Assembly: GCF_009495755.1 (NCBI RefSeq)
Contig: NZ_WIBJ01000030.1
Location: forward strand, 248,001-312,000
Length of the DNA: 64,000 nucleotides
Source of the DNA: Flavobacterium sp. LMO8
GTDB taxonomy: Bacteria; Bacteroidota; Bacteroidia; Flavobacteriales; Flavobacteriaceae
Direction of reading: 5' to 3'
Both the position numbers and the translations under genes were made by a program. How positions within the stretch are numbered: the stretch's first letter is position 1; each line of letters begins with the position of its first letter. Below are positions 1 to 64,000 of this stretch, in pieces. The notes beneath the pieces were generated by a model that was not told where the DNA came from, did not search any database, and worked only from the letters and a program-made list of their open reading frames with translations.

Positions 1-15
1 AATAAAAACATTCAA

Positions 16-588
16 ATGAAATCTAAAATTCTATTCTTCGCATTCTTCATTTTTCAAACTATTGCTGTTTTAGCGCAAGACATGACGTCTTTAAAAACCG
101 AAGCACTTAAGTCATATAAAGCTGGAGTAAATATGAATTTTGATGCCATTTTTGAAACCACTTATCCAAAAGTATTTGACATTATTCCTCAAGAACAAAT
201 GAAAAAGATGTTTGGTCAAATGATGGAAAACGAACAATTCTCTATCAAATTAGTCGAAGTAGAACCTGGTTTTTCGTTTGGAGAAATCAAGAAAATTGAG
301 GGTAAAACATTTTGTCTTATTGGACATAATAATGTGATGACCATGAAATTTAAAGAACCAATGGAAGATGGGGAATCTATGACGGATATTTTTAAAACTT
401 CAATGGAAGCAGAGAAAGTCACTTATGATAAAGCAACAAACTCATTTCGCATTGAAATGCGTTCAACCTTAATTGCTGTTGCTGATGAATTGACTAAAAA
501 CAAATGGAAATTTTTGAATAAAGACAAGGATAATAAATTGTTTTCAATGATTTTTGAGGAAAAAATTGTAAAAGCTTTAGCATTATAA
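16..588 (+). CDS. Secreted hypothetical protein
   Basis: This 190-residue protein begins with a typical export signal: Lys residues at 2 and 4, a hydrophobic stretch to about residue 19, then a LAQ-D cleavage region. The mature part is charged, has no cysteine cluster or repeat, and carries one Met-rich stretch (KKMFGQMMENE) near residue 62. I do not recognise the family. The stop is one base before the ATG of the next gene, so the two are probably co-transcribed and translationally coupled. The product is likely periplasmic or surface-exposed. The upstream promoter may lie outside the window. Confidence 0.72.
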   Translation: MKSKILFFAFFIFQTIAVLAQDMTSLKTEALKSYKAGVNMNFDAIFETTYPKVFDIIPQEQMKKMFGQMMENEQFSIKLVEVEPGFSFGEIKKIEGKTFCLIGHNNVMTMKFKEPMEDGESMTDIFKTSMEAEKVTYDKATNSFRIEMRSTLIAVADELTKNKWKFLNKDKDNKLFSMIFEEKIVKALAL

Positions 589-589
589 T

Positions 590-991
590 ATGAACGAAAA
601 TAACATCACCTATACCGAATTTTTCAACCGAGTTAGAGCGAGTATCGCTGATGGTACTTTTGCTAAATTAACGCTAGCTAAAACCATTGGAAAACCTGAA
701 TTGCAGAACATTTACGTAAAAACCATCGTAGAAGACAACATCTTAAAATTGTCAATGACGTATAAAATTTACACGACCGAAAAGCAAGAATTAGTGAAAA
801 TCTGCAAATTAGATGATTTTGAAGCAGAATTAATTCCACACATCAACAACCCGTTTTTATCCGCTTTGTTATTTACTACCGAAGCCGATATTACCATGAA
901 ATTAAACAAAAAACGCGTGGCAAGGATTGATGAACAAGCTCCAACGTTTAAAAATGCGGATGCGAATTTGGTGGAGTTTTTGGGGAAGTAA
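590..991 (+). CDS. Hypothetical cytoplasmic protein
   Basis: A 133-residue soluble protein with no signal peptide and no membrane segment. It starts one base after the upstream stop, which implies an operon with the secreted protein before it. The sequence is mixed alpha/beta in character, with a Lys/Arg-rich C-terminal third (around KLNKKRVARID). No catalytic motif is visible and I do not recognise the family. The compact ORF and tight spacing support a real gene. Confidence 0.68.
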   Translation: MNENNITYTEFFNRVRASIADGTFAKLTLAKTIGKPELQNIYVKTIVEDNILKLSMTYKIYTTEKQELVKICKLDDFEAELIPHINNPFLSALLFTTEADITMKLNKKRVARIDEQAPTFKNADANLVEFLGK

Positions 992-1000
992 ATTTATTTT

Positions 1001-1873
1001 ATGAATTACATTAAAATTTTATTTTTGTTTTTATTTCTGGTTTCTTGTTCAGAGAAAGAGATTTCAGATGATGAATATTTAAAATTTTCTGAAAATTTAA
1101 TTAGTAAAATAGAGTCAAATAGAAATCAAAAGTATGATAATTTTATTAACGTTATCGATGTTTTAAAACGAATCGATTATATTTCTGATTCATTAAAATT
1201 AGATAATAAAGTTGATAGAAAAATTTTTAATTCTAAGTACAGATACGAAAGAAAATGCTCAGAATATTTCCAAAATTTGTCAAAAAATTTAAAAGGAAAA
1301 ATTAAAATCACAAATAGTTTCAAATCAAAAAATAGAATTCATTTTATCATATGCTCAGAGTTAACTAATTTAGTTGAGGTTACAGAATTGATATTAATTG
1401 ATAAAGATGGTCAAATTAAAATAGATAATTTTCTCTCTTATTCTACAGGCTTAGATATGAAAGAAAACTACATATCTTACGCCATTTTAAAAACAAATGA
1501 TCCAAGTTTTAATTTTTCAAATAGAAAGTTAGAAAAGTGTTTAAATCTCTCTAAACAAGGTTACAATAAGGAAGCATATGAGTTATATAAAACTATACCA
1601 TCAAAACATGCAACTACTTCAAATTTTTTAATTGTTAAATATCAAATTTTTAGAAATTTATTTGATGATTTAAGCTCAGATGAAATTGCTGAAAACTATG
1701 AAGAATTAATTGGCTTTAATTATGAAAATAAAGGTTTCAGATATTCAAAGGGTTGGGAATATTATAAAATTTTTGGACACGATAGTCTTGCGAATAAATA
1801 TCAAGACTCTATAAATATTTTAGTTAAAGATGAATATTTTATTAAAAAGGTTGAATCATTTAAAAAGAATTAA
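1001..1873 (+). CDS. Hypothetical lipoprotein
   Basis: A 290-residue protein with a lipoprotein signal: a short basic start, a Leu/Phe-rich core and an LVSC lipobox with the lipidated Cys at residue 16. The mature part is very rich in Lys, Asn, Ser and Ile and probably alpha-helical. It may contain a degenerate TPR-like segment near residue 180 (LSKQGYNKEAYELYKTIP), but this is weak. Codon use is more AT-rich than in the metabolic genes next to it, as often seen for accessory lipoproteins. Its TAA overlaps the stop codon of the convergent flavin oxidase gene by four bases. Function unknown. Confidence 0.65.
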   Translation: MNYIKILFLFLFLVSCSEKEISDDEYLKFSENLISKIESNRNQKYDNFINVIDVLKRIDYISDSLKLDNKVDRKIFNSKYRYERKCSEYFQNLSKNLKGKIKITNSFKSKNRIHFIICSELTNLVEVTELILIDKDGQIKIDNFLSYSTGLDMKENYISYAILKTNDPSFNFSNRKLEKCLNLSKQGYNKEAYELYKTIPSKHATTSNFLIVKYQIFRNLFDDLSSDEIAENYEELIGFNYENKGFRYSKGWEYYKIFGHDSLANKYQDSINILVKDEYFIKKVESFKKN

Positions 1874-3270
1874 TCATTCCCATCAGGAAAAATCTTCCCA
1901 GGATTCAACACGTTATTAGGGTCAAAAATGGCTTTGATGCGTTCCATTAATTCCAAATGCACTTTTGAAAACGCAATATCCATATAGTTTTTTTGTACTA
2001 AACCAATACCATGTTCGCCTGATAATGTTCCTTTTAAACCAACTGTTAATTCAAAAATTTCACGAATTCCTTTTGGAACTTCGGTTTTCCAATTGTCATC
2101 TGTCATGTTGCCTTTGATGATGTTGACGTGTAAATTACCATCGCCAGCATGTCCATAACAAACCGATTGAAAACCATATTTAGCACCAATTTCTTTGATT
2201 CCTTTTAATAATTTAGGCAATTCATATCTTGGGACAACTGTGTCTTCTTCTTTGTAAATTGAATTCGCTTTTACCGCTTCCGCCACTGAACGACGCATTT
2301 TCCAAAGGGCATTTTTTTGTTCGTCTGTATCGGCAAATAACACTTCGTCGATTTCAAATTGTTCTACGACTGCCAAAATTTGTTCGGCTTCTTGTATCAA
2401 AATTTCAGGATAATTCCCATCTACTTCAATCAACAAATGCGCTTGAACGTTATCTTTTACTTCTACATTCAAACCATCGACAAATTTTAATGTCCAATCA
2501 ATCGCATCACGTTCCATAAACTCTAAAGCACTTGGTACAATTCCGGCTCTAAAAATCGCTGAAACGGCTTCACACGCTTGCTCCGCTTTATAAAATGGAA
2601 CCAAAAGCAAAATGTTATGTTTATTTTGAGGTAATAATTTCAATACAATTTTAGTTACGATGCCCAAAGTTCCTTCACTTCCTACCATCAATTGCGTAAG
2701 ATTATAACCCGTTGAATTTTTCAAAGTATTGGCTCCTGTCCAAATCACATCACCAGTAGGTAAAACAACTTCTAAATTCAGTACATAATCTTTGGTAACA
2801 CCATATTTCAAAGCTCTTGCTCCACCAGAATTCTCGGCAATATTTCCGCCAATAAAACAACTTCCCATGCTACTAGGATCGACAGGATAAAACAAGCCTT
2901 TTTCGGCAACAGCTTCACGTAAAACTTGCGTAATTACACCAGGTTGTGCAGTAACTTGTAAATTTTGTTCATCAATTTCAATAATCTGATTGAATCGCTC
3001 CATTGAAATACCAATTCCACCATAAATAGATAAAGCACCACCACTCAAACCCGTACGCGCACCAATAGGCACTGTCGGAATTTTATACGTATTCGAAACT
3101 TTTAAAATTTGTGCTACTCCTTCAGTATTGGAAGGTTTTACAACAACATGAGGTGGAAAACTCAAATCTTCCGTTTCATCATGTCCATACGTTTTACGAG
3201 TAGCCTCATCAGTAAAAATATAAGCCGAACCTACAATGTTTTCAAGCGCAAGTAATATTTCAGGATTCAT
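1870..3270 (-). CDS. FAD-linked oxidase of the GlcD / D-lactate dehydrogenase type
   Basis: This 466-residue flavoenzyme has the vanillyl-alcohol-oxidase fold. The N-terminal FAD-binding domain (about residues 38-210) shows PIGARTGLSGGA and the VDPSSMGSCFIGGNIAENSG stretch that holds the flavin pyrophosphate. The C-terminal substrate cap (about 220-462) carries the conserved GHAGDGNLHVN and SGEHGIG motifs. The family oxidises 2-hydroxyacids such as glycolate, D-lactate or D-2-hydroxyglutarate; the exact substrate cannot be read from sequence. The length is normal. No Fe-S partner (GlcF-like) is adjacent, so it probably works alone or with a distant partner. Confidence 0.9.
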   Translation of the reverse strand: MNPEILLALENIVGSAYIFTDEATRKTYGHDETEDLSFPPHVVVKPSNTEGVAQILKVSNTYKIPTVPIGARTGLSGGALSIYGGIGISMERFNQIIEIDEQNLQVTAQPGVITQVLREAVAEKGLFYPVDPSSMGSCFIGGNIAENSGGARALKYGVTKDYVLNLEVVLPTGDVIWTGANTLKNSTGYNLTQLMVGSEGTLGIVTKIVLKLLPQNKHNILLLVPFYKAEQACEAVSAIFRAGIVPSALEFMERDAIDWTLKFVDGLNVEVKDNVQAHLLIEVDGNYPEILIQEAEQILAVVEQFEIDEVLFADTDEQKNALWKMRRSVAEAVKANSIYKEEDTVVPRYELPKLLKGIKEIGAKYGFQSVCYGHAGDGNLHVNIIKGNMTDDNWKTEVPKGIREIFELTVGLKGTLSGEHGIGLVQKNYMDIAFSKVHLELMERIKAIFDPNNVLNPGKIFPDGND

Positions 3271-3287
3271 AGTGTAAAATTGAAGTG

Positions 3288-3295
3288 TAAAAGTA
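3288..3295 (-). promoter_or_regulatory. Bacteroidota -7 promoter element of the flavin oxidase gene
   Basis: On the minus strand this reads TACTTTTA, close to the TANNTTTG consensus for the primary sigma factor of Bacteroidota. It lies 18 bases upstream of the ATG, leaving a short leader. Confidence 0.5.
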
Positions 3296-3391
3296 AATAA
3301 AAAAAAGATTATGAAAGTAGCTTAAAATTTTTGAACGTTGAAATTGAGTTTTGATATTGATTTTTGTCTTTTGTAATTGAAATTGAAATTG

Positions 3392-3399
3392 TATTTTTA
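3392..3399 (+). promoter_or_regulatory. Bacteroidota -7 promoter element of meaB
   Basis: TATTTTTA, preceded by TTG at 3371 with an 18-base spacer, fits the -33/-7 promoter pattern. The first in-frame TTG (3364) lies upstream of this promoter, which argues for translation from TTG at 3418 instead. Confidence 0.55.
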
Positions 3400-3417
3400 C
3401 ACAAAGCAAAATTCCTT

Positions 3418-4506
3418 TTGAAAACACCTAATAAAAAATCGACACTTTCAGAAATTCACGGTGTAGAACAACCTGAAACGTTAAGTACGGTTGTAGCAAC
3501 CCAGATTCAACAATTCCGAAGAAAACAACCTTCGGCAGATGAATTAATTGCTGGAATTTTAAAAGGAGATAAAACGGCTTTGAGTCGCGCTATTACTTTA
3601 GTTGAAAGCACCAATCCTGAGCATTTAGCCAAAGCGAATGAAGTCATAAAAGGTTGTTTGCCACACTCAAATAATTCGGTTCGAATTGGAATTACAGGTG
3701 TTCCAGGTGTTGGAAAAAGTACGTTTATCGAAGCTTTTGGAAAGTATTTAACTTCCATCGGAAAGAAAGTGGCAGTTTTAGCAGTTGATCCGAGTTCGTC
3801 TATCAGTCATGGAAGTATTTTGGGCGATAAAACCCGTATGGAAGAATTGGTAAAGGATGAAAACGCTTATATTCGACCAAGTGCTTCGGGTGATACGTTA
3901 GGTGGTGTAGCTAGAAAAACGCGTGAAACTATTATTCTTTGTGAAGCTTGCGGTTTTGATACCATAATTATTGAAACCGTTGGAGTAGGGCAAAGTGAAA
4001 CGGCTGTTCATAGTATGGTGGATTTCTTTTTGTTGTTGAAAATTTCAGGCGCTGGCGATGAATTACAAGGCATCAAACGTGGCATCATGGAAATGGCAGA
4101 TACTATTGTAATTAATAAAGCGGATGGTGATAATATTGCGAAAGCCAAATTAGCTAAAACCGAATTCAATAGAGCCTTACATTTATTTCCAGCCAAATCT
4201 TCAGGTTGGATTCCAAAAGTAACTACTTGTAGTGCTTATGAACAAACCGGAATTGATGCGATTTGGGAAATTATTTCTGAATATTTTGAATTGGTAAAAT
4301 CGAATCATTATTTCGAAGAAAAACGTCAAAATCAAAACCAATTTTGGATGATGGAAACGATTAATGAACAATTGAAATCGCATTTTTATAATCATCCGAA
4401 TATCATTCAACTATTAGAAGAAAACAAAAAAGCCGTGCAAAACAATGAAATTTCACCTTTTGCAGCGGCTATGAATTTGTTGGAAAAGTATTTTAATAAA
4501 GAGTGA
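3418..4506 (+). CDS. meaB: Methylmalonyl-CoA mutase-associated GTPase MeaB (ArgK family)
   Basis: This 362-residue G3E P-loop GTPase is the chaperone that loads and protects adenosylcobalamin in methylmalonyl-CoA mutase. Visible motifs are the Walker A loop GVPGVGKST (near residue 95), AVDPSSSISHGSILGDKTRM (typical of MeaB), the switch region ETVGVGQSE and the NKAD base-specificity motif. The frame is open upstream to TTG 3364, but that start lies before the promoter. TTG 3418 gives MKTPNKKSTL and a normal family length. The mutase genes are not in the window. The carboxylase operon at 31-34 kb would supply methylmalonyl-CoA. The TGA stop is the first part of a 14-bp tandem repeat. Confidence 0.92.
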   Translation: MKTPNKKSTLSEIHGVEQPETLSTVVATQIQQFRRKQPSADELIAGILKGDKTALSRAITLVESTNPEHLAKANEVIKGCLPHSNNSVRIGITGVPGVGKSTFIEAFGKYLTSIGKKVAVLAVDPSSSISHGSILGDKTRMEELVKDENAYIRPSASGDTLGGVARKTRETIILCEACGFDTIIIETVGVGQSETAVHSMVDFFLLLKISGAGDELQGIKRGIMEMADTIVINKADGDNIAKAKLAKTEFNRALHLFPAKSSGWIPKVTTCSAYEQTGIDAIWEIISEYFELVKSNHYFEEKRQNQNQFWMMETINEQLKSHFYNHPNIIQLLEENKKAVQNNEISPFAAAMNLLEKYFNKE

Positions 4507-4592
4507 TTAGTGAAAAGTGATTAGTGAAAAGTGATTAGTGAAAAGTGATTAGTAATTAGCTGCTGAACACTTTTTACTGAATACTGATCACT
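4503..4592. repeat. 14-bp tandem repeat plus an inverted arm between convergent genes
   Basis: The unit GTGATTAGTGAAAA occurs three times exactly (4503, 4517, 4531), followed by a partial copy. A degenerate inverted counterpart (CTGATCACTATT) ends at about 4592. The array contains the stop codon of meaB at one end and reaches the stop codon of the opposing acidic protein gene at the other. Related sequence occurs at 16957-17022 and 54412-54447. It can fold as a long hairpin, so it may act as a bidirectional terminator. Confidence 0.8.
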
Positions 4593-4821
4593 ATTCCTCT
4601 TCGTAACGTTCAATTTCTCTATCGTAGAATTCTCCAGCAATGGTGATTAAATGTTCCATTTCGGATTCCAATTCCTTTTCGTCTTCTTCTTCGATATCTT
4701 CTAAAAATTCTACTTCGTCATCTTTTAAATTGATTACGAATCTTGGATATTCTAAATGGATTACGAAAATATCTTCTGGAAAATCAGTATTATCTCCGAT
4801 AACAAATTTTGGTAAGTTCAT
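4591..4821 (-). CDS. Small acidic hypothetical protein
   Basis: A 76-residue protein with a strongly acidic C-terminal half (DDEVEFLEDIEEEDEKELE) and no membrane segment or signal. It lies 22 bases downstream of the MATE gene on the same strand and probably forms an operon with it. Its stop codon is within the edge of the intergenic repeat. The composition (Glu/Asp-rich, clear start, few rare codons) and spacing support a real gene. I do not recognise a named family. Confidence 0.65.
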   Translation of the reverse strand: MNLPKFVIGDNTDFPEDIFVIHLEYPRFVINLKDDEVEFLEDIEEEDEKELESEMEHLITIAGEFYDREIERYEEE

Positions 4822-4843
4822 GTTTTTATGTTTTAAATACTTT

Positions 4844-6244
4844 TTATGATTGTAATTGAACTTGTTCTTGTGCTTGCACTTGAACCAGTTTTTTAGTTAA
4901 ATAATTAAAGCGAATATACAAAAATATCGCTGCAGCTGTTAATCCGGCTAAAAGTCCAATCCAAACACCAACGGCTTTTAACTCGGTTTCTAATCCTAAA
5001 TAAATAGAGATTGGAAATCCAATTACCCAATAGGCTACAAACGTAATATACATTGGGATTTTAGCATCTTGTAATCCACGAAGCGCTCCTAAAACCACTA
5101 CTTGCAAGCCATCAGAAATTTGAAAAACAGCTGCAACTAATAATAAATTGGCCGAAATTGCGATTACTTCTAGGTTTTCTGTTAGGTTTTTTGCATCGTT
5201 AATATCTACAAAAATATAAGGTAGAATTTTGTGTAAAGCCACAAATAGTATAGCAAAAACCACTTCGATAATTATCGTTAATAAGAAAATGGAAATCGCT
5301 ACTTTTCGTAAGGTAACATAATCATTCAACCCTTTTTGATTTCCAATACGAATCATTGCTGCAACACTCAATCCCATTGCAAACATGAAAGTAACAGATG
5401 CTAAACTCAACGCTACTTGATTTGCCGCTTGACTTGTAGTTCCAATCATTCCACACAACCAAATTGCTCCAGTAAATAATGCCACTTCAAAAAACATTTG
5501 CATTGCAGAAGGCATTCCAATTTTGATGATTTTTTGGTTGACCTCTTTTTTAATTTCTTTTAAGCTGAACCCTTTAAAATATGGATGAAATTTTGGTTTT
5601 AAATTCATCATATAATGCATAAAACCCAACATCACAAAACGAGAAGCAATAGTTCCAATAGCTGCTCCCACGATACCTAATTCTGGAAAAATCCAAATTC
5701 CATAAATCAAAAAATAGTTAATTACCACATTGGTAATATTTCCAATTATGGTTGCCCACATCGAATATTTAGTTTCACTCAAACCGTCGGCAAATTGTTT
5801 GTACGCTTGATACATAATTAGCGGAATCAGAGAAAAACCTACGATATCTAAATAGGGTTTCGCCATGTCAACAACTGCTGAAGGTTGCCCCATATAAGCA
5901 ATTAAAGGTTTTGCAAAAAAGATTAAAGTAAATAAAGCAACACCTAAAATCGTACACAAATACAATCCGTGATGAAACGCAGAACGACCACCCGCTACAT
6001 CATTTTTCCCATCGGATTCTGCAACCAAAGGTGTAATTGCGGTTGAAAATCCAATTCCTAATGACATGGCAATGAATACAAAACTGTTACCTAATGAAAC
6101 AGCTGCTAATTCCGTTGGACCTAATTTTCCTACCATTATGTTATCTACAATTCCCACTATGGTATGGCCTAACATCCCTAAAATAATAGGGTAGGCTAAT
6201 TTTAAGTTATAGGAAAACTCTTTTGTGTAATCGGAAAAAGTCAT
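4844..6244 (-). CDS. MATE-family multidrug and toxin exporter
   Basis: A 466-residue inner-membrane protein with about 12 hydrophobic segments in two homologous bundles, the normal MATE size. The N-terminal half has YPIILGMLGHTIVGIVDNIM and FSTAITPLVAE, typical of NorM/DinF-like Na+ or H+ antiporters. The second bundle starts near residue 240 (KIGMPSAMQMFFEVALF). The start is ATG 6244, because the upstream in-frame TTG at 6262 sits inside the promoter. The last residues (VQVQAQEQVQLQS) come from a low-complexity repeat that also occurs inside the methyltransferase gene at 7.5 kb. Substrate unknown. Confidence 0.92.
   Translation of the reverse strand: MTFSDYTKEFSYNLKLAYPIILGMLGHTIVGIVDNIMVGKLGPTELAAVSLGNSFVFIAMSLGIGFSTAITPLVAESDGKNDVAGGRSAFHHGLYLCTILGVALFTLIFFAKPLIAYMGQPSAVVDMAKPYLDIVGFSLIPLIMYQAYKQFADGLSETKYSMWATIIGNITNVVINYFLIYGIWIFPELGIVGAAIGTIASRFVMLGFMHYMMNLKPKFHPYFKGFSLKEIKKEVNQKIIKIGMPSAMQMFFEVALFTGAIWLCGMIGTTSQAANQVALSLASVTFMFAMGLSVAAMIRIGNQKGLNDYVTLRKVAISIFLLTIIIEVVFAILFVALHKILPYIFVDINDAKNLTENLEVIAISANLLLVAAVFQISDGLQVVVLGALRGLQDAKIPMYITFVAYWVIGFPISIYLGLETELKAVGVWIGLLAGLTAAAIFLYIRFNYLTKKLVQVQAQEQVQLQS
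4850..4887 (-). repeat. CAA-phased low-complexity repeat encoding the MATE C-terminal tail
   Basis: On the minus strand the repeat alternates CAA with another codon (CAAGTGCAAGCACAAGAACA onward). It closely matches 7539-7562, where the same frame and strand give QAQVQLQS inside the methyltransferase. I count about 20 of 24 bases shared over the best stretch. Confidence 0.7.
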
Positions 6245-6259
6245 TTTGGAGATTTTGGG

Positions 6260-6267
6260 CAAAGGTA
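6260..6267 (-). promoter_or_regulatory. Bacteroidota -7 promoter element of the MATE gene
   Basis: Minus strand TACCTTTG, an exact TANNTTTG match, with TTG 19 bases further upstream (6287-6289). It is 15 bases from ATG 6244, giving a very short leader and ruling out the TTG at 6262 as start. Confidence 0.7.
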
Positions 6268-6290
6268 GTTATTTTGAAAATCAAAGCAAG

Positions 6291-6326
6291 AAAAAACCCG
6301 ACAGGATTTATAATCTTGTCAGGTTT
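6291..6326 (-). terminator. Rho-independent terminator after the ABC ATPase gene
   Basis: The stem CCTGACAAGAT pairs with the CCTGTCGGG side and is followed on the minus strand by GGGTTTTTTC. It lies 19 bases after the stop of the gene ending at 6345. Confidence 0.8.
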
Positions 6327-6344
6327 AAATATTGTAAGTTGAAT

Positions 6345-7046
6345 TTACTTTTTAATATGCTGATTTATTGTATCGCTTTCAATAATTCCATCACGTAAAC
6401 GTATGACTCTGTGAGCATAAGCTGCAATATCTTCTTCGTGAGTTACTAAAATTACTGTGTTTCCGTTGGCGTGAATTTCATTGAATAAATTCATGATTTC
6501 CACCGAAGTTTTACTGTCTAAGTTTCCTGTTGGTTCATCGGCTAAAATGATAGAAGGTTTGTTCACCAAAGCCCTTGCTACTGCTACACGTTGACGTTGT
6601 CCACCTGAAAGTTGATTAGGTTTGTGATCCATTCTGTCGTTCAAACCTACTTGTGTTAATACTTCTGTAGCACGTTCAACTCGTTCTGATTTGGAATGAC
6701 CCGCATAAACCATTGGTAAAGCCACATTATCCAAAGCCGTTGTTCTTGGCATCAAGTTAAAAGTCTGGAAAACGAATCCAATTTCTTTATTACGAATTCC
6801 AGCTAACTCATCGTCTTGCATTTCACTAACGTATTTTCCGTTTAAAATGTAAGTTCCTGAAGTTGGTGTATCTAAACAACCTAAAATATTCATCAAAGTC
6901 GATTTTCCAGAACCCGAAGGTCCCATTAATGCAACATATTCACCTTTATTAATTTCTAAATCGATGCCTTTTAACACATACACGATTTCGTTTCCTAAAG
7001 GAAAATCTCTTTTGATATTGGTTATTTTGATTAACGGATTTGCCAT
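6345..7046 (-). CDS. ABC transporter ATP-binding protein, LolD/MacB type
   Basis: A 233-residue ATPase subunit. Walker A is GPSGSGKST (residues 42-50), the Q-loop region is [12 protein letters not shown], the signature is [15 protein letters not shown] (near 145) and Walker B is [12 protein letters not shown]. The H-loop is VTHEED. The '[13 protein letters not shown]' stretch and the length place it in the MacB/LolD/FtsE group, whose members drive lipoprotein release or efflux with a FtsX/MacB-like permease. No permease is adjacent, so the partner must be encoded elsewhere. Confidence 0.9.
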
Positions 7047-7065
7047 AATGAAATTAGAATTTAGC

Positions 7066-7092
7066 CTCTCGACTTCGATCGAGATGACAATA
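7066..7092. repeat. Palindromic interspersed repeat upstream of the ABC gene
   Basis: CTCGACTTCGATCGAG followed by ATGACA. The core CTCGACTTCG-TCGA reappears inside the TrmH gene at 63250-63273, so it is an interspersed element. From memory, similar CTCGACTTCGCTCGAGATGACA elements are common between genes in Bacteroidota. Confidence 0.6.
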
Positions 7093-7142
7093 TTATTGAT
7101 GTAATACTATAATAAGTAGAAAAAGAAAGGAATTTGTTACAA

Positions 7143-7982
7143 CTAAAACCGAATTCTTTCAAACAAATGCGAACTAATCGTTTTATTTGGATTAATTATA
7201 AAATGTTCTTTTTCTTGCTCGGCTCTAAAAAATACAATTCCCCACTGAAAAGTATCAATGGTAACGGTGACTTTTGGATGATTTTTTATGATTTTCCAAG
7301 CTTCTTCCATGTCCGCCGACCAATGAATATCATCAAAAATCCAAACGGAATCATTGCAAATAGTAGGAAGTAAGGCTTCAAAATAATCTAAAGTCGCTTT
7401 TTTGGAATGATTGCCATCGAAATAGATTAGGTGATGGGTGATAGGTGATGGGTGATGGGTTTTGAAATAACTTGAAAATTCAGTGTTTATAAATTCAATA
7501 TTTTGAAAATTTGAATTTGTCCCGAAACTTCGGGATTGCAATTGAACTTGCGCTTGCTTTTGCGTGTTTGGACAACCTTCTAGACTGATGATTTTTGCTT
7601 TTTCAGTTCCTAATGAAAGTGCTGAGGTTGCTAATCCTAAAGAAGTTCCAATTTCTAAAATATTTTTAGGTTGAAAATAACGAACAATTCTAAAAAGCAA
7701 TTCCGCATTTTTTGAGGAAATTCCAGCTGTTTGTGCGATTTTTGAAATTTCTCTTGTATTCGATTTAAAAACTCTTGAACCTGCACCGAAATCCGTTACT
7801 TCAATCGTATTTTTATTTTCTAAAAGCGATTTTCGGTACGATTTTACTATTTCGTATTCTGGATATTTTGTGTTGTCATAAAAACATTTCGTAACCAAAT
7901 CAAACACAAATGGCGAATGCACTCCATGTTCGTTTTTGGAGTGGAAAAGGAATTTTAGGTATGATTTTATTTGTTGTAGCAC
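7143..7982 (-). CDS. Class I SAM-dependent methyltransferase (O-methyltransferase-like)
   Basis: About 279 residues. The SAM-binding motif I is ILEIGTSLGLATSALSLG, followed by an acidic post-motif (IISLEG) and a later IYFDGNHSKKATLDYFE / WIFDDIHWS region typical of class I O-methyltransferases. The N-terminal HGVHSPFVFDLVTKCFY block is one I associate with Bacteroidota relatives. There is no ATG at the 5' end. GTG 7982 (MLQQIKSYLKF) fits best, with TTG 7994 or 8006 as alternatives lying inside a repeat. The gene carries three separate interspersed repeats in frame (7429-7460, 7521-7534, 7535-7562). Substrate unknown. Confidence 0.82.
   Translation of the reverse strand: MLQQIKSYLKFLFHSKNEHGVHSPFVFDLVTKCFYDNTKYPEYEIVKSYRKSLLENKNTIEVTDFGAGSRVFKSNTREISKIAQTAGISSKNAELLFRIVRYFQPKNILEIGTSLGLATSALSLGTEKAKIISLEGCPNTQKQAQVQLQSRSFGTNSNFQNIEFINTEFSSYFKTHHPSPITHHLIYFDGNHSKKATLDYFEALLPTICNDSVWIFDDIHWSADMEEAWKIIKNHPKVTVTIDTFQWGIVFFRAEQEKEHFIINPNKTISSHLFERIRF
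7429..7460. repeat. GTGATGG tandem repeat inside the methyltransferase gene
   Basis: Near-perfect copies of GTGATGG / GTGATAGG run in tandem. On the coding strand they give the HHPSPITHH tract. The reverse-complement type (CACCCAT) occurs inside the radical SAM gene at 26565-26598, where it yields the same SPITHH peptide. Confidence 0.7.
7521..7562. repeat. CCCGAAACTTCGGG palindrome fused to a CAA-phased repeat, inside the methyltransferase gene
   Basis: A 14-bp palindromic hairpin (7521-7534) is directly followed by the low-complexity tract matching the MATE C-terminal repeat. Together they encode QAQVQLQSRSFGT. This segment separates conserved parts of the SAM-binding fold and looks like an in-frame insertion. 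Confidence 0.65.
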
Positions 7983-7983
7983 T

Positions 7984-8076
7984 AAGTTTCTCAAAGTTTG
8001 GCACAAAGTAACACAAAGAATTTATAAGAAAAAAAACTTAGTGAAACTTTGTGTAAAACGTGGTGCTACATTGTGA
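7984..8076. repeat. ACTTTGTG-type interspersed repeat between the ABC-F and methyltransferase genes
   Basis: Alternating CAAAGT, ACACAAAG and ACTTTGTG words in both orientations fill the whole 98-base gap. They extend to the 5' end of the methyltransferase reading frame, which makes its start hard to fix. The structure could fold as a long imperfect hairpin. Confidence 0.6.
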
Positions 8077-8080
8077 AACT

Positions 8081-9943
8081 TTATTCCATTTTACTCGATA
8101 ATTCAAACCAACGCTCTTCTTTTTCTTCTAAAGACTGAATGATTTTTTGCAATTCATTTGCTTTCGCTTCAATTTTATCATCCGAAACTTTTCCGTCGGC
8201 GAATTCTTGTTCGATTTGTTTTTTATTGTATTCTAAATCTTTTATTTCTTTTTCAATTTTATTGAATTCCTTCTGTTCGTTAAAATTTAAACCGGTTGAA
8301 GCGGTTTGTTTTTCTTTCCAATTTGTTTTTTCAGTACTAACCGAATTCAAAACTTTTGGTTCTGCCGAATCTTCATAACTTCTAAAATCAGAATAATTTC
8401 CTGGGAAATCTTCAATCTCGCCTTCGCCTCTAAAAACAAACAAGTGATCTACAATTTTATCCATAAAATAACGGTCGTGACTCACCACTAACAAACAGCC
8501 TGGGAAATCTAATAAGAAACTTTCCAACACATTTAACGTTACAATATCCAAGTCATTCGTTGGTTCATCCAAAATCAAGAAATTCGGATTTTGAATTAAA
8601 ACCGTGCATAAATACAAACGTTTCAATTCGCCACCACTTAATTTTTCTACGAAATCGTATTGTTTTTTGGCATCAAATAAAAAGCGTTCCAATAATTGCG
8701 AAGCCGAAATAATTTTGCCTTTTGTCAACGGAATATATTCGCCATATTCTTTGATGATGTCGATTACTTTTTGTCCTGGTTTTGGATTGATACCACTTTG
8801 CGTGTAATACCCAATTTTAATCGTATCACCAATAATCACTTTACCCGAATCAGGTTGAATGGTTTGGGTTAAAATATTTAAGAAAGTCGATTTTCCTGTT
8901 CCGTTTTTACCAATAATTCCAATTCGTTCGCCACGTTGAAATGAATAACTGAAATCTTTTAAAATGGTTCTGTCAGGAAAGTCTTTGTTCAATTTTACCA
9001 TTTCGATAATCTTGCTTCCCATGCGCTCCATGTTGATTTCGAGCTCTACTACATTTTCTTTTCTTCGGCTTTCTGCTTTTTCTTTAATCACGTAAAAATC
9101 ATCTTGACGCGATTTTGATTTGGTAGTTCTAGCTTTTGGTTGACGGCGCATCCAAGCCAATTCTTTCACGAATAAGTTTTGCGCTTTGTCGATACTCGCA
9201 TTTTCAGAAGCCAAACGTTCTTCTTTTTTCTCTAAATAATACGAATAATTACCTTTGTATTGGTATATTTTTCCATTGTCTAATTCGATAATTTCGTTAC
9301 AAACACGTTCCAAAAAGAAACGGTCGTGCGTTACCATAAACAACGTGATATTTTCTTTTGCAAAATAATCTTCTAACCATTCAATCATCTCTAAATCAAG
9401 GTGATTGGTTGGTTCGTCTAAAATTAATAAATCAGGTTTGCTAATCAAAATAATGGCTAATGACAAACGCTTTTTTTGTCCACCTGACATGTTTTTGACT
9501 TTCATTTTCAAGTCTTCCAACTTCAGTTTGTACAAAATTTGCTTGAATTGCGTTTCAAAATCCCAAGCATTATGACGGTCCATATCATCAAAAGCTCTTT
9601 GATATGCTTCCTCATCATTCGGATTTTCTAAGGCTTTCTCGTAGCGTTCAATTACTTTCAGAATTTCATTATCCGAAGCAAAAATATTTTCCTCAATTGT
9701 TAATTCGTCTTGCAAATTATTGTTTTGCGACAAAAACGCCATTTTAATCTCTTTTCGAATCACAACCTGACCAGTATCGGGTTCATCCAAACCATTAATC
9801 ATGTTCATAATGGTGGTTTTTCCAGAACCGTTTTTAGCAATAAAAGCTATTTTTTGATCTTTGTTAATTCCAAAGGAAACGTCTTTAAAAAGAATACGTT
9901 CGCCGTATGATTTCGAAATATTTTCGACTGATAAGTAATTCAT
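8081..9943 (-). CDS. ABC-F family ATPase (Uup/EttA-like translation factor)
   Basis: A 620-residue soluble protein with two ABC domains and no membrane segments. Domain 1 has Walker A AKNGSGKTT (near 37), signature MSGGQKKRLSLA and Walker B LLILDEPTNHLD. Domain 2 has Walker A GKNGTGKST (near 350), signature LSGGELKRLYL and LILDEPTNDLD. A basic linker near 270-290 (RRQPKARTTKSKSRQ) is the P-site tRNA-interaction motif typical of ABC-F proteins, and a C-terminal coiled coil (about 555-618) matches Uup. These proteins act on ribosomes, for example rescuing stalled elongation. It may be co-transcribed with the methyltransferase downstream. Confidence 0.92.
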   Translation of the reverse strand: MNYLSVENISKSYGERILFKDVSFGINKDQKIAFIAKNGSGKTTIMNMINGLDEPDTGQVVIRKEIKMAFLSQNNNLQDELTIEENIFASDNEILKVIERYEKALENPNDEEAYQRAFDDMDRHNAWDFETQFKQILYKLKLEDLKMKVKNMSGGQKKRLSLAIILISKPDLLILDEPTNHLDLEMIEWLEDYFAKENITLFMVTHDRFFLERVCNEIIELDNGKIYQYKGNYSYYLEKKEERLASENASIDKAQNLFVKELAWMRRQPKARTTKSKSRQDDFYVIKEKAESRRKENVVELEINMERMGSKIIEMVKLNKDFPDRTILKDFSYSFQRGERIGIIGKNGTGKSTFLNILTQTIQPDSGKVIIGDTIKIGYYTQSGINPKPGQKVIDIIKEYGEYIPLTKGKIISASQLLERFLFDAKKQYDFVEKLSGGELKRLYLCTVLIQNPNFLILDEPTNDLDIVTLNVLESFLLDFPGCLLVVSHDRYFMDKIVDHLFVFRGEGEIEDFPGNYSDFRSYEDSAEPKVLNSVSTEKTNWKEKQTASTGLNFNEQKEFNKIEKEIKDLEYNKKQIEQEFADGKVSDDKIEAKANELQKIIQSLEEKEERWFELSSKME

Positions 9944-9960
9944 AATACAATTTAGAAGTG

Positions 9961-9968
9961 CAAAAATA
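9961..9968 (-). promoter_or_regulatory. Bacteroidota -7 promoter element of the ABC-F gene
   Basis: Minus strand TATTTTTG, with TTG about 20 bases upstream (9989-9991). The ATG is 18 bases downstream. Confidence 0.65.
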
Positions 9969-10007
9969 GTTTATTGCAACTGATGATACAATCTTTTGGA
10001 ATTAAAT

Positions 10008-10035
10008 AAAAAAAGCCATCAGTTCAGACGGCTTT
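10008..10035 (-). terminator. Rho-independent terminator after the CocE-type hydrolase gene
   Basis: Stem AAAGCCGTC / GATGGCTTT around a six-base loop, followed on the minus strand by a run of seven T. It starts eight bases after the stop at 10043. Confidence 0.8.
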
Positions 10036-10042
10036 GAATTTG

Positions 10043-11893
10043 TTATTTTAAAATTTCTACTTCTAAATGACTTTCTTCAAAAATTTTAATAAAAGCCTTA
10101 GTGTAATCTTGTTTTTCTACTAAGTAAGGATTTTCTAAAAATTTCTGAGGATTTACAGCAATTAACGGATACCAAGTGCTTTGTACTTGTATTTGAATTT
10201 TATGTCCTTTTTTGAAAGTATGTAAAACATCTTGTAATCTAAAACTAACTTCTGTAGTTGCGTTTGGAGTTAAAGCTTCTGGTTTTTCAAAACTATTTCT
10301 GAAACGAGCGGGCATAACTTCGCTACGCACCATTTGATGATAGTTCGCATAAAGCACATTTGGTTTGTCCTTATTTTGAGGTTCGTCAGCTGGATAAATA
10401 TCGATTATTTTCACAATAAAATCAGCATCAGTTGCAGTTGAAGCAATTTTCAACTTAGCCATAATTTCTCCTGCTAAAGTAATATCTTCTGTTAAATAAT
10501 CAGTCGTAAACGTAACCACATCAGGTCTACTCAAGGCAAATCTTTGGTCTTCGCTCATGTAATTTCTTGGCGTAAAACCGTTATATTCTGCATAGTTGAT
10601 GCTGCTTGGAACAGGATTGTTTGGATCGCTGTAATATTCACTAAAATTAAAACTTCCGCTTTTTTGGGTTTCCAATTTCCCGTTTGAACTTAGATAAAAA
10701 TTAAGTTTTGTACTTTCTTTTGGAGGCCAATTCTGAAATGTTTTCCATTCTTTATTACCAGTGTCAAACATATAAGCTTCAGGAAGTTCTACAGCATCTT
10801 TTGATTTTTCTTTCAGATAATGATTGAAGAATTTATATTCTATATTTTTTTGATAAAAAGTAGCGATACTATCTCCAAAATAAATGTCGTTGTGATAATT
10901 TTTTCCGGCTTCTCTCGACCAACCTCCGTGAGAAAAAGGTCCCATTACAATCGTATTCTTTGCTTTTGGATTGTTTTTCTCAATTGTCTTGTAAATATTC
11001 AAAGGTCCGGCTAAGTCTTCAGCGTCATACCAACCACCAACAGTCATTACTGCGTGATCAATTCCTTTTAAATGAGGTAATAAATTTCTTGATTTCCAAA
11101 ACTCATCGTAATTAGGATGATTTACAATTTTTTGCATGAAAAAATTGTCTTTGTAGTAGGTGTCAACAGCTTCTTTTAAAGTTCCAATTTCTCTGTAAAA
11201 AATTGAACCATCTCTTGAAATTGTTTTTATCGATTGGTCAGAATACCAAGCTTTATTTTCTGGTTTAGTTTTTTGAACACCAAATACAGGAAAAGTTTTG
11301 AAATATCCCATTATGAAAGCACCATTATGATGAAAGTCATCGAAAAAGAAATCCGAAATTGGAGCTTGTGGTGATGAAGCAACTAAAGCAGGATGATTGG
11401 CTAAAGTTCCAACAGCAGTATAGAATCCTGGATAAGAAGTTCCGTATTGTCCTACTTTTCCATTATTGTTTTTAATATTTTTGATTAACCAATCAATTGT
11501 ATCGAAGGTGTCAGTGCTTTCGTCAACGTTTTTCTTCTTTTTGTGTTCAACTTGGGGCGTCATGTTAGTAAAAGTACCTTCACTCATGTATCTTCCTCTC
11601 ACATCTTGATATACAAAAATGTACTTGTCTTTTTGCAAAAACGTATTTGGTCCCAATGTTTTTTTGTACTTATCTTCACCATAAGGAGCAATACTATAAC
11701 AAGTTCTTTGCATTAAAATAGGATATTTTTTACTTGAAGAAATATCTTTAGGTGAATAGATGGCAGTAAAAAGTTTTGTACCATCCCTCATAGGAATATA
11801 AACTTCTCTTTTGTCATAATTTGCTAAAATATCCTCTTGTGAAAATATTGAAAAAGATGTTAAGAATAAAATTAGAGCAACTATTTTTCTCAT
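10043..11893 (-). CDS. Secreted CocE/NonD-family acyl hydrolase (X-Pro dipeptidyl-peptidase S15 type)
   Basis: A 616-residue exported protein with a signal peptide ending near FSQ-E (residues 1-19). The alpha/beta-hydrolase domain starts at VYIPMRDGTKLFTAIYSP. The nucleophile elbow is GQYGTSYPG with the likely catalytic Ser153. The histidine is probably in MGPFSHGGW. The C-terminal jelly-roll domain (about 400-610) has ITLAGEIMAKLKIAST and HKIQIQVQSTWYPL, as in the cocaine esterase and glutaryl-7-ACA acylase group. The family cleaves esters or acyl-amide bonds; the natural substrate is unknown. It is a single gene with its own terminator. Confidence 0.9.
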   Translation of the reverse strand: MRKIVALILFLTSFSIFSQEDILANYDKREVYIPMRDGTKLFTAIYSPKDISSSKKYPILMQRTCYSIAPYGEDKYKKTLGPNTFLQKDKYIFVYQDVRGRYMSEGTFTNMTPQVEHKKKKNVDESTDTFDTIDWLIKNIKNNNGKVGQYGTSYPGFYTAVGTLANHPALVASSPQAPISDFFFDDFHHNGAFIMGYFKTFPVFGVQKTKPENKAWYSDQSIKTISRDGSIFYREIGTLKEAVDTYYKDNFFMQKIVNHPNYDEFWKSRNLLPHLKGIDHAVMTVGGWYDAEDLAGPLNIYKTIEKNNPKAKNTIVMGPFSHGGWSREAGKNYHNDIYFGDSIATFYQKNIEYKFFNHYLKEKSKDAVELPEAYMFDTGNKEWKTFQNWPPKESTKLNFYLSSNGKLETQKSGSFNFSEYYSDPNNPVPSSINYAEYNGFTPRNYMSEDQRFALSRPDVVTFTTDYLTEDITLAGEIMAKLKIASTATDADFIVKIIDIYPADEPQNKDKPNVLYANYHQMVRSEVMPARFRNSFEKPEALTPNATTEVSFRLQDVLHTFKKGHKIQIQVQSTWYPLIAVNPQKFLENPYLVEKQDYTKAFIKIFEESHLEVEILK

Positions 11894-11911
11894 AAATCAA
11901 ATTTTAATTTT

Positions 11912-11919
11912 CGAAGATA
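11912..11919 (-). promoter_or_regulatory. Possible -7 promoter element of the CocE-type gene
   Basis: Minus strand TATCTTCG, one base off TANNTTTG, 19 bases before the ATG. Confidence 0.4.
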
Positions 11920-11984
11920 TTAAGTTTTTATTCAAAATGAAGATTCACTAATGTTAAAATTAAACTTTTAATTATATTCGCATC

Positions 11985-13109
11985 ATGCAACTATCCGTAA
12001 TCATACTTAATTATAATGTGCGCTTTTTTTTAGAGCAATGTGTTTTCAGTGTTCAAAAAGCATTGGAAGACATTGATGGAGAAATTATAGTTATTGATAA
12101 TGCTTCGTCCGATGATAGCTGCAAGATGATGAAAACCAAATTTCCGTCCATCAAACTCATTGAAAACGCAGCTAATTTAGGTTTTCCAAAAGGAAATAAC
12201 ATCGGAGTGGCTCAAGCCAAAGGAGAATATATTTGCATTTTAAATCCAGATACGGTTGTTGCAGAAGATACTTTTTCTAAAATTTTAAACTTCCAACTCG
12301 TAACACGTAACTCGCAGCTCGGAATAATCGGTTGTAAATTAATTGACGGCACTGGCAATTTTCTTCCCGAAAGTAAACGTGGCGTTCCAACTCCTTGGGT
12401 GGCTTTTACTAAGATTTTCGGATTGTATAAAATTTCAAATTATTTCGGGAAATATTACGCGCAACATTTATCTGAAAATGAATCTGGGAAAGTTGATATT
12501 TTAGTTGGAGCTTTTATGGTAATGAAGCGCGAATTATATTTGGAAGTCGGTGGTTTTGATGAAAATTGCTTTATGTATTCCGATGATATCGATTTGAGTT
12601 ATTTGGTTTTGAAAACTGGAAAATCGAATTATTACTTTCATGAAACTTCTGTAATTCATTATAAAGGAGAAAGTACGGTTCGCGATGGAACTTATATGAA
12701 ACGTTTTCGTGAAGCGATGCAGTTTTTCTATAAAAAACACTTCAAGAAATCATGGCTTTTTGATGTGATGATGCAAGTGGGAAGTTTCGTTTTTAGTCTT
12801 TTGAAGAAAAATCAGCAGAAGAATGAAGTCAGAATTATTGATGAATATGTCGTTTTTTCAAGAGAAAATTTAGAGTTAAATCTATCAAAAAAAGCAACTT
12901 ATTTGTCTGATTTTAATCAATTTGTAGGTCAGTCTCAAAAAAATCTTGAAATAATATTTGATACTACTACTTTTAGTTTTACTGAAATTATTACTTTTAT
13001 GCAGTTAAATAAGAGTAAAAATCTAAGTTTTAAGAATTATATTTCGAGTTCGAATTACCTAATTGGAAGCAATAATTCTAACGATAGAGGACAAATAATT
13101 TTATTGTAA
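11985..13109 (+). CDS. Glycosyltransferase family 2
   Basis: A 374-residue GT-A glycosyltransferase. The nucleotide-sugar-binding start is LSVIILNYNVRFFLEQC with IIVIDNASSDDS, followed by GFPKGNNIGVAQAKGEYICI and NPDTVV. The acceptor-side block GGFDENCFMYSDDIDLSY is typical of rhamnosyl/galactosyl transferases of this group. The family makes surface polysaccharide or glycolipid. It lacks membrane segments at the N-terminus. A repeat-like insertion (LVTRNSQLG, 12294-12322) lies near residue 105. The C-terminal 80 residues are poorly conserved in character and of unknown role. No other polysaccharide gene is adjacent. Confidence 0.88.
   Translation: MQLSVIILNYNVRFFLEQCVFSVQKALEDIDGEIIVIDNASSDDSCKMMKTKFPSIKLIENAANLGFPKGNNIGVAQAKGEYICILNPDTVVAEDTFSKILNFQLVTRNSQLGIIGCKLIDGTGNFLPESKRGVPTPWVAFTKIFGLYKISNYFGKYYAQHLSENESGKVDILVGAFMVMKRELYLEVGGFDENCFMYSDDIDLSYLVLKTGKSNYYFHETSVIHYKGESTVRDGTYMKRFREAMQFFYKKHFKKSWLFDVMMQVGSFVFSLLKKNQQKNEVRIIDEYVVFSRENLELNLSKKATYLSDFNQFVGQSQKNLEIIFDTTTFSFTEIITFMQLNKSKNLSFKNYISSSNYLIGSNNSNDRGQIILL
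12294..12322. repeat. AACTCGTAAC-type repeat inside the glycosyltransferase gene
   Basis: AACTCGTAACACGTAACTCG and a further CAGCTCGG form a short tandem of about 9-10 bases, encoding LVTRNSQLG. It looks like the interspersed low-complexity repeats elsewhere in the window, but no second copy of this exact sequence is present here. Confidence 0.45.
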
Positions 13110-13148
13110 AAAATTATTGATTTCTTTATAAAACGAATGAAAAATTAG

Positions 13149-13156
13149 TATTTTTG
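13149..13156 (+). promoter_or_regulatory. Bacteroidota -7 promoter element of the E2 gene
   Basis: TATTTTTG, an exact match to the consensus, 37 bases before ATG 13194. Confidence 0.6.
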
Positions 13157-13193
13157 CAAACCAAATACAAAAACACAACTTTAGTTTAAAGAT

Positions 13194-14492
13194 ATGGCAA
13201 AGTTTGAATTGAAATTACCTAAAATGGGTGAGAGTGTTGCAGAAGCAACAGTTACTAACTGGTTAAAAAAAGTTGGTGATAAAATTGAAATGGACGAAGC
13301 AGTACTTGAAATCGCTACTGATAAAGTAGACAGTGAAGTGCCTTCAGAAGTTGCAGGAACACTTGTTGAAATTTTATTTAATACCGATGATGTAGTTCAA
13401 GTGGGACAAACAATCGCTATTATCGAAACTGAAGGTGGTGCCGTTGCTTCAACTCCAGAAGTTAAAGTAGAAGCCCCAGTTGCTGTTGCAGAAGTTGCGA
13501 AAGCAGTTGAAGTAGCAAAAGAAACTGTTGCGCCAGCTGATTTTTCAGCATCAGATAAATTCTTTTCACCTTTAGTTAAAAACATTGCCAAAGAAGAAGG
13601 AATTTCATTAGCAGAATTAGAGTCTATTGCTGGTTCTGGTAAAGATGGTCGTGTAAATAAAGAAGATTTATTAAATTATATCAAAAATAGAGGAAGTCAG
13701 CCTGCAGTTGTGGCAACACCAGCGGCGGCTCCAAAAGCAACTCCAGCTCCAGTAGCGCAATCCGTTCCGGTTTCTGTAAATGGAGGTGATGAGATTGTAG
13801 AAATGGACAGAATGCGTAAGTTGATTTCGGGTTACATGGTAGCTTCGGTACAAACTTCGGCTCACGTTCAGTCATTCATTGAAGTTGATGTAACAAACAT
13901 CGTAAAATGGAGAGATAAAGTTAAAAATGCTTTCGAAAAGAGAGAAGGTGAGAAGTTAACTTTCACGCCAATCTTCATGGAAGCAGTGGCAAAAGCATTG
14001 AAAGATTTCCCAGGAATGAATATTTCAGTTGATGGTGAATTTATCATCAAACGTAAAAATATCAACTTAGGAATGGCAGCTGCTTTACCAAACGGAAACT
14101 TAATCGTTCCTGTAATTAAAAATGCTGACCAATTAAACTTAGTTGGAATGGCAAAAGCGGTTAACGATTTAGGAAACCGTGCAAAAGCAGGAAAATTAAA
14201 ACCAGACGATACTCAAGGCGGAACTTATACAGTTACGAATGTGGGAACTTTTGGTTCTGTTTTTGGAACACCAATTATCAACCAACCACAAGTAGGTATT
14301 TTAGCTTTAGGTGCAATTAGAAAAGTACCTGCAGTTATTGAAACTCCAGAAGGTGATTTTATTGGAATCCGTCAAAAAATGTTCTTGTCGCACTCTTATG
14401 ACCACAGAGTTGTTGATGGAGCGTTAGGAGGAAGTTTCGTAAAACGTGTAGCGGATTACTTAGAAGCTTGGGATATCAATAGAGATATTTAA
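13194..14492 (+). CDS. Dihydrolipoamide acyltransferase (E2) of a 2-oxoacid dehydrogenase complex
   Basis: A 432-residue E2 core protein. The lipoyl domain (1-78) has the lipoylated Lys44 in EIATDKVDSEVPS. An Ala/Pro/Val-rich flexible linker follows. The E3/E1-binding domain is near 122-162 (SPLVKNIAKEEGISLAEL). The catalytic acyltransferase domain (about 200-430) ends with the active-site HRVVDG (His404). It moves the acyl group from lipoamide to CoA. The sequence resembles branched-chain or succinyl types (EIVEMDRMRKLISGYMV); the exact complex cannot be assigned because E1 and E3 are not adjacent. It has its own promoter and terminator. Confidence 0.92.
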   Translation: MAKFELKLPKMGESVAEATVTNWLKKVGDKIEMDEAVLEIATDKVDSEVPSEVAGTLVEILFNTDDVVQVGQTIAIIETEGGAVASTPEVKVEAPVAVAEVAKAVEVAKETVAPADFSASDKFFSPLVKNIAKEEGISLAELESIAGSGKDGRVNKEDLLNYIKNRGSQPAVVATPAAAPKATPAPVAQSVPVSVNGGDEIVEMDRMRKLISGYMVASVQTSAHVQSFIEVDVTNIVKWRDKVKNAFEKREGEKLTFTPIFMEAVAKALKDFPGMNISVDGEFIIKRKNINLGMAAALPNGNLIVPVIKNADQLNLVGMAKAVNDLGNRAKAGKLKPDDTQGGTYTVTNVGTFGSVFGTPIINQPQVGILALGAIRKVPAVIETPEGDFIGIRQKMFLSHSYDHRVVDGALGGSFVKRVADYLEAWDINRDI

Positions 14493-14513
14493 TTTGAACT
14501 AAATTATAAATTA

Positions 14514-14542
14514 ACCCGATACTGAAAAGTGTCGGGTTTTTT
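14514..14542 (+). terminator. Rho-independent terminator after the E2 gene
   Basis: Stem ACCCGATACT / AGTGTCGGGT with GAAA loop, then TTTTTT. It lies 22 bases after the stop. Confidence 0.85.
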
Positions 14543-14570
14543 GTTATTTTTGGTTTATTAAAAGTATGTC

Positions 14571-15515
14571 ATGAAGTTATTTTATTCTCTTATATGTATT
14601 TCGTTTTTTACTATTTCTTGTAAAGAGGTAATAAAAAATGAAAAGAAATTTGTTGCTGAGCAAAGCTTTGAAGAAATTCAATTTGTGGAACCAAAGGTTA
14701 GTAATAGCTTGGTTGTAAATAGTAAAGAAGATTTATTAGGTTATTGGGTTGGTGATTTTAAGGCGGATATCAGTGAAGAAAAAACAGATTCCATTTATCA
14801 AGAAAAAAATTACAACTTATTAAATAGAAAAATTACATTTTCTATCGATGAGATTAAAGGCGATTCTATTTTTGGTCATTCAATAACTGCAGGAAATATT
14901 AGTCAATTTAAAGGTCTTGTTTTTCAAAATGAAAGTGAATTCGTTATCAAAGTAGATGAGTTTAAGAAGTCAAAATATGACGGGCTTTTTGAAATGAATA
15001 TTAGTAAGAATGATAGTTTGTTAATAGGTAATTGGGTAGCATATAATCCGAAAGAATTAAAAGTTGCAACAAGAAAATATCAACTTCAAAAAAAGATATT
15101 TATATACAACCAAAATAATAAAGTTGATGAAATATTTATTAATGATGATAAATTTAATACATTAAAATATAAAGATACAATAGATGGTGAAGTGTTTGAA
15201 AATGAGTTCGAAGAATATTTTACTAATACCGAAAAGTTATACGAGAAAAATGCTTCTATCGATGAATTGACTTCTGATTTTGTTTCCAATTTGTCAAAAG
15301 CCGATATTTTTATTCTTCGAAATTCTATTTTTGCACGTCATGGATTTGCTTTTCGCGATAAACAATTGCGCATGTATTTTGAATTGTTTGATTGGTATAT
15401 GCCTGTTTTTGGAGATGTTAAAGAGGATTTAACAGAAATCGAAATTAAAAATATCGATTTGCTACTTCGTTATGAACAAAACGCAGAAGAATACTACGAT
15501 ACATTTGGAAGATAA
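14571..15515 (+). CDS. YARHG-domain lipoprotein
   Basis: A 314-residue lipoprotein with a TISC lipobox (Cys17). The C-terminal 75 residues carry a YARHG domain: ILRNSIFARHGFAF followed by YFELFDWYMPVF. This domain is often found at the end of bacterial surface lipoproteins and is thought to be extracellular. The middle part (about 50-170) has GYWVGDFK and GNWVAYNPKE repeats, suggesting a small beta-sandwich. Its TAA overlaps the ATG of the next gene (TAATG), so translation is probably coupled. Role unknown. Confidence 0.8.
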   Translation: MKLFYSLICISFFTISCKEVIKNEKKFVAEQSFEEIQFVEPKVSNSLVVNSKEDLLGYWVGDFKADISEEKTDSIYQEKNYNLLNRKITFSIDEIKGDSIFGHSITAGNISQFKGLVFQNESEFVIKVDEFKKSKYDGLFEMNISKNDSLLIGNWVAYNPKELKVATRKYQLQKKIFIYNQNNKVDEIFINDDKFNTLKYKDTIDGEVFENEFEEYFTNTEKLYEKNASIDELTSDFVSNLSKADIFILRNSIFARHGFAFRDKQLRMYFELFDWYMPVFGDVKEDLTEIEIKNIDLLLRYEQNAEEYYDTFGR

Positions 15516-16147
15516 TGTGGATTAAATATTCAAAATATCTTTTGTGGATTGGATATGTTTATTTTTCATATCTACTTTTGTTAATAACACTTCAGTATAT
15601 TCCATATCATACTGATGTTGCTTTTTTACGAATTAAACAAGATGTAATAGTTTTCAATCATTATAGAATTGCTTTTTTTACTCATGTGTATACAAGTATA
15701 TTCTTGATGATTTTTGGTGCTTTACAGTTTTCGAATTACATTCAAAAAAAACACATAAAACTACATCGAATTTCAGGAAGATTTTATGTCGGAATCCTAT
15801 TATTGCTTTCAGGTCCAAGTGGTTTAGTAATGTCATATTATGCAAATGGTGGTTTATTTGCGCAAGTTTCTTTTTTATTGTTGTCTACTTTTTGGATATT
15901 ATTCACCTTTCTATCTTTCTATTTCATACTGAAAAAACAAGTAATCAAACATCAAAAATTTGCCATCAGAAGTTTTGCATTGACATTGTCTGCAATTTCA
16001 CTTCGATTATTCAAATATTTATTGGTTTTCTTTTTTGAACCTTTACCAATGGACGCTTACCGAATTGCCGCTTGGTCTGGCTGGATGTTTAATTTACTGG
16101 TAGCCGAATTAATTATCTACTATAAGTTTTCAAGAATTAGTAAATAA
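15515..16147 (+). CDS. DUF2306-like membrane protein
   Basis: A 210-residue integral membrane protein with about five to six hydrophobic helices. It contains the HRISGRFYVG motif near residue 85 and GPSGLVMSYYANGG, both typical of DUF2306 proteins. Conserved His residues at the membrane edge (HVYTS, KHIKLHR, KHQKFAIRS) hint at heme or metal binding, but this is inference. It overlaps the stop of the YARHG lipoprotein gene by one base, so the two form an operon. Confidence 0.8.
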   Translation: MWIKYSKYLLWIGYVYFSYLLLLITLQYIPYHTDVAFLRIKQDVIVFNHYRIAFFTHVYTSIFLMIFGALQFSNYIQKKHIKLHRISGRFYVGILLLLSGPSGLVMSYYANGGLFAQVSFLLLSTFWILFTFLSFYFILKKQVIKHQKFAIRSFALTLSAISLRLFKYLLVFFFEPLPMDAYRIAAWSGWMFNLLVAELIIYYKFSRISK

Positions 16148-16160
16148 AAAAATCTTCAAT

Positions 16161-16168
16161 TATCTTTG
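16161..16168 (+). promoter_or_regulatory. Bacteroidota -7 promoter element of the exonuclease gene
   Basis: TATCTTTG, an exact consensus match, 17 bases before ATG 16186. Confidence 0.65.
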
Positions 16169-16185
16169 TCCTATATAAAATCGCT

Positions 16186-16956
16186 ATGGAATTAAAATTA
16201 ACACGCCCTATCTGCTTTTTCGACCTTGAAACTACTGGAATTGATGTAGCAAGAGATCGAATCGTAGAAATCTCAATATTTAAAGTATATCCAAACGGAA
16301 ATAAAGAAAGCAAAACATGGTTGGTAAATCCTACCATTCCAATTCCGCCACAAACTACAGCTGTACACGGAATTACGGATAAAAAAGTAGCCAATGAACC
16401 CACATTCAAAGAATTAGCTGCGCAAGTTTATAACATGATTAAAGATTCTGATTTGGCTGGGTTTAATTCAGACAGATTTGATATTCCGCTTTTAGCAGAG
16501 GAATTATTACGTGCTGAAGTTGATTTTGATATGAAAAACAGAGTTTCTGTTGATGTGCAAACGATTTTCCATAAGATGGAAGAACGTACTTTAAGTGCAG
16601 CATACAAATTCTATTGCGGACAAAGTTTAGAAAATGCCCACAGTGCTGAAGCGGATACGATGGCAACCTACGAAATCTTAAAATCACAACTAGATCGTTA
16701 TGAGAATTTAGAAAATGATATGAAATCGTTATCTGAGTTTACAACGCGTAAAAAATCAGTCGACTTCGCTGGATTTATTGCTTTGAATAATGATGGAAAA
16801 GAAATTTTTACCTTTGGAAAACACAAAGGCGCATTAGTTGATGATGTTTTTGATAAAGAACCAGGTTATTTCGGTTGGATTCAAAACGCTGATTTTCCAT
16901 TGTATACTAAAAAAGTGCTGACAGGAATAAAATTAAGAAAGTTAAATACTAAATAG
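16186..16956 (+). CDS. DnaQ-like 3'-5' exonuclease
   Basis: A 256-residue DEDD-family exonuclease. Exo I is CFFDLETTGID (D and E metal ligands), Exo II is AGFNSDRFDIPLL, and Exo III is HSAEADTMATYEIL with the conserved HxAxxD of the DEDDh type. A C-terminal segment (about 195-250) with FTFGKHKGALVDDVF and PGYFGWI resembles the small domain found after DnaQ exonucleases in Bacteroidota. It may proofread as a polymerase III epsilon subunit or act in DNA repair or RNA turnover. No replicative partner is adjacent. Confidence 0.88.
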   Translation: MELKLTRPICFFDLETTGIDVARDRIVEISIFKVYPNGNKESKTWLVNPTIPIPPQTTAVHGITDKKVANEPTFKELAAQVYNMIKDSDLAGFNSDRFDIPLLAEELLRAEVDFDMKNRVSVDVQTIFHKMEERTLSAAYKFYCGQSLENAHSAEADTMATYEILKSQLDRYENLENDMKSLSEFTTRKKSVDFAGFIALNNDGKEIFTFGKHKGALVDDVFDKEPGYFGWIQNADFPLYTKKVLTGIKLRKLNTK

Positions 16957-17022
16957 ACTGATTAGTGAAAAGTAATTAGTGAATAGTTGCTAATTACTTT
17001 TCACTATTTACTAATCACTAGA
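16957..17022. repeat. GTGATTAGTGAAAA-type repeat with inverted arms
   Basis: CTGATTAGTGAAAAGTAATT is followed by an inverted counterpart (AATTACTTTTCACTATTTAC). It is the same family as 4503-4592 and 54412-54447. It fills the gap between the exonuclease and FAH genes and can fold as a hairpin of about 25 base pairs. Confidence 0.75.
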
Positions 17023-17025
17023 ATT

Positions 17026-17637
17026 ATGAAAATAATCTGCATAGGTAGAAATTACGCCGACCATATTTCGGAGTTGAATAATGAAAGACCAACAGAACCT
17101 GTGATTTTTTTAAAGCCAGATTCATCGATTTTACCAAATAAAAATCCATTTGTGATTCCAGCTTTCAGTAACGACATTCATCATGAAGTGGAGATTTTGG
17201 TTAAGATTTGTAAAGTTGGGAAGCATATCGATGTTAAATTTGCTCATAAATATTATGAAGAAATTGGTTTAGGAATCGATTTTACGGCTCGAGATGTTCA
17301 AAGTAAGCTGAAAGAGAAGGGGTTACCTTGGGAAAAAGCGAAGGCATTTGACCATTCAGCGGTAATTGGGAACTTTATATCGAAAAAAAATTATACTTCG
17401 CTAGAAAATATTAACTTTGAGTTAAAATCAAATGGAATCACCGTTCAAGAAGGTAATACAAGTTTGATGTTGTGGAAAATAGATGAGTTAATCACCTATG
17501 TTTCGCAATATTTTACCTTAAAAATTGGAGATATAATTTTTACAGGAACTCCAAAAGGTGTTGCAAAAGTTACAGAAGGTGATGTTTTAGAGGGTTTTAT
17601 TGAAGGAAAATCGATGTTTAAAATTCAAATCAGGTAG
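17026..17637 (+). CDS. Fumarylacetoacetate hydrolase (FAH) family protein
   Basis: A 203-residue single-domain FAH-fold protein. Key features are IGRNYADHISELNNERP, metal ligands in HHEVEILVKI (the E-x-E part) and the later GLGIDFTARDVQ segment with its Asp, plus GDIIFTGTPKGVAKV at the C-terminus. Members act as acylpyruvate hydrolases or oxaloacetate decarboxylases/tautomerases. ATG 17026 gives the standard MKIICIGRNY start; the longer frame starts inside a repeat. It is followed two bases later by the Hpt gene. Confidence 0.9.
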   Translation: MKIICIGRNYADHISELNNERPTEPVIFLKPDSSILPNKNPFVIPAFSNDIHHEVEILVKICKVGKHIDVKFAHKYYEEIGLGIDFTARDVQSKLKEKGLPWEKAKAFDHSAVIGNFISKKNYTSLENINFELKSNGITVQEGNTSLMLWKIDELITYVSQYFTLKIGDIIFTGTPKGVAKVTEGDVLEGFIEGKSMFKIQIR

Positions 17638-17639
17638 TT

Positions 17640-17984
17640 ATGGCATTACAATATAATTTAGCAAAGGTTTATGAAATTTCTGAAAATGATATTGAGTTTG
17701 CATTGCAAATAGTGACTTTATTCTTAGAGGAAGTTCCGGCAGAAATTAAGTCCATTAAAGTAGCAATCGAAGAAAAAGACTACACTAGAACTTATGCGTC
17801 ATGTCATAAAATAAAACCTACTTTAGATTTATTAGGAATGGACTTAGCTTATGAAGAGAATATTCAAATCATGACTTGGGCCAAAGCTGAAGGTAAAAGA
17901 AAAGAAATTAAAGAAGTATTCAAATCGTTAAAAAGTAGGATTGATTTAGCAGTAAAAGAAATTAAAAAAGATTTCAAACTGTAG
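17640..17984 (+). CDS. Stand-alone histidine phosphotransfer (Hpt) protein
   Basis: A 114-residue helical protein with an Hpt domain. The phosphoacceptor is likely His56 in [13 protein letters not shown], which matches the HxxKxxxxxxG pattern of Hpt domains. It would shuttle phosphate between the receiver of a hybrid histidine kinase and a downstream regulator. A hybrid kinase lies at 28.7 kb, but there is no direct evidence that they pair. It begins two bases after the FAH stop. Confidence 0.85.
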
Positions 17985-18027
17985 TATTCTGTTTTTTTAT
18001 TTCCCCAAAATCTATTATGACATTCAA

Positions 18028-19275
18028 ATGAAAGCTGCTATTGTAACTATTGGTGATGAAATTCTTATTGGACAAATTGTTGATACAAATTCATCCTACA
18101 TTGCTAAAGCTTTAGATAAAATTGGAATCGCAACGCACGAAATGTTGTCTATTTCTGATGATAAACAACACATTTTAGATACATTTCATTCACTTCAAAA
18201 TAATGTAGATGTTGTTATCATAACGGGCGGATTAGGTCCAACTAAAGACGATATTACAAAGAAAACGTTTTGCGATTATTTTGAAGATGATTTAGTCGAA
18301 AATGAAGCTGTTTTAGTACATGTGAAATCGATAATTGAAGGTTTTTATAAGCGACCAATTACGCAAATTAATAGAGAACAAGCGTTAGTTCCTACAAAAG
18401 CAAAAGTCCTTTTTAATCAAGCCGGAACAGCGCCAGGAATGTGGATGGAGAAAGATAATACAGTTTTTATTTCTTTACCGGGAGTTCCTTACGAAATGAA
18501 GTATTTGATTGATAACGAAGTGATTCCAAATTTAGTTCAAAAATTTGAACGTCCTTATATTGTGCATCAAACCATCATGACTTATGGTCGCGGAGAAAGC
18601 ATGATAGCGGAACAAATTGAAGGATGGGAAGATAATTTGCCTGATTTTATCAAATTAGCGTATTTGCCAAGTCCAGGGAAAGTTCGTTTAAGATTAACGG
18701 CGAGAGGAACAAATGAAGAATTACTGAAAAATGAAATAAAACAGCAAGTTGAAAAGCTCGATTTGTTAATTCATGATATAATTGTAGGATATAATGAAGA
18801 CGAAGCTATTGAAGTAGTTTTAGGAAGATTATTGACTGAAAAAAAAGTGACAATTTCAACAGCGGAAAGTTGTACGGGTGGAAAAATAGCGGCAACTTTG
18901 TCGGCGGTTCCAGGGGCATCAAATTATTTTAAGGGAAGTGTTGTGAGTTATACCACTCAGACTAAAATAAATGTGTTAGGGGTTGCAAATGATGCTGTTG
19001 TAAAATGTGGAGTTGTAAGTGCAGAAGTTGCTACTGAAATGGCAAAGTCAGTACAAAAAATAATGGCTTCTGATTATGCAATTGCTACTACAGGAAATGC
19101 TGGTCCAACTAAAGGCGATAAAGCAGCAGAATTAGGAACGATTTTCATTGCTATTGCTACTCCAAATGGGGTTTTTGCGGAAGAATTTAATTTTGGTCAA
19201 CCCCGTGAAAAGGTCATAGATAGGGCTATTAGTAAAGCGTTGGAATTAGTTTATAAAGAAATTTTAAAAAAATAA
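18028..19275 (+). CDS. cinA: CinA-family nicotinamide nucleotide amidohydrolase / competence-damage protein
   Basis: A 415-residue two-domain protein. The N-terminal MoCF-like domain (1-170) has [20 protein letters not shown] and [14 protein letters not shown], which in family members is linked to ADP-ribose pyrophosphatase activity. The C-terminal CinA/PncC domain (about 255-412) has [20 protein letters not shown] and GNAGPTKGD, linked to NMN deamidation in NAD salvage. Length and order match full-length CinA. The first ribosomal protein gene of the next operon follows after 79 bases with its own promoter. Confidence 0.94.
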
Positions 19276-19284
19276 TAAAAGATA

Positions 19285-19316
19285 GTTGTGTATATGAAAT
19301 GGATTTTGTTTCTTTG
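19285..19316 (+). promoter_or_regulatory. Promoter of the rpmB-rpmG operon
   Basis: TTG at 19285 and TTTCTTTG at 19309-19316, separated by 21 bases. The -7 box is one base off TANNTTTG. It precedes ATG 19355 by 38 bases. Confidence 0.55.
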
Positions 19317-19354
19317 CACCCTGATTTTAGATAACGAAATAAAGCTGAATAATA

Positions 19355-19597
19355 ATGTCAAGAGTTTGTGAACTTACAGGTAAAAGAGCAATGGTAGGGA
19401 ACAATGTTTCTCACGCTATGAACAAAACAAAGAGAAAATTCTCTGTTAACTTAGTAAAAAAACGTTTTTACATTCCTGAAGAAGATAGATGGGTAACGTT
19501 GAAAATTTCAACTGCTGCATTAAAAACTATTAATAAAAATGGAATTGCTGCCGTATTGAAAAATGCAAAAGCAAACGGATTTGTGAAATCTGTATAA
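19355..19597 (+). CDS. rpmB: 50S ribosomal protein L28
   Basis: An 80-residue basic ribosomal protein. It starts [20 protein letters not shown], the hallmark of bacterial L28, and has the [14 protein letters not shown] segment. It sits in the conserved order L28-L33-DUF4295-FtsY seen in Bacteroidota. The distance to the next gene is 23 bases, so it is co-transcribed. Confidence 0.97.
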
Positions 19598-19620
19598 TCC
19601 GCAATAATATATATATCAAA

Positions 19621-19803
19621 ATGGCAAAGAAAGGTAATAGAATCCAAGTTATTTTAGAATGTACTGAGCACAAAACTTCTGGAGTTCCAGGAACGTCTCG
19701 TTACATTACTACGAAAAACAAAAAAAATACTCCAGATAGATTAGAGATTAAAAAATTTAATCCAATCTTAAAGAGAGTAACTGTACATAAAGAAATTAAA
19801 TAA
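19621..19803 (+). CDS. rpmG: 50S ribosomal protein L33
   Basis: A 60-residue basic protein with [19 protein letters not shown] and [19 protein letters not shown], typical of L33. The zinc-binding Cys pairs of C+ forms are absent, with only one Cys visible, so it is a C- type L33. Second gene of the ribosomal operon. Confidence 0.97.
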
Positions 19804-19811
19804 GATAAGTC

Positions 19812-19964
19812 ATGGCAAAGAAAACCGTAGCAACTTTACAAACAGCTTCTAAAAGATTAACCAAAGCTATTAAAATGGTTAAATCTCCAAAAACTGGCGC
19901 TTACACATTCGTTGAATCTGTGATGGCTCCTGAATTAGTTGATGAATTCTTGAAAAAGAAATAA
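19812..19964 (+). CDS. DUF4295 small ribosome-linked protein
   Basis: A 50-residue basic ORF beginning MAKKTVATLQTASKRLTKAI and ending in DEFLKKK. DUF4295 proteins are found almost only in Bacteroidota, directly after L33 and before FtsY, as here. The tight eight-base gap and conserved position suggest a ribosome-associated role, which is inference. It is followed by a terminator. Confidence 0.9.
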   Translation: MAKKTVATLQTASKRLTKAIKMVKSPKTGAYTFVESVMAPELVDEFLKKK

Positions 19965-19987
19965 TTCATAGAAACAATTATATAGAT

Positions 19988-20022
19988 AAGCTACTTTCGT
20001 TTGAAAGTAGCTTTTTTATTTT
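19988..20022 (+). terminator. Terminator of the L28-L33-DUF4295 operon
   Basis: Stem AAGCTACTTTC / GAAAGTAGCTT with a four-base loop and a TTTTTT run. The promoter for ftsY overlaps it: TTTG at 20000 and TACATTTG at 20023. Confidence 0.85.
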
Positions 20023-20030
20023 TACATTTG
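20023..20030 (+). promoter_or_regulatory. Bacteroidota -7 promoter element of ftsY
   Basis: TACATTTG, exact consensus, with TTTG at 20000-20003 and a 19-base spacer. The -33 half lies inside the preceding terminator. The ATG is 60 bases downstream. Confidence 0.65.
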
Positions 20031-20089
20031 TCATATAATTGATTTTGCAGTCAATACAAAATCAGTAAAAACTTAAACCCTATTTTAGT

Positions 20090-21070
20090 ATGAGTTTTTT
20101 TAAAAAAATATTCTCTTCGGAAAAGAAAGAGCCCGTATTAAACGAGCAAGAAAAGCAAACTTTAGATAAAGGTTTAGAGAAATCGAAAACATCGTTTTTT
20201 TCTAAGCTTACTAAAGCTGTTGCAGGAAAATCGAAAGTAGATGCCGAAGTATTAGATAATTTAGAAGAAATATTAGTTTCTTCAGATGTTGGTGTTAATA
20301 CTACATTAAAGATTATCGAACGTATAGAAGAGCGTGTTTCAAAAGATAAATATTTAGGAACGGATGAATTAAATGGTATTCTTCGTGAAGAAATTGCAGG
20401 TTTATTATCGGAAACTAATTCAGGTGAAGGAACTCAGTTTGAAATTCCAACGAACAAAAAACCATATGTTATTATGGTGGTTGGTGTTAATGGTGTTGGA
20501 AAAACTACAACAATAGGTAAATTAGCTTATCAGTTTAAAAAAGCAGGTTATAATGTTGTTCTTGGAGCAGCAGATACCTTTAGAGCAGCTGCAATAGATC
20601 AATTACAAATTTGGGCAGATAGAGTAGGTGTCCCAATCGTTAAGCAACAAATGGGAAGTGATCCTGCTTCAGTTGCATTCGATACGTTACAAAGTGCGGT
20701 AGCTCAAAATGCAGATGTCGTAATTATTGATACAGCAGGTCGTTTACATAATAAAGTTGGTTTAATGAACGAACTTTCTAAAGTGAAAAAAGTAATGCAG
20801 AAAGTAGTAGAAGATACACCAAATGATGTACTTTTAGTATTAGATGGTTCAACGGGACAAAATGCTTTTGAACAAGCCAAACAATTTACAGCGGCAACAG
20901 AAGTTTCTTGCTTAGCGGTTACTAAATTAGATGGAACAGCAAAAGGGGGTGTAGTAATTGGAATTTCAGATCAGTTTCAAATACCAGTAAAATATATTGG
21001 AGTAGGTGAAGGAATTGAAGATTTACAAGTGTTTAATAAATACGAATTTGTAGATTCATTTTTTAAATAA
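20090..21070 (+). CDS. ftsY: Signal recognition particle receptor FtsY
   Basis: A 326-residue SRP-type GTPase that docks ribosome-nascent chain complexes at the membrane. The NG domain shows GVNGVGKTTTIGKLAYQF (P-loop), GAADTFRAAAIDQL, VIIDTAGRLHNKVGLMNEL and TKLDGTAKGG. The N-terminal acidic A region is short (about 30 residues), so the protein is near the minimal FtsY size. The operon position after L28, L33 and DUF4295 is typical for this phylum. Confidence 0.97.
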   Translation: MSFFKKIFSSEKKEPVLNEQEKQTLDKGLEKSKTSFFSKLTKAVAGKSKVDAEVLDNLEEILVSSDVGVNTTLKIIERIEERVSKDKYLGTDELNGILREEIAGLLSETNSGEGTQFEIPTNKKPYVIMVVGVNGVGKTTTIGKLAYQFKKAGYNVVLGAADTFRAAAIDQLQIWADRVGVPIVKQQMGSDPASVAFDTLQSAVAQNADVVIIDTAGRLHNKVGLMNELSKVKKVMQKVVEDTPNDVLLVLDGSTGQNAFEQAKQFTAATEVSCLAVTKLDGTAKGGVVIGISDQFQIPVKYIGVGEGIEDLQVFNKYEFVDSFFK

Positions 21071-21083
21071 GAAATAGGAAGTA

Positions 21084-21263
21084 ATGGAACTTTTAAAATA
21101 TAGAACCGTACAGTTATTTTTATTAGCTGTAATTATGGCTTTAGTTGCCATCCCATTTAGTGATTATGATTTTATATTTCTTACATTACGATTGGTCTCT
21201 TTCGCCATATTTATGTACTTACTGATTAAGTTTACAAGCGGTAAGAAGAAAGTAAAAAAATAA
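21084..21263 (+). CDS. Small two-helix membrane protein
   Basis: A 59-residue ORF starting ATG 13 bases after ftsY. It has two hydrophobic helices (about residues 9-24 and 30-50), a central DYDF turn and a basic tail KKKVKK that predicts a cytoplasmic C-terminus. It ends just before a strong terminator, so it belongs to the ftsY transcript. I do not recognise the family. The composition and position support a real gene. Confidence 0.65.
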   Translation: MELLKYRTVQLFLLAVIMALVAIPFSDYDFIFLTLRLVSFAIFMYLLIKFTSGKKKVKK

Positions 21264-21264
21264 A

Positions 21265-21300
21265 ATAAGTGCTGTTAGTTGATAACAGCACTTATTTTTT
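21265..21300. terminator. Bidirectional terminator between the ftsY operon and the serine hydrolase gene
   Basis: Near-perfect stem AATAAGTGCTGTTA / TAACAGCACTTATT with a five-base loop, then TTTT. The convergent serine hydrolase gene stops inside it. Confidence 0.85.
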
Positions 21301-22339
21301 CCCATAAAACTTCATCAAAGTCTGATAAACCAAAACTTTCAGCATCAGCTGCATCACCCATTCTTATAATTACAATTTTTCGACTAGGAATCACATATAT
21401 TTTTTGGTCATTTTTTCCTAAAGCACAATACATGTCACTAGGTGCTGTAGAAATTAGTGTGCCATTAAATTGAAATTGAGTTTGCGGCAAATGAAAACTC
21501 GATTTCCCATTTAACCACCACATATAGCCGTAAGCTAAATTAATATTTTGAGAAGTGGTTGTTGCATTTTGCATGTAGGCTTGAGGTACAATCTGTTTAT
21601 TTTCCCATTTTCCGCTATTTAAGGCTAATAGACCAAAACGAGCCATATTACGAGTAGTACTCCAATATACACTTAACCCTCCATTTTGAATCCAAGCACC
21701 ACCAGTCATGCCTATTTTATCTCTCAATTTTGTATTGAAATAGTTCGACCAAGTTTGTCCAGTAGATGTTGCTACTACATCTTGCAGTTTAACATATACG
21801 TTATGATACGCCCAACGAGTTCCTGCATCTGCTACGTATTGTAAATTAGCAGGAGAAACATCATCACCTAACGCATCATTTATACCGGATGACATGGTTA
21901 AAAGGTGTTTGTTAGTAATTAAATTCTCTTTTGCAAGCGGAGCACTTGTCCAACCCGTTCCTAAATAATCTGAAACCTTATTATCGATGTTTAAATGTCC
22001 TTCTTGTTCTGCTATTCCAGTAACGGTTGCTGTTAATGTTTTACCTGCACTTGCCCAGTACCATGGGTCAGTAGCACTGTGACCATTAAAATAGTTTTCC
22101 ATTACAATTTTTCCATTATGAAGAATAATAAAACCTTTGGTGTTTTTTAATTCTAAATAATCTAACAATGGTTGTACTTGTGTTTCATCCCATCCAAGCG
22201 ATGCTACTGTTTTGGTTTCCCATGAAGAAGAACCAATAGGAGGAAAGTACATAGCTTCTTCGTTTGATGAATTTCCATCGTCTGAATTACAACTCCAGAA
22301 TGAAGTAATCATTATAAAAAGTAGTGATATTTTTTTCAT
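21275..22339 (-). CDS. Serine hydrolase lipoprotein of the beta-lactamase class C / EstB type
   Basis: A 354-residue lipoprotein with lipobox FWSC (Cys17). The catalytic SxxK is Ser97-Lys100 in WASAGKTLTATVTG, and the YxN motif appears as YHN in WAYHNVYVKLQDV. The family includes esterases, D-amino-acid peptidases and class C beta-lactamases. The surface location predicts hydrolysis of cell-wall or external esters or peptides rather than drug resistance. It has a shared terminator with the convergent ftsY operon. Its upstream gap holds a weak TATTTTTA -7 box near 22380. Confidence 0.87.
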   Translation of the reverse strand: MKKISLLFIMITSFWSCNSDDGNSSNEEAMYFPPIGSSSWETKTVASLGWDETQVQPLLDYLELKNTKGFIILHNGKIVMENYFNGHSATDPWYWASAGKTLTATVTGIAEQEGHLNIDNKVSDYLGTGWTSAPLAKENLITNKHLLTMSSGINDALGDDVSPANLQYVADAGTRWAYHNVYVKLQDVVATSTGQTWSNYFNTKLRDKIGMTGGAWIQNGGLSVYWSTTRNMARFGLLALNSGKWENKQIVPQAYMQNATTTSQNINLAYGYMWWLNGKSSFHLPQTQFQFNGTLISTAPSDMYCALGKNDQKIYVIPSRKIVIIRMGDAADAESFGLSDFDEVLWEKISAVIN

Positions 22340-22447
22340 AGCTAAATAAATTTCAGAAGTTTTAAAACTTAGACAATAAAAATACGGAATAGTTTAATTC
22401 AAATGATTTTTAATTGTAATTTTAGGGTCTAATTTGGTAAATATAGT

Positions 22448-22864
22448 ATGAAAAAAAGTCTTTTTTTAATAATTTTATGCTCAGTTCTTTCTTGTAAACA
22501 GAAGGTTACAGAAGCCGATATTTCGAATTTAAATGGCTATTGGGAAATTGAAAAAGTGGAACTTCCAGATGGTGAAAAGAAAGAATACAAATTAAATGAA
22601 ACCATTGATTTTTTTAAAATTGAGGCTAATAAAGGTTTTAGAAAAAAAGTAATGCCGCAATTAGACGGTACCTATCTAACTAATGATATTCAAGAAGATA
22701 TTGTTATTACTGTTAAAGATGGTGATGCTACAATTCAATATAAAACGACTTATGCGAGTTGGCAAGAAGAGATTGTTGAATTAACAAAAGATAAATTAGT
22801 TGTTAAGAACCAACAAGATTTAGAATATCATTATATAAGACCGGTTAAATTTTCTGTAAAGTAA
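22448..22864 (+). CDS. Lipocalin-like lipoprotein
   Basis: A 138-residue lipoprotein with LSC lipobox (Cys16). The mature part opens with ISNLNGYWEIEKVELPDG, the N-terminal signature of small lipocalin-like lipoproteins in Bacteroidota, and then has alternating beta strands. Such proteins are thought to bind small hydrophobic ligands, but none is known here. The DUF721 gene follows after three bases, so the two are an operon. Confidence 0.75.
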   Translation: MKKSLFLIILCSVLSCKQKVTEADISNLNGYWEIEKVELPDGEKKEYKLNETIDFFKIEANKGFRKKVMPQLDGTYLTNDIQEDIVITVKDGDATIQYKTTYASWQEEIVELTKDKLVVKNQQDLEYHYIRPVKFSVK

Positions 22865-22867
22865 GTT

Positions 22868-23164
22868 ATGGCAAAGCGATTCAATGATGAAAGTCCGATA
22901 GGAGATGTGTTAAAACAGTTTATTACTCAAAATAAGTTGGAAGCTGGTATAGATGTGGTTAATGTTCGTGATGCTTGGAAAAACTTAATGGGAAATGGCG
23001 TCAATAATTATACAACGGAAATTCAATTAAAAGGATCTACTTTGTATGTAGCTTTGTCTTCAGCGGTTTTAAGAGAAGAATTAAGTTACGGAAAAGACAA
23101 AATCATAAAAATGATAAATGAAGAGCTTCGAAAAGATTTGGTTACAAATTTAATTTTGCGATAA
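22868..23164 (+). CDS. DUF721 (DciA-like) protein
   Basis: A 98-residue protein with the DUF721 pattern: short N-terminal region, DAWKNLMGNGVNNYT and LYVALSSAVLREELSYGKDKIIKMIN. Related DciA proteins load the replicative helicase in many bacteria lacking DnaC-type loaders. This short form lacks the long tail of some DciA proteins, and the helicase role is inference from family. It lies three bases downstream of a lipocalin-like gene and before a terminator. Confidence 0.85.
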   Translation: MAKRFNDESPIGDVLKQFITQNKLEAGIDVVNVRDAWKNLMGNGVNNYTTEIQLKGSTLYVALSSAVLREELSYGKDKIIKMINEELRKDLVTNLILR

Positions 23165-23200
23165 AAAAAACCCGATTTTTATTTTAAAAATCGGGTTTTT
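23165..23200. terminator. Terminator between DUF721 and ndk
   Basis: Stem AAACCCGATTTTT / AAAAATCGGGTTT. Poly-A and poly-T flanks make it usable in both directions for these convergent genes. Confidence 0.8.
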
Positions 23201-23217
23201 ATATAATAATTCTAAAA

Positions 23218-23637
23218 TTAGAATTGCTCTCTTCCTGAAAAATGGAAAGCACCTTCAATAGCTGCATTTTCATCAGAATCAGATCCGTGTACAGCATTTT
23301 CTCCAATTGAAGTAGCATATTTTTTACGGATAGTTCCTTCAGCTGCATCAGCAGGATTAGTAGCTCCAATTAAAGTTCTGAAATCTTCAACTGCGTTATC
23401 TTTTTCTAAGATAGCAGCTACAATTGGACCTCTTGTCATAAATTCAACTAATTCACCAAAAAATGGTCTTGCAGCGTGAACAGCGTAAAACGCTTGAGCA
23501 TCAGCAATAGTTAATTGAGTTAATTTTAAAGAAACAATTTTAAAACCACCTTCTGTAATCATGTTTAAGATTCCACCAATATGTCCGTTTTCTACAGCAT
23601 CTGGTTTAATCATTGTAAAAGTTCTGTTTGTTGCCAT
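23218..23637 (-). CDS. ndk: Nucleoside diphosphate kinase
   Basis: A 139-residue enzyme that transfers phosphate from ATP to NDPs via a phosphohistidine. The active-site His117 is in [36 protein letters not shown], the conserved N-terminus, and [14 protein letters not shown] are present. The length is normal. It has a consensus promoter and is monocistronic with a convergent neighbour. Confidence 0.97.
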
Positions 23638-23652
23638 TTTTTAATTTTTTTG

Positions 23653-23682
23653 CAAAGGTACCATTAATAAAAGGTTTTGCAA
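23653..23682 (-). promoter_or_regulatory. Promoter of ndk
   Basis: Minus strand TACCTTTG (23653-23660) with TTG at 23680-23682, a 19-base spacer: the full Bacteroidota -33/-7 pattern. The ATG is 16 bases downstream. Confidence 0.75.
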
Positions 23683-23694
23683 ACGGTTTTTATA

Positions 23695-24522
23695 TTATTT
23701 TTTGTAGGTTTTAACTATTCTAAAACCATAAAATTCGTGAGTTTTGTTTGGTTCTGTTGAAATTCTATTTGCTGGTCTTACATAGTTAGGTTGACTATCC
23801 CAAGAACCCCCTCTTACTGTTCTTCTATCACCCATCTCTGGACCATGTGGATTATTTCCCTTTTCCATTTTATAAAAATCTTTATTATACCAATCCCAAC
23901 ACCATTCCCAAACATTTCCGCTCATATCATAAATTCCTATTTCATTGTGGTTTTTTGTTCCAACTGTATGTGGTGTTTTTTTGCTGTTTCCTTTGTGCCA
24001 AGCAACTTCATCAAGGTTGTTGCTTCCGCTAAAGTTATAAGATTTACTATTTTTTCCTCCTTTTGCTGCAAATTCCCATTCGGCTTCTGTAGGTAATCTA
24101 TAACCATTCGCATTAAAATCGCAAATAATATTTGGTCCTTTTTTTGTGTATGCAGGTTGAAGCTTTTCAGTTTTACTTAACCAGTTGCAGTATGCAATTG
24201 CTTCATTCCAAGTTATGCCATTTATTGGATAATTGTCATTCCAACCCCAACTTGGTTTTTGAGGCATTTTCATTTTATTACTTTTGATAAATTGTTTCCA
24301 TTCCCAAACGGTAACTTCAAATTTACTAATTTCAAATGTTGAAACACTAACATTGTGTTCTTTTTGTTCATCTGTATCAGCTCTTTTGTCTGAATTTTTT
24401 GAACCCATTTTAAATGTGCCTCCTTCAACTTTAACCATTTTATGAGTTTTTATTTCATTTTTAAATGAAAATAAAAGAGAAATAATAATTAAAAAGGTAG
24501 AATAAAATGTAATTTTTTTCAT
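23695..24522 (-). CDS. SUMF1/FGE-fold secreted protein lacking catalytic cysteines
   Basis: A 275-residue protein with a signal or anchor at residues 1-20 and a formylglycine-generating-enzyme fold: VEGGTFKMGS, FEISKFEVTVWEWKQFI, NGYRLPTEAEWEFAAKGG, IYDMSGNVWEWCWDWY and TVRGGSWDSQP near the C-terminus. True FGEs have two Cys after this GGS motif. Here SWDSQPNYVRPANR has none, so it is unlikely to oxidise sulfatase Cys. It may be a structural or ligand-binding relative, like some gliding-linked SUMF1 proteins. ATG 24522 is chosen because it gives a normal signal peptide. Confidence 0.85.
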   Translation of the reverse strand: MKKITFYSTFLIIISLLFSFKNEIKTHKMVKVEGGTFKMGSKNSDKRADTDEQKEHNVSVSTFEISKFEVTVWEWKQFIKSNKMKMPQKPSWGWNDNYPINGITWNEAIAYCNWLSKTEKLQPAYTKKGPNIICDFNANGYRLPTEAEWEFAAKGGKNSKSYNFSGSNNLDEVAWHKGNSKKTPHTVGTKNHNEIGIYDMSGNVWEWCWDWYNKDFYKMEKGNNPHGPEMGDRRTVRGGSWDSQPNYVRPANRISTEPNKTHEFYGFRIVKTYKK

Positions 24523-24645
24523 AAGAATATTTATTATTTTTAAGTTATGCAAATATAAAATTTTATAACACTTAAATTTAAAAATGTTAAAAAAACATAT
24601 TATTTACATCAATTAATTGATTAAAAAAATAAATATATCGTTTTT

Positions 24646-24673
24646 TATCGAATAAAAACGTTTTTAGTCGATA
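24646..24673. promoter_or_regulatory. 28-bp near-perfect palindrome between bshC and the SUMF1-fold gene
   Basis: TATCGA-AT-AAAAACGTTTTT-AG-TCGATA is an imperfect inverted repeat in an AT-rich gap of 154 bases. It lies just after the bshC stop, upstream of the SUMF1-fold gene. It could be an operator or a weak terminator; the flanking T-run favours termination only in the plus direction. Confidence 0.4.
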
Positions 24674-24676
24674 TTT

Positions 24677-26326
24677 TTATATTATAATTATAGAAAAGTT
24701 TTGTTCCAAAGGTTGTAATTGAGACTTTAAAAGCAAGAAAAAAGCTTCAAATTCATTTGCTTCGTTGTAGAAATCCGCGAAATTTGATTTTCTTTCTTGT
24801 AAAGTTTGATTTGGAAATAATTCGTTTTGAATTTGAATAATTCGTTCTAATTTTTCAGTATGAATTCTTTTTTCAGCTTTGAGTAATTTCTTTTCTAAAG
24901 TATCAAGTCCTTTTAATTGTTTTATTTCTTGCGCTTTTACAGCTCCTAAAAAAGACTTATCCGTTTTATTCGCAATTTCATATAAAGCTTTAAATTGATT
25001 TTTTAGAAATTCTTTTTGTTCGCTGAAATCAATCGTAAATTCTGATATTGATTTGGTTTTTTCGTTGACTAAAATTTGTTGGTTTTGGAACATATTAGCC
25101 CAACTCAGATTTAATTTTTCCATTTTTTCAAATTGCTTTTTTGTAGCAATTAAAGCAGAGTTTCTAAGCAATAAAATTGGAAAGGTAATTTTATATGATT
25201 CAAAGTTTGATTTTAGTTCTAACCAATAAGCTATTTCACCTCCGCCGCCAATGTAGCAAAGATTTGGTAGAATTACTTCTTGGTACAATGGTCGTAAAAT
25301 TACATTTGGACTAAAGTTTTCGGGATTATTTTCTAATTCAGTTAGTATTTCACTTTCTGAAAATGATAATGATGTATTATTGATTTTATAATTTCCGTTT
25401 TCAAAAACGATGCGTTCTCTTAAATTATCCTGAATATAGAACAAATTAATTTCTCTCGGATTTACTTGAACGTTGTATGGTTCTAATACGGGTAGCGTTT
25501 CGTTTACCTTTCTAAATGATGTTTGATGTAACAATTCATTCTTAGCATAAGGAATAAATAATTTTTTAAGGTCCGAATCATCACCATCAATAATTACTAA
25601 ACCTTCATTTTTGAATAATTCATTAGCTAAGTATCGAGTAGCATCAGCTAAATTGTCGTGTTCTAAATATGATTTTTTAAATAATTCACGAAGATATTTC
25701 GCATTATTTCCTAATCCTAATTCGTTTGAAAATTGCTCATATACTTCATCTAATCCAGAAGTGTTTAATCTCCCAACAGGACCTTTGCTATCTCTTTTCC
25801 ATTGAATTTTCTTGCCTTTGAAATTGAAATAATTAATTTCATCAAAATCGTGATCTTCGGTTGCCATCCAATATACGGGAACAAAATTATTTTCTGGATA
25901 AGTATTCTTTAATTCTTTCGTTAAATTAATAATTGAAATAATTTTATAAAGAAAGTATAAAGGACCAGTAAATAAATTTAGTTGATGACCTGTTGTAATT
26001 GTAAAAGTGTTAGAGCTTTTTAAAAGTTCAATATTATTTGAAGTAGTTTCAGAAACCTTAAAATTTTGGTATTGAATTAGTAATGCTTTTGCTAAAATTT
26101 CACGGTTTTCAATCGGGAAGTTTTTATTTTTTTCCTCCATTTGAAGTTGGAAATTCTCCAGCGTTGGAAACCGATTGTATAACGACTTTAATTCAGCCTT
26201 TTGGTCTAAATAATCTACGATTAATTTTGAAAAATATCCCGAATTTTGATACGTAATACAGTCGTTTGGCATTTTAGCAATTATTTTTTTGCTAAAATAC
26301 TGATTTTTCATTTCTATACTATTCAT
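24677..26326 (-). CDS. bshC: Bacillithiol biosynthesis cysteine-adding enzyme BshC
   Basis: A 549-residue enzyme that ligates cysteine to glucosaminyl-malate in the last step of bacillithiol synthesis. The Rossmann-like core shows TTGHQLNLFTGPLYFLYKII, FVPVYWMATEDHDFDEIN and IDGDDSDLKKLFIPYAK, and the C-terminal part is a coiled coil (about 455-530), as in the known structure. A start at ATG 26311 is also possible (MKNQYFSKK). It is divergent from the radical SAM gene. BshA and BshB are not in the window. Confidence 0.93.
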   Translation of the reverse strand: MNSIEMKNQYFSKKIIAKMPNDCITYQNSGYFSKLIVDYLDQKAELKSLYNRFPTLENFQLQMEEKNKNFPIENREILAKALLIQYQNFKVSETTSNNIELLKSSNTFTITTGHQLNLFTGPLYFLYKIISIINLTKELKNTYPENNFVPVYWMATEDHDFDEINYFNFKGKKIQWKRDSKGPVGRLNTSGLDEVYEQFSNELGLGNNAKYLRELFKKSYLEHDNLADATRYLANELFKNEGLVIIDGDDSDLKKLFIPYAKNELLHQTSFRKVNETLPVLEPYNVQVNPREINLFYIQDNLRERIVFENGNYKINNTSLSFSESEILTELENNPENFSPNVILRPLYQEVILPNLCYIGGGGEIAYWLELKSNFESYKITFPILLLRNSALIATKKQFEKMEKLNLSWANMFQNQQILVNEKTKSISEFTIDFSEQKEFLKNQFKALYEIANKTDKSFLGAVKAQEIKQLKGLDTLEKKLLKAEKRIHTEKLERIIQIQNELFPNQTLQERKSNFADFYNEANEFEAFFLLLKSQLQPLEQNFSIIII

Positions 26327-26368
26327 TAATTAGCTAAATAATAGTTAAAAACTTTTCTTTTTAATTTT

Positions 26369-26376
26369 ACCTTTGC
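26369..26376 (+). promoter_or_regulatory. Bacteroidota -7 promoter element of the radical SAM gene
   Basis: TACCTTTG, exact consensus. It overlaps the in-frame TTG at 26373, which therefore cannot be the start. The TTG at 26391 is 15 bases downstream. Confidence 0.65.
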
Positions 26377-26390
26377 AAAAATCTCATCCC

Positions 26391-28604
26391 TTGAAAGATA
26401 TTCTATTAATCACTCCACCTTTTACCCAACTGAATACTCCGTATCCAGCAACGGCTTATATCAAAGGTTTTTTGAATACCAAAAACATTTCGGCTTACCA
26501 AATGGATTTAGGTATCGAAGTGATTTTAGAAATGTTTTCAAAGAAAGGTCTAATCGAGATTTTTTCACCCATCACCCATCACCCAACACCCAACACCCAA
26601 AGAATTTATTCCCTAAAAGACGATTACATCAAAACTATTGATTCAGTAATCGCTTTTCTTCAAGGGGAAAATCCGTCGTTAGCACGTCAAATTTGTTCAG
26701 GAAATTTCTTGCCTGAAGCCTCTCGTTTTGAGCAATTAGATGATATGGAATTTGCCTTTGGAACCATGGGAATGCAAGACAAAGCCAAACATTTAGCTAC
26801 CTTATATTTAGAAGATTTATCCGATTTTATTGTAGAATGTATCGATGAAAATTTCGGTTTCAGTCGCTATGCAGAACGTTTGGGAAGAAGTGCTAATTCG
26901 TTTGATGAGTTATACAATCATTTGCAAAACGAGTTAACATTTATTGACGAAATCACAATCAAAATTCTGAAACAGAGAATTGAAGAAGTACAACCAAAAT
27001 TGGTTTGTTTTTCCGTTCCTTTTCCAGGAAATTTATATAGCGCTTTTTGTTGCGCTCAATTTTTAAAAGAAAATCATCCTAATATAAAAATTGCAATGGG
27101 TGGCGGTTTTCCAAACACTGAATTGCGCGAATTAAAAGATAAACGTGTTTTTGAATTCTTCGATTTTATTACTTTAGATGATGGCGAACTTCCAGTTGAA
27201 TTACTTGTAAATCAAGTTTTAAATTCCCCTCATTTGGAGGGGTGTCCGAAGGACGGGGTGGTTTTTTCAGGTGAATTTAAGAGAACATTTTTATTAGAAA
27301 ACAACCAAGTCGTTTATAAAAATAACTCTACAAAATCAGATTACAAGCAAGCAGAAGTTGGTACGCCAGATTATTCTGATTTGTTGTTAGATAAATACAT
27401 TTCGGTCATAGAAATTGCCAATCCAATGCACAGTTTGTGGAGCGATGGTCGTTGGAACAAGCTCACCATGGCACACGGTTGCTATTGGGGAAAATGTACA
27501 TTTTGCGATATTTCTTTAGATTATATTAAGTTATACGAACCCATTGCTGCTAAAATTTTAGTAGATCGAATGGAAGAACTAATCGCTCAAACTGGCGAAA
27601 ACGGTTTTCATTTTGTTGATGAAGCGGCACCACCAGCGTTGATGCGTGAAGTAGCTTTGGAAATCATCAAACGAAAATTAGTGGTGACTTGGTGGACAAA
27701 TATTCGTTTTGAGAAAAGTTTTTCGGCTGATTTGTGTTTGTTGTTGAAAGAATCGGGTTGTATTGCGGTTTCTGGAGGATTAGAAGTGGCTTCTGACCGA
27801 CTTTTAGAATTAATCAAAAAAGGAGTAACCGTTGAACAAGTAGCACAAGTTACTCGAAATTTCACCGAATCAGGCATCATGGTACATGCGTATTTGATGT
27901 ACGGTTATCCAACGCAAACAATTCAAGAATCCGTAGATAGTTTGGAAATGGTGCGTCAATTGTTTGAATTAGGTGTTTTGCAAAGTGGTTTTTGGCATCA
28001 ATTTGCTATGACAGCGCATTCTCCTGTGGGCATGTTTCCAGATGAATTCGGAGTAATTCCGGAACAAAATGAAATAACATTTGCCAATAACGACATCAAT
28101 TTTAAGGACAAAACCGGAATCAATCACGACAAGTTTAGTTTCGGATTAAAGAAATCGTTATTTAATTATATGCACGGAATCTGTTTCGATTACGACCTGC
28201 AAGATTGGTTCGATTTTAAAATTCCAAAAACAAAAATTCCTGCTGATTTTATTTATAATTGCCTCCAAAAAGAACACAGTTTTAATACGAAATCCAATTC
28301 GAAAATTATTTGGTTAGGAGGAAAGCCTCAAACCGAAGTATTCACTAAATCGAAAAAAGGAAATTCTTGGGAAATGATGAAATTAACCTTTCATAATAAA
28401 ACGCAAACTTTTGATATTTCTCTCAATTCAGAGGAAGGAAAATGGTTAATGGCTACTTTAGATAAAATTTCGGTTTACGCAGAAAATAAAATAACTTTTT
28501 CTCAATTAAAATTAGACTTTGAAACACATTTTGACGATTTTGAATTGTTTTGGTTTAGTAAACCAATTCTTATTCTTAGAAATTCGATGCTGTTAACTTT
28601 ATAG
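26391..28604 (+). CDS. B12-binding-type radical SAM protein
   Basis: A 737-residue enzyme with an N-terminal cobalamin-binding-like region (LKDILLITPPFTQLN; PKLVCFSVPFPGNLYSAF; AMGGGFPNTELREL) and a radical SAM core near 365-590. The cluster motif is HGCYWGKCTFCDISLDY, with three Cys in a C-x4-C-x2-C order. Later parts show ISGG-like 'AVSGGLEVASDRLLELIKKG' and YLMYGYPTQT. The substrate is unknown; relatives methylate or rearrange carbon centres. It starts with TTG 26391. Two repeat-derived tracts sit in frame: SPITHHPTPNTQ (26565) and PHLEGCPKDGVVF (27223). Confidence 0.86.
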   Translation: MKDILLITPPFTQLNTPYPATAYIKGFLNTKNISAYQMDLGIEVILEMFSKKGLIEIFSPITHHPTPNTQRIYSLKDDYIKTIDSVIAFLQGENPSLARQICSGNFLPEASRFEQLDDMEFAFGTMGMQDKAKHLATLYLEDLSDFIVECIDENFGFSRYAERLGRSANSFDELYNHLQNELTFIDEITIKILKQRIEEVQPKLVCFSVPFPGNLYSAFCCAQFLKENHPNIKIAMGGGFPNTELRELKDKRVFEFFDFITLDDGELPVELLVNQVLNSPHLEGCPKDGVVFSGEFKRTFLLENNQVVYKNNSTKSDYKQAEVGTPDYSDLLLDKYISVIEIANPMHSLWSDGRWNKLTMAHGCYWGKCTFCDISLDYIKLYEPIAAKILVDRMEELIAQTGENGFHFVDEAAPPALMREVALEIIKRKLVVTWWTNIRFEKSFSADLCLLLKESGCIAVSGGLEVASDRLLELIKKGVTVEQVAQVTRNFTESGIMVHAYLMYGYPTQTIQESVDSLEMVRQLFELGVLQSGFWHQFAMTAHSPVGMFPDEFGVIPEQNEITFANNDINFKDKTGINHDKFSFGLKKSLFNYMHGICFDYDLQDWFDFKIPKTKIPADFIYNCLQKEHSFNTKSNSKIIWLGGKPQTEVFTKSKKGNSWEMMKLTFHNKTQTFDISLNSEEGKWLMATLDKISVYAENKITFSQLKLDFETHFDDFELFWFSKPILILRNSMLLTL
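26565..26598. repeat. CACCCAT tandem repeat inside the radical SAM gene
   Basis: CACCCAT and CACCCAA copies in tandem encode SPITHHPTPNT. The reverse complement of the same repeat occurs in the methyltransferase gene at 7429-7460, so this is a second intragenic copy. Confidence 0.65.
27223..27267. repeat. CCCCTCATTTGGAGGGG-type repeat inside the radical SAM gene
   Basis: A hairpin (CCCCTC ATTTG GAGGGG) followed by TGTCCGAAGGACGGGGTGG and a T-run. It has the look of an intergenic palindromic element; I recall similar ones between genes of Flavobacteriaceae. Here it is in frame and encodes SPHLEGCPKDGVVF. Confidence 0.55.
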
Positions 28605-28692
28605 AATTTTTACTATATACCAATTGTTTTTTATAAATTATTTTATTTTTATTGAAAAAAAAGTATAAATTTAACATCTAATACGATGTAAA

Positions 28693-30798
28693 GTGAAATT
28701 TTTTTTCTCCAAGAATACAGAGTCTACCTATACTAAAGTCATTAGTTTATTATCACTAATGTCACTTGCCTTACTTGTATTAGTGGCGTCTTTGTATTAT
28801 TACATGAAAGTACAAGAAGAAGAAATTTACAATTCAAGTAATAAAATTTATAAAAATGAGATTAATTCACTTCTAAAATTAGACGCTGAAAATTCAACAT
28901 CTTTAGTTGTAGAAATAACTTATTGGGATGAATTTGTAGATTTTGTAAAAACAAAAGATGTTAAATGGTTTAATACCTCTGTAGCAAATATTTTAGATAA
29001 CTATAAAGCGGATTATGTTTGCGTTTATGATGAAAAAAGTGATTTTATAACCAAAGTTTCATCACCAAAAATTAAAACAACTCGATTTATAACAAAAGAT
29101 GCAATTGAAAAATTGTTAAAGAAAAAAGTTGATAAATTTTATTTAAAAATACCTGAAGGAGTTGTAGAAATCTACGGAGCAACCATTCATCCATCTAACG
29201 ACCCTTATAAAAATAAGACAAAACCATCAGGTTGTTTTTTCATGGCAAGATTATTAGATAACGAATATTTTGCGAATTTTGAAAAAATAAGTACTTCAAA
29301 TATAGAGTTTTACGAAAAACCTATTCTAAAAACTAAAGCTGTTTTTTTTGTTTTACCACTCAAAAATCACAACAATGTAACAATAGAACAACTTGTATTT
29401 AAAAGAGCATATAATATAGATTTTTGGATAACTAAATTTATACTAATTGTAATCACATTTGCTCTAATTTTGTCTTGGTTTGTGTATTATTATTTTGCAA
29501 ATAAGTGGTCCAAACTTCCGCTTAGTTTCATTAAAAAAATATTGAAAACAGGTGATACTGGAGCAATTCAATCTTTGAAAAATATAAAAGGAGAATTCCG
29601 TTACATTGGAAAACTATTTGAAGAAAATCAAGCCAAAACAAAAGAGTTAGAAATATCAAAAATTAAAGCAGAAGAAAGCGATAAATTAAAATCAGCTTTT
29701 TTAATGAACTTATCGCACGAAATTAGAACTCCAATGAATGCGGTTTTGGGTTTTTCAGATTTGCTTTCTAATCCACAATTATCTGATAAAGAACGAAATG
29801 AATATATAAAAGTAATTCAACAAAGTGGAAAAAATCTGTTAGAAATTATTGACGATTTGGTCGAAATGTCTAAAATTGATTCTCAATTAATTAAACCAAA
29901 TTTACAACCTTTTGATTTAGATGAATTTATTCAGCAAATTTTTCTTTCGTATGAAAAGTTATATAGCAATGAAAAAGTTTCTTTTAAATTAGTAAAACCA
30001 GAAAAAACAATTCAAAAACACGTTATTTCAGATAAAGTTAAATTAGGAGAAGTAATTACTAATCTTTTAAATAATTCGTACAAGTTTACCGAAGAAGGTT
30101 TTATTATTTTAGATTATGATGTTGATGAAAAAAGCAAAATAATAAATTTCAGTGTTAAAGATTCTGGAATAGGAATTCCGAACGATTTTCAAGAAAATAT
30201 TTTTAAACGTTTTAGTAAAATTAATGCGCAAGGAATTTCTGCTAACGAAGGGCTTGGTTTAGGTTTAGCAATTTCAAAAGCCTACGTGGATATGCTTGGC
30301 GGAAAAATTAATTTCACTTCTCAAGAAAACGTTGGTTCTACCTTCTTTGTCTCAGTTCCATTGAGTTTTGCAACCGAAAATGAAATAAAAACAGAAACTG
30401 TTTCAGAAATAAAAGTGCCTACGAATTTAGGAGAAGAAGAAATTATTTTAGTTGCCGAAGATGATAATATTAATTTTTTACTCATTGAAAATATTTTAAA
30501 AAGCCATAATTTCAAGATTATTCGCGCAAAAGATGGAGCAGAAGCTGTTGATTTTTGCAAAACAAATCAAGAAATAGATTTAATTTTAATGGATATAAAA
30601 ATGCCAAATCTTGATGGTTATCAGGCTTTTACCGAAATTAGAAAATTTAATTCAACTATACCAATTATTGCACAAACTTCCTATTCATTTGAAGAAGAAT
30701 TAGATAAAATAAAAAAATTAGGATTCAATAACTTTATCTCCAAACCAATTCAAAAACAAAAGCTATTAGAATTAATTAAAGTTTACCTAAACCGATAA
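28693..30798 (+). CDS. Hybrid sensor histidine kinase with receiver domain
   Basis: A 701-residue membrane sensor starting at GTG. TM1 lies near 15-38 and TM2 near 246-268, with an about 205-residue periplasmic domain resembling CHASE4. The HisKA H-box holds His342 (NLSHEIRTPMNAVLGFSDLL). The ATPase domain has N-box LLNNSYKFT and G-boxes DSGIGIP and GLGLGLAISK. The C-terminal receiver has the acidic pair AEDDN and phosphoacceptor Asp634 (LILMDIKMPN). It may pass phosphate to an Hpt protein such as that at 17640, which is inference. No regulator gene is adjacent. Confidence 0.92.
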   Translation: MKFFFSKNTESTYTKVISLLSLMSLALLVLVASLYYYMKVQEEEIYNSSNKIYKNEINSLLKLDAENSTSLVVEITYWDEFVDFVKTKDVKWFNTSVANILDNYKADYVCVYDEKSDFITKVSSPKIKTTRFITKDAIEKLLKKKVDKFYLKIPEGVVEIYGATIHPSNDPYKNKTKPSGCFFMARLLDNEYFANFEKISTSNIEFYEKPILKTKAVFFVLPLKNHNNVTIEQLVFKRAYNIDFWITKFILIVITFALILSWFVYYYFANKWSKLPLSFIKKILKTGDTGAIQSLKNIKGEFRYIGKLFEENQAKTKELEISKIKAEESDKLKSAFLMNLSHEIRTPMNAVLGFSDLLSNPQLSDKERNEYIKVIQQSGKNLLEIIDDLVEMSKIDSQLIKPNLQPFDLDEFIQQIFLSYEKLYSNEKVSFKLVKPEKTIQKHVISDKVKLGEVITNLLNNSYKFTEEGFIILDYDVDEKSKIINFSVKDSGIGIPNDFQENIFKRFSKINAQGISANEGLGLGLAISKAYVDMLGGKINFTSQENVGSTFFVSVPLSFATENEIKTETVSEIKVPTNLGEEEIILVAEDDNINFLLIENILKSHNFKIIRAKDGAEAVDFCKTNQEIDLILMDIKMPNLDGYQAFTEIRKFNSTIPIIAQTSYSFEEELDKIKKLGFNNFISKPIQKQKLLELIKVYLNR

Positions 30799-30889
30799 AA
30801 AGCTATAGTATTTTTACAAATTTTATGAGATTTTTCATTTACGCAAACGATTTCTTTTCGTAAGTTTACGTCCACTAAATAAATCTCAC

Positions 30890-31375
30890 ATGAGCACAAA
30901 TTATAAACTTTTAGTAAACAATTCTGCTTCGTTTGAAGTTACTGAAAATAGTCTTCAAAATTTAGATGCAGTAAAAATTGAAGATGCAAAGTTTCATGTA
31001 CTAAAAGACAATAAACCCTACAAAGCTGAAATTGTTTCGGCCGATTTTATTTCCAAAAAATATACCGTAAAAGTTAACAACAACACTTATGAAGTGGCGA
31101 TTTCTGGTGCTATTGATGAATTAATCAAAAGTATGGGAATCGAGCGTGGAAAAACCAAAGTTGTTAATGCAATCAAAGCACCAATGCCAGGTTTGATTTT
31201 AGAAATCAACGTTTCGGTTGGACAAGAAGTAAAAGAAAACGATCCTTTATTGATTTTGGAAGCCATGAAAATGGAAAACTGTTTCCTTTCGCCAAGAGAT
31301 GGTGTTATCAAATCAATAGCTGTTGAAAAAGGAAATGCAGTAGACAAAGGACAATTGTTAATTGAATTCGAATAA
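30890..31375 (+). CDS. Biotin carboxyl carrier protein of an acyl-CoA carboxylase
   Basis: A 161-residue biotin carrier. The C-terminal biotinyl domain has the biotinylated Lys127 in LEAMKMENCF and opens with VNAIKAPMPGLILEINV. The N-terminal 85 residues form a separate small domain, as in Bacteroidota propionyl-CoA carboxylase carriers. It is followed one base later by the biotin carboxylase gene. It accepts CO2 and presents it to the carboxyltransferase. Confidence 0.92.
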   Translation: MSTNYKLLVNNSASFEVTENSLQNLDAVKIEDAKFHVLKDNKPYKAEIVSADFISKKYTVKVNNNTYEVAISGAIDELIKSMGIERGKTKVVNAIKAPMPGLILEINVSVGQEVKENDPLLILEAMKMENCFLSPRDGVIKSIAVEKGNAVDKGQLLIEFE

Positions 31376-31376
31376 G

Positions 31377-32825
31377 ATGAAAGAAATTAAAAAAATATTA
31401 GTTGCCAATCGTGGTGAAATTGCTATTAGAGTAATGAAAACTGCGAAAAAAATGGGAATCAAAACGGTGGCGGTTTATTCGTCTGCCGATAGAAATGCTT
31501 TACACGTAAAATATGCTGATGAAGCCGTTTTAATTGGAGAAGCTGCATCAACTCAATCGTATTTACGAGGTGATAAAATCATAGAAGTTTGTAAAGAATT
31601 AGGTGTTGATGCGGTGCATCCAGGTTACGGATTTTTGAGTGAAAATTCGACTTTCGCAGAAGCTTGTGAAAAAAATAATATCATTTTCATCGGACCAAAA
31701 TCGAAAGCGATTGAAATGATGGGAAGTAAATTAGCCGCAAAAGACGCTGTGAAACATTACAATATTCCTATGGTTCCAGGAACTGAAGATGCTATTACGG
31801 ATATCGAAGCAGCAAAGAAAATTGCTACTGAAATCGGTTTTCCAATTCTAATCAAAGCTTCAGCTGGTGGTGGAGGAAAAGGAATGCGTGTGGTGGAAAA
31901 AGCAGAAGATTTCGTTTTTCAAATGGATAGAGCGATTTCAGAAGCAACAAATGCTTTTGGAGATGGTTCGGTTTTCATTGAAAAATATGTTACCAAACCA
32001 CGTCACATCGAAATTCAAGTAATGGCGGATAGTCATGGAAATATTGTCTATGTTTTCGAAAGAGAATGTAGCATCCAGCGTCGTCACCAAAAAGTAGTGG
32101 AAGAGGCGCCATCTGCAATTTTAACTCCAGAAAAACGAAAAGAAATGGGTGAAGCGGCTGTAAAAGTGGCTAAAGCTTGTGATTATTTAGGAGCAGGAAC
32201 TGTTGAGTTTTTAATGGATGCTGATCATAATTTCTATTTCTTAGAAATGAATACCCGTTTGCAAGTTGAACATCCAGTTTCAGAATTAATTTCAGGATTG
32301 GATTTAGTAGAATTGCAAATTCGTGTAGCGCGTGGCGAAGCGTTACCAATGAAACAAGAAGATTTACAAATCAAAGGTCACGCCATGGAACTTCGTGTGT
32401 ATGCAGAAGATCCAATGAATGATTTCTTACCAAACGTAGGTTTCTTAAGCACTTACAAATTACCAGAAGGAGACGGAATTCGTGTAGATAACGGAATCGA
32501 AGAAGGAATGGATGTGCCAATTTATTACGATCCAATGCTTTCCAAATTGATTACGTACGGAAATACGCGTGAAGAATCAATCGAATTGATGATTAAAGCA
32601 ATTGATAATTATTTGGTGGAAGGAGTTGCAACAACATTACCATTCGGGAAATTTGTAATGGAGCATGAAGCATTCCGCTCAGGAGATTTTGATACAGGTT
32701 TTGTAAAAGCGTATTACGATGCTGAAAAACTAAAATCAAAATTAGATACCGAAGCCGAAATCGCAGCTATGATTACATTTCAACAATACGTTGAAGATCA
32801 AAAAGTACTAAGATTACCAAACTAA
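31377..32825 (+). CDS. Biotin carboxylase subunit (AccC/PccA type)
   Basis: A 482-residue ATP-grasp enzyme that carboxylates biotin with bicarbonate. It begins KKILVANRGEIAIRVMKTAK. The glycine-rich ATP loop is KASAGGGGKGMRVV, and catalytic residues are in ERECSIQRRHQKVVEEAPS and NTRLQVEHPVSELISGLDLV. ATG 31377 is chosen, as a longer frame would overlap the carrier gene. It is the second gene of the carboxylase operon. Confidence 0.93.
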   Translation: MKEIKKILVANRGEIAIRVMKTAKKMGIKTVAVYSSADRNALHVKYADEAVLIGEAASTQSYLRGDKIIEVCKELGVDAVHPGYGFLSENSTFAEACEKNNIIFIGPKSKAIEMMGSKLAAKDAVKHYNIPMVPGTEDAITDIEAAKKIATEIGFPILIKASAGGGGKGMRVVEKAEDFVFQMDRAISEATNAFGDGSVFIEKYVTKPRHIEIQVMADSHGNIVYVFERECSIQRRHQKVVEEAPSAILTPEKRKEMGEAAVKVAKACDYLGAGTVEFLMDADHNFYFLEMNTRLQVEHPVSELISGLDLVELQIRVARGEALPMKQEDLQIKGHAMELRVYAEDPMNDFLPNVGFLSTYKLPEGDGIRVDNGIEEGMDVPIYYDPMLSKLITYGNTREESIELMIKAIDNYLVEGVATTLPFGKFVMEHEAFRSGDFDTGFVKAYYDAEKLKSKLDTEAEIAAMITFQQYVEDQKVLRLPN

Positions 32826-32912
32826 AGAAAATAGAAAATAGAATATAGAAGTTAGAAATAATGTGTTTAAAAGTCTTTTTTCTGATTTCTATCTTCTTTA
32901 ATCTTTAAAAAT
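32826..32912. repeat. GAAAATAGAAAATAGAAT-type low-complexity intergenic repeat
   Basis: AAAATAGAAAATAGAATATA and later AGAAGTTAGAAA fill the gap, with an inverted counterpart TTTCTATCTTC near the far end. It belongs to the AGTTAGAAG-like class also seen at 58080-58115. Confidence 0.5.
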
Positions 32913-34454
32913 ATGGAAGATAAAATCAAAATATTAAACGATAAAATCGCTTTAGCCAAATTAGGTGGAGGCGAAAAAAGAATTGCAGCACTTCACGCTA
33001 AAAAACGATTAACGGCAAGAGAACGCGTCGAGTATTTATTAGACGAAAGTTCGTTTGAAGAAATCGGAATGTTAGTTACACACCGTACTACTGATTTCGG
33101 AATGGAAAAAGAAATTATTTATGGTGATGGAGTTGTAACTGGTTATGGAACCATCAACGGAAGATTAGTATATGTTTTTGCACAAGATTTTACCGTTTTT
33201 GGAGGTTCGTTATCAGAAACCCATGCAGAAAAAATCTGTAAAGTAATGGATATGGCAGTGAAGAATGGTGCTCCAATGATTGGATTAAATGATTCAGGTG
33301 GTGCTCGTATTCAAGAAGGTGTGCGTTCTTTAGGTGGATATGCTGATATTTTCTACAGAAACGTTCAAGCTTCTGGAGTTATTCCTCAAATTTCTGCTAT
33401 TATGGGACCATGTGCTGGTGGAGCGGTTTATTCTCCAGCCATGACCGATTTTACCATGATGGTGGAAAACAACAGTTATATGTTTGTAACAGGACCAAAC
33501 GTTGTAAAAACCGTTACCAATGAAGAAGTAACTTCGGAAGAATTAGGTGGAGCGGCTACTCACGCATCAAAATCAGGAGTTTGTCATATTACGTCTCCAA
33601 ATGGTGTGGAATGTTTAGAAGATATTAAAAGATTATTGAGTTTTATTCCGCAAAATAATAGAGAAACAACTCCAAAATTGCCTTATGAATTTCAAGATGA
33701 GGTTCGTGAAAAATTAGACACACTTGTGCCTGATAGCGCAAACAAACCATACGATATGCACGAAGTAATCAGCGGAATTATCGATGAAGATTCGTTCTTT
33801 GAAATCCATAAAGACTTTGCTGAAAATATCATAGTTGGTTTCGCTCGTTTAGGAGGAAGAAGTATTGGAATTGTTGCCAACCAACCAATGGTTTTAGCAG
33901 GTTGTTTAGATGTAAACAGTTCGATAAAAGCGGCTCGGTTTGTTCGTTTTTGCGATTGTTTCAATATTCCATTATTAGTTTTAGAAGACGTACCAGGTTT
34001 CTTACCAGGAACCGATCAAGAATGGAACGGAATCATCACACACGGAGCAAAATTATTATACGCATTTAGCGAAGCTACGGTGCCAAGAGTTACGGTAATT
34101 ACTCGTAAAGCATATGGTGGCGCTTATGATGTAATGAATTCAAAACACATTGGTGCTGATATGAATTTTGCTTGGCCAGGTGCCGAAATTGCCGTAATGG
34201 GAGCAAAAGGAGCATCGGAAATTATCTTTAAAAAAGAAATTAGCGAAGCAACTGATCCTGCGGCTAAATTAGCAGAAAAAGAAGCAGAATATGCTGAGTT
34301 ATTCGCTAATCCATATACTGCAGCGCAACGTGGTTTTATCGATGAAGTAATTTTACCAAGAGATACACGAAGAAAATTAATTAAAGCGTTTAGTATGCTG
34401 GAAAATAAAACAGTTGATACGCCAAAACGAAAACATGGAAATATTCCTTTGTAA
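32913..34454 (+). CDS. Acyl-CoA carboxylase carboxyltransferase (propionyl-CoA carboxylase beta chain)
   Basis: A 513-residue carboxyltransferase that moves CO2 from biotin to acyl-CoA. It has the oxyanion-hole blocks [20 protein letters not shown] and [20 protein letters not shown], plus [20 protein letters not shown] and [21 protein letters not shown] residue such as Asp in PGFLPGTDQ normally favours propionyl-CoA. With the carrier and carboxylase upstream it forms a three-subunit enzyme. Methylmalonyl-CoA from it would feed the mutase served by MeaB at 3.4 kb. Confidence 0.93.
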
Positions 34455-34468
34455 TTTAAAATAATGTT

Positions 34469-34498
34469 AAAACTCCCTCATTAAAGGGAGTTTTTTTT
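34469..34498 (+). terminator. Terminator of the carboxylase operon
   Basis: Stem AACTCCCT / AGGGAGTT with a short loop, then eight T. It lies 15 bases after the stop. Confidence 0.85.
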
Positions 34499-34549
34499 AT
34501 CTTGCAAATTCCAAAAAAAGCAGCTATAACCCATCTAAATTAATTCTAA

Positions 34550-35677
34550 ATGAGATTAATTCAATTTTTAACTTTTTTTCTTTTCTTCTGTAGTAGTGTT
34601 GTTTTTTCTCAAAAGACAATTAAGCATACGGTTGTAGAAGGCGAATCTTTTTATTCCATTGCTAAAAAGTATAAAGTAAGTGAATCCGATATTTATGAAT
34701 TAAATCCAAAATCAAAAGGTGCTTTATTACAATTGAAGACAGTTTTGTTGATTCCTAATAAAAAATCGAATTCAAAAGATAAGAAAGAAGTTGCTTCCTC
34801 TAAAAATGTAAATAAAGAAACTCATGTTGTGGAATCGGGTGAATCACTTTATAAAATTGCAAAAAAATACGATATCAGTTTAGAAAAATTAAAAGAACTT
34901 AACCCTGAAATTAACCCAGAAAACATTCAAATTGGTGATAAAATTGTGGTTTCTGGTAAACCAAAAGCAGCAGTAAAAAAAGCAGTTGAAAAAAAGAAAG
35001 AGACAGTTGTAGCTGAAACAGAAACCAAGCAAAATATTGATTCTGATTTATATTTAGATGAATTAGGAAATCAGGTTCATTCAGTAAAAAGAGGAGAAAA
35101 TTTATATAGACTTTCTAAAGAATACAAAGTAAGTGTTAGAGATTTAGAAGAAATGAATCCGGAAATAGTAGCGAACTTGCCTATTGGTTACGAAGTTATT
35201 GTTAAGAAAGGAAATGTTGAAGTAGAAAAAAATCAAAATGTTGTCGTTGAAGTTCCAAAAGAAATTGAAGAGCTTTCTCCAGAAAATATGTCTAAAGCTG
35301 AATTCTTAATTGCAAAAGCATCAAAACATATTGGTACTCGCTACAGAGGAGGAGGAACTACGAGTGCTGGATTTGATTGCTCAGGATTGATGTTTTCTAC
35401 TTTTAAAAATATCGACATGACTTTACCTCGTTCATCAAGTTCAATGGCGGTTGGTGCAGGTGTAAGAGTAGATAGAAGTCAAGCGCAAAAAGGGGATTTA
35501 ATTTTCTTTACAACTAATGGTAGAGGAAGTATAAATCATGTTGGAATGGTGACGGAAGTTTTGGAAAATGAAATCAAATTTATTCATTCTTCAGTTCAAG
35601 CAGGCGTAATTATATCATCAACTGAAGAACCCTATTATAAAAAACGATTCGTTCAAATTAATAGAGTTTTAGAATAA
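34550..35677 (+). CDS. LysM-domain NlpC/P60 (C40) endopeptidase
   Basis: A 375-residue exported hydrolase with a signal peptide ending near FSQ-K. Three LysM domains follow (about 26-68, 95-138 and 178-222), each with the pattern HxVExGESxxxIAKKYxxS...NP; the second has EKLKELNPEINP. The C-terminal C40 peptidase has nucleophile Cys277 (FDCSGLMF) and His330 (INHVGMV). It binds peptidoglycan and cleaves stem peptides, so it acts in cell-wall remodelling. The terminator follows directly. Confidence 0.92.
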   Translation: MRLIQFLTFFLFFCSSVVFSQKTIKHTVVEGESFYSIAKKYKVSESDIYELNPKSKGALLQLKTVLLIPNKKSNSKDKKEVASSKNVNKETHVVESGESLYKIAKKYDISLEKLKELNPEINPENIQIGDKIVVSGKPKAAVKKAVEKKKETVVAETETKQNIDSDLYLDELGNQVHSVKRGENLYRLSKEYKVSVRDLEEMNPEIVANLPIGYEVIVKKGNVEVEKNQNVVVEVPKEIEELSPENMSKAEFLIAKASKHIGTRYRGGGTTSAGFDCSGLMFSTFKNIDMTLPRSSSSMAVGAGVRVDRSQAQKGDLIFFTTNGRGSINHVGMVTEVLENEIKFIHSSVQAGVIISSTEEPYYKKRFVQINRVLE

Positions 35678-35680
35678 TTA

Positions 35681-35720
35681 AATAAAATAGCCGCAATTAA
35701 TATTGCGGCTATTTTATTTA
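35681..35720. terminator. Bidirectional terminator between LysM hydrolase and YdcH-like gene
   Basis: Stem AAATAGCCGCAAT / ATTGCGGCTATTT with TAA loop and T-run. The convergent gene ends inside it at 35718. Confidence 0.85.
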
Positions 35721-35954
35721 ATTATTCAGCAAAAATTGATAAATTTCATCTTTTAATTTTACTCGTTCCAAGCGCATTTGGTTTAAACCTTCATCTGATG
35801 TTGGTTGTATATCAGATTCAGCATTGTAAATTTCATGATCTAACGCGTCATAAGTTTCAAACAATTTTTTAAAAAAAGCATTTTCGACTTTTAAAAGGTG
35901 AATTTTATCTGCTAATTCAGGGAATTCAATGGTTAATGGATGTTTTGTAATCAT
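35718..35954 (-). CDS. YdcH-family (DUF465) small protein
   Basis: A 78-residue helical protein. The pattern HPLTIEFPELADKIHLLKVENAFF (a DUF465 signature) and a later LKDEIYQFL tail match YdcH-like proteins. Family members are short coiled coils of unknown role. Single gene. Confident by family, low functional insight. Confidence 0.82.
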   Translation of the reverse strand: MITKHPLTIEFPELADKIHLLKVENAFFKKLFETYDALDHEIYNAESDIQPTSDEGLNQMRLERVKLKDEIYQFLLNN

Positions 35955-36092
35955 ATTAAAAAGGGTTGTTAAGATTGTATACTCAAAGTTACCATCTAAA
36001 TAACAAATTGGATATGATAAATGTCATTTCAAATAAAAAATCCTTGCAATAAAAGACAAGGATTTAGATATAATTTTGGACACTGTAATTAA

Positions 36093-37394
36093 TTAAATTG
36101 GCTCAGCATACAAATCAAACTCTGTTGCGTCTGTTATTTTTAAATTTACAAAATCTCCTGTTTTTAAATAGAATTTTGAAGCATCAACTAATACTTCATT
36201 ATCTACATCCGGACTATCAAATTCGGTTCTTCCGATGAAATATTGCCCTTCTTTTCTATCGATAACACATTTGAAAGTTTGTCCAATTTTTTCCTGATTC
36301 AAATCCCATGAAATTTGCGATTGTAAGTCCATGATTTCAGCTGCACGTGCTTGTTTTACTTCTTGAGGCACATCGTCAACTAAAGCAAAAGCACCCGTGT
36401 TTTCTTCATGCGAATACGTAAAACAACCTAAACGCTCAAACTTCATTTCTTGAACCCAATCACGTAGAATTTCGAAATCTTTTTGAGTTTCGCCAGGATA
36501 TCCAACAATTAAAGTAGTTCTTATTGCCATTCCAGGAACACGCTCTCTAAATTCTTGTAATAATTTTGTTGTTTTTTCTTTTGTTGTTCCACGTTTCATC
36601 GATTTCAAAATATCATCTGAAATGTGTTGCAACGGAATATCAATATAATTACAGATTTTTGGTTCGCGTTTCATCAAATCCAAAACGTCCATTGGGAAAC
36701 CACTAGGAAAAGCATAATGCAAACGAATCCACTCAATGCCTTCCACTTTTGCAAGGTTTTCTAATAATTCGGCAAGATTACGTTTTTTGTATAAATCCAA
36801 TCCGTAGTAAGTTAAATCTTGAGCAATTAAGATTAATTCTTTTACACCGTTTTTAGCTAAACCTTCAGCTTCTTTAACCAATTTTTCAATAGGTTGCGAA
36901 ACGTGTTTTCCACGCATTAACGGAATCGCACAAAAACTACAAGGTCTATCGCAACCTTCAGCAATTTTTAAATAGGCATAGTTTTTTGGCGTTGTAGTTA
37001 AACGTTCACCAAGTAATTCGTGTTTGTAATCTGCACCTAAAGCTTTCAATAATAAAGGTAATTCTGTGGTTCCAAAATATTGGTCAACATCCGGAATTTC
37101 TTTTTCTAAATCGGGTCTGTATCTTTCAGATAAACATCCGGTAACGAATACTTTATCAACTAAACCTTGTTCTTTCTTGTCAACATATTCCAAAATCGTA
37201 TTTACCGATTCTTCCTTTGCATTATCAATAAAACCACATGTGTTAATTACTACAATGTTGCCTTCTTGTTCGTGTGCTACATCTTTTCCATTGGCTTTTA
37301 GTTGTCCCATCAAAACTTCACTGTCGTAAGTGTTTTTAGAACATCCAAGTGTAATTACATTGATATTATTTTTCTTTAACGATTTGGTTCTCAT
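36093..37394 (-). CDS. rimO: Ribosomal protein S12 methylthiotransferase RimO
   Basis: A 433-residue methylthiotransferase that modifies Asp of ribosomal protein S12. The N-terminal UPF0004 domain begins VITLGCSKNTYDSEVLMGQL and holds three Cys for an Fe-S cluster. The radical SAM motif is EGCDRPCSFCAIPLMRGKH (C-x3-C-x2-C). A TRAM domain ends the protein (about 372-433, LVDASKFYLKTGDFVNLKI). ATG 37394 is the chosen start; upstream in-frame codons lie in the promoter. Confidence 0.96.
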   Translation of the reverse strand: MRTKSLKKNNINVITLGCSKNTYDSEVLMGQLKANGKDVAHEQEGNIVVINTCGFIDNAKEESVNTILEYVDKKEQGLVDKVFVTGCLSERYRPDLEKEIPDVDQYFGTTELPLLLKALGADYKHELLGERLTTTPKNYAYLKIAEGCDRPCSFCAIPLMRGKHVSQPIEKLVKEAEGLAKNGVKELILIAQDLTYYGLDLYKKRNLAELLENLAKVEGIEWIRLHYAFPSGFPMDVLDLMKREPKICNYIDIPLQHISDDILKSMKRGTTKEKTTKLLQEFRERVPGMAIRTTLIVGYPGETQKDFEILRDWVQEMKFERLGCFTYSHEENTGAFALVDDVPQEVKQARAAEIMDLQSQISWDLNQEKIGQTFKCVIDRKEGQYFIGRTEFDSPDVDNEVLVDASKFYLKTGDFVNLKITDATEFDLYAEPI

Positions 37395-37412
37395 GCTTTT
37401 AAATTTGAGGTG

Positions 37413-37420
37413 CAAAATTA
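37413..37420 (-). promoter_or_regulatory. Bacteroidota -7 promoter element of rimO
   Basis: Minus strand TAATTTTG, exact consensus, 19 bases before ATG 37394. Confidence 0.6.
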
Positions 37421-37472
37421 CATAAAATAATTAGTAGAAGCACCAGCGTATGGGAATTTTTTAATGTTTTGG

Positions 37473-37525
37473 TCCCGCTGTTCGCTATATCCGCTAAGGC
37501 GGGATGTCGCTTCCATCGGGGCTAG
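37473..37525. repeat. 53-bp interspersed repeat, copy A
   Basis: Starts TCCCGCTGTTCGCTATATCC and ends CATCGGGGCTAG. Copy B at 48406-48458 differs at six of 53 positions, all transitions. The element contains a TCCCGC / GCGGGA stem. I recall similar elements in Flavobacterium genomes. Confidence 0.75.
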
Positions 37526-37542
37526 GAGTTATGGTTTGGTTA

Positions 37543-37576
37543 TAAAAAAACCACTTCGATTGAGGAAGTGGTTTAA
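37543..37576 (-). terminator. Terminator after the FadL-type gene
   Basis: Stem AAACCACTTC / GAAGTGGTTT around a seven-base loop, followed on the minus strand by TTTTTTTAT. Confidence 0.8.
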
Positions 37577-37592
37577 TATGTTTTTTAATTTC

Positions 37593-39068
37593 TTAGAAGT
37601 TTACAGAATAAGTAAGAGTTACGTTATTGTTTGTAGTTCTTATTCTAGCAGTATCATTCATACCAGATGAAACAAAAGCTAAATTATAATTTCTATGATC
37701 ATAGGAATAAGCCATGTCAAGTTTGCTTTTTCCAAAACTATATCCTAAACCAGCAGAATATCCAGTTAAATCGCCCATTGCATAATCTACTTTATATGGG
37801 CTTTCTTCAAAACGATATCCACCACGAACACTCCATTGTTTAATTTTGTATTCTCCACCAATTCTTAATTCATAAGTATTGTCTAATTGGTTGTGCATTT
37901 GAATGTTTAAGTCTCTATATAAATTTTCGCTTGTAGGTTTAAATTTCGTATTGCTGTAATCTTTCATGGCATAATCAATACTGATTAATCCTTTTTTGTT
38001 AAAAATATAAGCACCACTTAATGTGACTTTACTTGGAGTTTGAATTTTATATGTTGGGAAAACAAAAATAGGGCTTCCATAATATCTATTTATATCACCC
38101 GATGGTACATTTTCATTTCCATTGGTATATAAATCTTGAATCAATTCATCGTTTAATCGTAACCAAGTAGGAGATTCATAAGCAACGCCTAATCGCAATG
38201 ATTCAGTAGCTTTATAAATTGCGCCTACGTTTAAAGAAAGCCCTGAACCATAAGTATTTAGTTGGTTATCAAAAATAATATTTCTCACCGTTGGTTGCGC
38301 TCCAGAATTTGCTGGGTTGTCATTACTTTCATATAAACTTGTAGTAAGAACATAATCCGTAAAATGAGCATTTAAGTTTAAACCTAAAAATAATTTATCT
38401 TTATAACTTGTTGCAGCATTTACAGTTAATTTACCATTATATCCACTTGAAGTAGCATAATAATCTTGGTAATAATTTCCACCAGAAGGAACATTTGATA
38501 CATATAAATTAGGTGTAGAAGTATCTTCATTTATAATATAGGTTTCATAAGCCATTTCATATTGATAATCATTAAAATCTGTATTTGCAATATAATTCGC
38601 TTGATTAACAAAGTATTGAGAAATAGAATTTGAAGGATTTACACCTGCAGAAAACAAATTATTATCAAAATTATTAGTGTTTTCGTAATTTATTGCTACC
38701 GCAATTTTTGACCAATTAGACTTTCCGGATTTATCGTTAAAAACTAATACAGCACCAATTTGATTTAAATCTAAAGTGCTATAATTTTCTTTAGTTTTTG
38801 TTCCAAAATAATTAGAATTATTGAGTATGTTAAAACTTGTTCCACTAATGCTACCAAAATTATTTGTAAAAAAAGCAGAACCCGCAGGATTTACATTAAT
38901 AGCTGACAAATCACCACCTACAGCACCAAAAGCACCACTCATTCCTCTAAAACGAGCCGTGCCGTATAAATTACTTGTAGCGTACCTCAAGGCGTCATTT
39001 ATTGTTGTTTCTTGTGCTATTGAAACAACTGAGCTTCCTAAAAGTAGGAATAAAAATATTTTTTTCAT
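37593..39068 (-). CDS. OmpP1/FadL/TodX-family outer-membrane transporter
   Basis: A 491-residue outer-membrane protein with signal peptide 1-19 (MKKIFLFLLLG...IAQ). The mature N-terminus DALRYATSNLYGTARFRGM and FGAVGGDLSAINVNPAGSAF are typical of FadL-type proteins, whose N-terminal hatch plugs a 14-strand barrel. The alternating strands end LTYSVNF with a terminal Phe, as expected for BamA folding. It probably imports hydrophobic compounds. Its own terminator follows. Confidence 0.88.
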   Translation of the reverse strand: MKKIFLFLLLGSSVVSIAQETTINDALRYATSNLYGTARFRGMSGAFGAVGGDLSAINVNPAGSAFFTNNFGSISGTSFNILNNSNYFGTKTKENYSTLDLNQIGAVLVFNDKSGKSNWSKIAVAINYENTNNFDNNLFSAGVNPSNSISQYFVNQANYIANTDFNDYQYEMAYETYIINEDTSTPNLYVSNVPSGGNYYQDYYATSSGYNGKLTVNAATSYKDKLFLGLNLNAHFTDYVLTTSLYESNDNPANSGAQPTVRNIIFDNQLNTYGSGLSLNVGAIYKATESLRLGVAYESPTWLRLNDELIQDLYTNGNENVPSGDINRYYGSPIFVFPTYKIQTPSKVTLSGAYIFNKKGLISIDYAMKDYSNTKFKPTSENLYRDLNIQMHNQLDNTYELRIGGEYKIKQWSVRGGYRFEESPYKVDYAMGDLTGYSAGLGYSFGKSKLDMAYSYDHRNYNLAFVSSGMNDTARIRTTNNNVTLTYSVNF

Positions 39069-39110
39069 TGCAATTTTATATTTTAAGAAAACTAAATTTT
39101 AGTACAACAA

Positions 39111-40115
39111 TTAACCACGGCCACCTCTTCCGCCACCGCCACCAGATGATCTACCACCGCCACCAGAAGAACTTCCACCAAAACCTCCACTTGAGGGAGA
39201 ACTTCTTGGAGTTGAGTAATTGTTGCTTCTTGGTGTAGATGTATTGTTACTTCTAGGTGTAGAATAATTGTTGTTATTATTTCTTGGAGGACTTACTGTG
39301 CTGTTTTCTCTTGGAGTATATGTTCTAGGAGTATTAGTTCTAGGTGTTACACTATTTTGAGAAGATCTAGGATTTTGATACGTGTTTCTAGGATTAGAAC
39401 TTCTAGGATTGGCATTGAAACTTGAATTGCTTCTTCTTCCACTATTATAGTTAGAAGGATTTCTTCCAGAACCCGAGTTATAATATCCATTTCCGCCTCT
39501 TGGTCCAGCATTATGCACTACATTTCTACCTCTATAACCATTCCATCCCCAGTTGTTACCATAATATCCGTTCCATCCCCAATTATTTCCATAATAACCA
39601 TTCCATCCCCAAGGAGAGTACCAGTTGTTCCAGCCCCAACCCCAGTTTGCTCCATACCAAGAATTCCAACCCCAGCCAGCTCCCCAGCCAATGTTAGAAT
39701 AACCCCAATAAGGAGAATACCAGTTGTTCCAACCCCAATTGTTATCGTAATAATTGATTGTTACATTTGAAGCATTATTACCCCAACCTGCGTAACTTTG
39801 ATCGCTATATTCGTTTCTATATACAACAACTGTCGTGTCTTTAGATTCTTGAGATTGATAATTATCAACATCTGTAAAATATGAATAATCTTCTTGCATA
39901 GATTTAAACTCTTGTGCATATGCATTCGATTTTTCTAAATTTTGTTCAGAATATTTGTTTTCTACTTTGGTTGTTGTTCTGTCTGAACCATAAACTCCAT
40001 CATTATCGTAATAAGATGAGTTTTGATATGAACCACAAGAAGTTGTTAAAATGGCTGCTAATCCTATTATGGAAAAGGCAATATTTTTCGGATTAATTAG
40101 GTAAAAAGTTTTCAT
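39111..40115 (-). CDS. Trp/Asn/Gly/Tyr-rich low-complexity lipoprotein
   Basis: A 334-residue lipoprotein with lipobox LTTSC (Cys27). After an about 110-residue charged domain (SAYxQ, EFKSMQEDYSYFTDVDNYQS) it has repeats of GWNGYYGNNW, three near-copies, preceded by WNNWYSPYWGY stretches, then a Ser/Arg/Asn-rich region with many TPRSN copies and a final Gly-rich tail GGGGRSSGGGGGRGGRG. It is probably surface-exposed and perhaps adhesive or matrix-forming, which is inference. The DNA of the repeat is a 30-bp tandem, so its length may vary between strains. Confidence 0.75.
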   Translation of the reverse strand: MKTFYLINPKNIAFSIIGLAAILTTSCGSYQNSSYYDNDGVYGSDRTTTKVENKYSEQNLEKSNAYAQEFKSMQEDYSYFTDVDNYQSQESKDTTVVVYRNEYSDQSYAGWGNNASNVTINYYDNNWGWNNWYSPYWGYSNIGWGAGWGWNSWYGANWGWGWNNWYSPWGWNGYYGNNWGWNGYYGNNWGWNGYRGRNVVHNAGPRGGNGYYNSGSGRNPSNYNSGRRSNSSFNANPRSSNPRNTYQNPRSSQNSVTPRTNTPRTYTPRENSTVSPPRNNNNNYSTPRSNNTSTPRSNNYSTPRSSPSSGGFGGSSSGGGGRSSGGGGGRGGRG

Positions 40116-40142
40116 AGCTCTTTTTTTTATTGTTGGACACCT

Positions 40143-40160
40143 CAAATTTAACTATTTTTG
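40143..40160. promoter_or_regulatory. Overlapping divergent promoters for proS and the low-complexity lipoprotein
   Basis: Minus strand TAAATTTG at 40143-40150 and plus strand TATTTTTG at 40153-40160 face away from each other with two bases between. The plus one has TTG at 40130 or 40133, 17-20 bases away. Polymerases at one would block the other. Confidence 0.55.
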
Positions 40161-40214
40161 CCGAACAAATTAGTTAAAATTTATAGAAACAATTTTTGTG
40201 CCAAAATATATATA

Positions 40215-41693
40215 ATGAGCAAGAACTTAACAACAAGAGTAGAAGATTATTCCAAATGGTATAACGAATTAGTCGTAAAGGCTGATTTGGCAGAGAATTC
40301 AGGAGTAAGAGGATGTATGGTAATTAAACCATACGGCTATGCAATTTGGGAAAAAATGCAAGCCGAATTAGATAGAATGTTTAAAGAAACTGGACATAGT
40401 AATGCTTATTTTCCCTTGTTTGTGCCAAAAAGCATGTTTGAAGCAGAAGAAAAAAATGCGGAAGGTTTTGCTAAGGAATGTGCTATTGTAACGCATTATC
40501 GTTTGAAAAATGATGAGGAAAGACCTGGGAAATTAATGGTAGATCCAAATGCTAAATTGGAAGAAGAATTGATAGTTCGTCCAACTTCTGAAGCTATTAT
40601 TTGGTCAACATATAAAGGTTGGGTACAATCGTATAGAGATTTACCTTTGCTTATTAATCAATGGGCAAATGTGGTGCGTTGGGAAATGAGAACGCGTTTA
40701 TTTTTAAGAACTGCCGAATTTTTATGGCAAGAGGGGCATACTGCTCACGCAACTCGTCAAGAAGCGATAGAAGAATCTGAAAAAATGATGAATGTGTATG
40801 CTGATTTTGCTCAAAATTTCATGGCAATTCCGGTAATTAAAGGGTTGAAAACTGAAACCGAACGTTTTGCTGGAGCAGATGAAACCTATTGTATTGAAGC
40901 ATTAATGCAAGATGGAAAAGCATTGCAAGCAGGAACTTCTCACTTTTTAGGTCAAAATTTTGCCAAAGCTTTTGATGTTAAATTTGCTAACAAAGAAGGA
41001 AAGCAAGAACACGTTTGGGGAACTTCTTGGGGAGTTTCAACACGCTTAATGGGAGCATTGGTAATGACGCATTCTGATGATAAAGGTTTGGTTTTGCCTC
41101 CTAATTTAGCACCAATTCAAGTAGTTATTGTTCCTATATATAAGACAGATGAACAATTTGATGCAATTTCTGAACAAGTAAATAGCTTAACTGCTGAACT
41201 TCGAAAATTAGGAATTTCTTTTAAGTATGATAATAGAGATACTCAAAAACCAGGATTCAAATTTGCAGAATGGGAATTAAAAGGAGTTCCTGTTCGAATT
41301 GCTCTTGGACCAAACGATTTAGAAAACGGAACTTACGAAATTGCTCGAAGAGATAATTTATCAAAAGAAGTGGTTTCTAAAGAAGGAGTAGCATCTTATA
41401 TTCAAAATTTATTAGAAGCAATTCAAAACGATATGTTTGCTAAAGCATTGGATTACAGAGATACTCATATTACAGAGGTGAATTCATTTGAGGAGTTTAA
41501 AGAGGTTTTGGAAACAAAAGGTGGTTTCTTGGCTGCACATTGGGATGGTACTGCTGAAACGGAAGAGAAGATAAAAGAACTTACAAAAGCTACCATCAGA
41601 TGTATCGCTTTAGATAGGGTAGAAGAAACGGGAAGCTGTATGTTTACAGGTGCTCCGTCTAAAGGAAGAGTTCTTTTTGCTAAGGCATACTAA
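40215..41693 (+). CDS. proS: Prolyl-tRNA synthetase, archaeal/eukaryotic-like type
   Basis: A 492-residue class II aminoacyl-tRNA synthetase. Motif 1/2 blocks are [38 protein letters not shown] and [20 protein letters not shown]; motif 3 includes [20 protein letters not shown]. The anticodon domain (about 290-400) and short C-terminal tail ending FAKAY are those of the ProS type 3, which lacks the INS editing domain of E. coli. ATG 40215 is the conserved start; the longer frame begins at the promoter. Confidence 0.95.
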
Positions 41694-41721
41694 AAAAAAA
41701 TAAAAATTTTTATACAAGGTC

Positions 41722-41751
41722 TTGCAGAAATCAAAATTAGTTGTATTTTTG
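41722..41751 (+). promoter_or_regulatory. Promoter of the tRNA-Glu array
   Basis: TTG at 41722-41724, 19-base spacer, TATTTTTG at 41744-41751: full Bacteroidota consensus. The first tRNA begins 27 bases after it. Confidence 0.75.
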
Positions 41752-41777
41752 CACTCGCATTACAAAATTAATGTAAT

Positions 41778-41849
41778 GGCCCGTTCGTCTATCGGTTAGG
41801 ACGCCAGGTTTTCATCCTGGTAAGAGGGGTTCGATTCCCCTACGGGCTA
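41778..41849 (+). tRNA. tRNA-Glu(UUC), copy 1
   Basis: A full cloverleaf: acceptor GGCCCGT / ACGGGCT, anticodon stem CCAGG / CCTGG, loop TTTTCAT with anticodon TTC (Glu), and T-arm GGGG-TTCGATTC-CCC. CCA is not encoded. Identical to the three copies downstream. Confidence 0.95.
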
Positions 41850-41881
41850 CAAGTATTGAGGTTACAAAAGAATAGGTTAAT

Positions 41882-41953
41882 GGCCCGTTCGTCTATCGGT
41901 TAGGACGCCAGGTTTTCATCCTGGTAAGAGGGGTTCGATTCCCCTACGGGCTA
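41882..41953 (+). tRNA. tRNA-Glu(UUC), copy 2
   Basis: Identical to copy 1, shifted by exactly 104 bases. The linker of 32 bases is also identical between copies. Confidence 0.95.
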
Positions 41954-41985
41954 CAAGTATTGAGGTTACAAAAGAATAGGTTAAT

Positions 41986-42057
41986 GGCCCGTTCGTCTAT
42001 CGGTTAGGACGCCAGGTTTTCATCCTGGTAAGAGGGGTTCGATTCCCCTACGGGCTA
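41986..42057 (+). tRNA. tRNA-Glu(UUC), copy 3
   Basis: Identical to copy 1, again with a 104-base period. Confidence 0.95.
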
Positions 42058-42089
42058 CAAGTATTGAGGTTACAAAAGAATAGGTTAAT

Positions 42090-42161
42090 GGCCCGTTCGT
42101 CTATCGGTTAGGACGCCAGGTTTTCATCCTGGTAAGAGGGGTTCGATTCCCCTACGGGCTA
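42090..42161 (+). tRNA. tRNA-Glu(UUC), copy 4
   Basis: Identical tRNA sequence. The bases after it differ from the linker, marking the end of the tandem array. Confidence 0.95.
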
Positions 42162-42221
42162 CAGAATTAGTTGTAAATAAGTTTTATAAAATAATAATTG
42201 GTGTCTCTGTTATTATTTTAT

Positions 42222-42280
42222 TAGTTAAAACCAAAGTGTTCGCCTGGGCGAGTGTGGGAGGTTTTTCTTTTTTAACTAGT
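42222..42280 (+). terminator. Hairpin region after the tRNA array, possible terminator or S20 leader
   Basis: AAAACC ... GTTCGCC TG GGCGAGT ... GGTTTTTC: two nested stems, the inner with G-T pairs, followed by a T-rich run. It is upstream of rpsT by 38 bases. It may end the tRNA transcript or act in the S20 leader. Confidence 0.4.
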
Positions 42281-42317
42281 AGTTTATAACAATTATTACA
42301 ATTAAAAAAAGAACAAA

Positions 42318-42569
42318 ATGGCAAATCATAAATCTGCTTTAAAAAGAATTAGAAGTAACGAGAAAAAAAGAGTGTTGAACAGATACCAACACAAAACTAC
42401 TCGTAATGCAATCAAAGCTATTCGTTTAGCTACTGATAAAGCTGAAGCTTCTGCAAAATTATCAACTGTAATTTCTATGATTGATAAATTAGCTAAGAAA
42501 AATATCATTCATGATAATAAAGCATCTAACTTAAAATCTAAGTTAACTAAACATGTAGCTTCTTTATAG
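42318..42569 (+). CDS. rpsT: 30S ribosomal protein S20
   Basis: An 83-residue basic helical protein with MANHKSALKRIRSNEKKRVL and the later IDKLAKKNIIHDNKASNLKS, the classic S20 pattern. It is monocistronic between the tRNA array and typA, with its own terminator. Binds 16S rRNA early in 30S assembly. Confidence 0.97.
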   Translation: MANHKSALKRIRSNEKKRVLNRYQHKTTRNAIKAIRLATDKAEASAKLSTVISMIDKLAKKNIIHDNKASNLKSKLTKHVASL

Positions 42570-42590
42570 TCTACAGTTACAAATAACACT

Positions 42591-42620
42591 AAAGCTCTCA
42601 TTATGAGGGCTTTTTTTTAT
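42591..42620 (+). terminator. Terminator after rpsT
   Basis: Stem AAAGCTCTCA / TGAGGGCTTT with a three-base loop and a run of eight T. Confidence 0.85.
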
Positions 42621-42684
42621 GTTAAGCAATTATTATTTTCAACTAAAGTGTTGATTACTATAGTGTTTTTACAAAAATAAAGAT

Positions 42685-42692
42685 TACCTTTG
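42685..42692 (+). promoter_or_regulatory. Bacteroidota -7 promoter element of typA
   Basis: TACCTTTG, exact consensus, 20 bases before ATG 42713. Confidence 0.6.
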
Positions 42693-42712
42693 CACTTTCA
42701 AAAATAAAATAA

Positions 42713-44509
42713 ATGACTTCTATTAGAAACATCGCAATTATTGCACACGTTGACCACGGTAAAACTACTTTGGTTGATAAAATTATGTACCACTGTCAAT
42801 TGTTTCGTGAAAACGAAAACACGGGAGACTTAATCCTAGATAATAACGATTTAGAGCGTGAAAGAGGTATTACTATTACTTCTAAAAACGTTTCTGTAAC
42901 TTATAAAGGAACAAAAATCAACATTATCGATACTCCTGGTCACGCCGATTTTGGTGGTGAAGTTGAGCGTGTACTTAATATGGCTGATGGTGTTTGTCTT
43001 TTAGTAGATGCATTTGAAGGTCCAATGCCTCAAACACGTTTCGTATTACAAAAAGCAATTGACTTAGGATTAAAACCATGCGTGGTTATTAATAAAGTAG
43101 ATAAAGAAAACTGTACTCCAGAAGAAGTTCATGAAAAAGTTTTCGACTTAATGTTTGAATTAGGTGCTACTGAAGCGCAGTTAGATTTCCCAACAGTTTA
43201 TGGTTCGGCTAAAAATAACTGGATGTCTGATGATTTTAGAAATCAAACAGAAAACATCGAGCCATTATTAGATATGGTTTTGGAACACGTTCCAGCTCCT
43301 AAAGTATCTGAAGGAACTCCTCAAATGTTAATTACCTCTTTAGATTTCTCTTCATTCACAGGTCGTATAGCGATTGGTCGTTTAGAAAGAGGAGTTTTAA
43401 AAGAAGGAATGCCAATATCTTTAGTAAAAAGAGATGGTAAAGTAATCAAATCAAGAATCAAAGAATTACATACTTTTGAAGGTCTTGGACGTAAAAAAGT
43501 AGACGAAGTAGTTGCTGGAGATATTTGTGCAATTATCGGAATTGAAGGATTTGAAATTGGTGATACTATCGCTGATTTTGAAAATCCAGAAGCTTTACAG
43601 ACTATTGCAATTGATGAGCCTACAATGAGTATGTTGTTCACAATTAACGATTCACCTTTCTTTGGTAAAGAAGGTAAATTTGTAACATCGCGTCACATTA
43701 GAGATCGTCTAACTAAAGAATTAGAGAAAAACTTAGCAATGAAGTTAGGTGAAACTGATTCTGCTGATAAATTTATGGTTTTTGGTCGTGGAGTTCTTCA
43801 CTTATCGGTTCTTATTGAAACGATGAGAAGAGAAGGTTATGAATTACAAATTGGTCAACCACAGGTAATCATTAAAGAAATTGATGGTCAAAAATGTGAG
43901 CCAATTGAAGAATTAACAATCGATTTACCAGAAAACCTTTCAGGTAGAGCAGTTGAATTCGTAACTATCCGTAAAGGAGAAATGTTATCTATGGAAGCTA
44001 AAGGAGATCGTATGATTATTAAATTTAATATTCCATCTCGTGGAATCATTGGTTTAAGAAATCAGTTATTAACAGCTACTGCAGGTGAAGCAATTATGTC
44101 GCACCGTTACATTGGATATGAACCTTTCAAAGGAGCAATTCCAGGGCGTAACAATGGTTCGTTAATTTCTATGGAAAACGGAAAAGCTATTCCTTATTCT
44201 ATTGACAAATTACAAGATCGTGGTAAATTCTTCGTGGAACCAAATGCTGAGATTTATGAAGGTCAAGTAATTGGTGAAAACTCTCGTGGTGATGATATGT
44301 GTATCAACGTAACTAAGGCTAAAAAACAGTCAAACGTACGTTCATCTGGAAATGATGAAAAAGCAAGAATTATTCCACCGATTATTTTCTCATTAGAAGA
44401 AGCGTTAGAATACATTCAAAAAGATGAATATGTTGAGGTTACTCCAAAATCTATTCGTTTAAGAAAAATTTATTTAACAGAAAACGACAGAAAACGTTTT
44501 AAAGTATAA
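42713..44509 (+). CDS. typA: Translational GTPase TypA/BipA
   Basis: A 598-residue GTPase that binds 70S ribosomes and helps 50S assembly under stress. The G domain has AHVDHGKTTLVDKI, RGITITSKN, DTPGHADFGGEVER and NKVDKENC. Domains II, III, V and the C-terminal domain match the family length (about 600), with VLHLSVLIETMRREG and RKGEMLSMEAKGDRM. Its own promoter and terminator are present. Confidence 0.97.
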   Translation: MTSIRNIAIIAHVDHGKTTLVDKIMYHCQLFRENENTGDLILDNNDLERERGITITSKNVSVTYKGTKINIIDTPGHADFGGEVERVLNMADGVCLLVDAFEGPMPQTRFVLQKAIDLGLKPCVVINKVDKENCTPEEVHEKVFDLMFELGATEAQLDFPTVYGSAKNNWMSDDFRNQTENIEPLLDMVLEHVPAPKVSEGTPQMLITSLDFSSFTGRIAIGRLERGVLKEGMPISLVKRDGKVIKSRIKELHTFEGLGRKKVDEVVAGDICAIIGIEGFEIGDTIADFENPEALQTIAIDEPTMSMLFTINDSPFFGKEGKFVTSRHIRDRLTKELEKNLAMKLGETDSADKFMVFGRGVLHLSVLIETMRREGYELQIGQPQVIIKEIDGQKCEPIEELTIDLPENLSGRAVEFVTIRKGEMLSMEAKGDRMIIKFNIPSRGIIGLRNQLLTATAGEAIMSHRYIGYEPFKGAIPGRNNGSLISMENGKAIPYSIDKLQDRGKFFVEPNAEIYEGQVIGENSRGDDMCINVTKAKKQSNVRSSGNDEKARIIPPIIFSLEEALEYIQKDEYVEVTPKSIRLRKIYLTENDRKRFKV

Positions 44510-44517
44510 TTAATATG

Positions 44518-44544
44518 AATCCCGATGAAAATCGGGATTTTTTA
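44518..44544 (+). terminator. Terminator after typA
   Basis: Stem AATCCCGAT / ATCGGGATT with GAAA loop, then T-run. Confidence 0.85.
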
Positions 44545-44556
44545 GCATAAACAAGA

Positions 44557-44988
44557 ATGGAAATTAAATTGAAATACGGAATTGACAATTTGCTTTTCGG
44601 AATGAAAGAGCAAGATGTTACTAAAATTTTGGGTAAGCCAGATACACAATATAAAGACGAAGAAGAGAATGTTGTTTTTATGTACAACGCTAGAAAACTT
44701 CGTTTGATTTTTTACAAAGAAGAAGCTTTTAGATTAGGATATATGACGACATCTAATCCAATAGTGAAGTTATTCAATACGACTATTATTGGTAAGAATT
44801 GGAGCGATGTTTTTCCTGTTTTAGAGAAGAACAAAGTAAAATCATTTGAAACTGATACAGTAGAAGGAATGATGAGTTACTTTAACGAAGAAAATTGGTT
44901 ATTCATTCACGTTGATTATAACGAAATTGTGAAGATTGAAGTTGGTGCCGTTTTTAGTGATAAAGACGAATTTGACTGGAGATTTTAG
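44557..44988 (+). CDS. Hypothetical protein
   Basis: A 143-residue soluble protein without signal. It opens with LKYGIDNLLFGMKEQDVTKILGKP, which resembles the start of BLF/SmpA-like domains (a short helix-helix-strand with GxPDT). The remaining parts are alpha/beta with many aromatic residues. Function unknown; the start is the only ATG close to the terminator. The stop is followed by a 300-base gap that holds no gene I can support. Confidence 0.65.
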   Translation: MEIKLKYGIDNLLFGMKEQDVTKILGKPDTQYKDEEENVVFMYNARKLRLIFYKEEAFRLGYMTTSNPIVKLFNTTIIGKNWSDVFPVLEKNKVKSFETDTVEGMMSYFNEENWLFIHVDYNEIVKIEVGAVFSDKDEFDWRF

Positions 44989-45288
44989 ATTATTAGTAAA
45001 AAAAACGGTTATTTTTAACTAAATATGCCTCAAAAAGTTTAAGACTATTTGAGGTGTTTTTATGAAAATTAAAGGGCAAAGTGTCAAAAATTAATTAAAC
45101 TTGTTGCAATAAAATAAAGTTTTAATACGTTGTTAATTTTTTGAATACGAAAATTCACCGAACTTAAAGGATCTCTCTTAGACACATAGTTATTGTAGAA
45201 ATAAGTTTTCTAAAATTTTAGTCCGAAGCTTTGGACGTTGCACTTTGCATAGCAAACATTAGCTATTCGATAATTTAAAAATTTAATC
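44989..45288. other. Gene-free 300-base gap
   Basis: AT-rich sequence. The only visible structure is a small palindrome GTCCGAAGCTTTGGAC (45220-45240 area) and a TTGCACTTTGCATAGCAA region that could be part of the promoter of the ABM gene downstream. I see no gene, no RNA motif and no strong terminator. Confidence 0.4.
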
Positions 45289-45576
45289 ATGTACTACGCA
45301 GTAATTTTTACCTCTACTAGAACCGAAGTAGAAGCAAGTTATGCCGAAATGGCAATTAAAATGGTGGAATTAGCCAAAGCCCAACGTGGATTTATAGATA
45401 TGGAAAGCGCCCGAAGCGAAATTGGAATTACCGTTTCGTATTGGGAAAGCTTGGAAGCCATAAAAAACTGGAAAGCTAATATGGAACATCTAGAAGCACA
45501 AGAAAAAGGTAAAACTACTTGGTACAAAAATTATAAAGTGAGAATTGCTATAGTGGAAAGGGAATATGAGTTTTAA
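45289..45576 (+). CDS. ABM-fold antibiotic biosynthesis monooxygenase-like protein
   Basis: A 95-residue ferredoxin-like fold protein. It shows YYAVIFTSTRTEVEASYAEM and MVELAKAQRGFIDMESA, then ISVSYWESLEAIKNWKANME, as in ABM proteins, which degrade heme-like or quinone substrates or serve as small dimeric enzymes. The gene stands alone with a 300-base gap before it and a repeat-rich gap after it. Specific function unknown. Confidence 0.82.
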   Translation: MYYAVIFTSTRTEVEASYAEMAIKMVELAKAQRGFIDMESARSEIGITVSYWESLEAIKNWKANMEHLEAQEKGKTTWYKNYKVRIAIVEREYEF

Positions 45577-45902
45577 AAGGGTGATTTAAACGTTAAGTTT
45601 TTTTGCATATTTTTTCATGCTGTTAAGTGTTTTTTAAACGCAAAGGGCTAAGTTTTTTCGCAAAGCACGCAAGGTTTAAACCTAAGTTTGTCATGCTATT
45701 AATAATCTTTTTTATGTCATCCCTACGTGATTTTACCAGCTATATTACTTTAAGTTACCCATATTCCATGCCTAACGGCATTTCAAACAGTTGTATTTAC
45801 TTTTTTAGTTCCGTAGGAACGGAATTTTGGTAGCTCCGTAGGAACGCAATATGGGTAAAAAATAAACACAACGATTAAAAAGTCCAGTAGGGACGATATT
45901 TT
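45577..45902. repeat. Composite repeat block between the ABM gene and a hypothetical gene
   Basis: A 326-base gap made of interspersed repeats: a CGCAAAG motif block (45638-45675), a 43-bp stretch (45685-45727) inverted at 48592-48634, an AACGGCATTTC piece (about 45774) and two GTTCCGTAGGAACG-type palindromes near 45807-45845. No CDS is credible here; a 68-aa frame is repeat-derived. Confidence 0.7.
45685..45727. repeat. 43-bp element, left copy of an inverted pair
   Basis: AGTTTGTCATGCTATTAATA... to CATCCCTACG. The right copy at 48592-48634 is its reverse complement with about 3 mismatches in 43. The pair flanks about 2.9 kb. Confidence 0.8.
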
Positions 45903-46277
45903 TTATTTGATTACAACTGAAATTTCTTCTAAAGATATATTTTTTGGATGTAATAAATTATATGTGAATAATAATGGATGATATCGTTTTAAAATCAATG
46001 ATTCTGGATTTTTGATTGTCAATCTTAACTTTGAATATTTTTGATTTTCAAATTTAAAAGCAAGTACAGCTTGTTGGCTACTGATGTAAGCTTGTCTTCT
46101 TAATCCAAAAAAATCTTTTGATTTAAGCACTACATTTTTTTCTGATTCGATATTAATGAGCTCAATGTCTAAATCTTCAAGGTTTTTAATGTACCATCCT
46201 CCAGTAAAATATATTTGATAACTACCATAACTTAGTTCAAATTCATGTGATTTTTCTTTAATGTAGAATTTTTCCAT
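45903..46277 (-). CDS. Hypothetical protein
   Basis: A 124-residue protein without signal peptide, starting ATG 46277 (MEKFYIKEKS). It is rich in Tyr/Phe/Ile and predicted beta-rich. A longer in-frame extension (to 46310) would be less natural. The stop lies at the edge of the repeat block. I do not recognise the family. It lies within the 2.9-kb segment bounded by the inverted 43-bp repeats. Confidence 0.55.
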   Translation of the reverse strand: MEKFYIKEKSHEFELSYGSYQIYFTGGWYIKNLEDLDIELINIESEKNVVLKSKDFFGLRRQAYISSQQAVLAFKFENQKYSKLRLTIKNPESLILKRYHPLLFTYNLLHPKNISLEEISVVIK

Positions 46278-46357
46278 TTTTATATTTGATTCTATCACAA
46301 ATATATCCAAATTCCCACAAACTCAATTACAGCTTTTCTGTACATTTTAAAACAAGC

Positions 46358-46388
46358 AAAAAAAAATCCCAAGCTTTCACTTGGGATT
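46358..46388 (-). terminator. Terminator after the DUF349 gene
   Basis: Stem AATCCCAAG / CTTGGGATT with a six-base loop; minus-strand T-run of nine. It ends the gene stopping at 46394. Confidence 0.85.
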
Positions 46389-46393
46389 CTATC

Positions 46394-48277
46394 TTACATA
46401 TTTTTAATTTGCTGTAGCTTTTCTTTCCACAATTTCAAGTCGTCTTTGTGGCGTTCAATGTTTTTCTGAACTTCCTTAATAAAAGGATTTTCACCTTTCG
46501 AACTACTGCTAATAAACTGAATGTTGTTCTCTAATTGGAAAATTTCGCTTTGTACTTCATCAATTTTCTTTCTAATAAAGAATTGCTCTTGTTCTAAAGC
46601 ACGTTTGTCATCGTTGTCGCTCATTTGCTCTAAACGGTTGCTAAAACGCATCATTTCGGTGTCTTTTTTAGACATGCTTAGTTTTTCAAACAAGGCATCT
46701 AAAATCTTATTGAATTTCCCTTCAATGTGTCTTCTGTTAAAAGGCACTTTTCCAAAAGTTTTCCAAGTCGCAATGTGCTCTTTTATCGCATCTAAATCGG
46801 CTTTGTGTTCGCCACTTAATGTAAACGATTTCAACTCTTCTAAGAATGCTTTTTTCTTTTCAAATGCTTCTACTTCTTCACCAGTTTCGGCATTTTTAGC
46901 TTCGTGCATTCTATCAAAATACGCATTACACGCATCTTTAAAGTCTTTCCAAATGCTATCCGAATATTTACGAGGCACATGTCCAATTTTTTTCCAATCG
47001 TCCTGAATTTTCTTCATAACAGGAGTAGTGGCAGCGAAATCGGTACTTTCTTTTAACGATTTTGCTTTTTCAACTAATTCCAATTTCTTAGTTAAATTCT
47101 CGTGTTGCTCGTGTTTGATGTCTTTATAGAAAACATTTTTGTGTGCATTAAAAGCTCGAACCGCATTTTTAAATTTAGCCCAAGTTTCCTCAGTCACTTC
47201 CGTTGGAACTTTGCCTGCTTTAAAGAACGCTTCGCGCAACGCTTCCATTTTCTTAATTTGCGCTTGCCATCCACTGTGCGAATCGATTTTCTCGGTTCCC
47301 AAAGCCTCAATCAGCAATATAATTTCGTTCTTAATCGCTAAATTATCCGTTTCTTTTCCTCTTGCTACTGCATATAATGATTCGCGCTTATCGTGCATTT
47401 GTTTGGTAATTTCGCTGAATTCGTCCCAAATCGCTTCTCTGTGTTCACGATCAACAGGACCAATTTCTTCTTTCCAAACGCGGTGTAACAATTGCAATTC
47501 ACGGAATGCTTTCATTACATCTTCTTCTTTTAGCAATTCCTTCGCTTTAGCAATAATATGTTGCTTTTGCTCTAAATTGTGTTTCAAATCTAAATCACGC
47601 GCTTCTTTATCTAAGTGCATGATGTCGTAAAAACGCTCAATATGAAAATGGTAATTGTTCCACAAGATGTTGTATTTATCTCTAGGAATTGCACCTGCAT
47701 TTTTCCAACGCTCGCGAATGTCGTTTACTTTTTTGAACATATCGCCAATATTCGAATCACCCGAATCGATTAAGTTTTTCAACTCTTCGATTAAGCCTTC
47801 ACGAACGGCAAAATTTTGCTCTAAATTGTTTTGTAATTGTTTGAAATGTTTGGCTTTGCTTGCTTTGTAAGTGTTGTAAATGCCGTCAAACTTATTTTTT
47901 AAAGGAAAGTGATACTCAAAATCTAAACCTTCTTCGTTGTTTTGAGCTAAGAATTCCTCTTTTTTCTCGTCTATAAAATGGTGGTATTTGTCCGAAAAAG
48001 CTTTTCTAATGCCTTCTACATGGTCTTTAATCGCCATTACTTTTTCGTTATCGACTAATTTCTCCAGCTCATCGGTTAAGGCTTCCATCGACATTGCATC
48101 GTACTCCAATACCGGAATTTCGTGCTTTTCTTTTATCGAATCATCTTCGCTTTCTTCTGCATTAGAATTGTCTATTTCCTCTAATACCGATTGACTAATA
48201 ATGGTTGCATTATCTAATTGCTCCATTTGGTCTTGTCCATCTGCGTTGTGCAGGTTATCATGTGTTGCTTCTGACAT
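46394..48277 (-). CDS. DUF349 repeat protein
   Basis: A 627-residue, highly charged alpha-helical protein. DUF349 repeats are visible at least five times, each as a W-K/R-x2-G-x-V/I-P-R-like start followed by W-x-x-F: RWKNAGAIPRDKYN, WKEEIGPVDREHREAIW, GKVPTEVTEETWAKF, DWKKIGHVPRKYSDSIW and TWKTFGKVPFNRRHIEG. Between them are long coiled helices. The first 70 residues are acidic and probably disordered. DUF349 proteins are common in Bacteroidota but poorly understood; a structural or nucleic-acid role is inference. It has its own terminator. Confidence 0.85.
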   Translation of the reverse strand: MSEATHDNLHNADGQDQMEQLDNATIISQSVLEEIDNSNAEESEDDSIKEKHEIPVLEYDAMSMEALTDELEKLVDNEKVMAIKDHVEGIRKAFSDKYHHFIDEKKEEFLAQNNEEGLDFEYHFPLKNKFDGIYNTYKASKAKHFKQLQNNLEQNFAVREGLIEELKNLIDSGDSNIGDMFKKVNDIRERWKNAGAIPRDKYNILWNNYHFHIERFYDIMHLDKEARDLDLKHNLEQKQHIIAKAKELLKEEDVMKAFRELQLLHRVWKEEIGPVDREHREAIWDEFSEITKQMHDKRESLYAVARGKETDNLAIKNEIILLIEALGTEKIDSHSGWQAQIKKMEALREAFFKAGKVPTEVTEETWAKFKNAVRAFNAHKNVFYKDIKHEQHENLTKKLELVEKAKSLKESTDFAATTPVMKKIQDDWKKIGHVPRKYSDSIWKDFKDACNAYFDRMHEAKNAETGEEVEAFEKKKAFLEELKSFTLSGEHKADLDAIKEHIATWKTFGKVPFNRRHIEGKFNKILDALFEKLSMSKKDTEMMRFSNRLEQMSDNDDKRALEQEQFFIRKKIDEVQSEIFQLENNIQFISSSSKGENPFIKEVQKNIERHKDDLKLWKEKLQQIKNM

Positions 48278-48405
48278 TGAGTAAATGCTTAAGGTTACTA
48301 ATATGGTGTGAAGATACTAAAGCACTCCGAAAATTCAAAAAAAATCGTCCAATTATCCGTTATTTTCTTTGAAACGAGTGTTTTGGGCTTTTTTGCTATC
48401 CATTT

Positions 48406-48458
48406 TCCCGCTATCCGCTATATCCGCCAAGGCGAGATGTCGCTTCTATCGGGGTTAG
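48406..48458. repeat. 53-bp interspersed repeat, copy B
   Basis: Same orientation as copy A (37473-37525). Six transitions and no indels separate them. Confidence 0.75.
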
Positions 48459-48591
48459 ATAGCCATCAAAAGGCTTTCTTGGGATTGGTTTTTGAAGAAG
48501 TTATGGTTTTGTACTTTTTCAACAGACCAACTTAAAATGCCGCTAGGCATGAAATCTCGGTAATTAATGAATAGATAAGTGAATAAATCCC

Positions 48592-48634
48592 GTAGGGATG
48601 ACATAAAAGAGATACTTAATAGCATGACAAACTG
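48592..48634. repeat. 43-bp element, right copy of an inverted pair
   Basis: CGTAGGGATGACATAAAAGA... to GACAAACT, the reverse complement of 45685-45727 with about three mismatches. It is followed by a CTTTGCG tandem that also mirrors the CGCAAAG block beside the left copy. Confidence 0.8.
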
Positions 48635-48689
48635 TGTGTGAAAATCTTTGCGAACTTTGCGAAAAACTTTGCGTCTTTGCGGTTAAATT

Positions 48690-49445
48690 TTACTCATTCC
48701 AAATCTTCCAAGTCTTTTCCGCTTGTAAAACCAACATTTCATAACCGTTTTTAGTTACAGCGCCTTGTGCTTTAGCTTTTCTTAAAAATGCAGTTTCTTC
48801 TGGATTGTAAATTAAGTCGTAAGCAATATGTTTTTTGGTAAACAAACTGTAATCTAAGTTTGGACAATCGGCTACATTAGGATGCGTTCCTACTGGAGTG
48901 GTGTTGATGATAATAGTATATTCTTCAAAAATAGCAGCGTCTAATTCTTCATATTTGTATTGAAATTCATCTGCGTTTCTAGAAACAAAATCATATTCGA
49001 TTTTTAGGCTTCGTAAAGCATAAGCAATGGCTTTACTTGCGCCACCAGTTCCTAAAATCAATGCTTTTTTGTGATGGTCTTTCACTAAAGGTTTTATCGA
49101 TTTTTTAAATCCGTAGTAATCGGTGTTGTGACCTTTTAGTTTTTTCTTTTTGGAAATCGTAATGCAATTAACCGCACCAATTTTCTCCGCCGTTTTTGAT
49201 AATTTATCCAAATACGGAATAATCTCTTCCTTGTATGGAATGGTAACATTTAAACCACGTAAACCTTTAATTTCAGTGATTACTTTAGGAAACTCTTTGA
49301 TGTTTTCAATGTCGTAATTTTTGTATTCGCAATTGTCAAAATGACCAATTTCAAATTTTTCATTGAAATACTTTTTAGAAAAAGAATAGCTAATATTTCG
49401 GCCAATTAAGCCAAATTTCAACTGTTTTTTTGTTTTCTTTTTCAT
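48690..49445 (-). CDS. aroE: Shikimate dehydrogenase
   Basis: A 251-residue NADPH-dependent enzyme for shikimate formation in aromatic amino acid synthesis. The N-terminal substrate domain has GLIGRNISYSFSKKYF and GLNVTIPYKE with the catalytic Lys, and GAVNCITI. The NADP part has GHNTDYYGF and LGTGGASKAIAYAL with the G-rich loop. The tail KNGYEMLVLQAEKTWKIW is also conserved. The protein is slightly shorter than the usual 270-280, which is normal in this phylum. Confidence 0.94.
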   Translation of the reverse strand: MKKKTKKQLKFGLIGRNISYSFSKKYFNEKFEIGHFDNCEYKNYDIENIKEFPKVITEIKGLRGLNVTIPYKEEIIPYLDKLSKTAEKIGAVNCITISKKKKLKGHNTDYYGFKKSIKPLVKDHHKKALILGTGGASKAIAYALRSLKIEYDFVSRNADEFQYKYEELDAAIFEEYTIIINTTPVGTHPNVADCPNLDYSLFTKKHIAYDLIYNPEETAFLRKAKAQGAVTKNGYEMLVLQAEKTWKIWNE

Positions 49446-49576
49446 TATTGAAGTTTTAAAATAGTATGCAGTTATTCTGTAAATTTATGATAAAAGATTG
49501 CATCTACAAAACACACTTTGAATTTTAATAAAAAAATCAAATTAACTTAACATAAACAAATAGAAGAAATGCAGTT

Positions 49577-50254
49577 TTAATAAATTACTCTTTTGGAAAT
49601 TCTATCGCTATCATCAAATACTGCAACATTATTTTTCTTTAATTCAATTTTAAAACTTTCCCAATGTTTATTTAATAAATTATCAGATGAATATGTTCTA
49701 TTTTCAAATAGTTTTGTTTTGATGACTACCGTTTTTCCAGATTGTCTATAATGACGATGAATATTAATAGATTCAATTTCATTTAAATCAAAATATTTTT
49801 TCTCCCAAAATCGGATTGAGTTTTTTACAATTAGATAGTTATCACTAATTGTAAAATAATTCATATCGTTTGAGAATAATAGAATTAAAAAAGTGATTAT
49901 AACTGGTATTTGTAAAGTGATGTAAATATTCAAGGTTTCTCTTGAAAAAAAAGAGTAAAAACTTATTGAAACCAAACCATAAAAAAATATTCCTGTAAAT
50001 GATAAAACATGTGAAAAATTAAAAGTTTTAGTTTTGTTGTATGAATTTATTTTGAATGACTTTTTATGAGGTAAAATGGAATCTAAATTCATTTTTTCAA
50101 GTTTTATATTCTCATTTTTTATAGATTCATTAATGAAGTTTAAAATGATTTTTAATTTGAAAAAATCTTGATATTTAAATGAATACAGGTTAATAATTTC
50201 GTCGTTTTTTAATTGTATTCTAGCTCTATCTACTAATATTTCATTAAGAATCAT
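49577..50254 (-). CDS. Membrane protein with bacterial-PH-like domain, downstream part of a probable split gene
   Basis: A 225-residue ORF starting ATG 50254. The first 60 residues are soluble and look like the end of a PH-like domain (RARIQLKNDEIINLYSFKYQ, then a helix FFKLKIILNFINES). Two TM helices follow (about 82-105 and 115-132) and then a second PH-like domain: YFTISDNYLIVKNSIRFWEK, FDLNEIESINIHRH. The first ORF upstream (50244-50567) supplies the matching TM-TM-PH start. Overlap is 11 bases, in a different frame. It may be an independent ORF translated by coupling or the second part of a frameshifted gene. Confidence 0.6.
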   Translation of the reverse strand: MILNEILVDRARIQLKNDEIINLYSFKYQDFFKLKIILNFINESIKNENIKLEKMNLDSILPHKKSFKINSYNKTKTFNFSHVLSFTGIFFYGLVSISFYSFFSRETLNIYITLQIPVIITFLILLFSNDMNYFTISDNYLIVKNSIRFWEKKYFDLNEIESINIHRHYRQSGKTVVIKTKLFENRTYSSDNLLNKHWESFKIELKKNNVAVFDDSDRISKRVIY

Positions 50255-50567
50255 TAATTTCTGAAAGAACTATATTTTTAATGTTCTCAATTCGTATAAC
50301 TTTTTTTGAAAAAACCTTATTTATAATTACTTCTTTTTCATTTATTTCAATTATAGAAAAAAAATTGATTGCAAATAAAGTAGTTGTAACAAGAAGAAAA
50401 ATAAAGAAAAAAAGAACTAAGAAAGTTGGAATATCAAATTTTGTTCTAGATTCTTCGATAAATCTATTAAACATATGAAATGAAAGTATTCCAAAAAGAA
50501 ATACACTAAAAAAACTAGAGGCTAAAACTAGTTTAATGTTGGTTTTTATTTTTACAGATTTGGACAT
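50244..50567 (-). CDS. Membrane protein with PH-like domain start, upstream part of a probable split gene
   Basis: A 107-residue ORF with two TM helices (about 11-32 and 48-68), then FFSIIEINEKEVIINKVFSK and IENIKNIVLSE, which parallel the second PH start in the next ORF. The PH-like part ends abruptly after about 35 residues, where the downstream ORF continues in another frame. This suggests one TM-TM-PH-TM-TM-PH protein broken by a one-base shift near 50250. It is not a domain-complete protein on its own. Confidence 0.6.
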   Translation of the reverse strand: MSKSVKIKTNIKLVLASSFFSVFLFGILSFHMFNRFIEESRTKFDIPTFLVLFFFIFLLVTTTLFAINFFSIIEINEKEVIINKVFSKKVIRIENIKNIVLSEINDS

Positions 50568-50614
50568 TTCTTAGTTATACTTAATTCATTTAAAAAAAAA
50601 AGGTTTTATACATT

Positions 50615-51583
50615 TTAGTTTTTACCCAATTTACTTGCCATTTTTTCCATTCCAAAAATTACAAAAAATCCTAAAATTGCCAATACGATTGCCATTGCAA
50701 TTTGCGGTTCGCCTTCAAAATTTTGTGGTAAAATACTTTTGTCGATATAAGGAACCACTTCGCCATGGCTGTTGATTCTGGTTTCTAAAACTTGTTTCCA
50801 AGGCCAAACTTTATTTAATGAACCTATCATAAATCCTACTAATAAAGTCAATGTTGTGTTTTTATGATTGGCAAACATCCAATGCAATATTTTAGAAAAC
50901 GATTTTAAACCAATGATAGCTCCAAAAGCAAAAACACCCAACTTTAATAACGCTTGTGTTAGTATTTCAGAATTGGCTGTAGTTAAGCCTTCTCTAAAAC
51001 TATTGATAGTTCCAATTACCGTTTCATACGAACCCATTAAAAGCAAAATGAAAGCGCCTGAAATTCCAGGTAAAATCATCGCAATAATGGCAATAAATCC
51101 AGATAAAAATAAATACCAATAACTATCAGGAGAACTCACCGGACGTGCAATAGTAATATAATAAGAAACCGTAATTCCGATTAGTAAAAATAAAATATCG
51201 ACTAATTTCCAACTCGTAATTTCTTTCCAAATTAAAGTAATACTCGCAATAATTAATCCAAAGAAAAACGACCAAACTAAGATAGGTTGGGTTTCTAATA
51301 AATGCGTAATCACTTTAGAAAAAGTAAGTACACTAATTCCAATTCCTGTTACAAGTGCTAATAAAAAACTTCCGTTAATTTGCTCCCAAGCGGCTTTTAA
51401 TCCCTCTTTTTTTTGTGTTTTTAAAGCAGAAACATTCACATTATTTATGCTGTCAATTAATTCTTGATAAATTCCAGAAATAAAAGCAATAGTTCCTCCA
51501 GAAACACCTGGAACTACATCGGCAGCACCCATGGCTAAACCTTTAAGTGTAATAATCAAATAATCGGGAAATAGTTTTCTCAT
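50615..51583 (-). CDS. DUF368 polyprenyl-phosphate transporter (PopT type)
   Basis: A 322-residue inner-membrane protein with about eight to ten TM helices. It begins LKGLAMGAADVVPGVSGGTI, and an internal repeat gives MILPGISGAFILLLMGSYE, the two DUF368 signature loops. Recent work on family members identifies them as undecaprenyl-phosphate recyclers (PopT), flipping the lipid carrier back for peptidoglycan and polysaccharide synthesis. The gene follows the TPR gene with a terminator between. Confidence 0.9.
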   Translation of the reverse strand: MRKLFPDYLIITLKGLAMGAADVVPGVSGGTIAFISGIYQELIDSINNVNVSALKTQKKEGLKAAWEQINGSFLLALVTGIGISVLTFSKVITHLLETQPILVWSFFFGLIIASITLIWKEITSWKLVDILFLLIGITVSYYITIARPVSSPDSYWYLFLSGFIAIIAMILPGISGAFILLLMGSYETVIGTINSFREGLTTANSEILTQALLKLGVFAFGAIIGLKSFSKILHWMFANHKNTTLTLLVGFMIGSLNKVWPWKQVLETRINSHGEVVPYIDKSILPQNFEGEPQIAMAIVLAILGFFVIFGMEKMASKLGKN

Positions 51584-51587
51584 GACA

Positions 51588-51622
51588 ATAAAAATTCCAA
51601 AGTATTGCTACTTTGGAATGGG
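51588..51622 (-). terminator. Terminator after the TPR gene
   Basis: Stem ATTCCAAAGTA / TACTTTGGAAT with a four-base loop, followed on the minus strand by TTTTTATT. It separates the TPR and DUF368 genes. Confidence 0.8.
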
Positions 51623-51640
51623 TTAAGGGTTGTTTATTCT

Positions 51641-53035
51641 CTATTTTTTAAATTTCATAATTGTTTTCTGAACTTCTGTTCTTTCCCAAACTACTGGGAA
51701 TAATTCTTGAAACAAAGAAAGCTGTTTCAAATTTAATTTCATTCCGTTCATTAGGTGAAGATTTCCTTTGGTAACATCATCTGTTAAGAAATATAATCCA
51801 GCCAAACGATATTCCATTTCGTATTCATCTGGTAACACATTACATGCTTCAAGAAGGATTTCAATAGCTGTATCAAACTCTCCTAAATATTGTAAAACAT
51901 CTGTCCAAAGCGTGAATGTATCTAAATTGATGTCGCCACTTTCAAATGCTTTTCGGTAACCGTATTCTGCTTCTTCAAAGAAATGAAGTGCTGTATTTAC
52001 CGCTGCAAAACGTTTCCAGTACAACGAATTGTCGCCATCAATTCCTATAGCTTTGTTTGCATAATACAACGCTTTTTGATAGTTTTTTTGACGAATGTAA
52101 AAATCAGTAATTGCAATCCAGCCTTTATCTAACAAAGGATCTTCGTGAACTGTTTTTAGGTAATAATTTAATGCGAATTCTGTATTTCCTAAACGCTCAT
52201 AACATTTAGCCACACGAAGCAATACAAAAGAAGAAGGGTCATCTAATTCTAAAGTAACGTTGTAACAATCGATAGCTTCTTGATATTTTTTTAGTTTTTC
52301 GTACGATTTTGCTTTTTCCATGTACGCCCCTAAGAAGGTTTCGTCAATTAAAGTTGCATAATCGAAAGCCCAAACTGCTTTTTCGTAGTTTTTCAACGCA
52401 TAATATTGTCTGCCTAATTGATGCCAAGCGACTTCACTATACGGGTTTTTATCAATGAATTTGTTTAGGTAAACAATAGCATCTTCATTCTGATCTAAGA
52501 AATCAAAACAATACACTACGTTGTAAAGTGCCGAGTAATCTTCGGTATCTTCATCTAAACATTTGATGAAATTTTCTTTTGCCATTTCAAGATTATCCAT
52601 AAAAAGATATTCCATTCCTATCATCGAATACACATCAGCATAATCATCAGTATATTTCAAGGCGATTTTTAAAAAGGAAATGGCCTTTTCGTGTTCGTCT
52701 CGTTTAGAATGTATGTTGGCTTTTTGAATGTAGATTTCTTCGTTTGTTGGCTCAATAGCGTACAACTCGTTTAGTAACTTTTCAGCAATATCGAGTTTGT
52801 CTTCGTACACCAACATTTCTACCTGAACTAATTTTAATCCAGTAGATTTTGGATGTTGTTCTAAACCTAATTTCAGCGCTTTTTTGGCCAAGTTCAGTCG
52901 GCCGGTATCCATATAATGAAGAATGATATCTTCAAACTCTTCTGAATCAAAGAAAAAAACTTTATTGGTTTTTAACATCGATTCAAATTTAGATAAGGAC
53001 AAGCTGTTTTCTTCTTCTTCGTGACTCAAATTCAT
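51641..53035 (-). CDS. Tetratricopeptide repeat protein
   Basis: A 464-residue helical protein without signal peptide. At least nine TPR-like units can be seen, for example YAxxxY-type EKAISFLKIALKYTDDYADV, NEDAIVYLNKFIDKNPYSEV, YEKAVWAFDYATLIDETFLG and KKYQEAIDCYNVTLELDDPS, each with the W/L-G-Y-A-P spacing. The N-terminus has an acidic, Ser-rich head (NLSHEEEENSLSLSKF). TPR proteins scaffold protein interactions. Partner unknown. Confidence 0.9.
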   Translation of the reverse strand: MNLSHEEEENSLSLSKFESMLKTNKVFFFDSEEFEDIILHYMDTGRLNLAKKALKLGLEQHPKSTGLKLVQVEMLVYEDKLDIAEKLLNELYAIEPTNEEIYIQKANIHSKRDEHEKAISFLKIALKYTDDYADVYSMIGMEYLFMDNLEMAKENFIKCLDEDTEDYSALYNVVYCFDFLDQNEDAIVYLNKFIDKNPYSEVAWHQLGRQYYALKNYEKAVWAFDYATLIDETFLGAYMEKAKSYEKLKKYQEAIDCYNVTLELDDPSSFVLLRVAKCYERLGNTEFALNYYLKTVHEDPLLDKGWIAITDFYIRQKNYQKALYYANKAIGIDGDNSLYWKRFAAVNTALHFFEEAEYGYRKAFESGDINLDTFTLWTDVLQYLGEFDTAIEILLEACNVLPDEYEMEYRLAGLYFLTDDVTKGNLHLMNGMKLNLKQLSLFQELFPVVWERTEVQKTIMKFKK

Positions 53036-53109
53036 AGCGCTTCGTTTTATGATTTTATCCTTATTAAAATTAAGGAATAATATTGGGGTAGTGGTTCGGG
53101 ATTTGAATT

Positions 53110-53217
53110 GTTGTAAACAATTTAATTAACAATTTGCAAGTGCAAAATCAATTTCAAAAATCAATTTCAATCTAAACTGATATCATCATTCATCAACAAA
53201 CATCCATCATCCATCAT
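53110..53217. repeat. CAATTTCAA and CATCATC low-complexity repeats between TPR and aminotransferase genes
   Basis: GCAAGTGCAAAATCAATTTC and related words (53136-53175), then tandem CATCATTCATC/ACATCCATCATC (53183-53216). The same phased words occur in the MATE tail and methyltransferase and just before meaB. Confidence 0.55.
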
Positions 53218-54408
53218 TTACTTCATTTCTCTTTCTATCTCATTTAATACCTCAATAATAATGCCACAACCTTTGGTAATTTCTTCATTACTAATGGTTA
53301 GTGGTGGTGTAATACGAACAGCGCATCCTTCGAAAAGGAGCCAGAATAAAATAACGCCTCTTTTGTGGCAACGTAAAATTACTTCATTTGTAATCTCTGG
53401 TGAATTGGTCATTGCAGCAATCATAAGCCCTCGACCACGAATTTCTTTGATTAATGGATGTGCTAAAAGGCTTCGGAATAATTGTTCTTTTTCTAAAGTT
53501 TCAGCCATTAAATTGGATTCGGTAACTTCTTGTAACGTAGCCAAACAAGCTGCCGCTATGACAGGATGTCCGCCAAAAGTGGTAATATGACCTAGTTTAG
53601 GATCGTGACTTAGTAAGTCCATCATTTCGACTGATGCTGTAAAAGCACCTACAGGCATTCCGCCACCCATTCCTTTTCCCATTACTACTACATCAGGAAT
53701 AACATCGTAGTTTTGAAATCCGAATAGTTTTCCGGTGCGACCAAATCCGGGTTGAATTTCGTCTAATATCATGATAGCACCAACTTCATCACAACGTTGG
53801 CGCACTTTTTTAAGAAAATCGTTTTGAGGTTCAATAAAACCTGCACCACCTTGAATGGTTTCTAATAAAACTCCAGCAGTTCGAGTGGTGATTTTCTCTA
53901 AATCTGCCTCATTATTAAACGTAATAAAATCCACATCAGGAATTAAAGGACGGAAAATTTGTTTGCGTTCTTCAAATCCCATCACACTCATGCTTCCCAT
54001 AGTATTTCCATGATATGCATTGTGGCATGAAATTAATTGACTTCTCCCTGTAACTCTTCTAGCTAATTTTAAAGCACCTTCAATAGCTTCTGTTCCTGAA
54101 TTCACTAAATACGTTTTCTTAAGTGGATAGGGTAGATGTTGCGCTATTAATTTACATAATTCTGTTGCTGGATGTTGGGCATATTCGCCATACACCATCA
54201 CGTGAGAATAGATGTCTAATTGTTTTTTTATGGCATCATTCACGCGTTGTGGTTGATGACCTAATGTACATGCGGAAACTCCTGCAACCATATCTAAATA
54301 AGGATTTCCATCAGTATCATAAATATAAGAACCCTTAGCGTGAGAAATCTCCATGGCTAATGGATGAGGTGAAGTTTGGGCTTGGTATTTAAAAAAATCT
54401 TCAATCAT
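53218..54408 (-). CDS. Class III PLP-dependent aminotransferase (acetylornithine/4-aminobutyrate type)
   Basis: A 396-residue enzyme. The PLP Lys is Lys245 in VVMGKGMGGGMPVGAF, and Asp216 in MILDEIQPGFGRTG binds the pyridine nitrogen. NSGTEAIEGALKLARRVTGR and SCHNAYHGNTMGSM contribute the phosphate site. Family members use ornithine, acetylornithine, 4-aminobutyrate or similar omega-amines. The single gene context does not tell which. It is followed by the repeat at 53110-53217. Confidence 0.9.
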   Translation of the reverse strand: MIEDFFKYQAQTSPHPLAMEISHAKGSYIYDTDGNPYLDMVAGVSACTLGHQPQRVNDAIKKQLDIYSHVMVYGEYAQHPATELCKLIAQHLPYPLKKTYLVNSGTEAIEGALKLARRVTGRSQLISCHNAYHGNTMGSMSVMGFEERKQIFRPLIPDVDFITFNNEADLEKITTRTAGVLLETIQGGAGFIEPQNDFLKKVRQRCDEVGAIMILDEIQPGFGRTGKLFGFQNYDVIPDVVVMGKGMGGGMPVGAFTASVEMMDLLSHDPKLGHITTFGGHPVIAAACLATLQEVTESNLMAETLEKEQLFRSLLAHPLIKEIRGRGLMIAAMTNSPEITNEVILRCHKRGVILFWLLFEGCAVRITPPLTISNEEITKGCGIIIEVLNEIEREMK

Positions 54409-54411
54409 AAT

Positions 54412-54447
54412 TTAGTGATAAGTGAAAAGTAATTAGTGATTAGTTAA
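54412..54447. repeat. GTGATTAGTGAAAA-type repeat, third copy
   Basis: TAGTGATAAGTGAAAAGTAA followed by TTAGTGATTAG. It is upstream of the aminotransferase start. Same family as 4503 and 16957, without a clear inverted arm. Confidence 0.7.
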
Positions 54448-54462
54448 ATTAAGCTTATCATT

Positions 54463-56154
54463 TTATTTATTACTTTTTACTTTTTTTACTTCTGGTTTTT
54501 TTGCGGTTTTCTTTTCTTCGGCTTTTTTATTCTCGTCGAAATCTAATGTTTCAGGAAGAATCTCCATTGGTTTTTCAGATTCGATTGCTCTCTTTTTAGC
54601 CTCAATCTGAATTTTATCATCTATTGCAACTTCGTCAGCCGGGAAAATATCCTCTTTTGATAAGATTCGTTCATCACCACGCCAATTAAAACCTCTCAGT
54701 TTTCTTGCGTTTTCCGGAAACTCACTCTCTGGATAAATGTGACTATCGGTTTTGGTAAAGAAAGTAATAGCATCGATTTTATTTTCATCTAGTTCCAAAT
54801 TGATTTTACTACAAACTGTTTTGTTGATTCCGATAAACTCATTGGCATCGTTGTACATATAATAAATGACTTCGGCATTCTTAACGACATCGACTTCTTT
54901 TAGTTTACTGTCAACGAATTTTCCATATAGATTTTGTCCTTTTATCTGATTGTAGCCATTTTTACTAAGACTATCTTTTTGAATAATAAAAGCATTATTG
55001 AGTACTTTTAGTGAATCTAGTTTTTGCGTTTTGTTGTTTCCAATTAAATGCATTACATCACCTGTCATTTGGTTTTCGTTGTTCCAAAGAATAGGTTTTC
55101 CAATCATTTTCGTCAACTGAGTTTTGTTGTTAGAGTGAAGTGAATCACATTTCCCGCTCATGTCACTTTTGTAAAAACGGACATTATTGAAAGCACGAAT
55201 CACACGATCTTCTTGCGGTCCTGAAACAATTATTTTTTTACCATGCATATACAAAGTATCTTTTTCTACCAATGTTTTTACTAAGGCTCTTTTGGTTAAA
55301 ATCATCGAGTCTTTTTTGGTAGCGGCATTTCGGTAGAGTTCTGCGTAATGGCCTGTAGCAATAACTTTATTGATGGTATCAGTAATTTTTACATTGTTGA
55401 TGCCTCTCGAATAATTTTTCTTTCGGTCGTAAAACAAATCATCACCTTCAATTATTTTATTATCAAGAGTAATTTTAGAATTTTTTGCTAATTTACCTAT
55501 GTCATTTGTAGTGTCATAAAATCCGTTTTCGGTATAAATTACGTTTTCTTTACTGGTAATGGTTGAAGGTCCAAAAACATAAGCATGACCTGAATTTTCG
55601 TAATAATCTAAGTTGTTAGTTTTAATTGTACTTTCTGGATTCGTAACCGTTACTGCGGTTGTAAATTTGTATTTCTTTTGGTCTACATAATAGCGACCTG
55701 ATTTACTTTTTAACGTATTTTCCTTGTTACGAATAGTACCAAAGGAATTATAAAAAACTTCTTGGTTTTTCTTATCGAAATAAACGGTATCTGTTGTTAA
55801 TGTTGACTCAGGCGAGCGTAAAACTACATCTCCAGTAGCAAAAGCAAATTCTTTATCACCATTGTATTCCGCATAACGGCTATTCATGGTAATGGTGTCG
55901 CCTTGATTCATTTGAACGTTTCCGAATGCTTTTACATAATTTTCATCTTTAAAATGATACGCTTTATTACAAAACATTTTTACTCCATTGTGTATGATGC
56001 GAACATTTCCTGTAAATACAATAGCACCTGGAATTTCGGTCTGATTCATATCTACGAAATCGGAGTTTTCAATGATAATTTTTTTCTTTTCTTGTGCTGT
56101 CGAAAAAGTTACTGACAGCAATAAGATGGCGATATAAAAAAATGTGTTTTTCAA
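54463..56154 (-). CDS. OstA/LptA-like periplasmic protein
   Basis: A 563-residue exported protein. Starting at TTG 56154 gives a clean signal peptide (MKNTFFYIAILLLSVTFSTA). The mature part contains many repeats of the OstA/LptA beta-jellyroll pattern: VFTGNVRIIHNGVKMFCNKA, FGNVQMNQGDTITMNSRYAE, ATGDVVLRSPESTLTTDT and so on. LptA-type proteins carry LPS across the periplasm. A Lys/Glu-rich tail (about 530-563, EKKTAKKPEVKKVK) is unusual. A TTG at 56175 sits in the promoter and is rejected. Confidence 0.85.
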   Translation of the reverse strand: MKNTFFYIAILLLSVTFSTAQEKKKIIIENSDFVDMNQTEIPGAIVFTGNVRIIHNGVKMFCNKAYHFKDENYVKAFGNVQMNQGDTITMNSRYAEYNGDKEFAFATGDVVLRSPESTLTTDTVYFDKKNQEVFYNSFGTIRNKENTLKSKSGRYYVDQKKYKFTTAVTVTNPESTIKTNNLDYYENSGHAYVFGPSTITSKENVIYTENGFYDTTNDIGKLAKNSKITLDNKIIEGDDLFYDRKKNYSRGINNVKITDTINKVIATGHYAELYRNAATKKDSMILTKRALVKTLVEKDTLYMHGKKIIVSGPQEDRVIRAFNNVRFYKSDMSGKCDSLHSNNKTQLTKMIGKPILWNNENQMTGDVMHLIGNNKTQKLDSLKVLNNAFIIQKDSLSKNGYNQIKGQNLYGKFVDSKLKEVDVVKNAEVIYYMYNDANEFIGINKTVCSKINLELDENKIDAITFFTKTDSHIYPESEFPENARKLRGFNWRGDERILSKEDIFPADEVAIDDKIQIEAKKRAIESEKPMEILPETLDFDENKKAEEKKTAKKPEVKKVKSNK

Positions 56155-56172
56155 GTCGAATTTATTTTGAGC

Positions 56173-56180
56173 CAAATTTA
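56173..56180 (-). promoter_or_regulatory. Bacteroidota -7 promoter element of the OstA-like gene
   Basis: Minus strand TAAATTTG, exact consensus, 18 bases before TTG 56154. It overlaps the alternative TTG 56175. Confidence 0.6.
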
Positions 56181-56235
56181 AGTAAAAACTCGAAAAGCCA
56201 TTGATAATTAAGAATATTTTATCATTTAGGAGTAT

Positions 56236-56265
56236 AAAAAAACGCTTTCAATTGAAAGCGTTTTT
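56236..56265 (-). terminator. Terminator after purA
   Basis: Perfect stem AACGCTTTCA / TGAAAGCGTT with small loop and minus-strand TTTTTTT, five bases after the stop at 56270. Confidence 0.85.
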
Positions 56266-56269
56266 GAAA

Positions 56270-57541
56270 TTATTTTGTTATCGTTTGTTTTCTGTCTGGT
56301 CCAACCGAAATTACTTTGATTGGTACTTCAACTTCTTTTTCAATGAATTCGATATATTCTTTTAATTCTTGTGGTAATTCATCATACGTTGTCATTCCTG
56401 TTAAATCTGCTTTCCAACCTTTCATTTCTGTTAAAATTGGTGTTACATTTTCAGGTTCAATGTTGTATGGTAGATGTTGAATAGCTTGGCCTTTGTAGTT
56501 ATATCCTGTACAAACTTGTAAGGTGTCAAATCCAGAAAGAACATCGCCTTTCATCATGTATAATTGTGTTACACCATTAACTTGAACGGCATATTTTAAA
56601 GCTACTAAATCTAACCAACCACAACGACGCGCACGTCCTGTAACGGAACCAAATTCGTTTCCTACTTTAGCCATAGTTTGTCCAGCTTCTTCGAAATCTT
56701 CTGTAGGGAATGGTCCGCTACCTACACGTGTAGTATACGCTTTGAAAATTCCGAACACGTCTTTTACTTTGTTAGGAGCAATTCCTAAACCAGTACAAGC
56801 TCCAGCTGCAGTTGTGTTTGAAGAAGTTACAAATGGATACGTTCCAAAATCAACATCTAATAAAGAACCTTGTGCTCCTTCTGCTAAAATTGATTTTCCT
56901 TCTTTTAACGCTTTGTTTAAATATTCTTCACTATCAATGAAAGTTAATTTCTTTAAGTCTTCTACGGCTGCAAAAAACTCATCTTCCATTTCTTTTAAAT
57001 TGTATTGTAATTCTACATCGTAGAACGCAATCATTGCTTCGTGTTTGTCAGCTAAAGTTCTATATCTATCTTTGAAATCTTCTAATTCTAAATCTCCTAT
57101 ACGAAGACCATTTCTACCGGTTTTGTCCATATATGTTGGACCAATTCCTTTCAAAGTAGAACCAATTTTTGCTTTTCCTTTTGAAGCTTCAGAAGCAGCG
57201 TCAAGTAAACGGTGTGTTGGTAAAATTAAGTGTGCTTTTCTAGAAATAAATAATTTAGCAGTAACATCCATATTGAATTTTGCTAAACCTTCAATTTCTT
57301 TTTGAAAAACTACGGGGTCGATTACAACTCCATTTCCAATAATATTGATGGCGTTTTTGTGGAAAATTCCAGAAGGAATAGTTCTTAAAACGTGTTTGAT
57401 TCCGTCGAATTCTAAAGTGTGTCCCGCATTTGGTCCACCTTGAAAACGTGCAATAATATCATATTTTGAGGTAAGAACGTCAACGATTTTTCCTTTTCCT
57501 TCGTCTCCCCATTGTAATCCAAGTAGTAAATCTACAGTCAT
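56270..57541 (-). CDS. purA: Adenylosuccinate synthase
   Basis: A 423-residue GTP-dependent enzyme that converts IMP and aspartate to adenylosuccinate. It starts TVDLLLGLQWGDEGKGKIVD, with GPNAGHT, GIGPTYMDKTGRNGLRI, the GAQGSLLDVDFGTYPFVTSS block and RARRCGWLDLVALKY. ATG 57541 is the conserved start; the longer frame has only Asn/Thr from a CAA repeat leader. A Fur-type gene lies upstream on the same strand with a 67-base gap holding a 10+10 palindrome. Confidence 0.97.
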   Translation of the reverse strand: MTVDLLLGLQWGDEGKGKIVDVLTSKYDIIARFQGGPNAGHTLEFDGIKHVLRTIPSGIFHKNAINIIGNGVVIDPVVFQKEIEGLAKFNMDVTAKLFISRKAHLILPTHRLLDAASEASKGKAKIGSTLKGIGPTYMDKTGRNGLRIGDLELEDFKDRYRTLADKHEAMIAFYDVELQYNLKEMEDEFFAAVEDLKKLTFIDSEEYLNKALKEGKSILAEGAQGSLLDVDFGTYPFVTSSNTTAAGACTGLGIAPNKVKDVFGIFKAYTTRVGSGPFPTEDFEEAGQTMAKVGNEFGSVTGRARRCGWLDLVALKYAVQVNGVTQLYMMKGDVLSGFDTLQVCTGYNYKGQAIQHLPYNIEPENVTPILTEMKGWKADLTGMTTYDELPQELKEYIEFIEKEVEVPIKVISVGPDRKQTITK

Positions 57542-57590
57542 TGTGTTGTTGTTGTTTGTTGTTGTTGAGACGTTGCATTGCAACGTCTGT
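57542..57590 (-). promoter_or_regulatory. purA leader: palindrome and CAA-repeat tract
   Basis: On the transcript strand, a perfect inverted repeat AGACGTTGCA / TGCAACGTCT (57568-57588, one-base centre) is followed by a (CAA)n tract running to the ATG at 57541. The tract would be unstructured. No Shine-Dalgarno is visible. It could be a translation-enhancing leader or an interspersed palindrome. Confidence 0.5.
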
Positions 57591-57608
57591 ACTTAATTAA
57601 TTTATATT

Positions 57609-58046
57609 CTATTGTTGTTTTTTTGTTCCGTAGAAGTAAAGGGAATGGTTTGTGATATCAATTCCAAACATTTCTTCCATGGTTTGTTTAATTTGCTGAA
57701 TTCTTGGGTCACAAAATTCGATAACTTCACCAGAATCGGTTAAAATAATGTGATCGTGTTGTTTATCGAAATACGATTTTTCGTAATGCGCCTGATTTTG
57801 TCCAAACTGATGACGACGCACCAAACCGCATTCTAATAAAAGTTCGATTGTATTGTAAAGTGTAGCTCTACTTACGCGATAGTTTTTATTTTTCATTTTG
57901 ATATACAAAGACTCAATATCAAAATGCTCGGTAGCATTGTAAATTTCTTGAAGAATAGCATAACGTTCCGGCGTTTTACGGTGCGCTTTTTCTTCTAAAT
58001 ATTTAGTAAAAACATTTTTTACAATTTCCTGATTTTTGTTTTCCAT
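57609..58046 (-). CDS. Fur-family transcriptional regulator
   Basis: A 145-residue metalloregulator. The N-terminal winged helix has [20 protein letters not shown] and [20 protein letters not shown], and the metal-binding start [20 protein letters not shown]. Only two Cys remain and the C-terminal CxxC structural zinc motif of classic Fur is absent. It could sense iron, zinc or peroxide. It may be transcribed with purA downstream. A TATCTTTG promoter lies at 58070-58077. Confidence 0.9.
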
Positions 58047-58069
58047 TGCTTTGGTTAATGAAATATTGG

Positions 58070-58077
58070 CAAAGATA
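58070..58077 (-). promoter_or_regulatory. Bacteroidota -7 promoter element of the Fur-family gene
   Basis: Minus strand TATCTTTG, exact consensus, 24 bases before the ATG. It directly abuts the GTTAGAAG repeat upstream. Confidence 0.6.
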
Positions 58078-58080
58078 GTG

Positions 58081-58116
58081 AAAGTTAGAAGTTAGAAGTT
58101 AGGAGTTAGAAGTTTT
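58081..58116. repeat. AGTTAGA tandem repeat
   Basis: Copies of AAGTTAG (AGTTAGAAGTTAGAAGTTAG and AGGAGTTAGAAG) in tandem upstream of the Fur-family promoter. The class resembles the GAAGTTAGAAA tract at 32850. Confidence 0.6.
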
Positions 58117-58144
58117 TTTAAACAGAGTTATTAAGACATTATAA

Positions 58145-58813
58145 TTATTGTTGAAAAATAAGATTCCAAATTTCGGGTTTTAGATGTTCGTGCATGGAGT
58201 CTGGTCTATATTCGCCATTTCTTATAAGAGTTTGACCGTTTGGTTTTATAAGTCCAAACGAACCGCAAACTGTTGGGTGAAGAAATAAATTGTTTCTAAA
58301 GAAATTATTTTTGTCAGAAAAGAAATATTCGTTTTTCGATTTAGGTCTGTTTTTCAAAATAATTCTGTTTTCAAACAAACATAAGTATATTACATTTGAT
58401 TTTCGCTCTATTTTTCTTTTTAAAGAATCATCAAAGTTTTTTATTGAATTTATTTTTTCAATATTCATTTCATTTGAGTGCCAATCAGAACAAGTATCAT
58501 CCAAATAATTGAACCTAATTAAAAATATAGTCGAATCTGAATAGGTTTTATTTGTAATTTTTTCAATTTCAGTTTTAATGATTTTGTAATCAACTTTATA
58601 GGTTGAATATTTTGGGGCATTAAATTGATAGACATATCCACTATCTTTTGTTTTTCTAAAAGATAATGAGTTATCTGGATATTTATCAATTAGAAAAATT
58701 TTTTCTTCTTTTGAGATTTCCCTTCCTTCAGGATCTAAATAATATTTTATTTTACCCGTTTGTGCTGAAATACCAATTGTAAATAAAAAAAATAGTAATG
58801 TAATTTTTTTCAT
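58145..58813 (-). CDS. Secreted hypothetical protein
   Basis: A 222-residue protein with signal peptide (MKKITLLFFLFTIGISAQ) and a Lys-rich mature part. It contains GKIKYYLDPEGREISKEEK and several Cys in the middle (DTCSDWHS, VIYLCLFE, TVCGSFG). I do not recognise the family; the DPEGREIS piece is reminiscent of small Flavobacteriaceae proteins of unknown role. It starts two bases after the relA/spoT stop, so the two may share a transcript. Confidence 0.7.
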   Translation of the reverse strand: MKKITLLFFLFTIGISAQTGKIKYYLDPEGREISKEEKIFLIDKYPDNSLSFRKTKDSGYVYQFNAPKYSTYKVDYKIIKTEIEKITNKTYSDSTIFLIRFNYLDDTCSDWHSNEMNIEKINSIKNFDDSLKRKIERKSNVIYLCLFENRIILKNRPKSKNEYFFSDKNNFFRNNLFLHPTVCGSFGLIKPNGQTLIRNGEYRPDSMHEHLKPEIWNLIFQQ

Positions 58814-58815
58814 TG

Positions 58816-61035
58816 CTAACTATTATAAACCCTAGTTACCTTATCAATTCCATCTACTTTTTTGATGTTTTCGATTAGTTTTTTAAGGATGGTATTGTTT
58901 TGAACTACCACTGCCACTTGTCCGTAGAATATACCCGCTTCGGAATTTAGGGAAATACTTTGGATATTTACATGCATTTGATTTGATATTACTTTTGTTA
59001 GTTCATTAGTAAGTCCTAAAATATCCATTCCTGTAATTTTTAATATTGCTTTAAATTCTTCTTGTGATGAATCAACCCATTTTGCAGGAATAATTCGATA
59101 GGCATAATTCGATTGCATGCTAATAGCATTTGGACAGTCTTTTCTGTGTACTTTTATTCCTTCATTAATACTAACAAATCCAAACACTTCATCTCCAGGA
59201 ATTGGGTTACAACAACTTGATAATTTATAATCTAATTTGTCTTGTTCTGAACCAAATACTAATAAATCGTATTTTTTACTGATTTCATTTTTATGAATTT
59301 GTTCCGGTTGATTAGATGGCGATCGTTTTATAGTTTTCTTAAAGAAATTAACCAATGTGTTGCTTTTTTGAGCAGCATAATCTTTTAGTTGTTGGTTTTC
59401 GATAGCCCCAATTCCAGATCGGTAATATAAGTCTAAACTGGTTTGCAACTTAAAGAAGTTGACCAATTCATTAGTTGTATTTTCGTTAAGTACAATTTTT
59501 AAATGGCGTAATTTTCGAGTAAGAATTTCTTTTCCGTCTTCGGCAATCTTTTTAGTGTTTTCGTTTAAAACGTTTTTAATTTTATTTTTCGCTCTCGAAG
59601 TAGTTACATAATCTAGCCATTGCGATGTTGGTTTTTGATTCGCCGATGTAATAATTTCCACTTGATCGCCACTATTTAAAACATGATTTAGCGGAACTAA
59701 TTTCCCGTTTACTCTAGTTCCTCTTGTTTTTACACCAATTTCTGAGTGAATACTGAAAGCGAAATCTAGTGAAGTAGCTCCTTTTGGTAATGATTTAATT
59801 TCACCTTTTGGAGTGAACACATAGATTTCTTTGGCATACAAATTCAGTTTAAAATCTTCTACAAAGTCAACTGCATTGGCACTAGAATTTTCTAAAGCTT
59901 CTTTTAATTGGTTTAACCAAATTTCCAAACCGTGTTCTTCAGTGGCACCATTTTTATATTTGTAATGCGCTGCGTAGCCTTTTTCTGCAATTTCATCCAT
60001 ACGTTCACTTCGCACCTGAATTTCTACCCAACGCCCTTTCGGACCCATTACGGTAATATGAAGTGCTTCATAACCAGATGATTTTGGAGAAGAAATCCAA
60101 TCTCGTAATCTACTTGGCGAAGGTCGATAATGATCGGTAACTACTGAATAAATTTTCCAAGCAATGAACTTTTCGTCGTGTTGATTTGATTTGTAAATAA
60201 TTCGAAGCGCAAATTTGTCGTATACTTCGTCAAAAGTAACGCCTTGAGCTTTCATCTTTCTACGAATGGAGTAAATTGATTTTGGACGACCTTTGATTGT
60301 AAATTCTATTCCTTCGTCAACCATCGATTTACTTAATACATCTGAAATAGTTTTGATATATTCGTCTTGCTCTTCTTTGGTTTCTTTAATTTTACTTACA
60401 ATATCGTTGTAAACTTCGGGTTCAGTATATTTTAAACCTAAGTCTTCTAATTTGGTTTTGATGTTATATAATCCTAAACGATGGGCTAGTGGTGCATAAA
60501 TATAAAGTGTTTCGGAAGCAATTTTGGCTTGCTTGTAATCCACCATACTTCCCATGGTTTGCATGTTGTGTAATCTATCAGCAATTTTAATTAAAATTAC
60601 CCGAACATCATCGTTCAATGTTAATAACATTTTACGGAAATTTTCTGCTTGTACCGAAATTTCTTGATCGGTTTTAACTTTGGCAATCTTGGTCAAACCT
60701 TCAACCAATTGAGCAATCTTTGGGTTGAACATTTTTTCAATATCCTGAACCGTAATATCAGTATCTTCCACCACATCATGCATCAAGGCAGCCGCAATCG
60801 AAGTGGCTCCTAAACCAATGTCTCTAGCTACAATTTTAGCTACAGCAATAGGATGGAAAATATAGGCTTCTCCCGATTTTCTACGTTGGTCTTTATGGGC
60901 ATCAACAGCTACATCAAATGCTTTACGGATGATTTTTTTGTCTTCAACCGTAAGTGTTTGATAACTGATGCGAAGTAATTCTTTATATTCTTGCGCGATT
61001 GCTTTGTTTTCGGCTTCTAATTCTAACTCTGTCAT
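58816..61035 (-). CDS. Bifunctional (p)ppGpp synthetase/hydrolase (RelA/SpoT family)
   Basis: A 739-residue stringent-response enzyme. The HD hydrolase domain (about 45-195) has FHPIAVAKIVA and ALMHDVVEDTD (His86-Asp87), with the later IKIADRLHNMQTM. The synthetase domain (about 240-350) has GRPKSIYSIRRKMKAQG and YEALHITVMGPKGRWVEIQV. The TGS domain (about 395-455, IYVFTPKGEIKSLPKGATSL) and the C-terminal ACT domain (about 660-739) follow. All key HD residues appear intact, so both activities are expected. Confidence 0.95.
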   Translation of the reverse strand: MTELELEAENKAIAQEYKELLRISYQTLTVEDKKIIRKAFDVAVDAHKDQRRKSGEAYIFHPIAVAKIVARDIGLGATSIAAALMHDVVEDTDITVQDIEKMFNPKIAQLVEGLTKIAKVKTDQEISVQAENFRKMLLTLNDDVRVILIKIADRLHNMQTMGSMVDYKQAKIASETLYIYAPLAHRLGLYNIKTKLEDLGLKYTEPEVYNDIVSKIKETKEEQDEYIKTISDVLSKSMVDEGIEFTIKGRPKSIYSIRRKMKAQGVTFDEVYDKFALRIIYKSNQHDEKFIAWKIYSVVTDHYRPSPSRLRDWISSPKSSGYEALHITVMGPKGRWVEIQVRSERMDEIAEKGYAAHYKYKNGATEEHGLEIWLNQLKEALENSSANAVDFVEDFKLNLYAKEIYVFTPKGEIKSLPKGATSLDFAFSIHSEIGVKTRGTRVNGKLVPLNHVLNSGDQVEIITSANQKPTSQWLDYVTTSRAKNKIKNVLNENTKKIAEDGKEILTRKLRHLKIVLNENTTNELVNFFKLQTSLDLYYRSGIGAIENQQLKDYAAQKSNTLVNFFKKTIKRSPSNQPEQIHKNEISKKYDLLVFGSEQDKLDYKLSSCCNPIPGDEVFGFVSINEGIKVHRKDCPNAISMQSNYAYRIIPAKWVDSSQEEFKAILKITGMDILGLTNELTKVISNQMHVNIQSISLNSEAGIFYGQVAVVVQNNTILKKLIENIKKVDGIDKVTRVYNS

Positions 61036-61094
61036 ACAATTAATTCAAGTACTTAAATGTACTACAAATAAACAAAAAATCAAACTACAAGCAC

Positions 61095-61120
61095 AAAAAA
61101 AAAGCGCCTAAGCGCTTTAA
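61095..61120 (-). terminator. Terminator after the second serine hydrolase gene
   Basis: Stem AAAGCGC / GCGCTTT with a short loop and minus-strand T-run of nine. It lies close to the stop at 61124. Confidence 0.8.
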
Positions 61121-61123
61121 ATA

Positions 61124-62668
61124 TTATTTTCGATTAAAATCTAAATCATGAAAATCATAGCTAAAATCGGTTAATGGAGAAATTGCTTTCATTTTTAGAT
61201 TTTGTGGTTTTCCATTTTCATCTAAACTAACAAAAATAAAAGCATCTGCATGAAAAAAGGCATTGTTCCATTTTACGGCATAAATGTTTTCTTTGTAATA
61301 AAAGACTTCTCCTGCTAGTTGTTTAGAACGTAAGGACTGAAAATATAATTTATTTTTTTTAAACGTTAAAGTGATATCTCCAAACCAATTATCAGAATAC
61401 ATTCCTTGTAATTGTTCAAACTTATTTTTAATATTTTTATCATTCTTATTTTTTTCAATATTTTTCCATACTTCTTCGTTTACTTTATCTGTGCCAGAAA
61501 TTACATTTTTCTCACTTCTACTGTATATTGCAACTAAATCTATTTTAGGAATATTCAAGTAACTATTCTTGATAGTATTGGTTATTGCAGTAAAAGCAGA
61601 ACCTGATTGTTGATTTGTAAGTACAATAATTCCTAAATTTAATTCAGGTATCATTGTAACTTGAGTTACCATTCCCTCAAGACCACCAGTATGAGTAACT
61701 TCTTTATACCCTTTTACATCGCTAAGAAACCATCCCAGCCCATAACCACCGAAATGAGTATTGTAAGGAGGTATTGTTGTTTTTGGAATTATTGTTTGTA
61801 ATGACCACATATCATTAAGTAATTCTGGACTAAATAATTGATTGTTATTTTCAGGATTTTTCCCTTTATTTAATAATGTAAGTAGCCATTTATTTAAATC
61901 GTTTACAGAAGAATATATTCCGCCAGCAGCATCTAAGATAGGGTTTTTATATCTTGAAATGGGTTTTAATTTTTCTTGTATTGGAACATGAGGAGTAGCT
62001 ATATTGGTTGTGTCTTTAAGTCTTTTAAAACTACCTGCTGTTCTATTCATACTTAAAGGAGAAGTAATTCTTGACTCTATAAATTCGCTCCAACTATTAC
62101 CTGAAACTTTTGCTATTACTTCTCCAGCAACAATGTATAATAAATTGTCATAATCAAATTGTGTTCTAAAATTTGAAACAGGTTTTAGAAATCTCAAATT
62201 ATGAATAATATCTTTTGATGTAAAATTGTTTCCATCTGGCCAAATCATTAAGTCTCCAGCTCCTAAACCTAAGCCACTTCTATGTGTTAATAAGTCTCTA
62301 ATTGTAAATTCGTTAGTTACATAATCATTGTACATTTTAAAATCGGGTAGATAAGAGATTACTTTATCGTCCCAGTTTAATTTTCCTTCGTCAATAAGAA
62401 TCGCAAGTGCGGCTGCTGTGAATGCTTTGCTGTTTGAAGCAATTCCAAAAAGAGTATTTTCGTCCACTTTTTGATTTGTAACAATAGAAGTTACACCATA
62501 TCCTTTTGAATGGATTACTTTTCCATCTTTAATCACAGAAACGGCAATTCCAGGCACATTAAAAGCCGTTAATGAATTGGTTACTAACTGATCAATTTCT
62601 GTAGGAGAAATTTGCGATTGAATAGCTAAGGAAATAGAAAAACAAGCTATTAATAATTTTATTTTCAT
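61124..62668 (-). CDS. Serine hydrolase of the beta-lactamase class C type with a C-terminal extension
   Basis: A 514-residue exported protein. Signal peptide ends near QSQ. The SxxK is Ser78-Lys81 in GIASNSKAFTAAAL. YxN is Tyr-Asp-Asn in FDYDNLLYIVAGEV, and the third motif is HTG in VTHTGGLEGMVTQ. The C-terminal 120 residues match the DUF3471-like domain after such hydrolases (LQGMYSDNWFGDITLTFK). It follows the TrmH gene after 12 bases and likely shares its transcript. Probably a peptidase or esterase rather than a drug-resistance enzyme. Confidence 0.88.
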   Translation of the reverse strand: MKIKLLIACFSISLAIQSQISPTEIDQLVTNSLTAFNVPGIAVSVIKDGKVIHSKGYGVTSIVTNQKVDENTLFGIASNSKAFTAAALAILIDEGKLNWDDKVISYLPDFKMYNDYVTNEFTIRDLLTHRSGLGLGAGDLMIWPDGNNFTSKDIIHNLRFLKPVSNFRTQFDYDNLLYIVAGEVIAKVSGNSWSEFIESRITSPLSMNRTAGSFKRLKDTTNIATPHVPIQEKLKPISRYKNPILDAAGGIYSSVNDLNKWLLTLLNKGKNPENNNQLFSPELLNDMWSLQTIIPKTTIPPYNTHFGGYGLGWFLSDVKGYKEVTHTGGLEGMVTQVTMIPELNLGIIVLTNQQSGSAFTAITNTIKNSYLNIPKIDLVAIYSRSEKNVISGTDKVNEEVWKNIEKNKNDKNIKNKFEQLQGMYSDNWFGDITLTFKKNKLYFQSLRSKQLAGEVFYYKENIYAVKWNNAFFHADAFIFVSLDENGKPQNLKMKAISPLTDFSYDFHDLDFNRK

Positions 62669-62680
62669 GTTGTATAGTTT

Positions 62681-63472
62681 TTAAAATCCACGTTGTCTTT
62701 TAGCTTCAAAAAGTAAAATAGCAGCAGCAACTGAAACATTCATAGAATCGATTTCGCCTTGCATTGGAATGATGATGTTTTTAGTGCTTTCTGTTCTCCA
62801 TTTTTCGGATAAGCCTGTGGCTTCTGTTCCAACCACTAAAGCAGTAGGAGTGGTGTAATTTTGAGTATGGTATTCAGTAGAATCTTGTAAAGTAGCGGAA
62901 TAAATATTAATGTTATTTTCTTTCAAATAATCAATTACTTCTTCAGTAGTTCCAACAGCAATTTGTCGGGTAAACAAACAACCAACACTAGAACGAACGA
63001 TGTTTGGATTGTATAAATCGCTTTTTGGATTGGCGATAATTACAGAATCAATGTTTGCAGCATCAGCTGTTCTTAAAATGGCACCAACGTTTCCGGGTTT
63101 TTCTAAGGATTCTCCAACTAATATTAGTGGGTTTTTAGAAAGTTTTAAATCGGATAAGGCTAACGATTTTGTTTTGGCAATGGCTAAAATGCCTTCGGTA
63201 GTATCGCGATAGGCTAATTTTTGATATACCTCTTTTGAAATTTCGATAATCTCGACTTCGCTCGATTTGACAAGGTTATTTATTTCTCTATTCGAAATGA
63301 TTTCGGGTAAAAATAGAATGGTTTCTAATTCATAACCTCCTTTTAATGCCAATTCAATTTCGCGTTTTCCTTCAATTAAAAAAGTGCCCGTTTGCTTACG
63401 AACTTTTGCTTTTTCTTGCAATTGGACTAACGATTTAATAAACGGATTTTGAACCGAGGTGATTTGTTTCAT
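62681..63472 (-). CDS. TrmH/SpoU-family RNA 2'-O-methyltransferase
   Basis: A 263-residue SPOUT methyltransferase. It starts MKQITSVQNPFIKSL, with the substrate-binding L-domain KVRKQTGTFLIEGKREIEL, followed by LVGESLEKPGNVGAILRTAD, ALVVGTEATGLSEKW and IIPMQGEIDSMNVSVAAAIL, the knotted SAM site. It methylates rRNA or tRNA ribose. An in-frame repeat-derived tract (LVKSSEVEIIEIS, 63250-63273) interrupts the N-terminal part. ATG 63472 is chosen because the longer frame begins in the promoter. Confidence 0.92.
   Translation of the reverse strand: MKQITSVQNPFIKSLVQLQEKAKVRKQTGTFLIEGKREIELALKGGYELETILFLPEIISNREINNLVKSSEVEIIEISKEVYQKLAYRDTTEGILAIAKTKSLALSDLKLSKNPLILVGESLEKPGNVGAILRTADAANIDSVIIANPKSDLYNPNIVRSSVGCLFTRQIAVGTTEEVIDYLKENNINIYSATLQDSTEYHTQNYTTPTALVVGTEATGLSEKWRTESTKNIIIPMQGEIDSMNVSVAAAILLFEAKRQRGF
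63250..63273. repeat. CTCGACTTCG-type repeat inside the TrmH gene
   Basis: TCTCGACTTCGCTCGATTTG followed by ACAA. Matches the intergenic palindrome at 7066-7092 at most positions. It is in frame and encodes LVKSSEVE. Confidence 0.6.
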
Positions 63473-63490
63473 GAATAAGAAATTATAGAG

Positions 63491-63498
63491 CAAAAGTA
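63491..63498 (-). promoter_or_regulatory. Bacteroidota -7 promoter element of the TrmH gene
   Basis: Minus strand TACTTTTG, exact consensus, 18 bases before ATG 63472. It directly abuts the terminator of the upstream amidohydrolase gene. Confidence 0.6.
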
Positions 63499-63499
63499 C

Positions 63500-63533
63500 A
63501 AAAAAAGCCTCTCATTTACTGAAAGGCTTTTGG
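63500..63533 (-). terminator. Terminator after the amidohydrolase gene
   Basis: Stem AAAAGCCTTTC / GAGAGGCTTTT-like with a short loop and minus-strand T-run. Two bases after the stop at 63536. Confidence 0.75.
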
Positions 63534-63535
63534 TC

Positions 63536-64000
63536 TTATTTTTTTTGTTGTTCGAATTTTCCTTTGTAACGTTCATACAATTCGGTGTGGTGACTTTCTA
63601 AACTGATTTGTCTTCCGTCAATAAAAGCGAATGAAATTACATTGGTTTTCATATCCAAAGCATCGCCTTCAGAAATAAATAATGTAGCACTTTTACCAGA
63701 TTCTAACGTTCCGTATTGGTTGTCAATTCCTAAAATTTTAGCTGAATTTCCTGTAATTAATTGTAATGCTTGTTCTTTTGTTAATCCCCAAGCGGCACAA
63801 GTTCCAGCGTAAAACGGAAGATTTCTGGTTTGCATACGTTCCATATCGCCTGCATTTTGTAATGCAACTAAAACGCCTGCATCTACTAATAATTTAGCAT
63901 TTTTGTATGGTAAATTTACATCTTCATCTTCCAATAATGGTAAACTATGTACGCGATTTAATAAAACAGAAACGTTGTTTTCTTTTAATAATGTACCTAC
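63536..64000 (-). CDS. Amidohydrolase-family protein, C-terminal part (cut by the window edge)
   Basis: The frame is open from the stop to the window end, 154 residues, so the gene continues beyond 64000. It shows LLVDAGVLVALQNAGDMERM, then AAWGLTKEQALQLITGNSAKILGID and GTLESGKSATLFISEGD, the C-terminal beta-sandwich end of imidazolonepropionase-like metal hydrolases. The metal ligands near the N-terminus lie outside the window. Exact substrate unknown. Confidence 0.85.
   Translation of the reverse strand, partial: VGTLLKENNVSVLLNRVHSLPLLEDEDVNLPYKNAKLLVDAGVLVALQNAGDMERMQTRNLPFYAGTCAAWGLTKEQALQLITGNSAKILGIDNQYGTLESGKSATLFISEGDALDMKTNVISFAFIDGRQISLESHHTELYERYKGKFEQQKK

What the first reader, a model, noticed from the sequence alone, without database searches (positions are those of the whole stretch)
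7429..7562. Three different interspersed repeats inserted in frame within one methyltransferase gene
Within 134 bases the gene holds a GTGATGG tandem, a CCCGAAACTTCGGG palindrome and a CAA-phased tract, all in the open frame. A fourth (ACTTTGTG) repeat occupies its 5' end. The repeats encode HHPSPITHH, RSFGT and QAQVQLQS, which sit between conserved SAM-domain motifs and look like insertions tolerated in surface loops. This recalls the palindromic elements inserted in Rickettsia genes, but the sequences are unrelated as far as I can tell.
Basis: partly seen in the sequence, partly recalled or inferred. Interest (0 to 1): 0.6.

Follow-up and report, generated by a model that had tools for sequence, protein, structure and literature searches.

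The report
Short repeats colonising protein loops, Flavobacterium
A methyltransferase gene of a Flavobacterium carries a 16-letter DNA palindrome that was inserted in frame, next to a loop written as a 7-letter DNA repeat whose wording differs between species; relatives hold other short repeats in the same loops, so tiny repeats seem to keep rewriting tolerant parts of conserved proteins.

Summary
The three tracts are real, but they are three different things.

(1) The palindrome TCCCGAAGTTTCGGGA (7520-7535, RSFGT) is a true in-frame insertion, +12 nt. Among the orthologues examined it is at this site only in the window's genome and two close relatives. The genome holds 13 such palindromes. 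Three others lie in conserved genes: KDO transferase, UvrC, GT9 heptosyltransferase (absent from 29/29, 29/29 and 28/29 orthologues). Other species carry it at other loops of this methyltransferase.

(2) The GTGATGG tandem is no recent insertion. The loop before LIYFDGNH is a 7-nt array in most of 80 orthologues (lag-7 identity 0.59, other lags 2-13 at most 0.32). The unit differs between species, yet the loop has 15 residues in 61 of 80.

(3) The CAA tract is an ancestral helix.

The ACTTTGTG repeat lies upstream, between genes.

A GT2 glycosyltransferase and a radical-SAM gene in the window also have heptad loops. The palindrome behaves like Rickettsia palindromic elements, but at 16-18 nt fails the length test. 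Its mover is unknown: Y1 (RAYT-type) transposases correlate moderately with copy number but are undetected in the richest genome. Heptad units are not shared within genomes more than between them, which favours local slippage.

The parts
7143..7982 (-). class I SAM methyltransferase gene (Methyltransf_24; COMT/TrmR-like fold); likely GTG start at 7982-7980 (inferred from alignment with the Met of orthologues)
7430..7460 (-). 7-nt tandem repeat (CCCATCA on the coding strand), loop THHPSPITHH before LIYFDGNH; different heptads at the same place in other species
7520..7535 (-). 16-bp palindrome TCCCGA-AGTT-TCGGGA (18 nt with its flanking A and C, 7519-7536), inserted in frame, net +12 nt, encodes SRSFG
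7533..7556 (-). CAA-phased tract QAQVQLQS; ancestral helix with hexanucleotide period, not an insertion
7980..8085 (.). upstream gap with ACTTTGTG-type octamers in inverted arrangement between the ABC transporter-family (ABC-F-like) gene and the methyltransferase; outside the coding region
12288..12323 (+). second gene of the same kind: family 2 glycosyltransferase ORF 11964-13109, loop NFQLVTRNSQLG written in heptads; other species hold other heptads or other inserts here
26562..26600 (+). third gene of the same kind: radical SAM ORF (B12-binding match below the curated cut-off), loop FSPITHHPTPNTQ with the same CCCATCA unit as the methyltransferase loop

Best explanation
Tolerant loops of conserved Flavobacterium proteins are repeatedly rewritten by two separate processes. 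(a) A dispersed ultra-short palindrome (consensus ATCCCGA-AGCT-TCGGGAC, 16-18 nt; a longer TCCCGATAGCTATCGGGA class exists) is copied into new places. At most readable sites it adds 12 nt net, so it stays in frame, and copies inside genes survive in loops. Shown: lineage-specific presence, four genes in one genome, net +12. Inferred: that copies descend from one another through a single-stranded hairpin, moved either by an unidentified enzyme acting in trans or by replication template switching. (b) The neighbouring loop is an old 7-nt tandem array that evolves in concert by slippage or unit conversion. The unit changes between species, while reading frame and loop length hold the total constant or allow steps of three units (21 nt). 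The CAA tract belongs to neither process. No function is required; this is tolerated DNA.
For: Palindrome: at this site in 3 of 97 tree rows (L001 = the window's gene, L074, L075); the empty site in near relatives is 12 nt shorter. Own-genome copies in three more genes, named by Pfam: KDO transferase, 29 of 29 aligned orthologues lack it, all by 4 residues; UvrC, 29 of 29 lack it, 23 by 4 residues and 6 distant ones by 3; GT9, 28 of 29 lack it, 26 by 4 residues and 2 distant ones badly aligned. Other copies lie in other loops of the same methyltransferase in other species. It is the most over-represented palindrome (arms 6, loops 0-8, 3 or more G+C in the arm) in 1.48 Mb, 20 against 0.03. Heptads: lag-7 identity 0.590 against 0.244-0.324 for the other lags from 2 to 13, codon-shuffle mean 0.326 with largest 0.348 in 300, synonymous resample 0.441 with largest 0.456 in 100; lag 7 is best of lags 4-13 in 70 of 80, 63 of 80 reach p<0.01 singly. 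Loop identity between species 0.48 against 0.79 just downstream, within-loop lag-7 0.69. Loop length 15 in 61 of 80, with +7 aa (three heptads) in L134 and L140. Same period in the GT2 loop, n=42, lag-7 0.55, other lags from 2 to 13 at most 0.30 (no shuffle run).
Against: No enzyme or donor was identified. Not every site is +12: L084 is +6, non-coding L147 is +13, L095 and L124 are 11 to 13 by comparator, and L017, L095-13767 and L121 are too diverged to read. The same site is occupied in distant species (GT9 in the own genome and G015; the 2-oxoacid dehydrogenase acyltransferase site in L081, L133 and, by eye, L162; methyltransferase site A in 7 rows), which could mean gene-segment exchange or old insertion and loss rather than repeated insertion. 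In the G004 sample 0 of 15 N4 copies lie in a long ORF. Seventeen of 80 heptad loops do not reach p<0.01. The tree is weak: 44 of 94 inner branches are open. A looser test found the own heptad unit elsewhere in its own locus in 5 of 68 cases against 1.5% of other loci, which leans towards some sharing within genomes.
Confidence: 0.7

Rival explanations
1. The palindrome is a REP-like element mobilised by a RAYT / Y1 (HUH) transposase.
For: Hairpin-forming, dispersed, with a non-complementary base pair at the stem foot (A..C in 28 of 54 contexts), which gives the hairpin a direction. Y1_Tnp is common in the genus, 2 matches in the own genome. Over the 37 same-genus genomes palindrome copies and Y1_Tnp matches correlate: Spearman 0.42, P 0.009; 0.34, P 0.037 with genome size taken out (counts).
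Against: G004 (85 copies, 100% complete) and G029 (28 copies, 99%) have 0 Y1_Tnp matches; G022 has 8 matches and 0 copies. No fixed GTAG-like tag in the flanks. 16-18 nt is below the 20-40 bp given for REPs (PMC3733652, start of abstract in the search listing). The correlation ignores kinship and counts terminators among the palindromes.
Confidence: 0.2
2. Template switching or hairpin-primed replication errors create the palindromes and heptads in place, with no mobile element.
For: Heptad units are not shared between two loops of one genome more than between genomes (513 and 756 of 5000 permutations reach the observed value); a slippage explanation for the heptamer excess is in print (PMC4692102, passages read). 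Quasi-palindrome correction makes perfect palindromes (PMC6649704, passages read).
Against: A local error would not write the same TCCCGA..TCGGGA at unrelated sites and species; the centre N4 is not derived from the host (P 0.34).
Confidence: 0.22
3. Homologous exchange of gene segments between species spreads loops that already hold repeats; few true insertions happened.
For: Occupied sites coincide in distant species; L086 carries a foreign-looking loop (SNCKLNTEHCQ) inside the near clade.
Against: Own-genome copies in UvrC, KDO transferase and the methyltransferase site B have no occupied counterpart among the distant orthologues examined.
Confidence: 0.18
4. The tracts are ordinary protein-level features (variable loops, Gln-rich helix) and the DNA repetition is incidental.
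For: True for the CAA tract: 48 of 80 orthologues have at least 3 Gln in the 14 codons, lag-6 identity 0.45.
Against: Lag-7 identity exceeds both codon shuffles and synonymous resamples of the same peptides; palindromes are exact at DNA level.
Confidence: 0.05

Closest known systems
Rickettsia palindromic elements (RPE; described in PMC10969869, passages read)
   Same: Dispersed palindromes inserted in frame in unrelated conserved genes, tolerated in the protein, also present between genes.
   Different: RPEs are about 150 bp in the passage read; here 16-18 nt and +4 aa, in Flavobacterium; no sequence relation was tested.
Heptanucleotide repeats of bacteria (TAACTGA in Beggiatoaceae, Cyanobacteria and Bacteroidetes, PMC4679880, abstract and sections 10 and 15 read; GGGAATC-type in Xanthomonas and Nostoc, PMC4692102, passages)
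   Same: Period of exactly 7 nt; indels in 7-nt steps between related strains (PMC4679880, section 10).
   Different: Those studies treat mainly intergenic repeats (some in ORFs, PMC4679880 section 15) of one chosen unit; here one coding loop keeps the 7-nt period across a genus while the unit changes and the length stays in frame.
REP / RAYT systems (PMC3733652, start of abstract in listing)
   Same: Short dispersed hairpin; moderate correlation with Y1 transposases.
   Different: Shorter, no tag, also inside genes, Y1_Tnp undetected in the richest genome.
Coding palindromes of Nematomorpha mitochondria (PMC6649704, start of abstract and passages read)
   Same: Palindromes embedded in coding sequence, gained and lost between species.
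   Different: Up to 284 bp and mitochondrial; whether they share one sequence I did not read.

Membership tests
Rickettsia palindromic element | in-frame insertion into unrelated conserved genes | tested here: met
   Methyltransferase, UvrC, KDO transferase, GT9 in one genome
[quoted passage not shown]
   16-18 nt, net +12 nt
Rickettsia palindromic element | sequence homology to RPE families | not tested
   no RPE sequence was fetched or compared
REP mobilised by RAYT | Y1 transposase goes with copies | tested here: inconclusive
   Spearman 0.42 over 37 genomes, but G004 85 copies and 0 matches, G029 28 and 0, G022 0 copies and 8 matches
REP mobilised by RAYT | GTAG or CGTC tag beside the hairpin | tested here: not met
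   no fixed tetranucleotide in 54 flanks
Heptanucleotide tandem repeats | 7-nt period enriched over neighbouring periods | tested here: met
   92 arrays of period 7, 5 of period 8, 31 of period 6; period 5 has 62, of the order of its shuffled level (sample centred on this gene); loop lag scan
Heptanucleotide tandem repeats | unit shared across the genome | tested here: inconclusive
   MTase vs radical SAM loop n=23, P 0.10; MTase vs GT2 n=42, P 0.15; looser test 5 of 68 loci against 1.5%
Intrinsic terminator | G+C-rich hairpin followed by T-run, outside genes | tested here: not met
   This copy lies inside the ORF with no T-run; 35 of 89 contexts of the motif fall outside the insertion class, many of them terminator-like

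The most novel reading that the evidence does not exclude
Flavobacterium harbours ultra-short mobile hairpins of 16-18 nt that insert with a nearly fixed net gain of 12 nt, re-use the same landing points in conserved proteins of distant species, and act together with 7-nt arrays as a continuing source of new loop sequence: a class of mobile DNA smaller than any I know of in bacteria (recalled, not searched).
Probability: 0.3. Interest if true: 0.78.

Novelty: new variant of a known kind. Interest (0 to 1): 0.57.

Why it matters
It shows, with empty sites and many orthologues, that tiny dispersed DNA repeats rewrite protein loops outside Rickettsia, at a scale (4 residues) that protein alignments would pass off as ordinary indels. 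The heptad loop is a natural experiment: the DNA period is kept while sequence and peptide change, which makes the old question of why bacterial repeats favour 7 nt testable inside a reading frame. If the palindrome is mobile, its 12-nt step and recurrent landing sites should lead to the enzyme or replication process that moves it.

Tried and rejected
Three insertions: rejected for the CAA tract and recast for the heptad. RAYT: I first took as showing no link because of G004, G029 and G022; on recount the 37 same-genus genomes show a moderate correlation, so it stays a rival. Centre tetranucleotide kept from the host (exact in L127/L093 and L085/L083): rejected by permutation, 26 of 60 matches against 24.5 expected, P 0.34; one event per site, 19 of 44, P 0.38 (comparators chosen by eye). 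Genome-wide vocabulary of heptads: not supported by the pairwise test although the looser test hinted at it.

Literature: the literal palindromes were sought (1 paper, on guide-RNA methods, unrelated by its abstract start) and six literal strings of the other dispersed elements (0 papers). Searches by words: no listed title or abstract start reports coding palindromes or coding heptads in Flavobacterium. These cover the held open-access library only; most listed papers were not opened.

Rows dropped: the tree left out L027 and L128 (pattern failed), L028 and L030 (chosen, distant), and nine rows taken as duplicates of named loci; eight agree in contig length, but L029 does not agree with L112 and was left out in error. 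In one search L027, L028 and L030 were left out. In one search the T-run filter also removed the KDO-transferase copy (L041). Of 480 relatives found in genome contigs only the best 80 were returned. The AlphaFold model is moderate (pLDDT 66.6).

Full report
What is there. The gene at 7143-7982 on the minus strand is a class I SAM methyltransferase: Pfam Methyltransf_24, E 1.1e-10; the AlphaFold2 model (pLDDT 66.6, pTM 0.72) matches TrmR and COMT-like O-methyltransferases. The window's genome is a Flavobacterium by its relatives: the nearest named ones by this protein are Flavobacteria bacterium BAL38 (97%) and F. cheniae, F. aquaticum, F. sasangense, F. lacisediminis (88-89%).

Orthologues. 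The protein has two length hot spots, the loop after GTSLGLATSALxLG ('site A') and the loop before LIYFDGNH ('site C'), and a third place ('site B') after the QxQLQ helix, where RSFGT sits.

The CAA tract is old. QAQVQLQS aligns with QCQLQLQ, AKNQLQL and the like in the genus; the 14 codons hold 3.1 Gln on average and at least 3 in 48 of 80; the DNA has a period of 6 (lag-6 identity 0.45, other lags from 2 to 11 at most 0.33). In the model it lies in helix 132-144. It is not an insertion.

The palindrome is a real insertion. TCC CGA AGT TTC GGG A stands at site B only in the window's gene (L001), L074 and L075 (the last with one change) among 97 tree rows. The empty site in L077, L083, L076, L078 and L084 is 12 nt shorter, that in L081 6 nt shorter because L081 has two residues of its own. 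The same palindrome stands in the same gene at other loops of other species: at site A, read TCC CGA, in L020 (SRSVG), L024 (SRSLG), L142 and L084 (SRNFG), L151 (SRSVG, one arm changed), decayed in L022 and L025; and in site C of L024 (SRDFG) and L127 (another frame, PETSG). L084 is +6, not +12. Parsimony needs 7 changes for site A palindromes in 7 rows, 6 for site C inserts of several kinds in 6 rows, 2 for site B in 3 rows; the tree is weak, with 44 of 94 inner branches open.

It is dispersed. The own genome holds 13 CCCGANNNNTCGGG, reversed control 0, and 12 of the 16-mer; in the 60 genomes searched the 16-mer ranges from 0 to 85 per genome, control 0 throughout. Part of these look like terminators with a T-run; 54 of 89 distinct contexts fell in the AGCT-centred, T-run-free class. 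Among palindromes with arms of 6 and loops of 0-8 in 1.48 Mb, TCCCGA with loop 4 deviates most from expectation, 20 against 0.03; 4 of the 20 are in this gene, on which the sample is centred, and two look like terminators. In G015, TCCCGA-N(0-14)-TCGGGA has 108 places (control 2); about half are listed, and nearly all of those are N4 or N6 (TCCCGATAGCTATCGGGA). The 54 contexts show a preference beyond the palindrome: A before and C after (either strand) in 28, and complementary flanks in only 3, against 20 of the other 35. As single-stranded DNA the 18-mer folds at -5.6 kcal/mol.

Four genes in one genome. Of the eight AGCT-class copies that I count in the own genome four are in conserved genes: this methyltransferase, a GT9 heptosyltransferase (SSRSVGTQ), a KDO transferase (QSRSFGTK) and UvrC (DPEVSGLK, another frame), named by Pfam. 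Each was aligned with 29 orthologues from 37 relatives. KDO transferase: all 29 lack it by 4 residues. UvrC: all 29 lack it, 23 by 4 residues, 6 distant ones by 3. GT9: 26 lack it by 4 residues, 2 distant ones are badly aligned, and G015 (L217) has SSRSVGT at the same place. In sampled loci of rich genomes 6 of 10 N4 copies of G015 and 0 of 15 of G004 lie in an open frame of at least 180 codons; some of those frames are doubtful (the 875-aa frame of L164 has no Pfam match). In relatives the palindrome also lies in the 2-oxoacid dehydrogenase acyltransferase, MATE tail and GT2 genes.

The heptad. The site C loop is a tandem of 7-nt units in most species: CATCACC here, AACCTAC, CAAGACC, CGACTTT, CACTGAA, AACCCGA, CAATTAT and so on. 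Over 80 orthologues lag-7 identity in the 42 nt is 0.590, lag 14 0.536, lag 21 0.471, while other lags from 2 to 13 lie between 0.244 and 0.324; codon shuffles give 0.326 (largest of 300: 0.348) and synonymous resampling 0.441 (largest of 100: 0.456); 63 of 80 reach p<0.01 singly. In the first 27 orthologues the signal peaks at this loop along the gene. Between species the loop is 48% identical against 79% just downstream, but 69% identical to itself at lag 7. The array is in register with the conserved CTA-ATT codons; phases A-[CA]-[CT]-[TC] are shared and three are free. Length is 15 residues in 61 of 80 (60 by the pattern, L086 by eye); L134 and L140 have 22, i.e. three more heptads, and L029 has 21 residues, nine heptads, more than the usual. 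Within the near clade the right end is common and units to its left are degenerate (TTAACCTTTCACC) or homogenised (L074) at constant length. I read this as concerted evolution of a resident array, not an insertion.

Not only this gene. A family 2 glycosyltransferase 4 kb away has the same pattern before GIIGCKLIDG (n=42, lag-7 0.55; no shuffle run); in other species that loop holds longer inserts that look like dispersed palindromic elements (for example L103, L106, L114, L091; their dispersed nature is recalled, not counted here). A radical SAM protein (26373-28604; B12-binding match below the cut-off) has SPITHHPTPNTQ with the same CCCATCA unit here, other heptads or CHIERSRD elsewhere; the DNA for CHIERSRD resembles the intergenic element at 7060-7090. 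Period-7 arrays are 92 in the sample, against 5 of period 8, 31 of period 6, and 62 of period 5, which also has many in shuffles. At another cut-off 33 arrays lie in the site C loop, 23 more in ORFs of at least 200 codons (8 of them a second heptad site of this same gene, FQVSSFK), and 35 elsewhere. Unit sharing between two loops of one genome is not significantly above that between genomes, though a looser test leans the other way.

Mechanism. Shown: in-frame gain of 12 nt by the palindrome at lineage-specific sites; unit change at constant length for the heptad. Inferred: the palindrome spreads as a hairpin copied from existing copies, by an unknown enzyme or template switching; the heptad changes by slippage and unit conversion under frame selection. 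Y1 transposases: copy numbers correlate moderately (Spearman 0.42, P 0.009; 0.34 after genome size, P 0.037; kinship not corrected), but the richest genome, G004, has none detected, nor has G029, while G022 has 8 and no palindrome. They are therefore neither shown nor excluded as movers. The centre is not host-derived.

Known kinds. As a behaviour the palindrome resembles Rickettsia palindromic elements (PMC10969869, passages read), but it fails the length feature and no homology was tested. Heptamer excess in bacteria is known (PMC4692102, passages, which cite a 2007 study; PMC4679880, abstract and sections 10 and 15; PMC6749651, passages), mostly between genes. I found no report of either inside Flavobacterium genes in the listings.

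Noticed in passing
window 41778-42162: Four tRNA-Glu (ttc) genes in a perfect 104-bp tandem array. In G007 (L050) three units spaced 104 bp carry the TCCCGAAGCTTCGGGA palindrome next to a tRNA-like GTTCGAATCC.
   Followed up: partly
window 7060-7090 and 63251-63280: CTCGACTTCG(A/C)TCGA-type palindromic elements ending in GATGACA or TTTGACA, similar to the inserts coding CHIERSRD in L183/L184 and LEMTN in L105.
   Followed up: partly
window 4847-4882: C-terminus of the MatE ORF is QVQAQEQVQLQS; relatives L074, L081 and L086 hold the TCCCGAAGCTTCGGGA palindrome in frame in this tail.
   Followed up: partly
window 16961-17020: Two neighbouring arrays of 14-nt period, apparently heptads in opposite orientation (ATTAGTGAAAAGTA and CTAATTACTAATCA).
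   Followed up: no
L032, L040, L059, L168, L172, L180: By eye, the palindrome lies inside ACTTTGCG-type repeats in several places, a nesting of one short repeat in another.
   Followed up: no
L112, L120, L133, L134, L140, L149, L150 methyltransferase site A: A 10-residue insert of the form LExKTxxAKLN in one clade, another short in-frame insert at the same loop.
   Followed up: partly
L086 methyltransferase: Segment from QCQMQLQ to TEHCQ looks borrowed from a distant Flavobacterium lineage, possible intragenic recombination.
   Followed up: no
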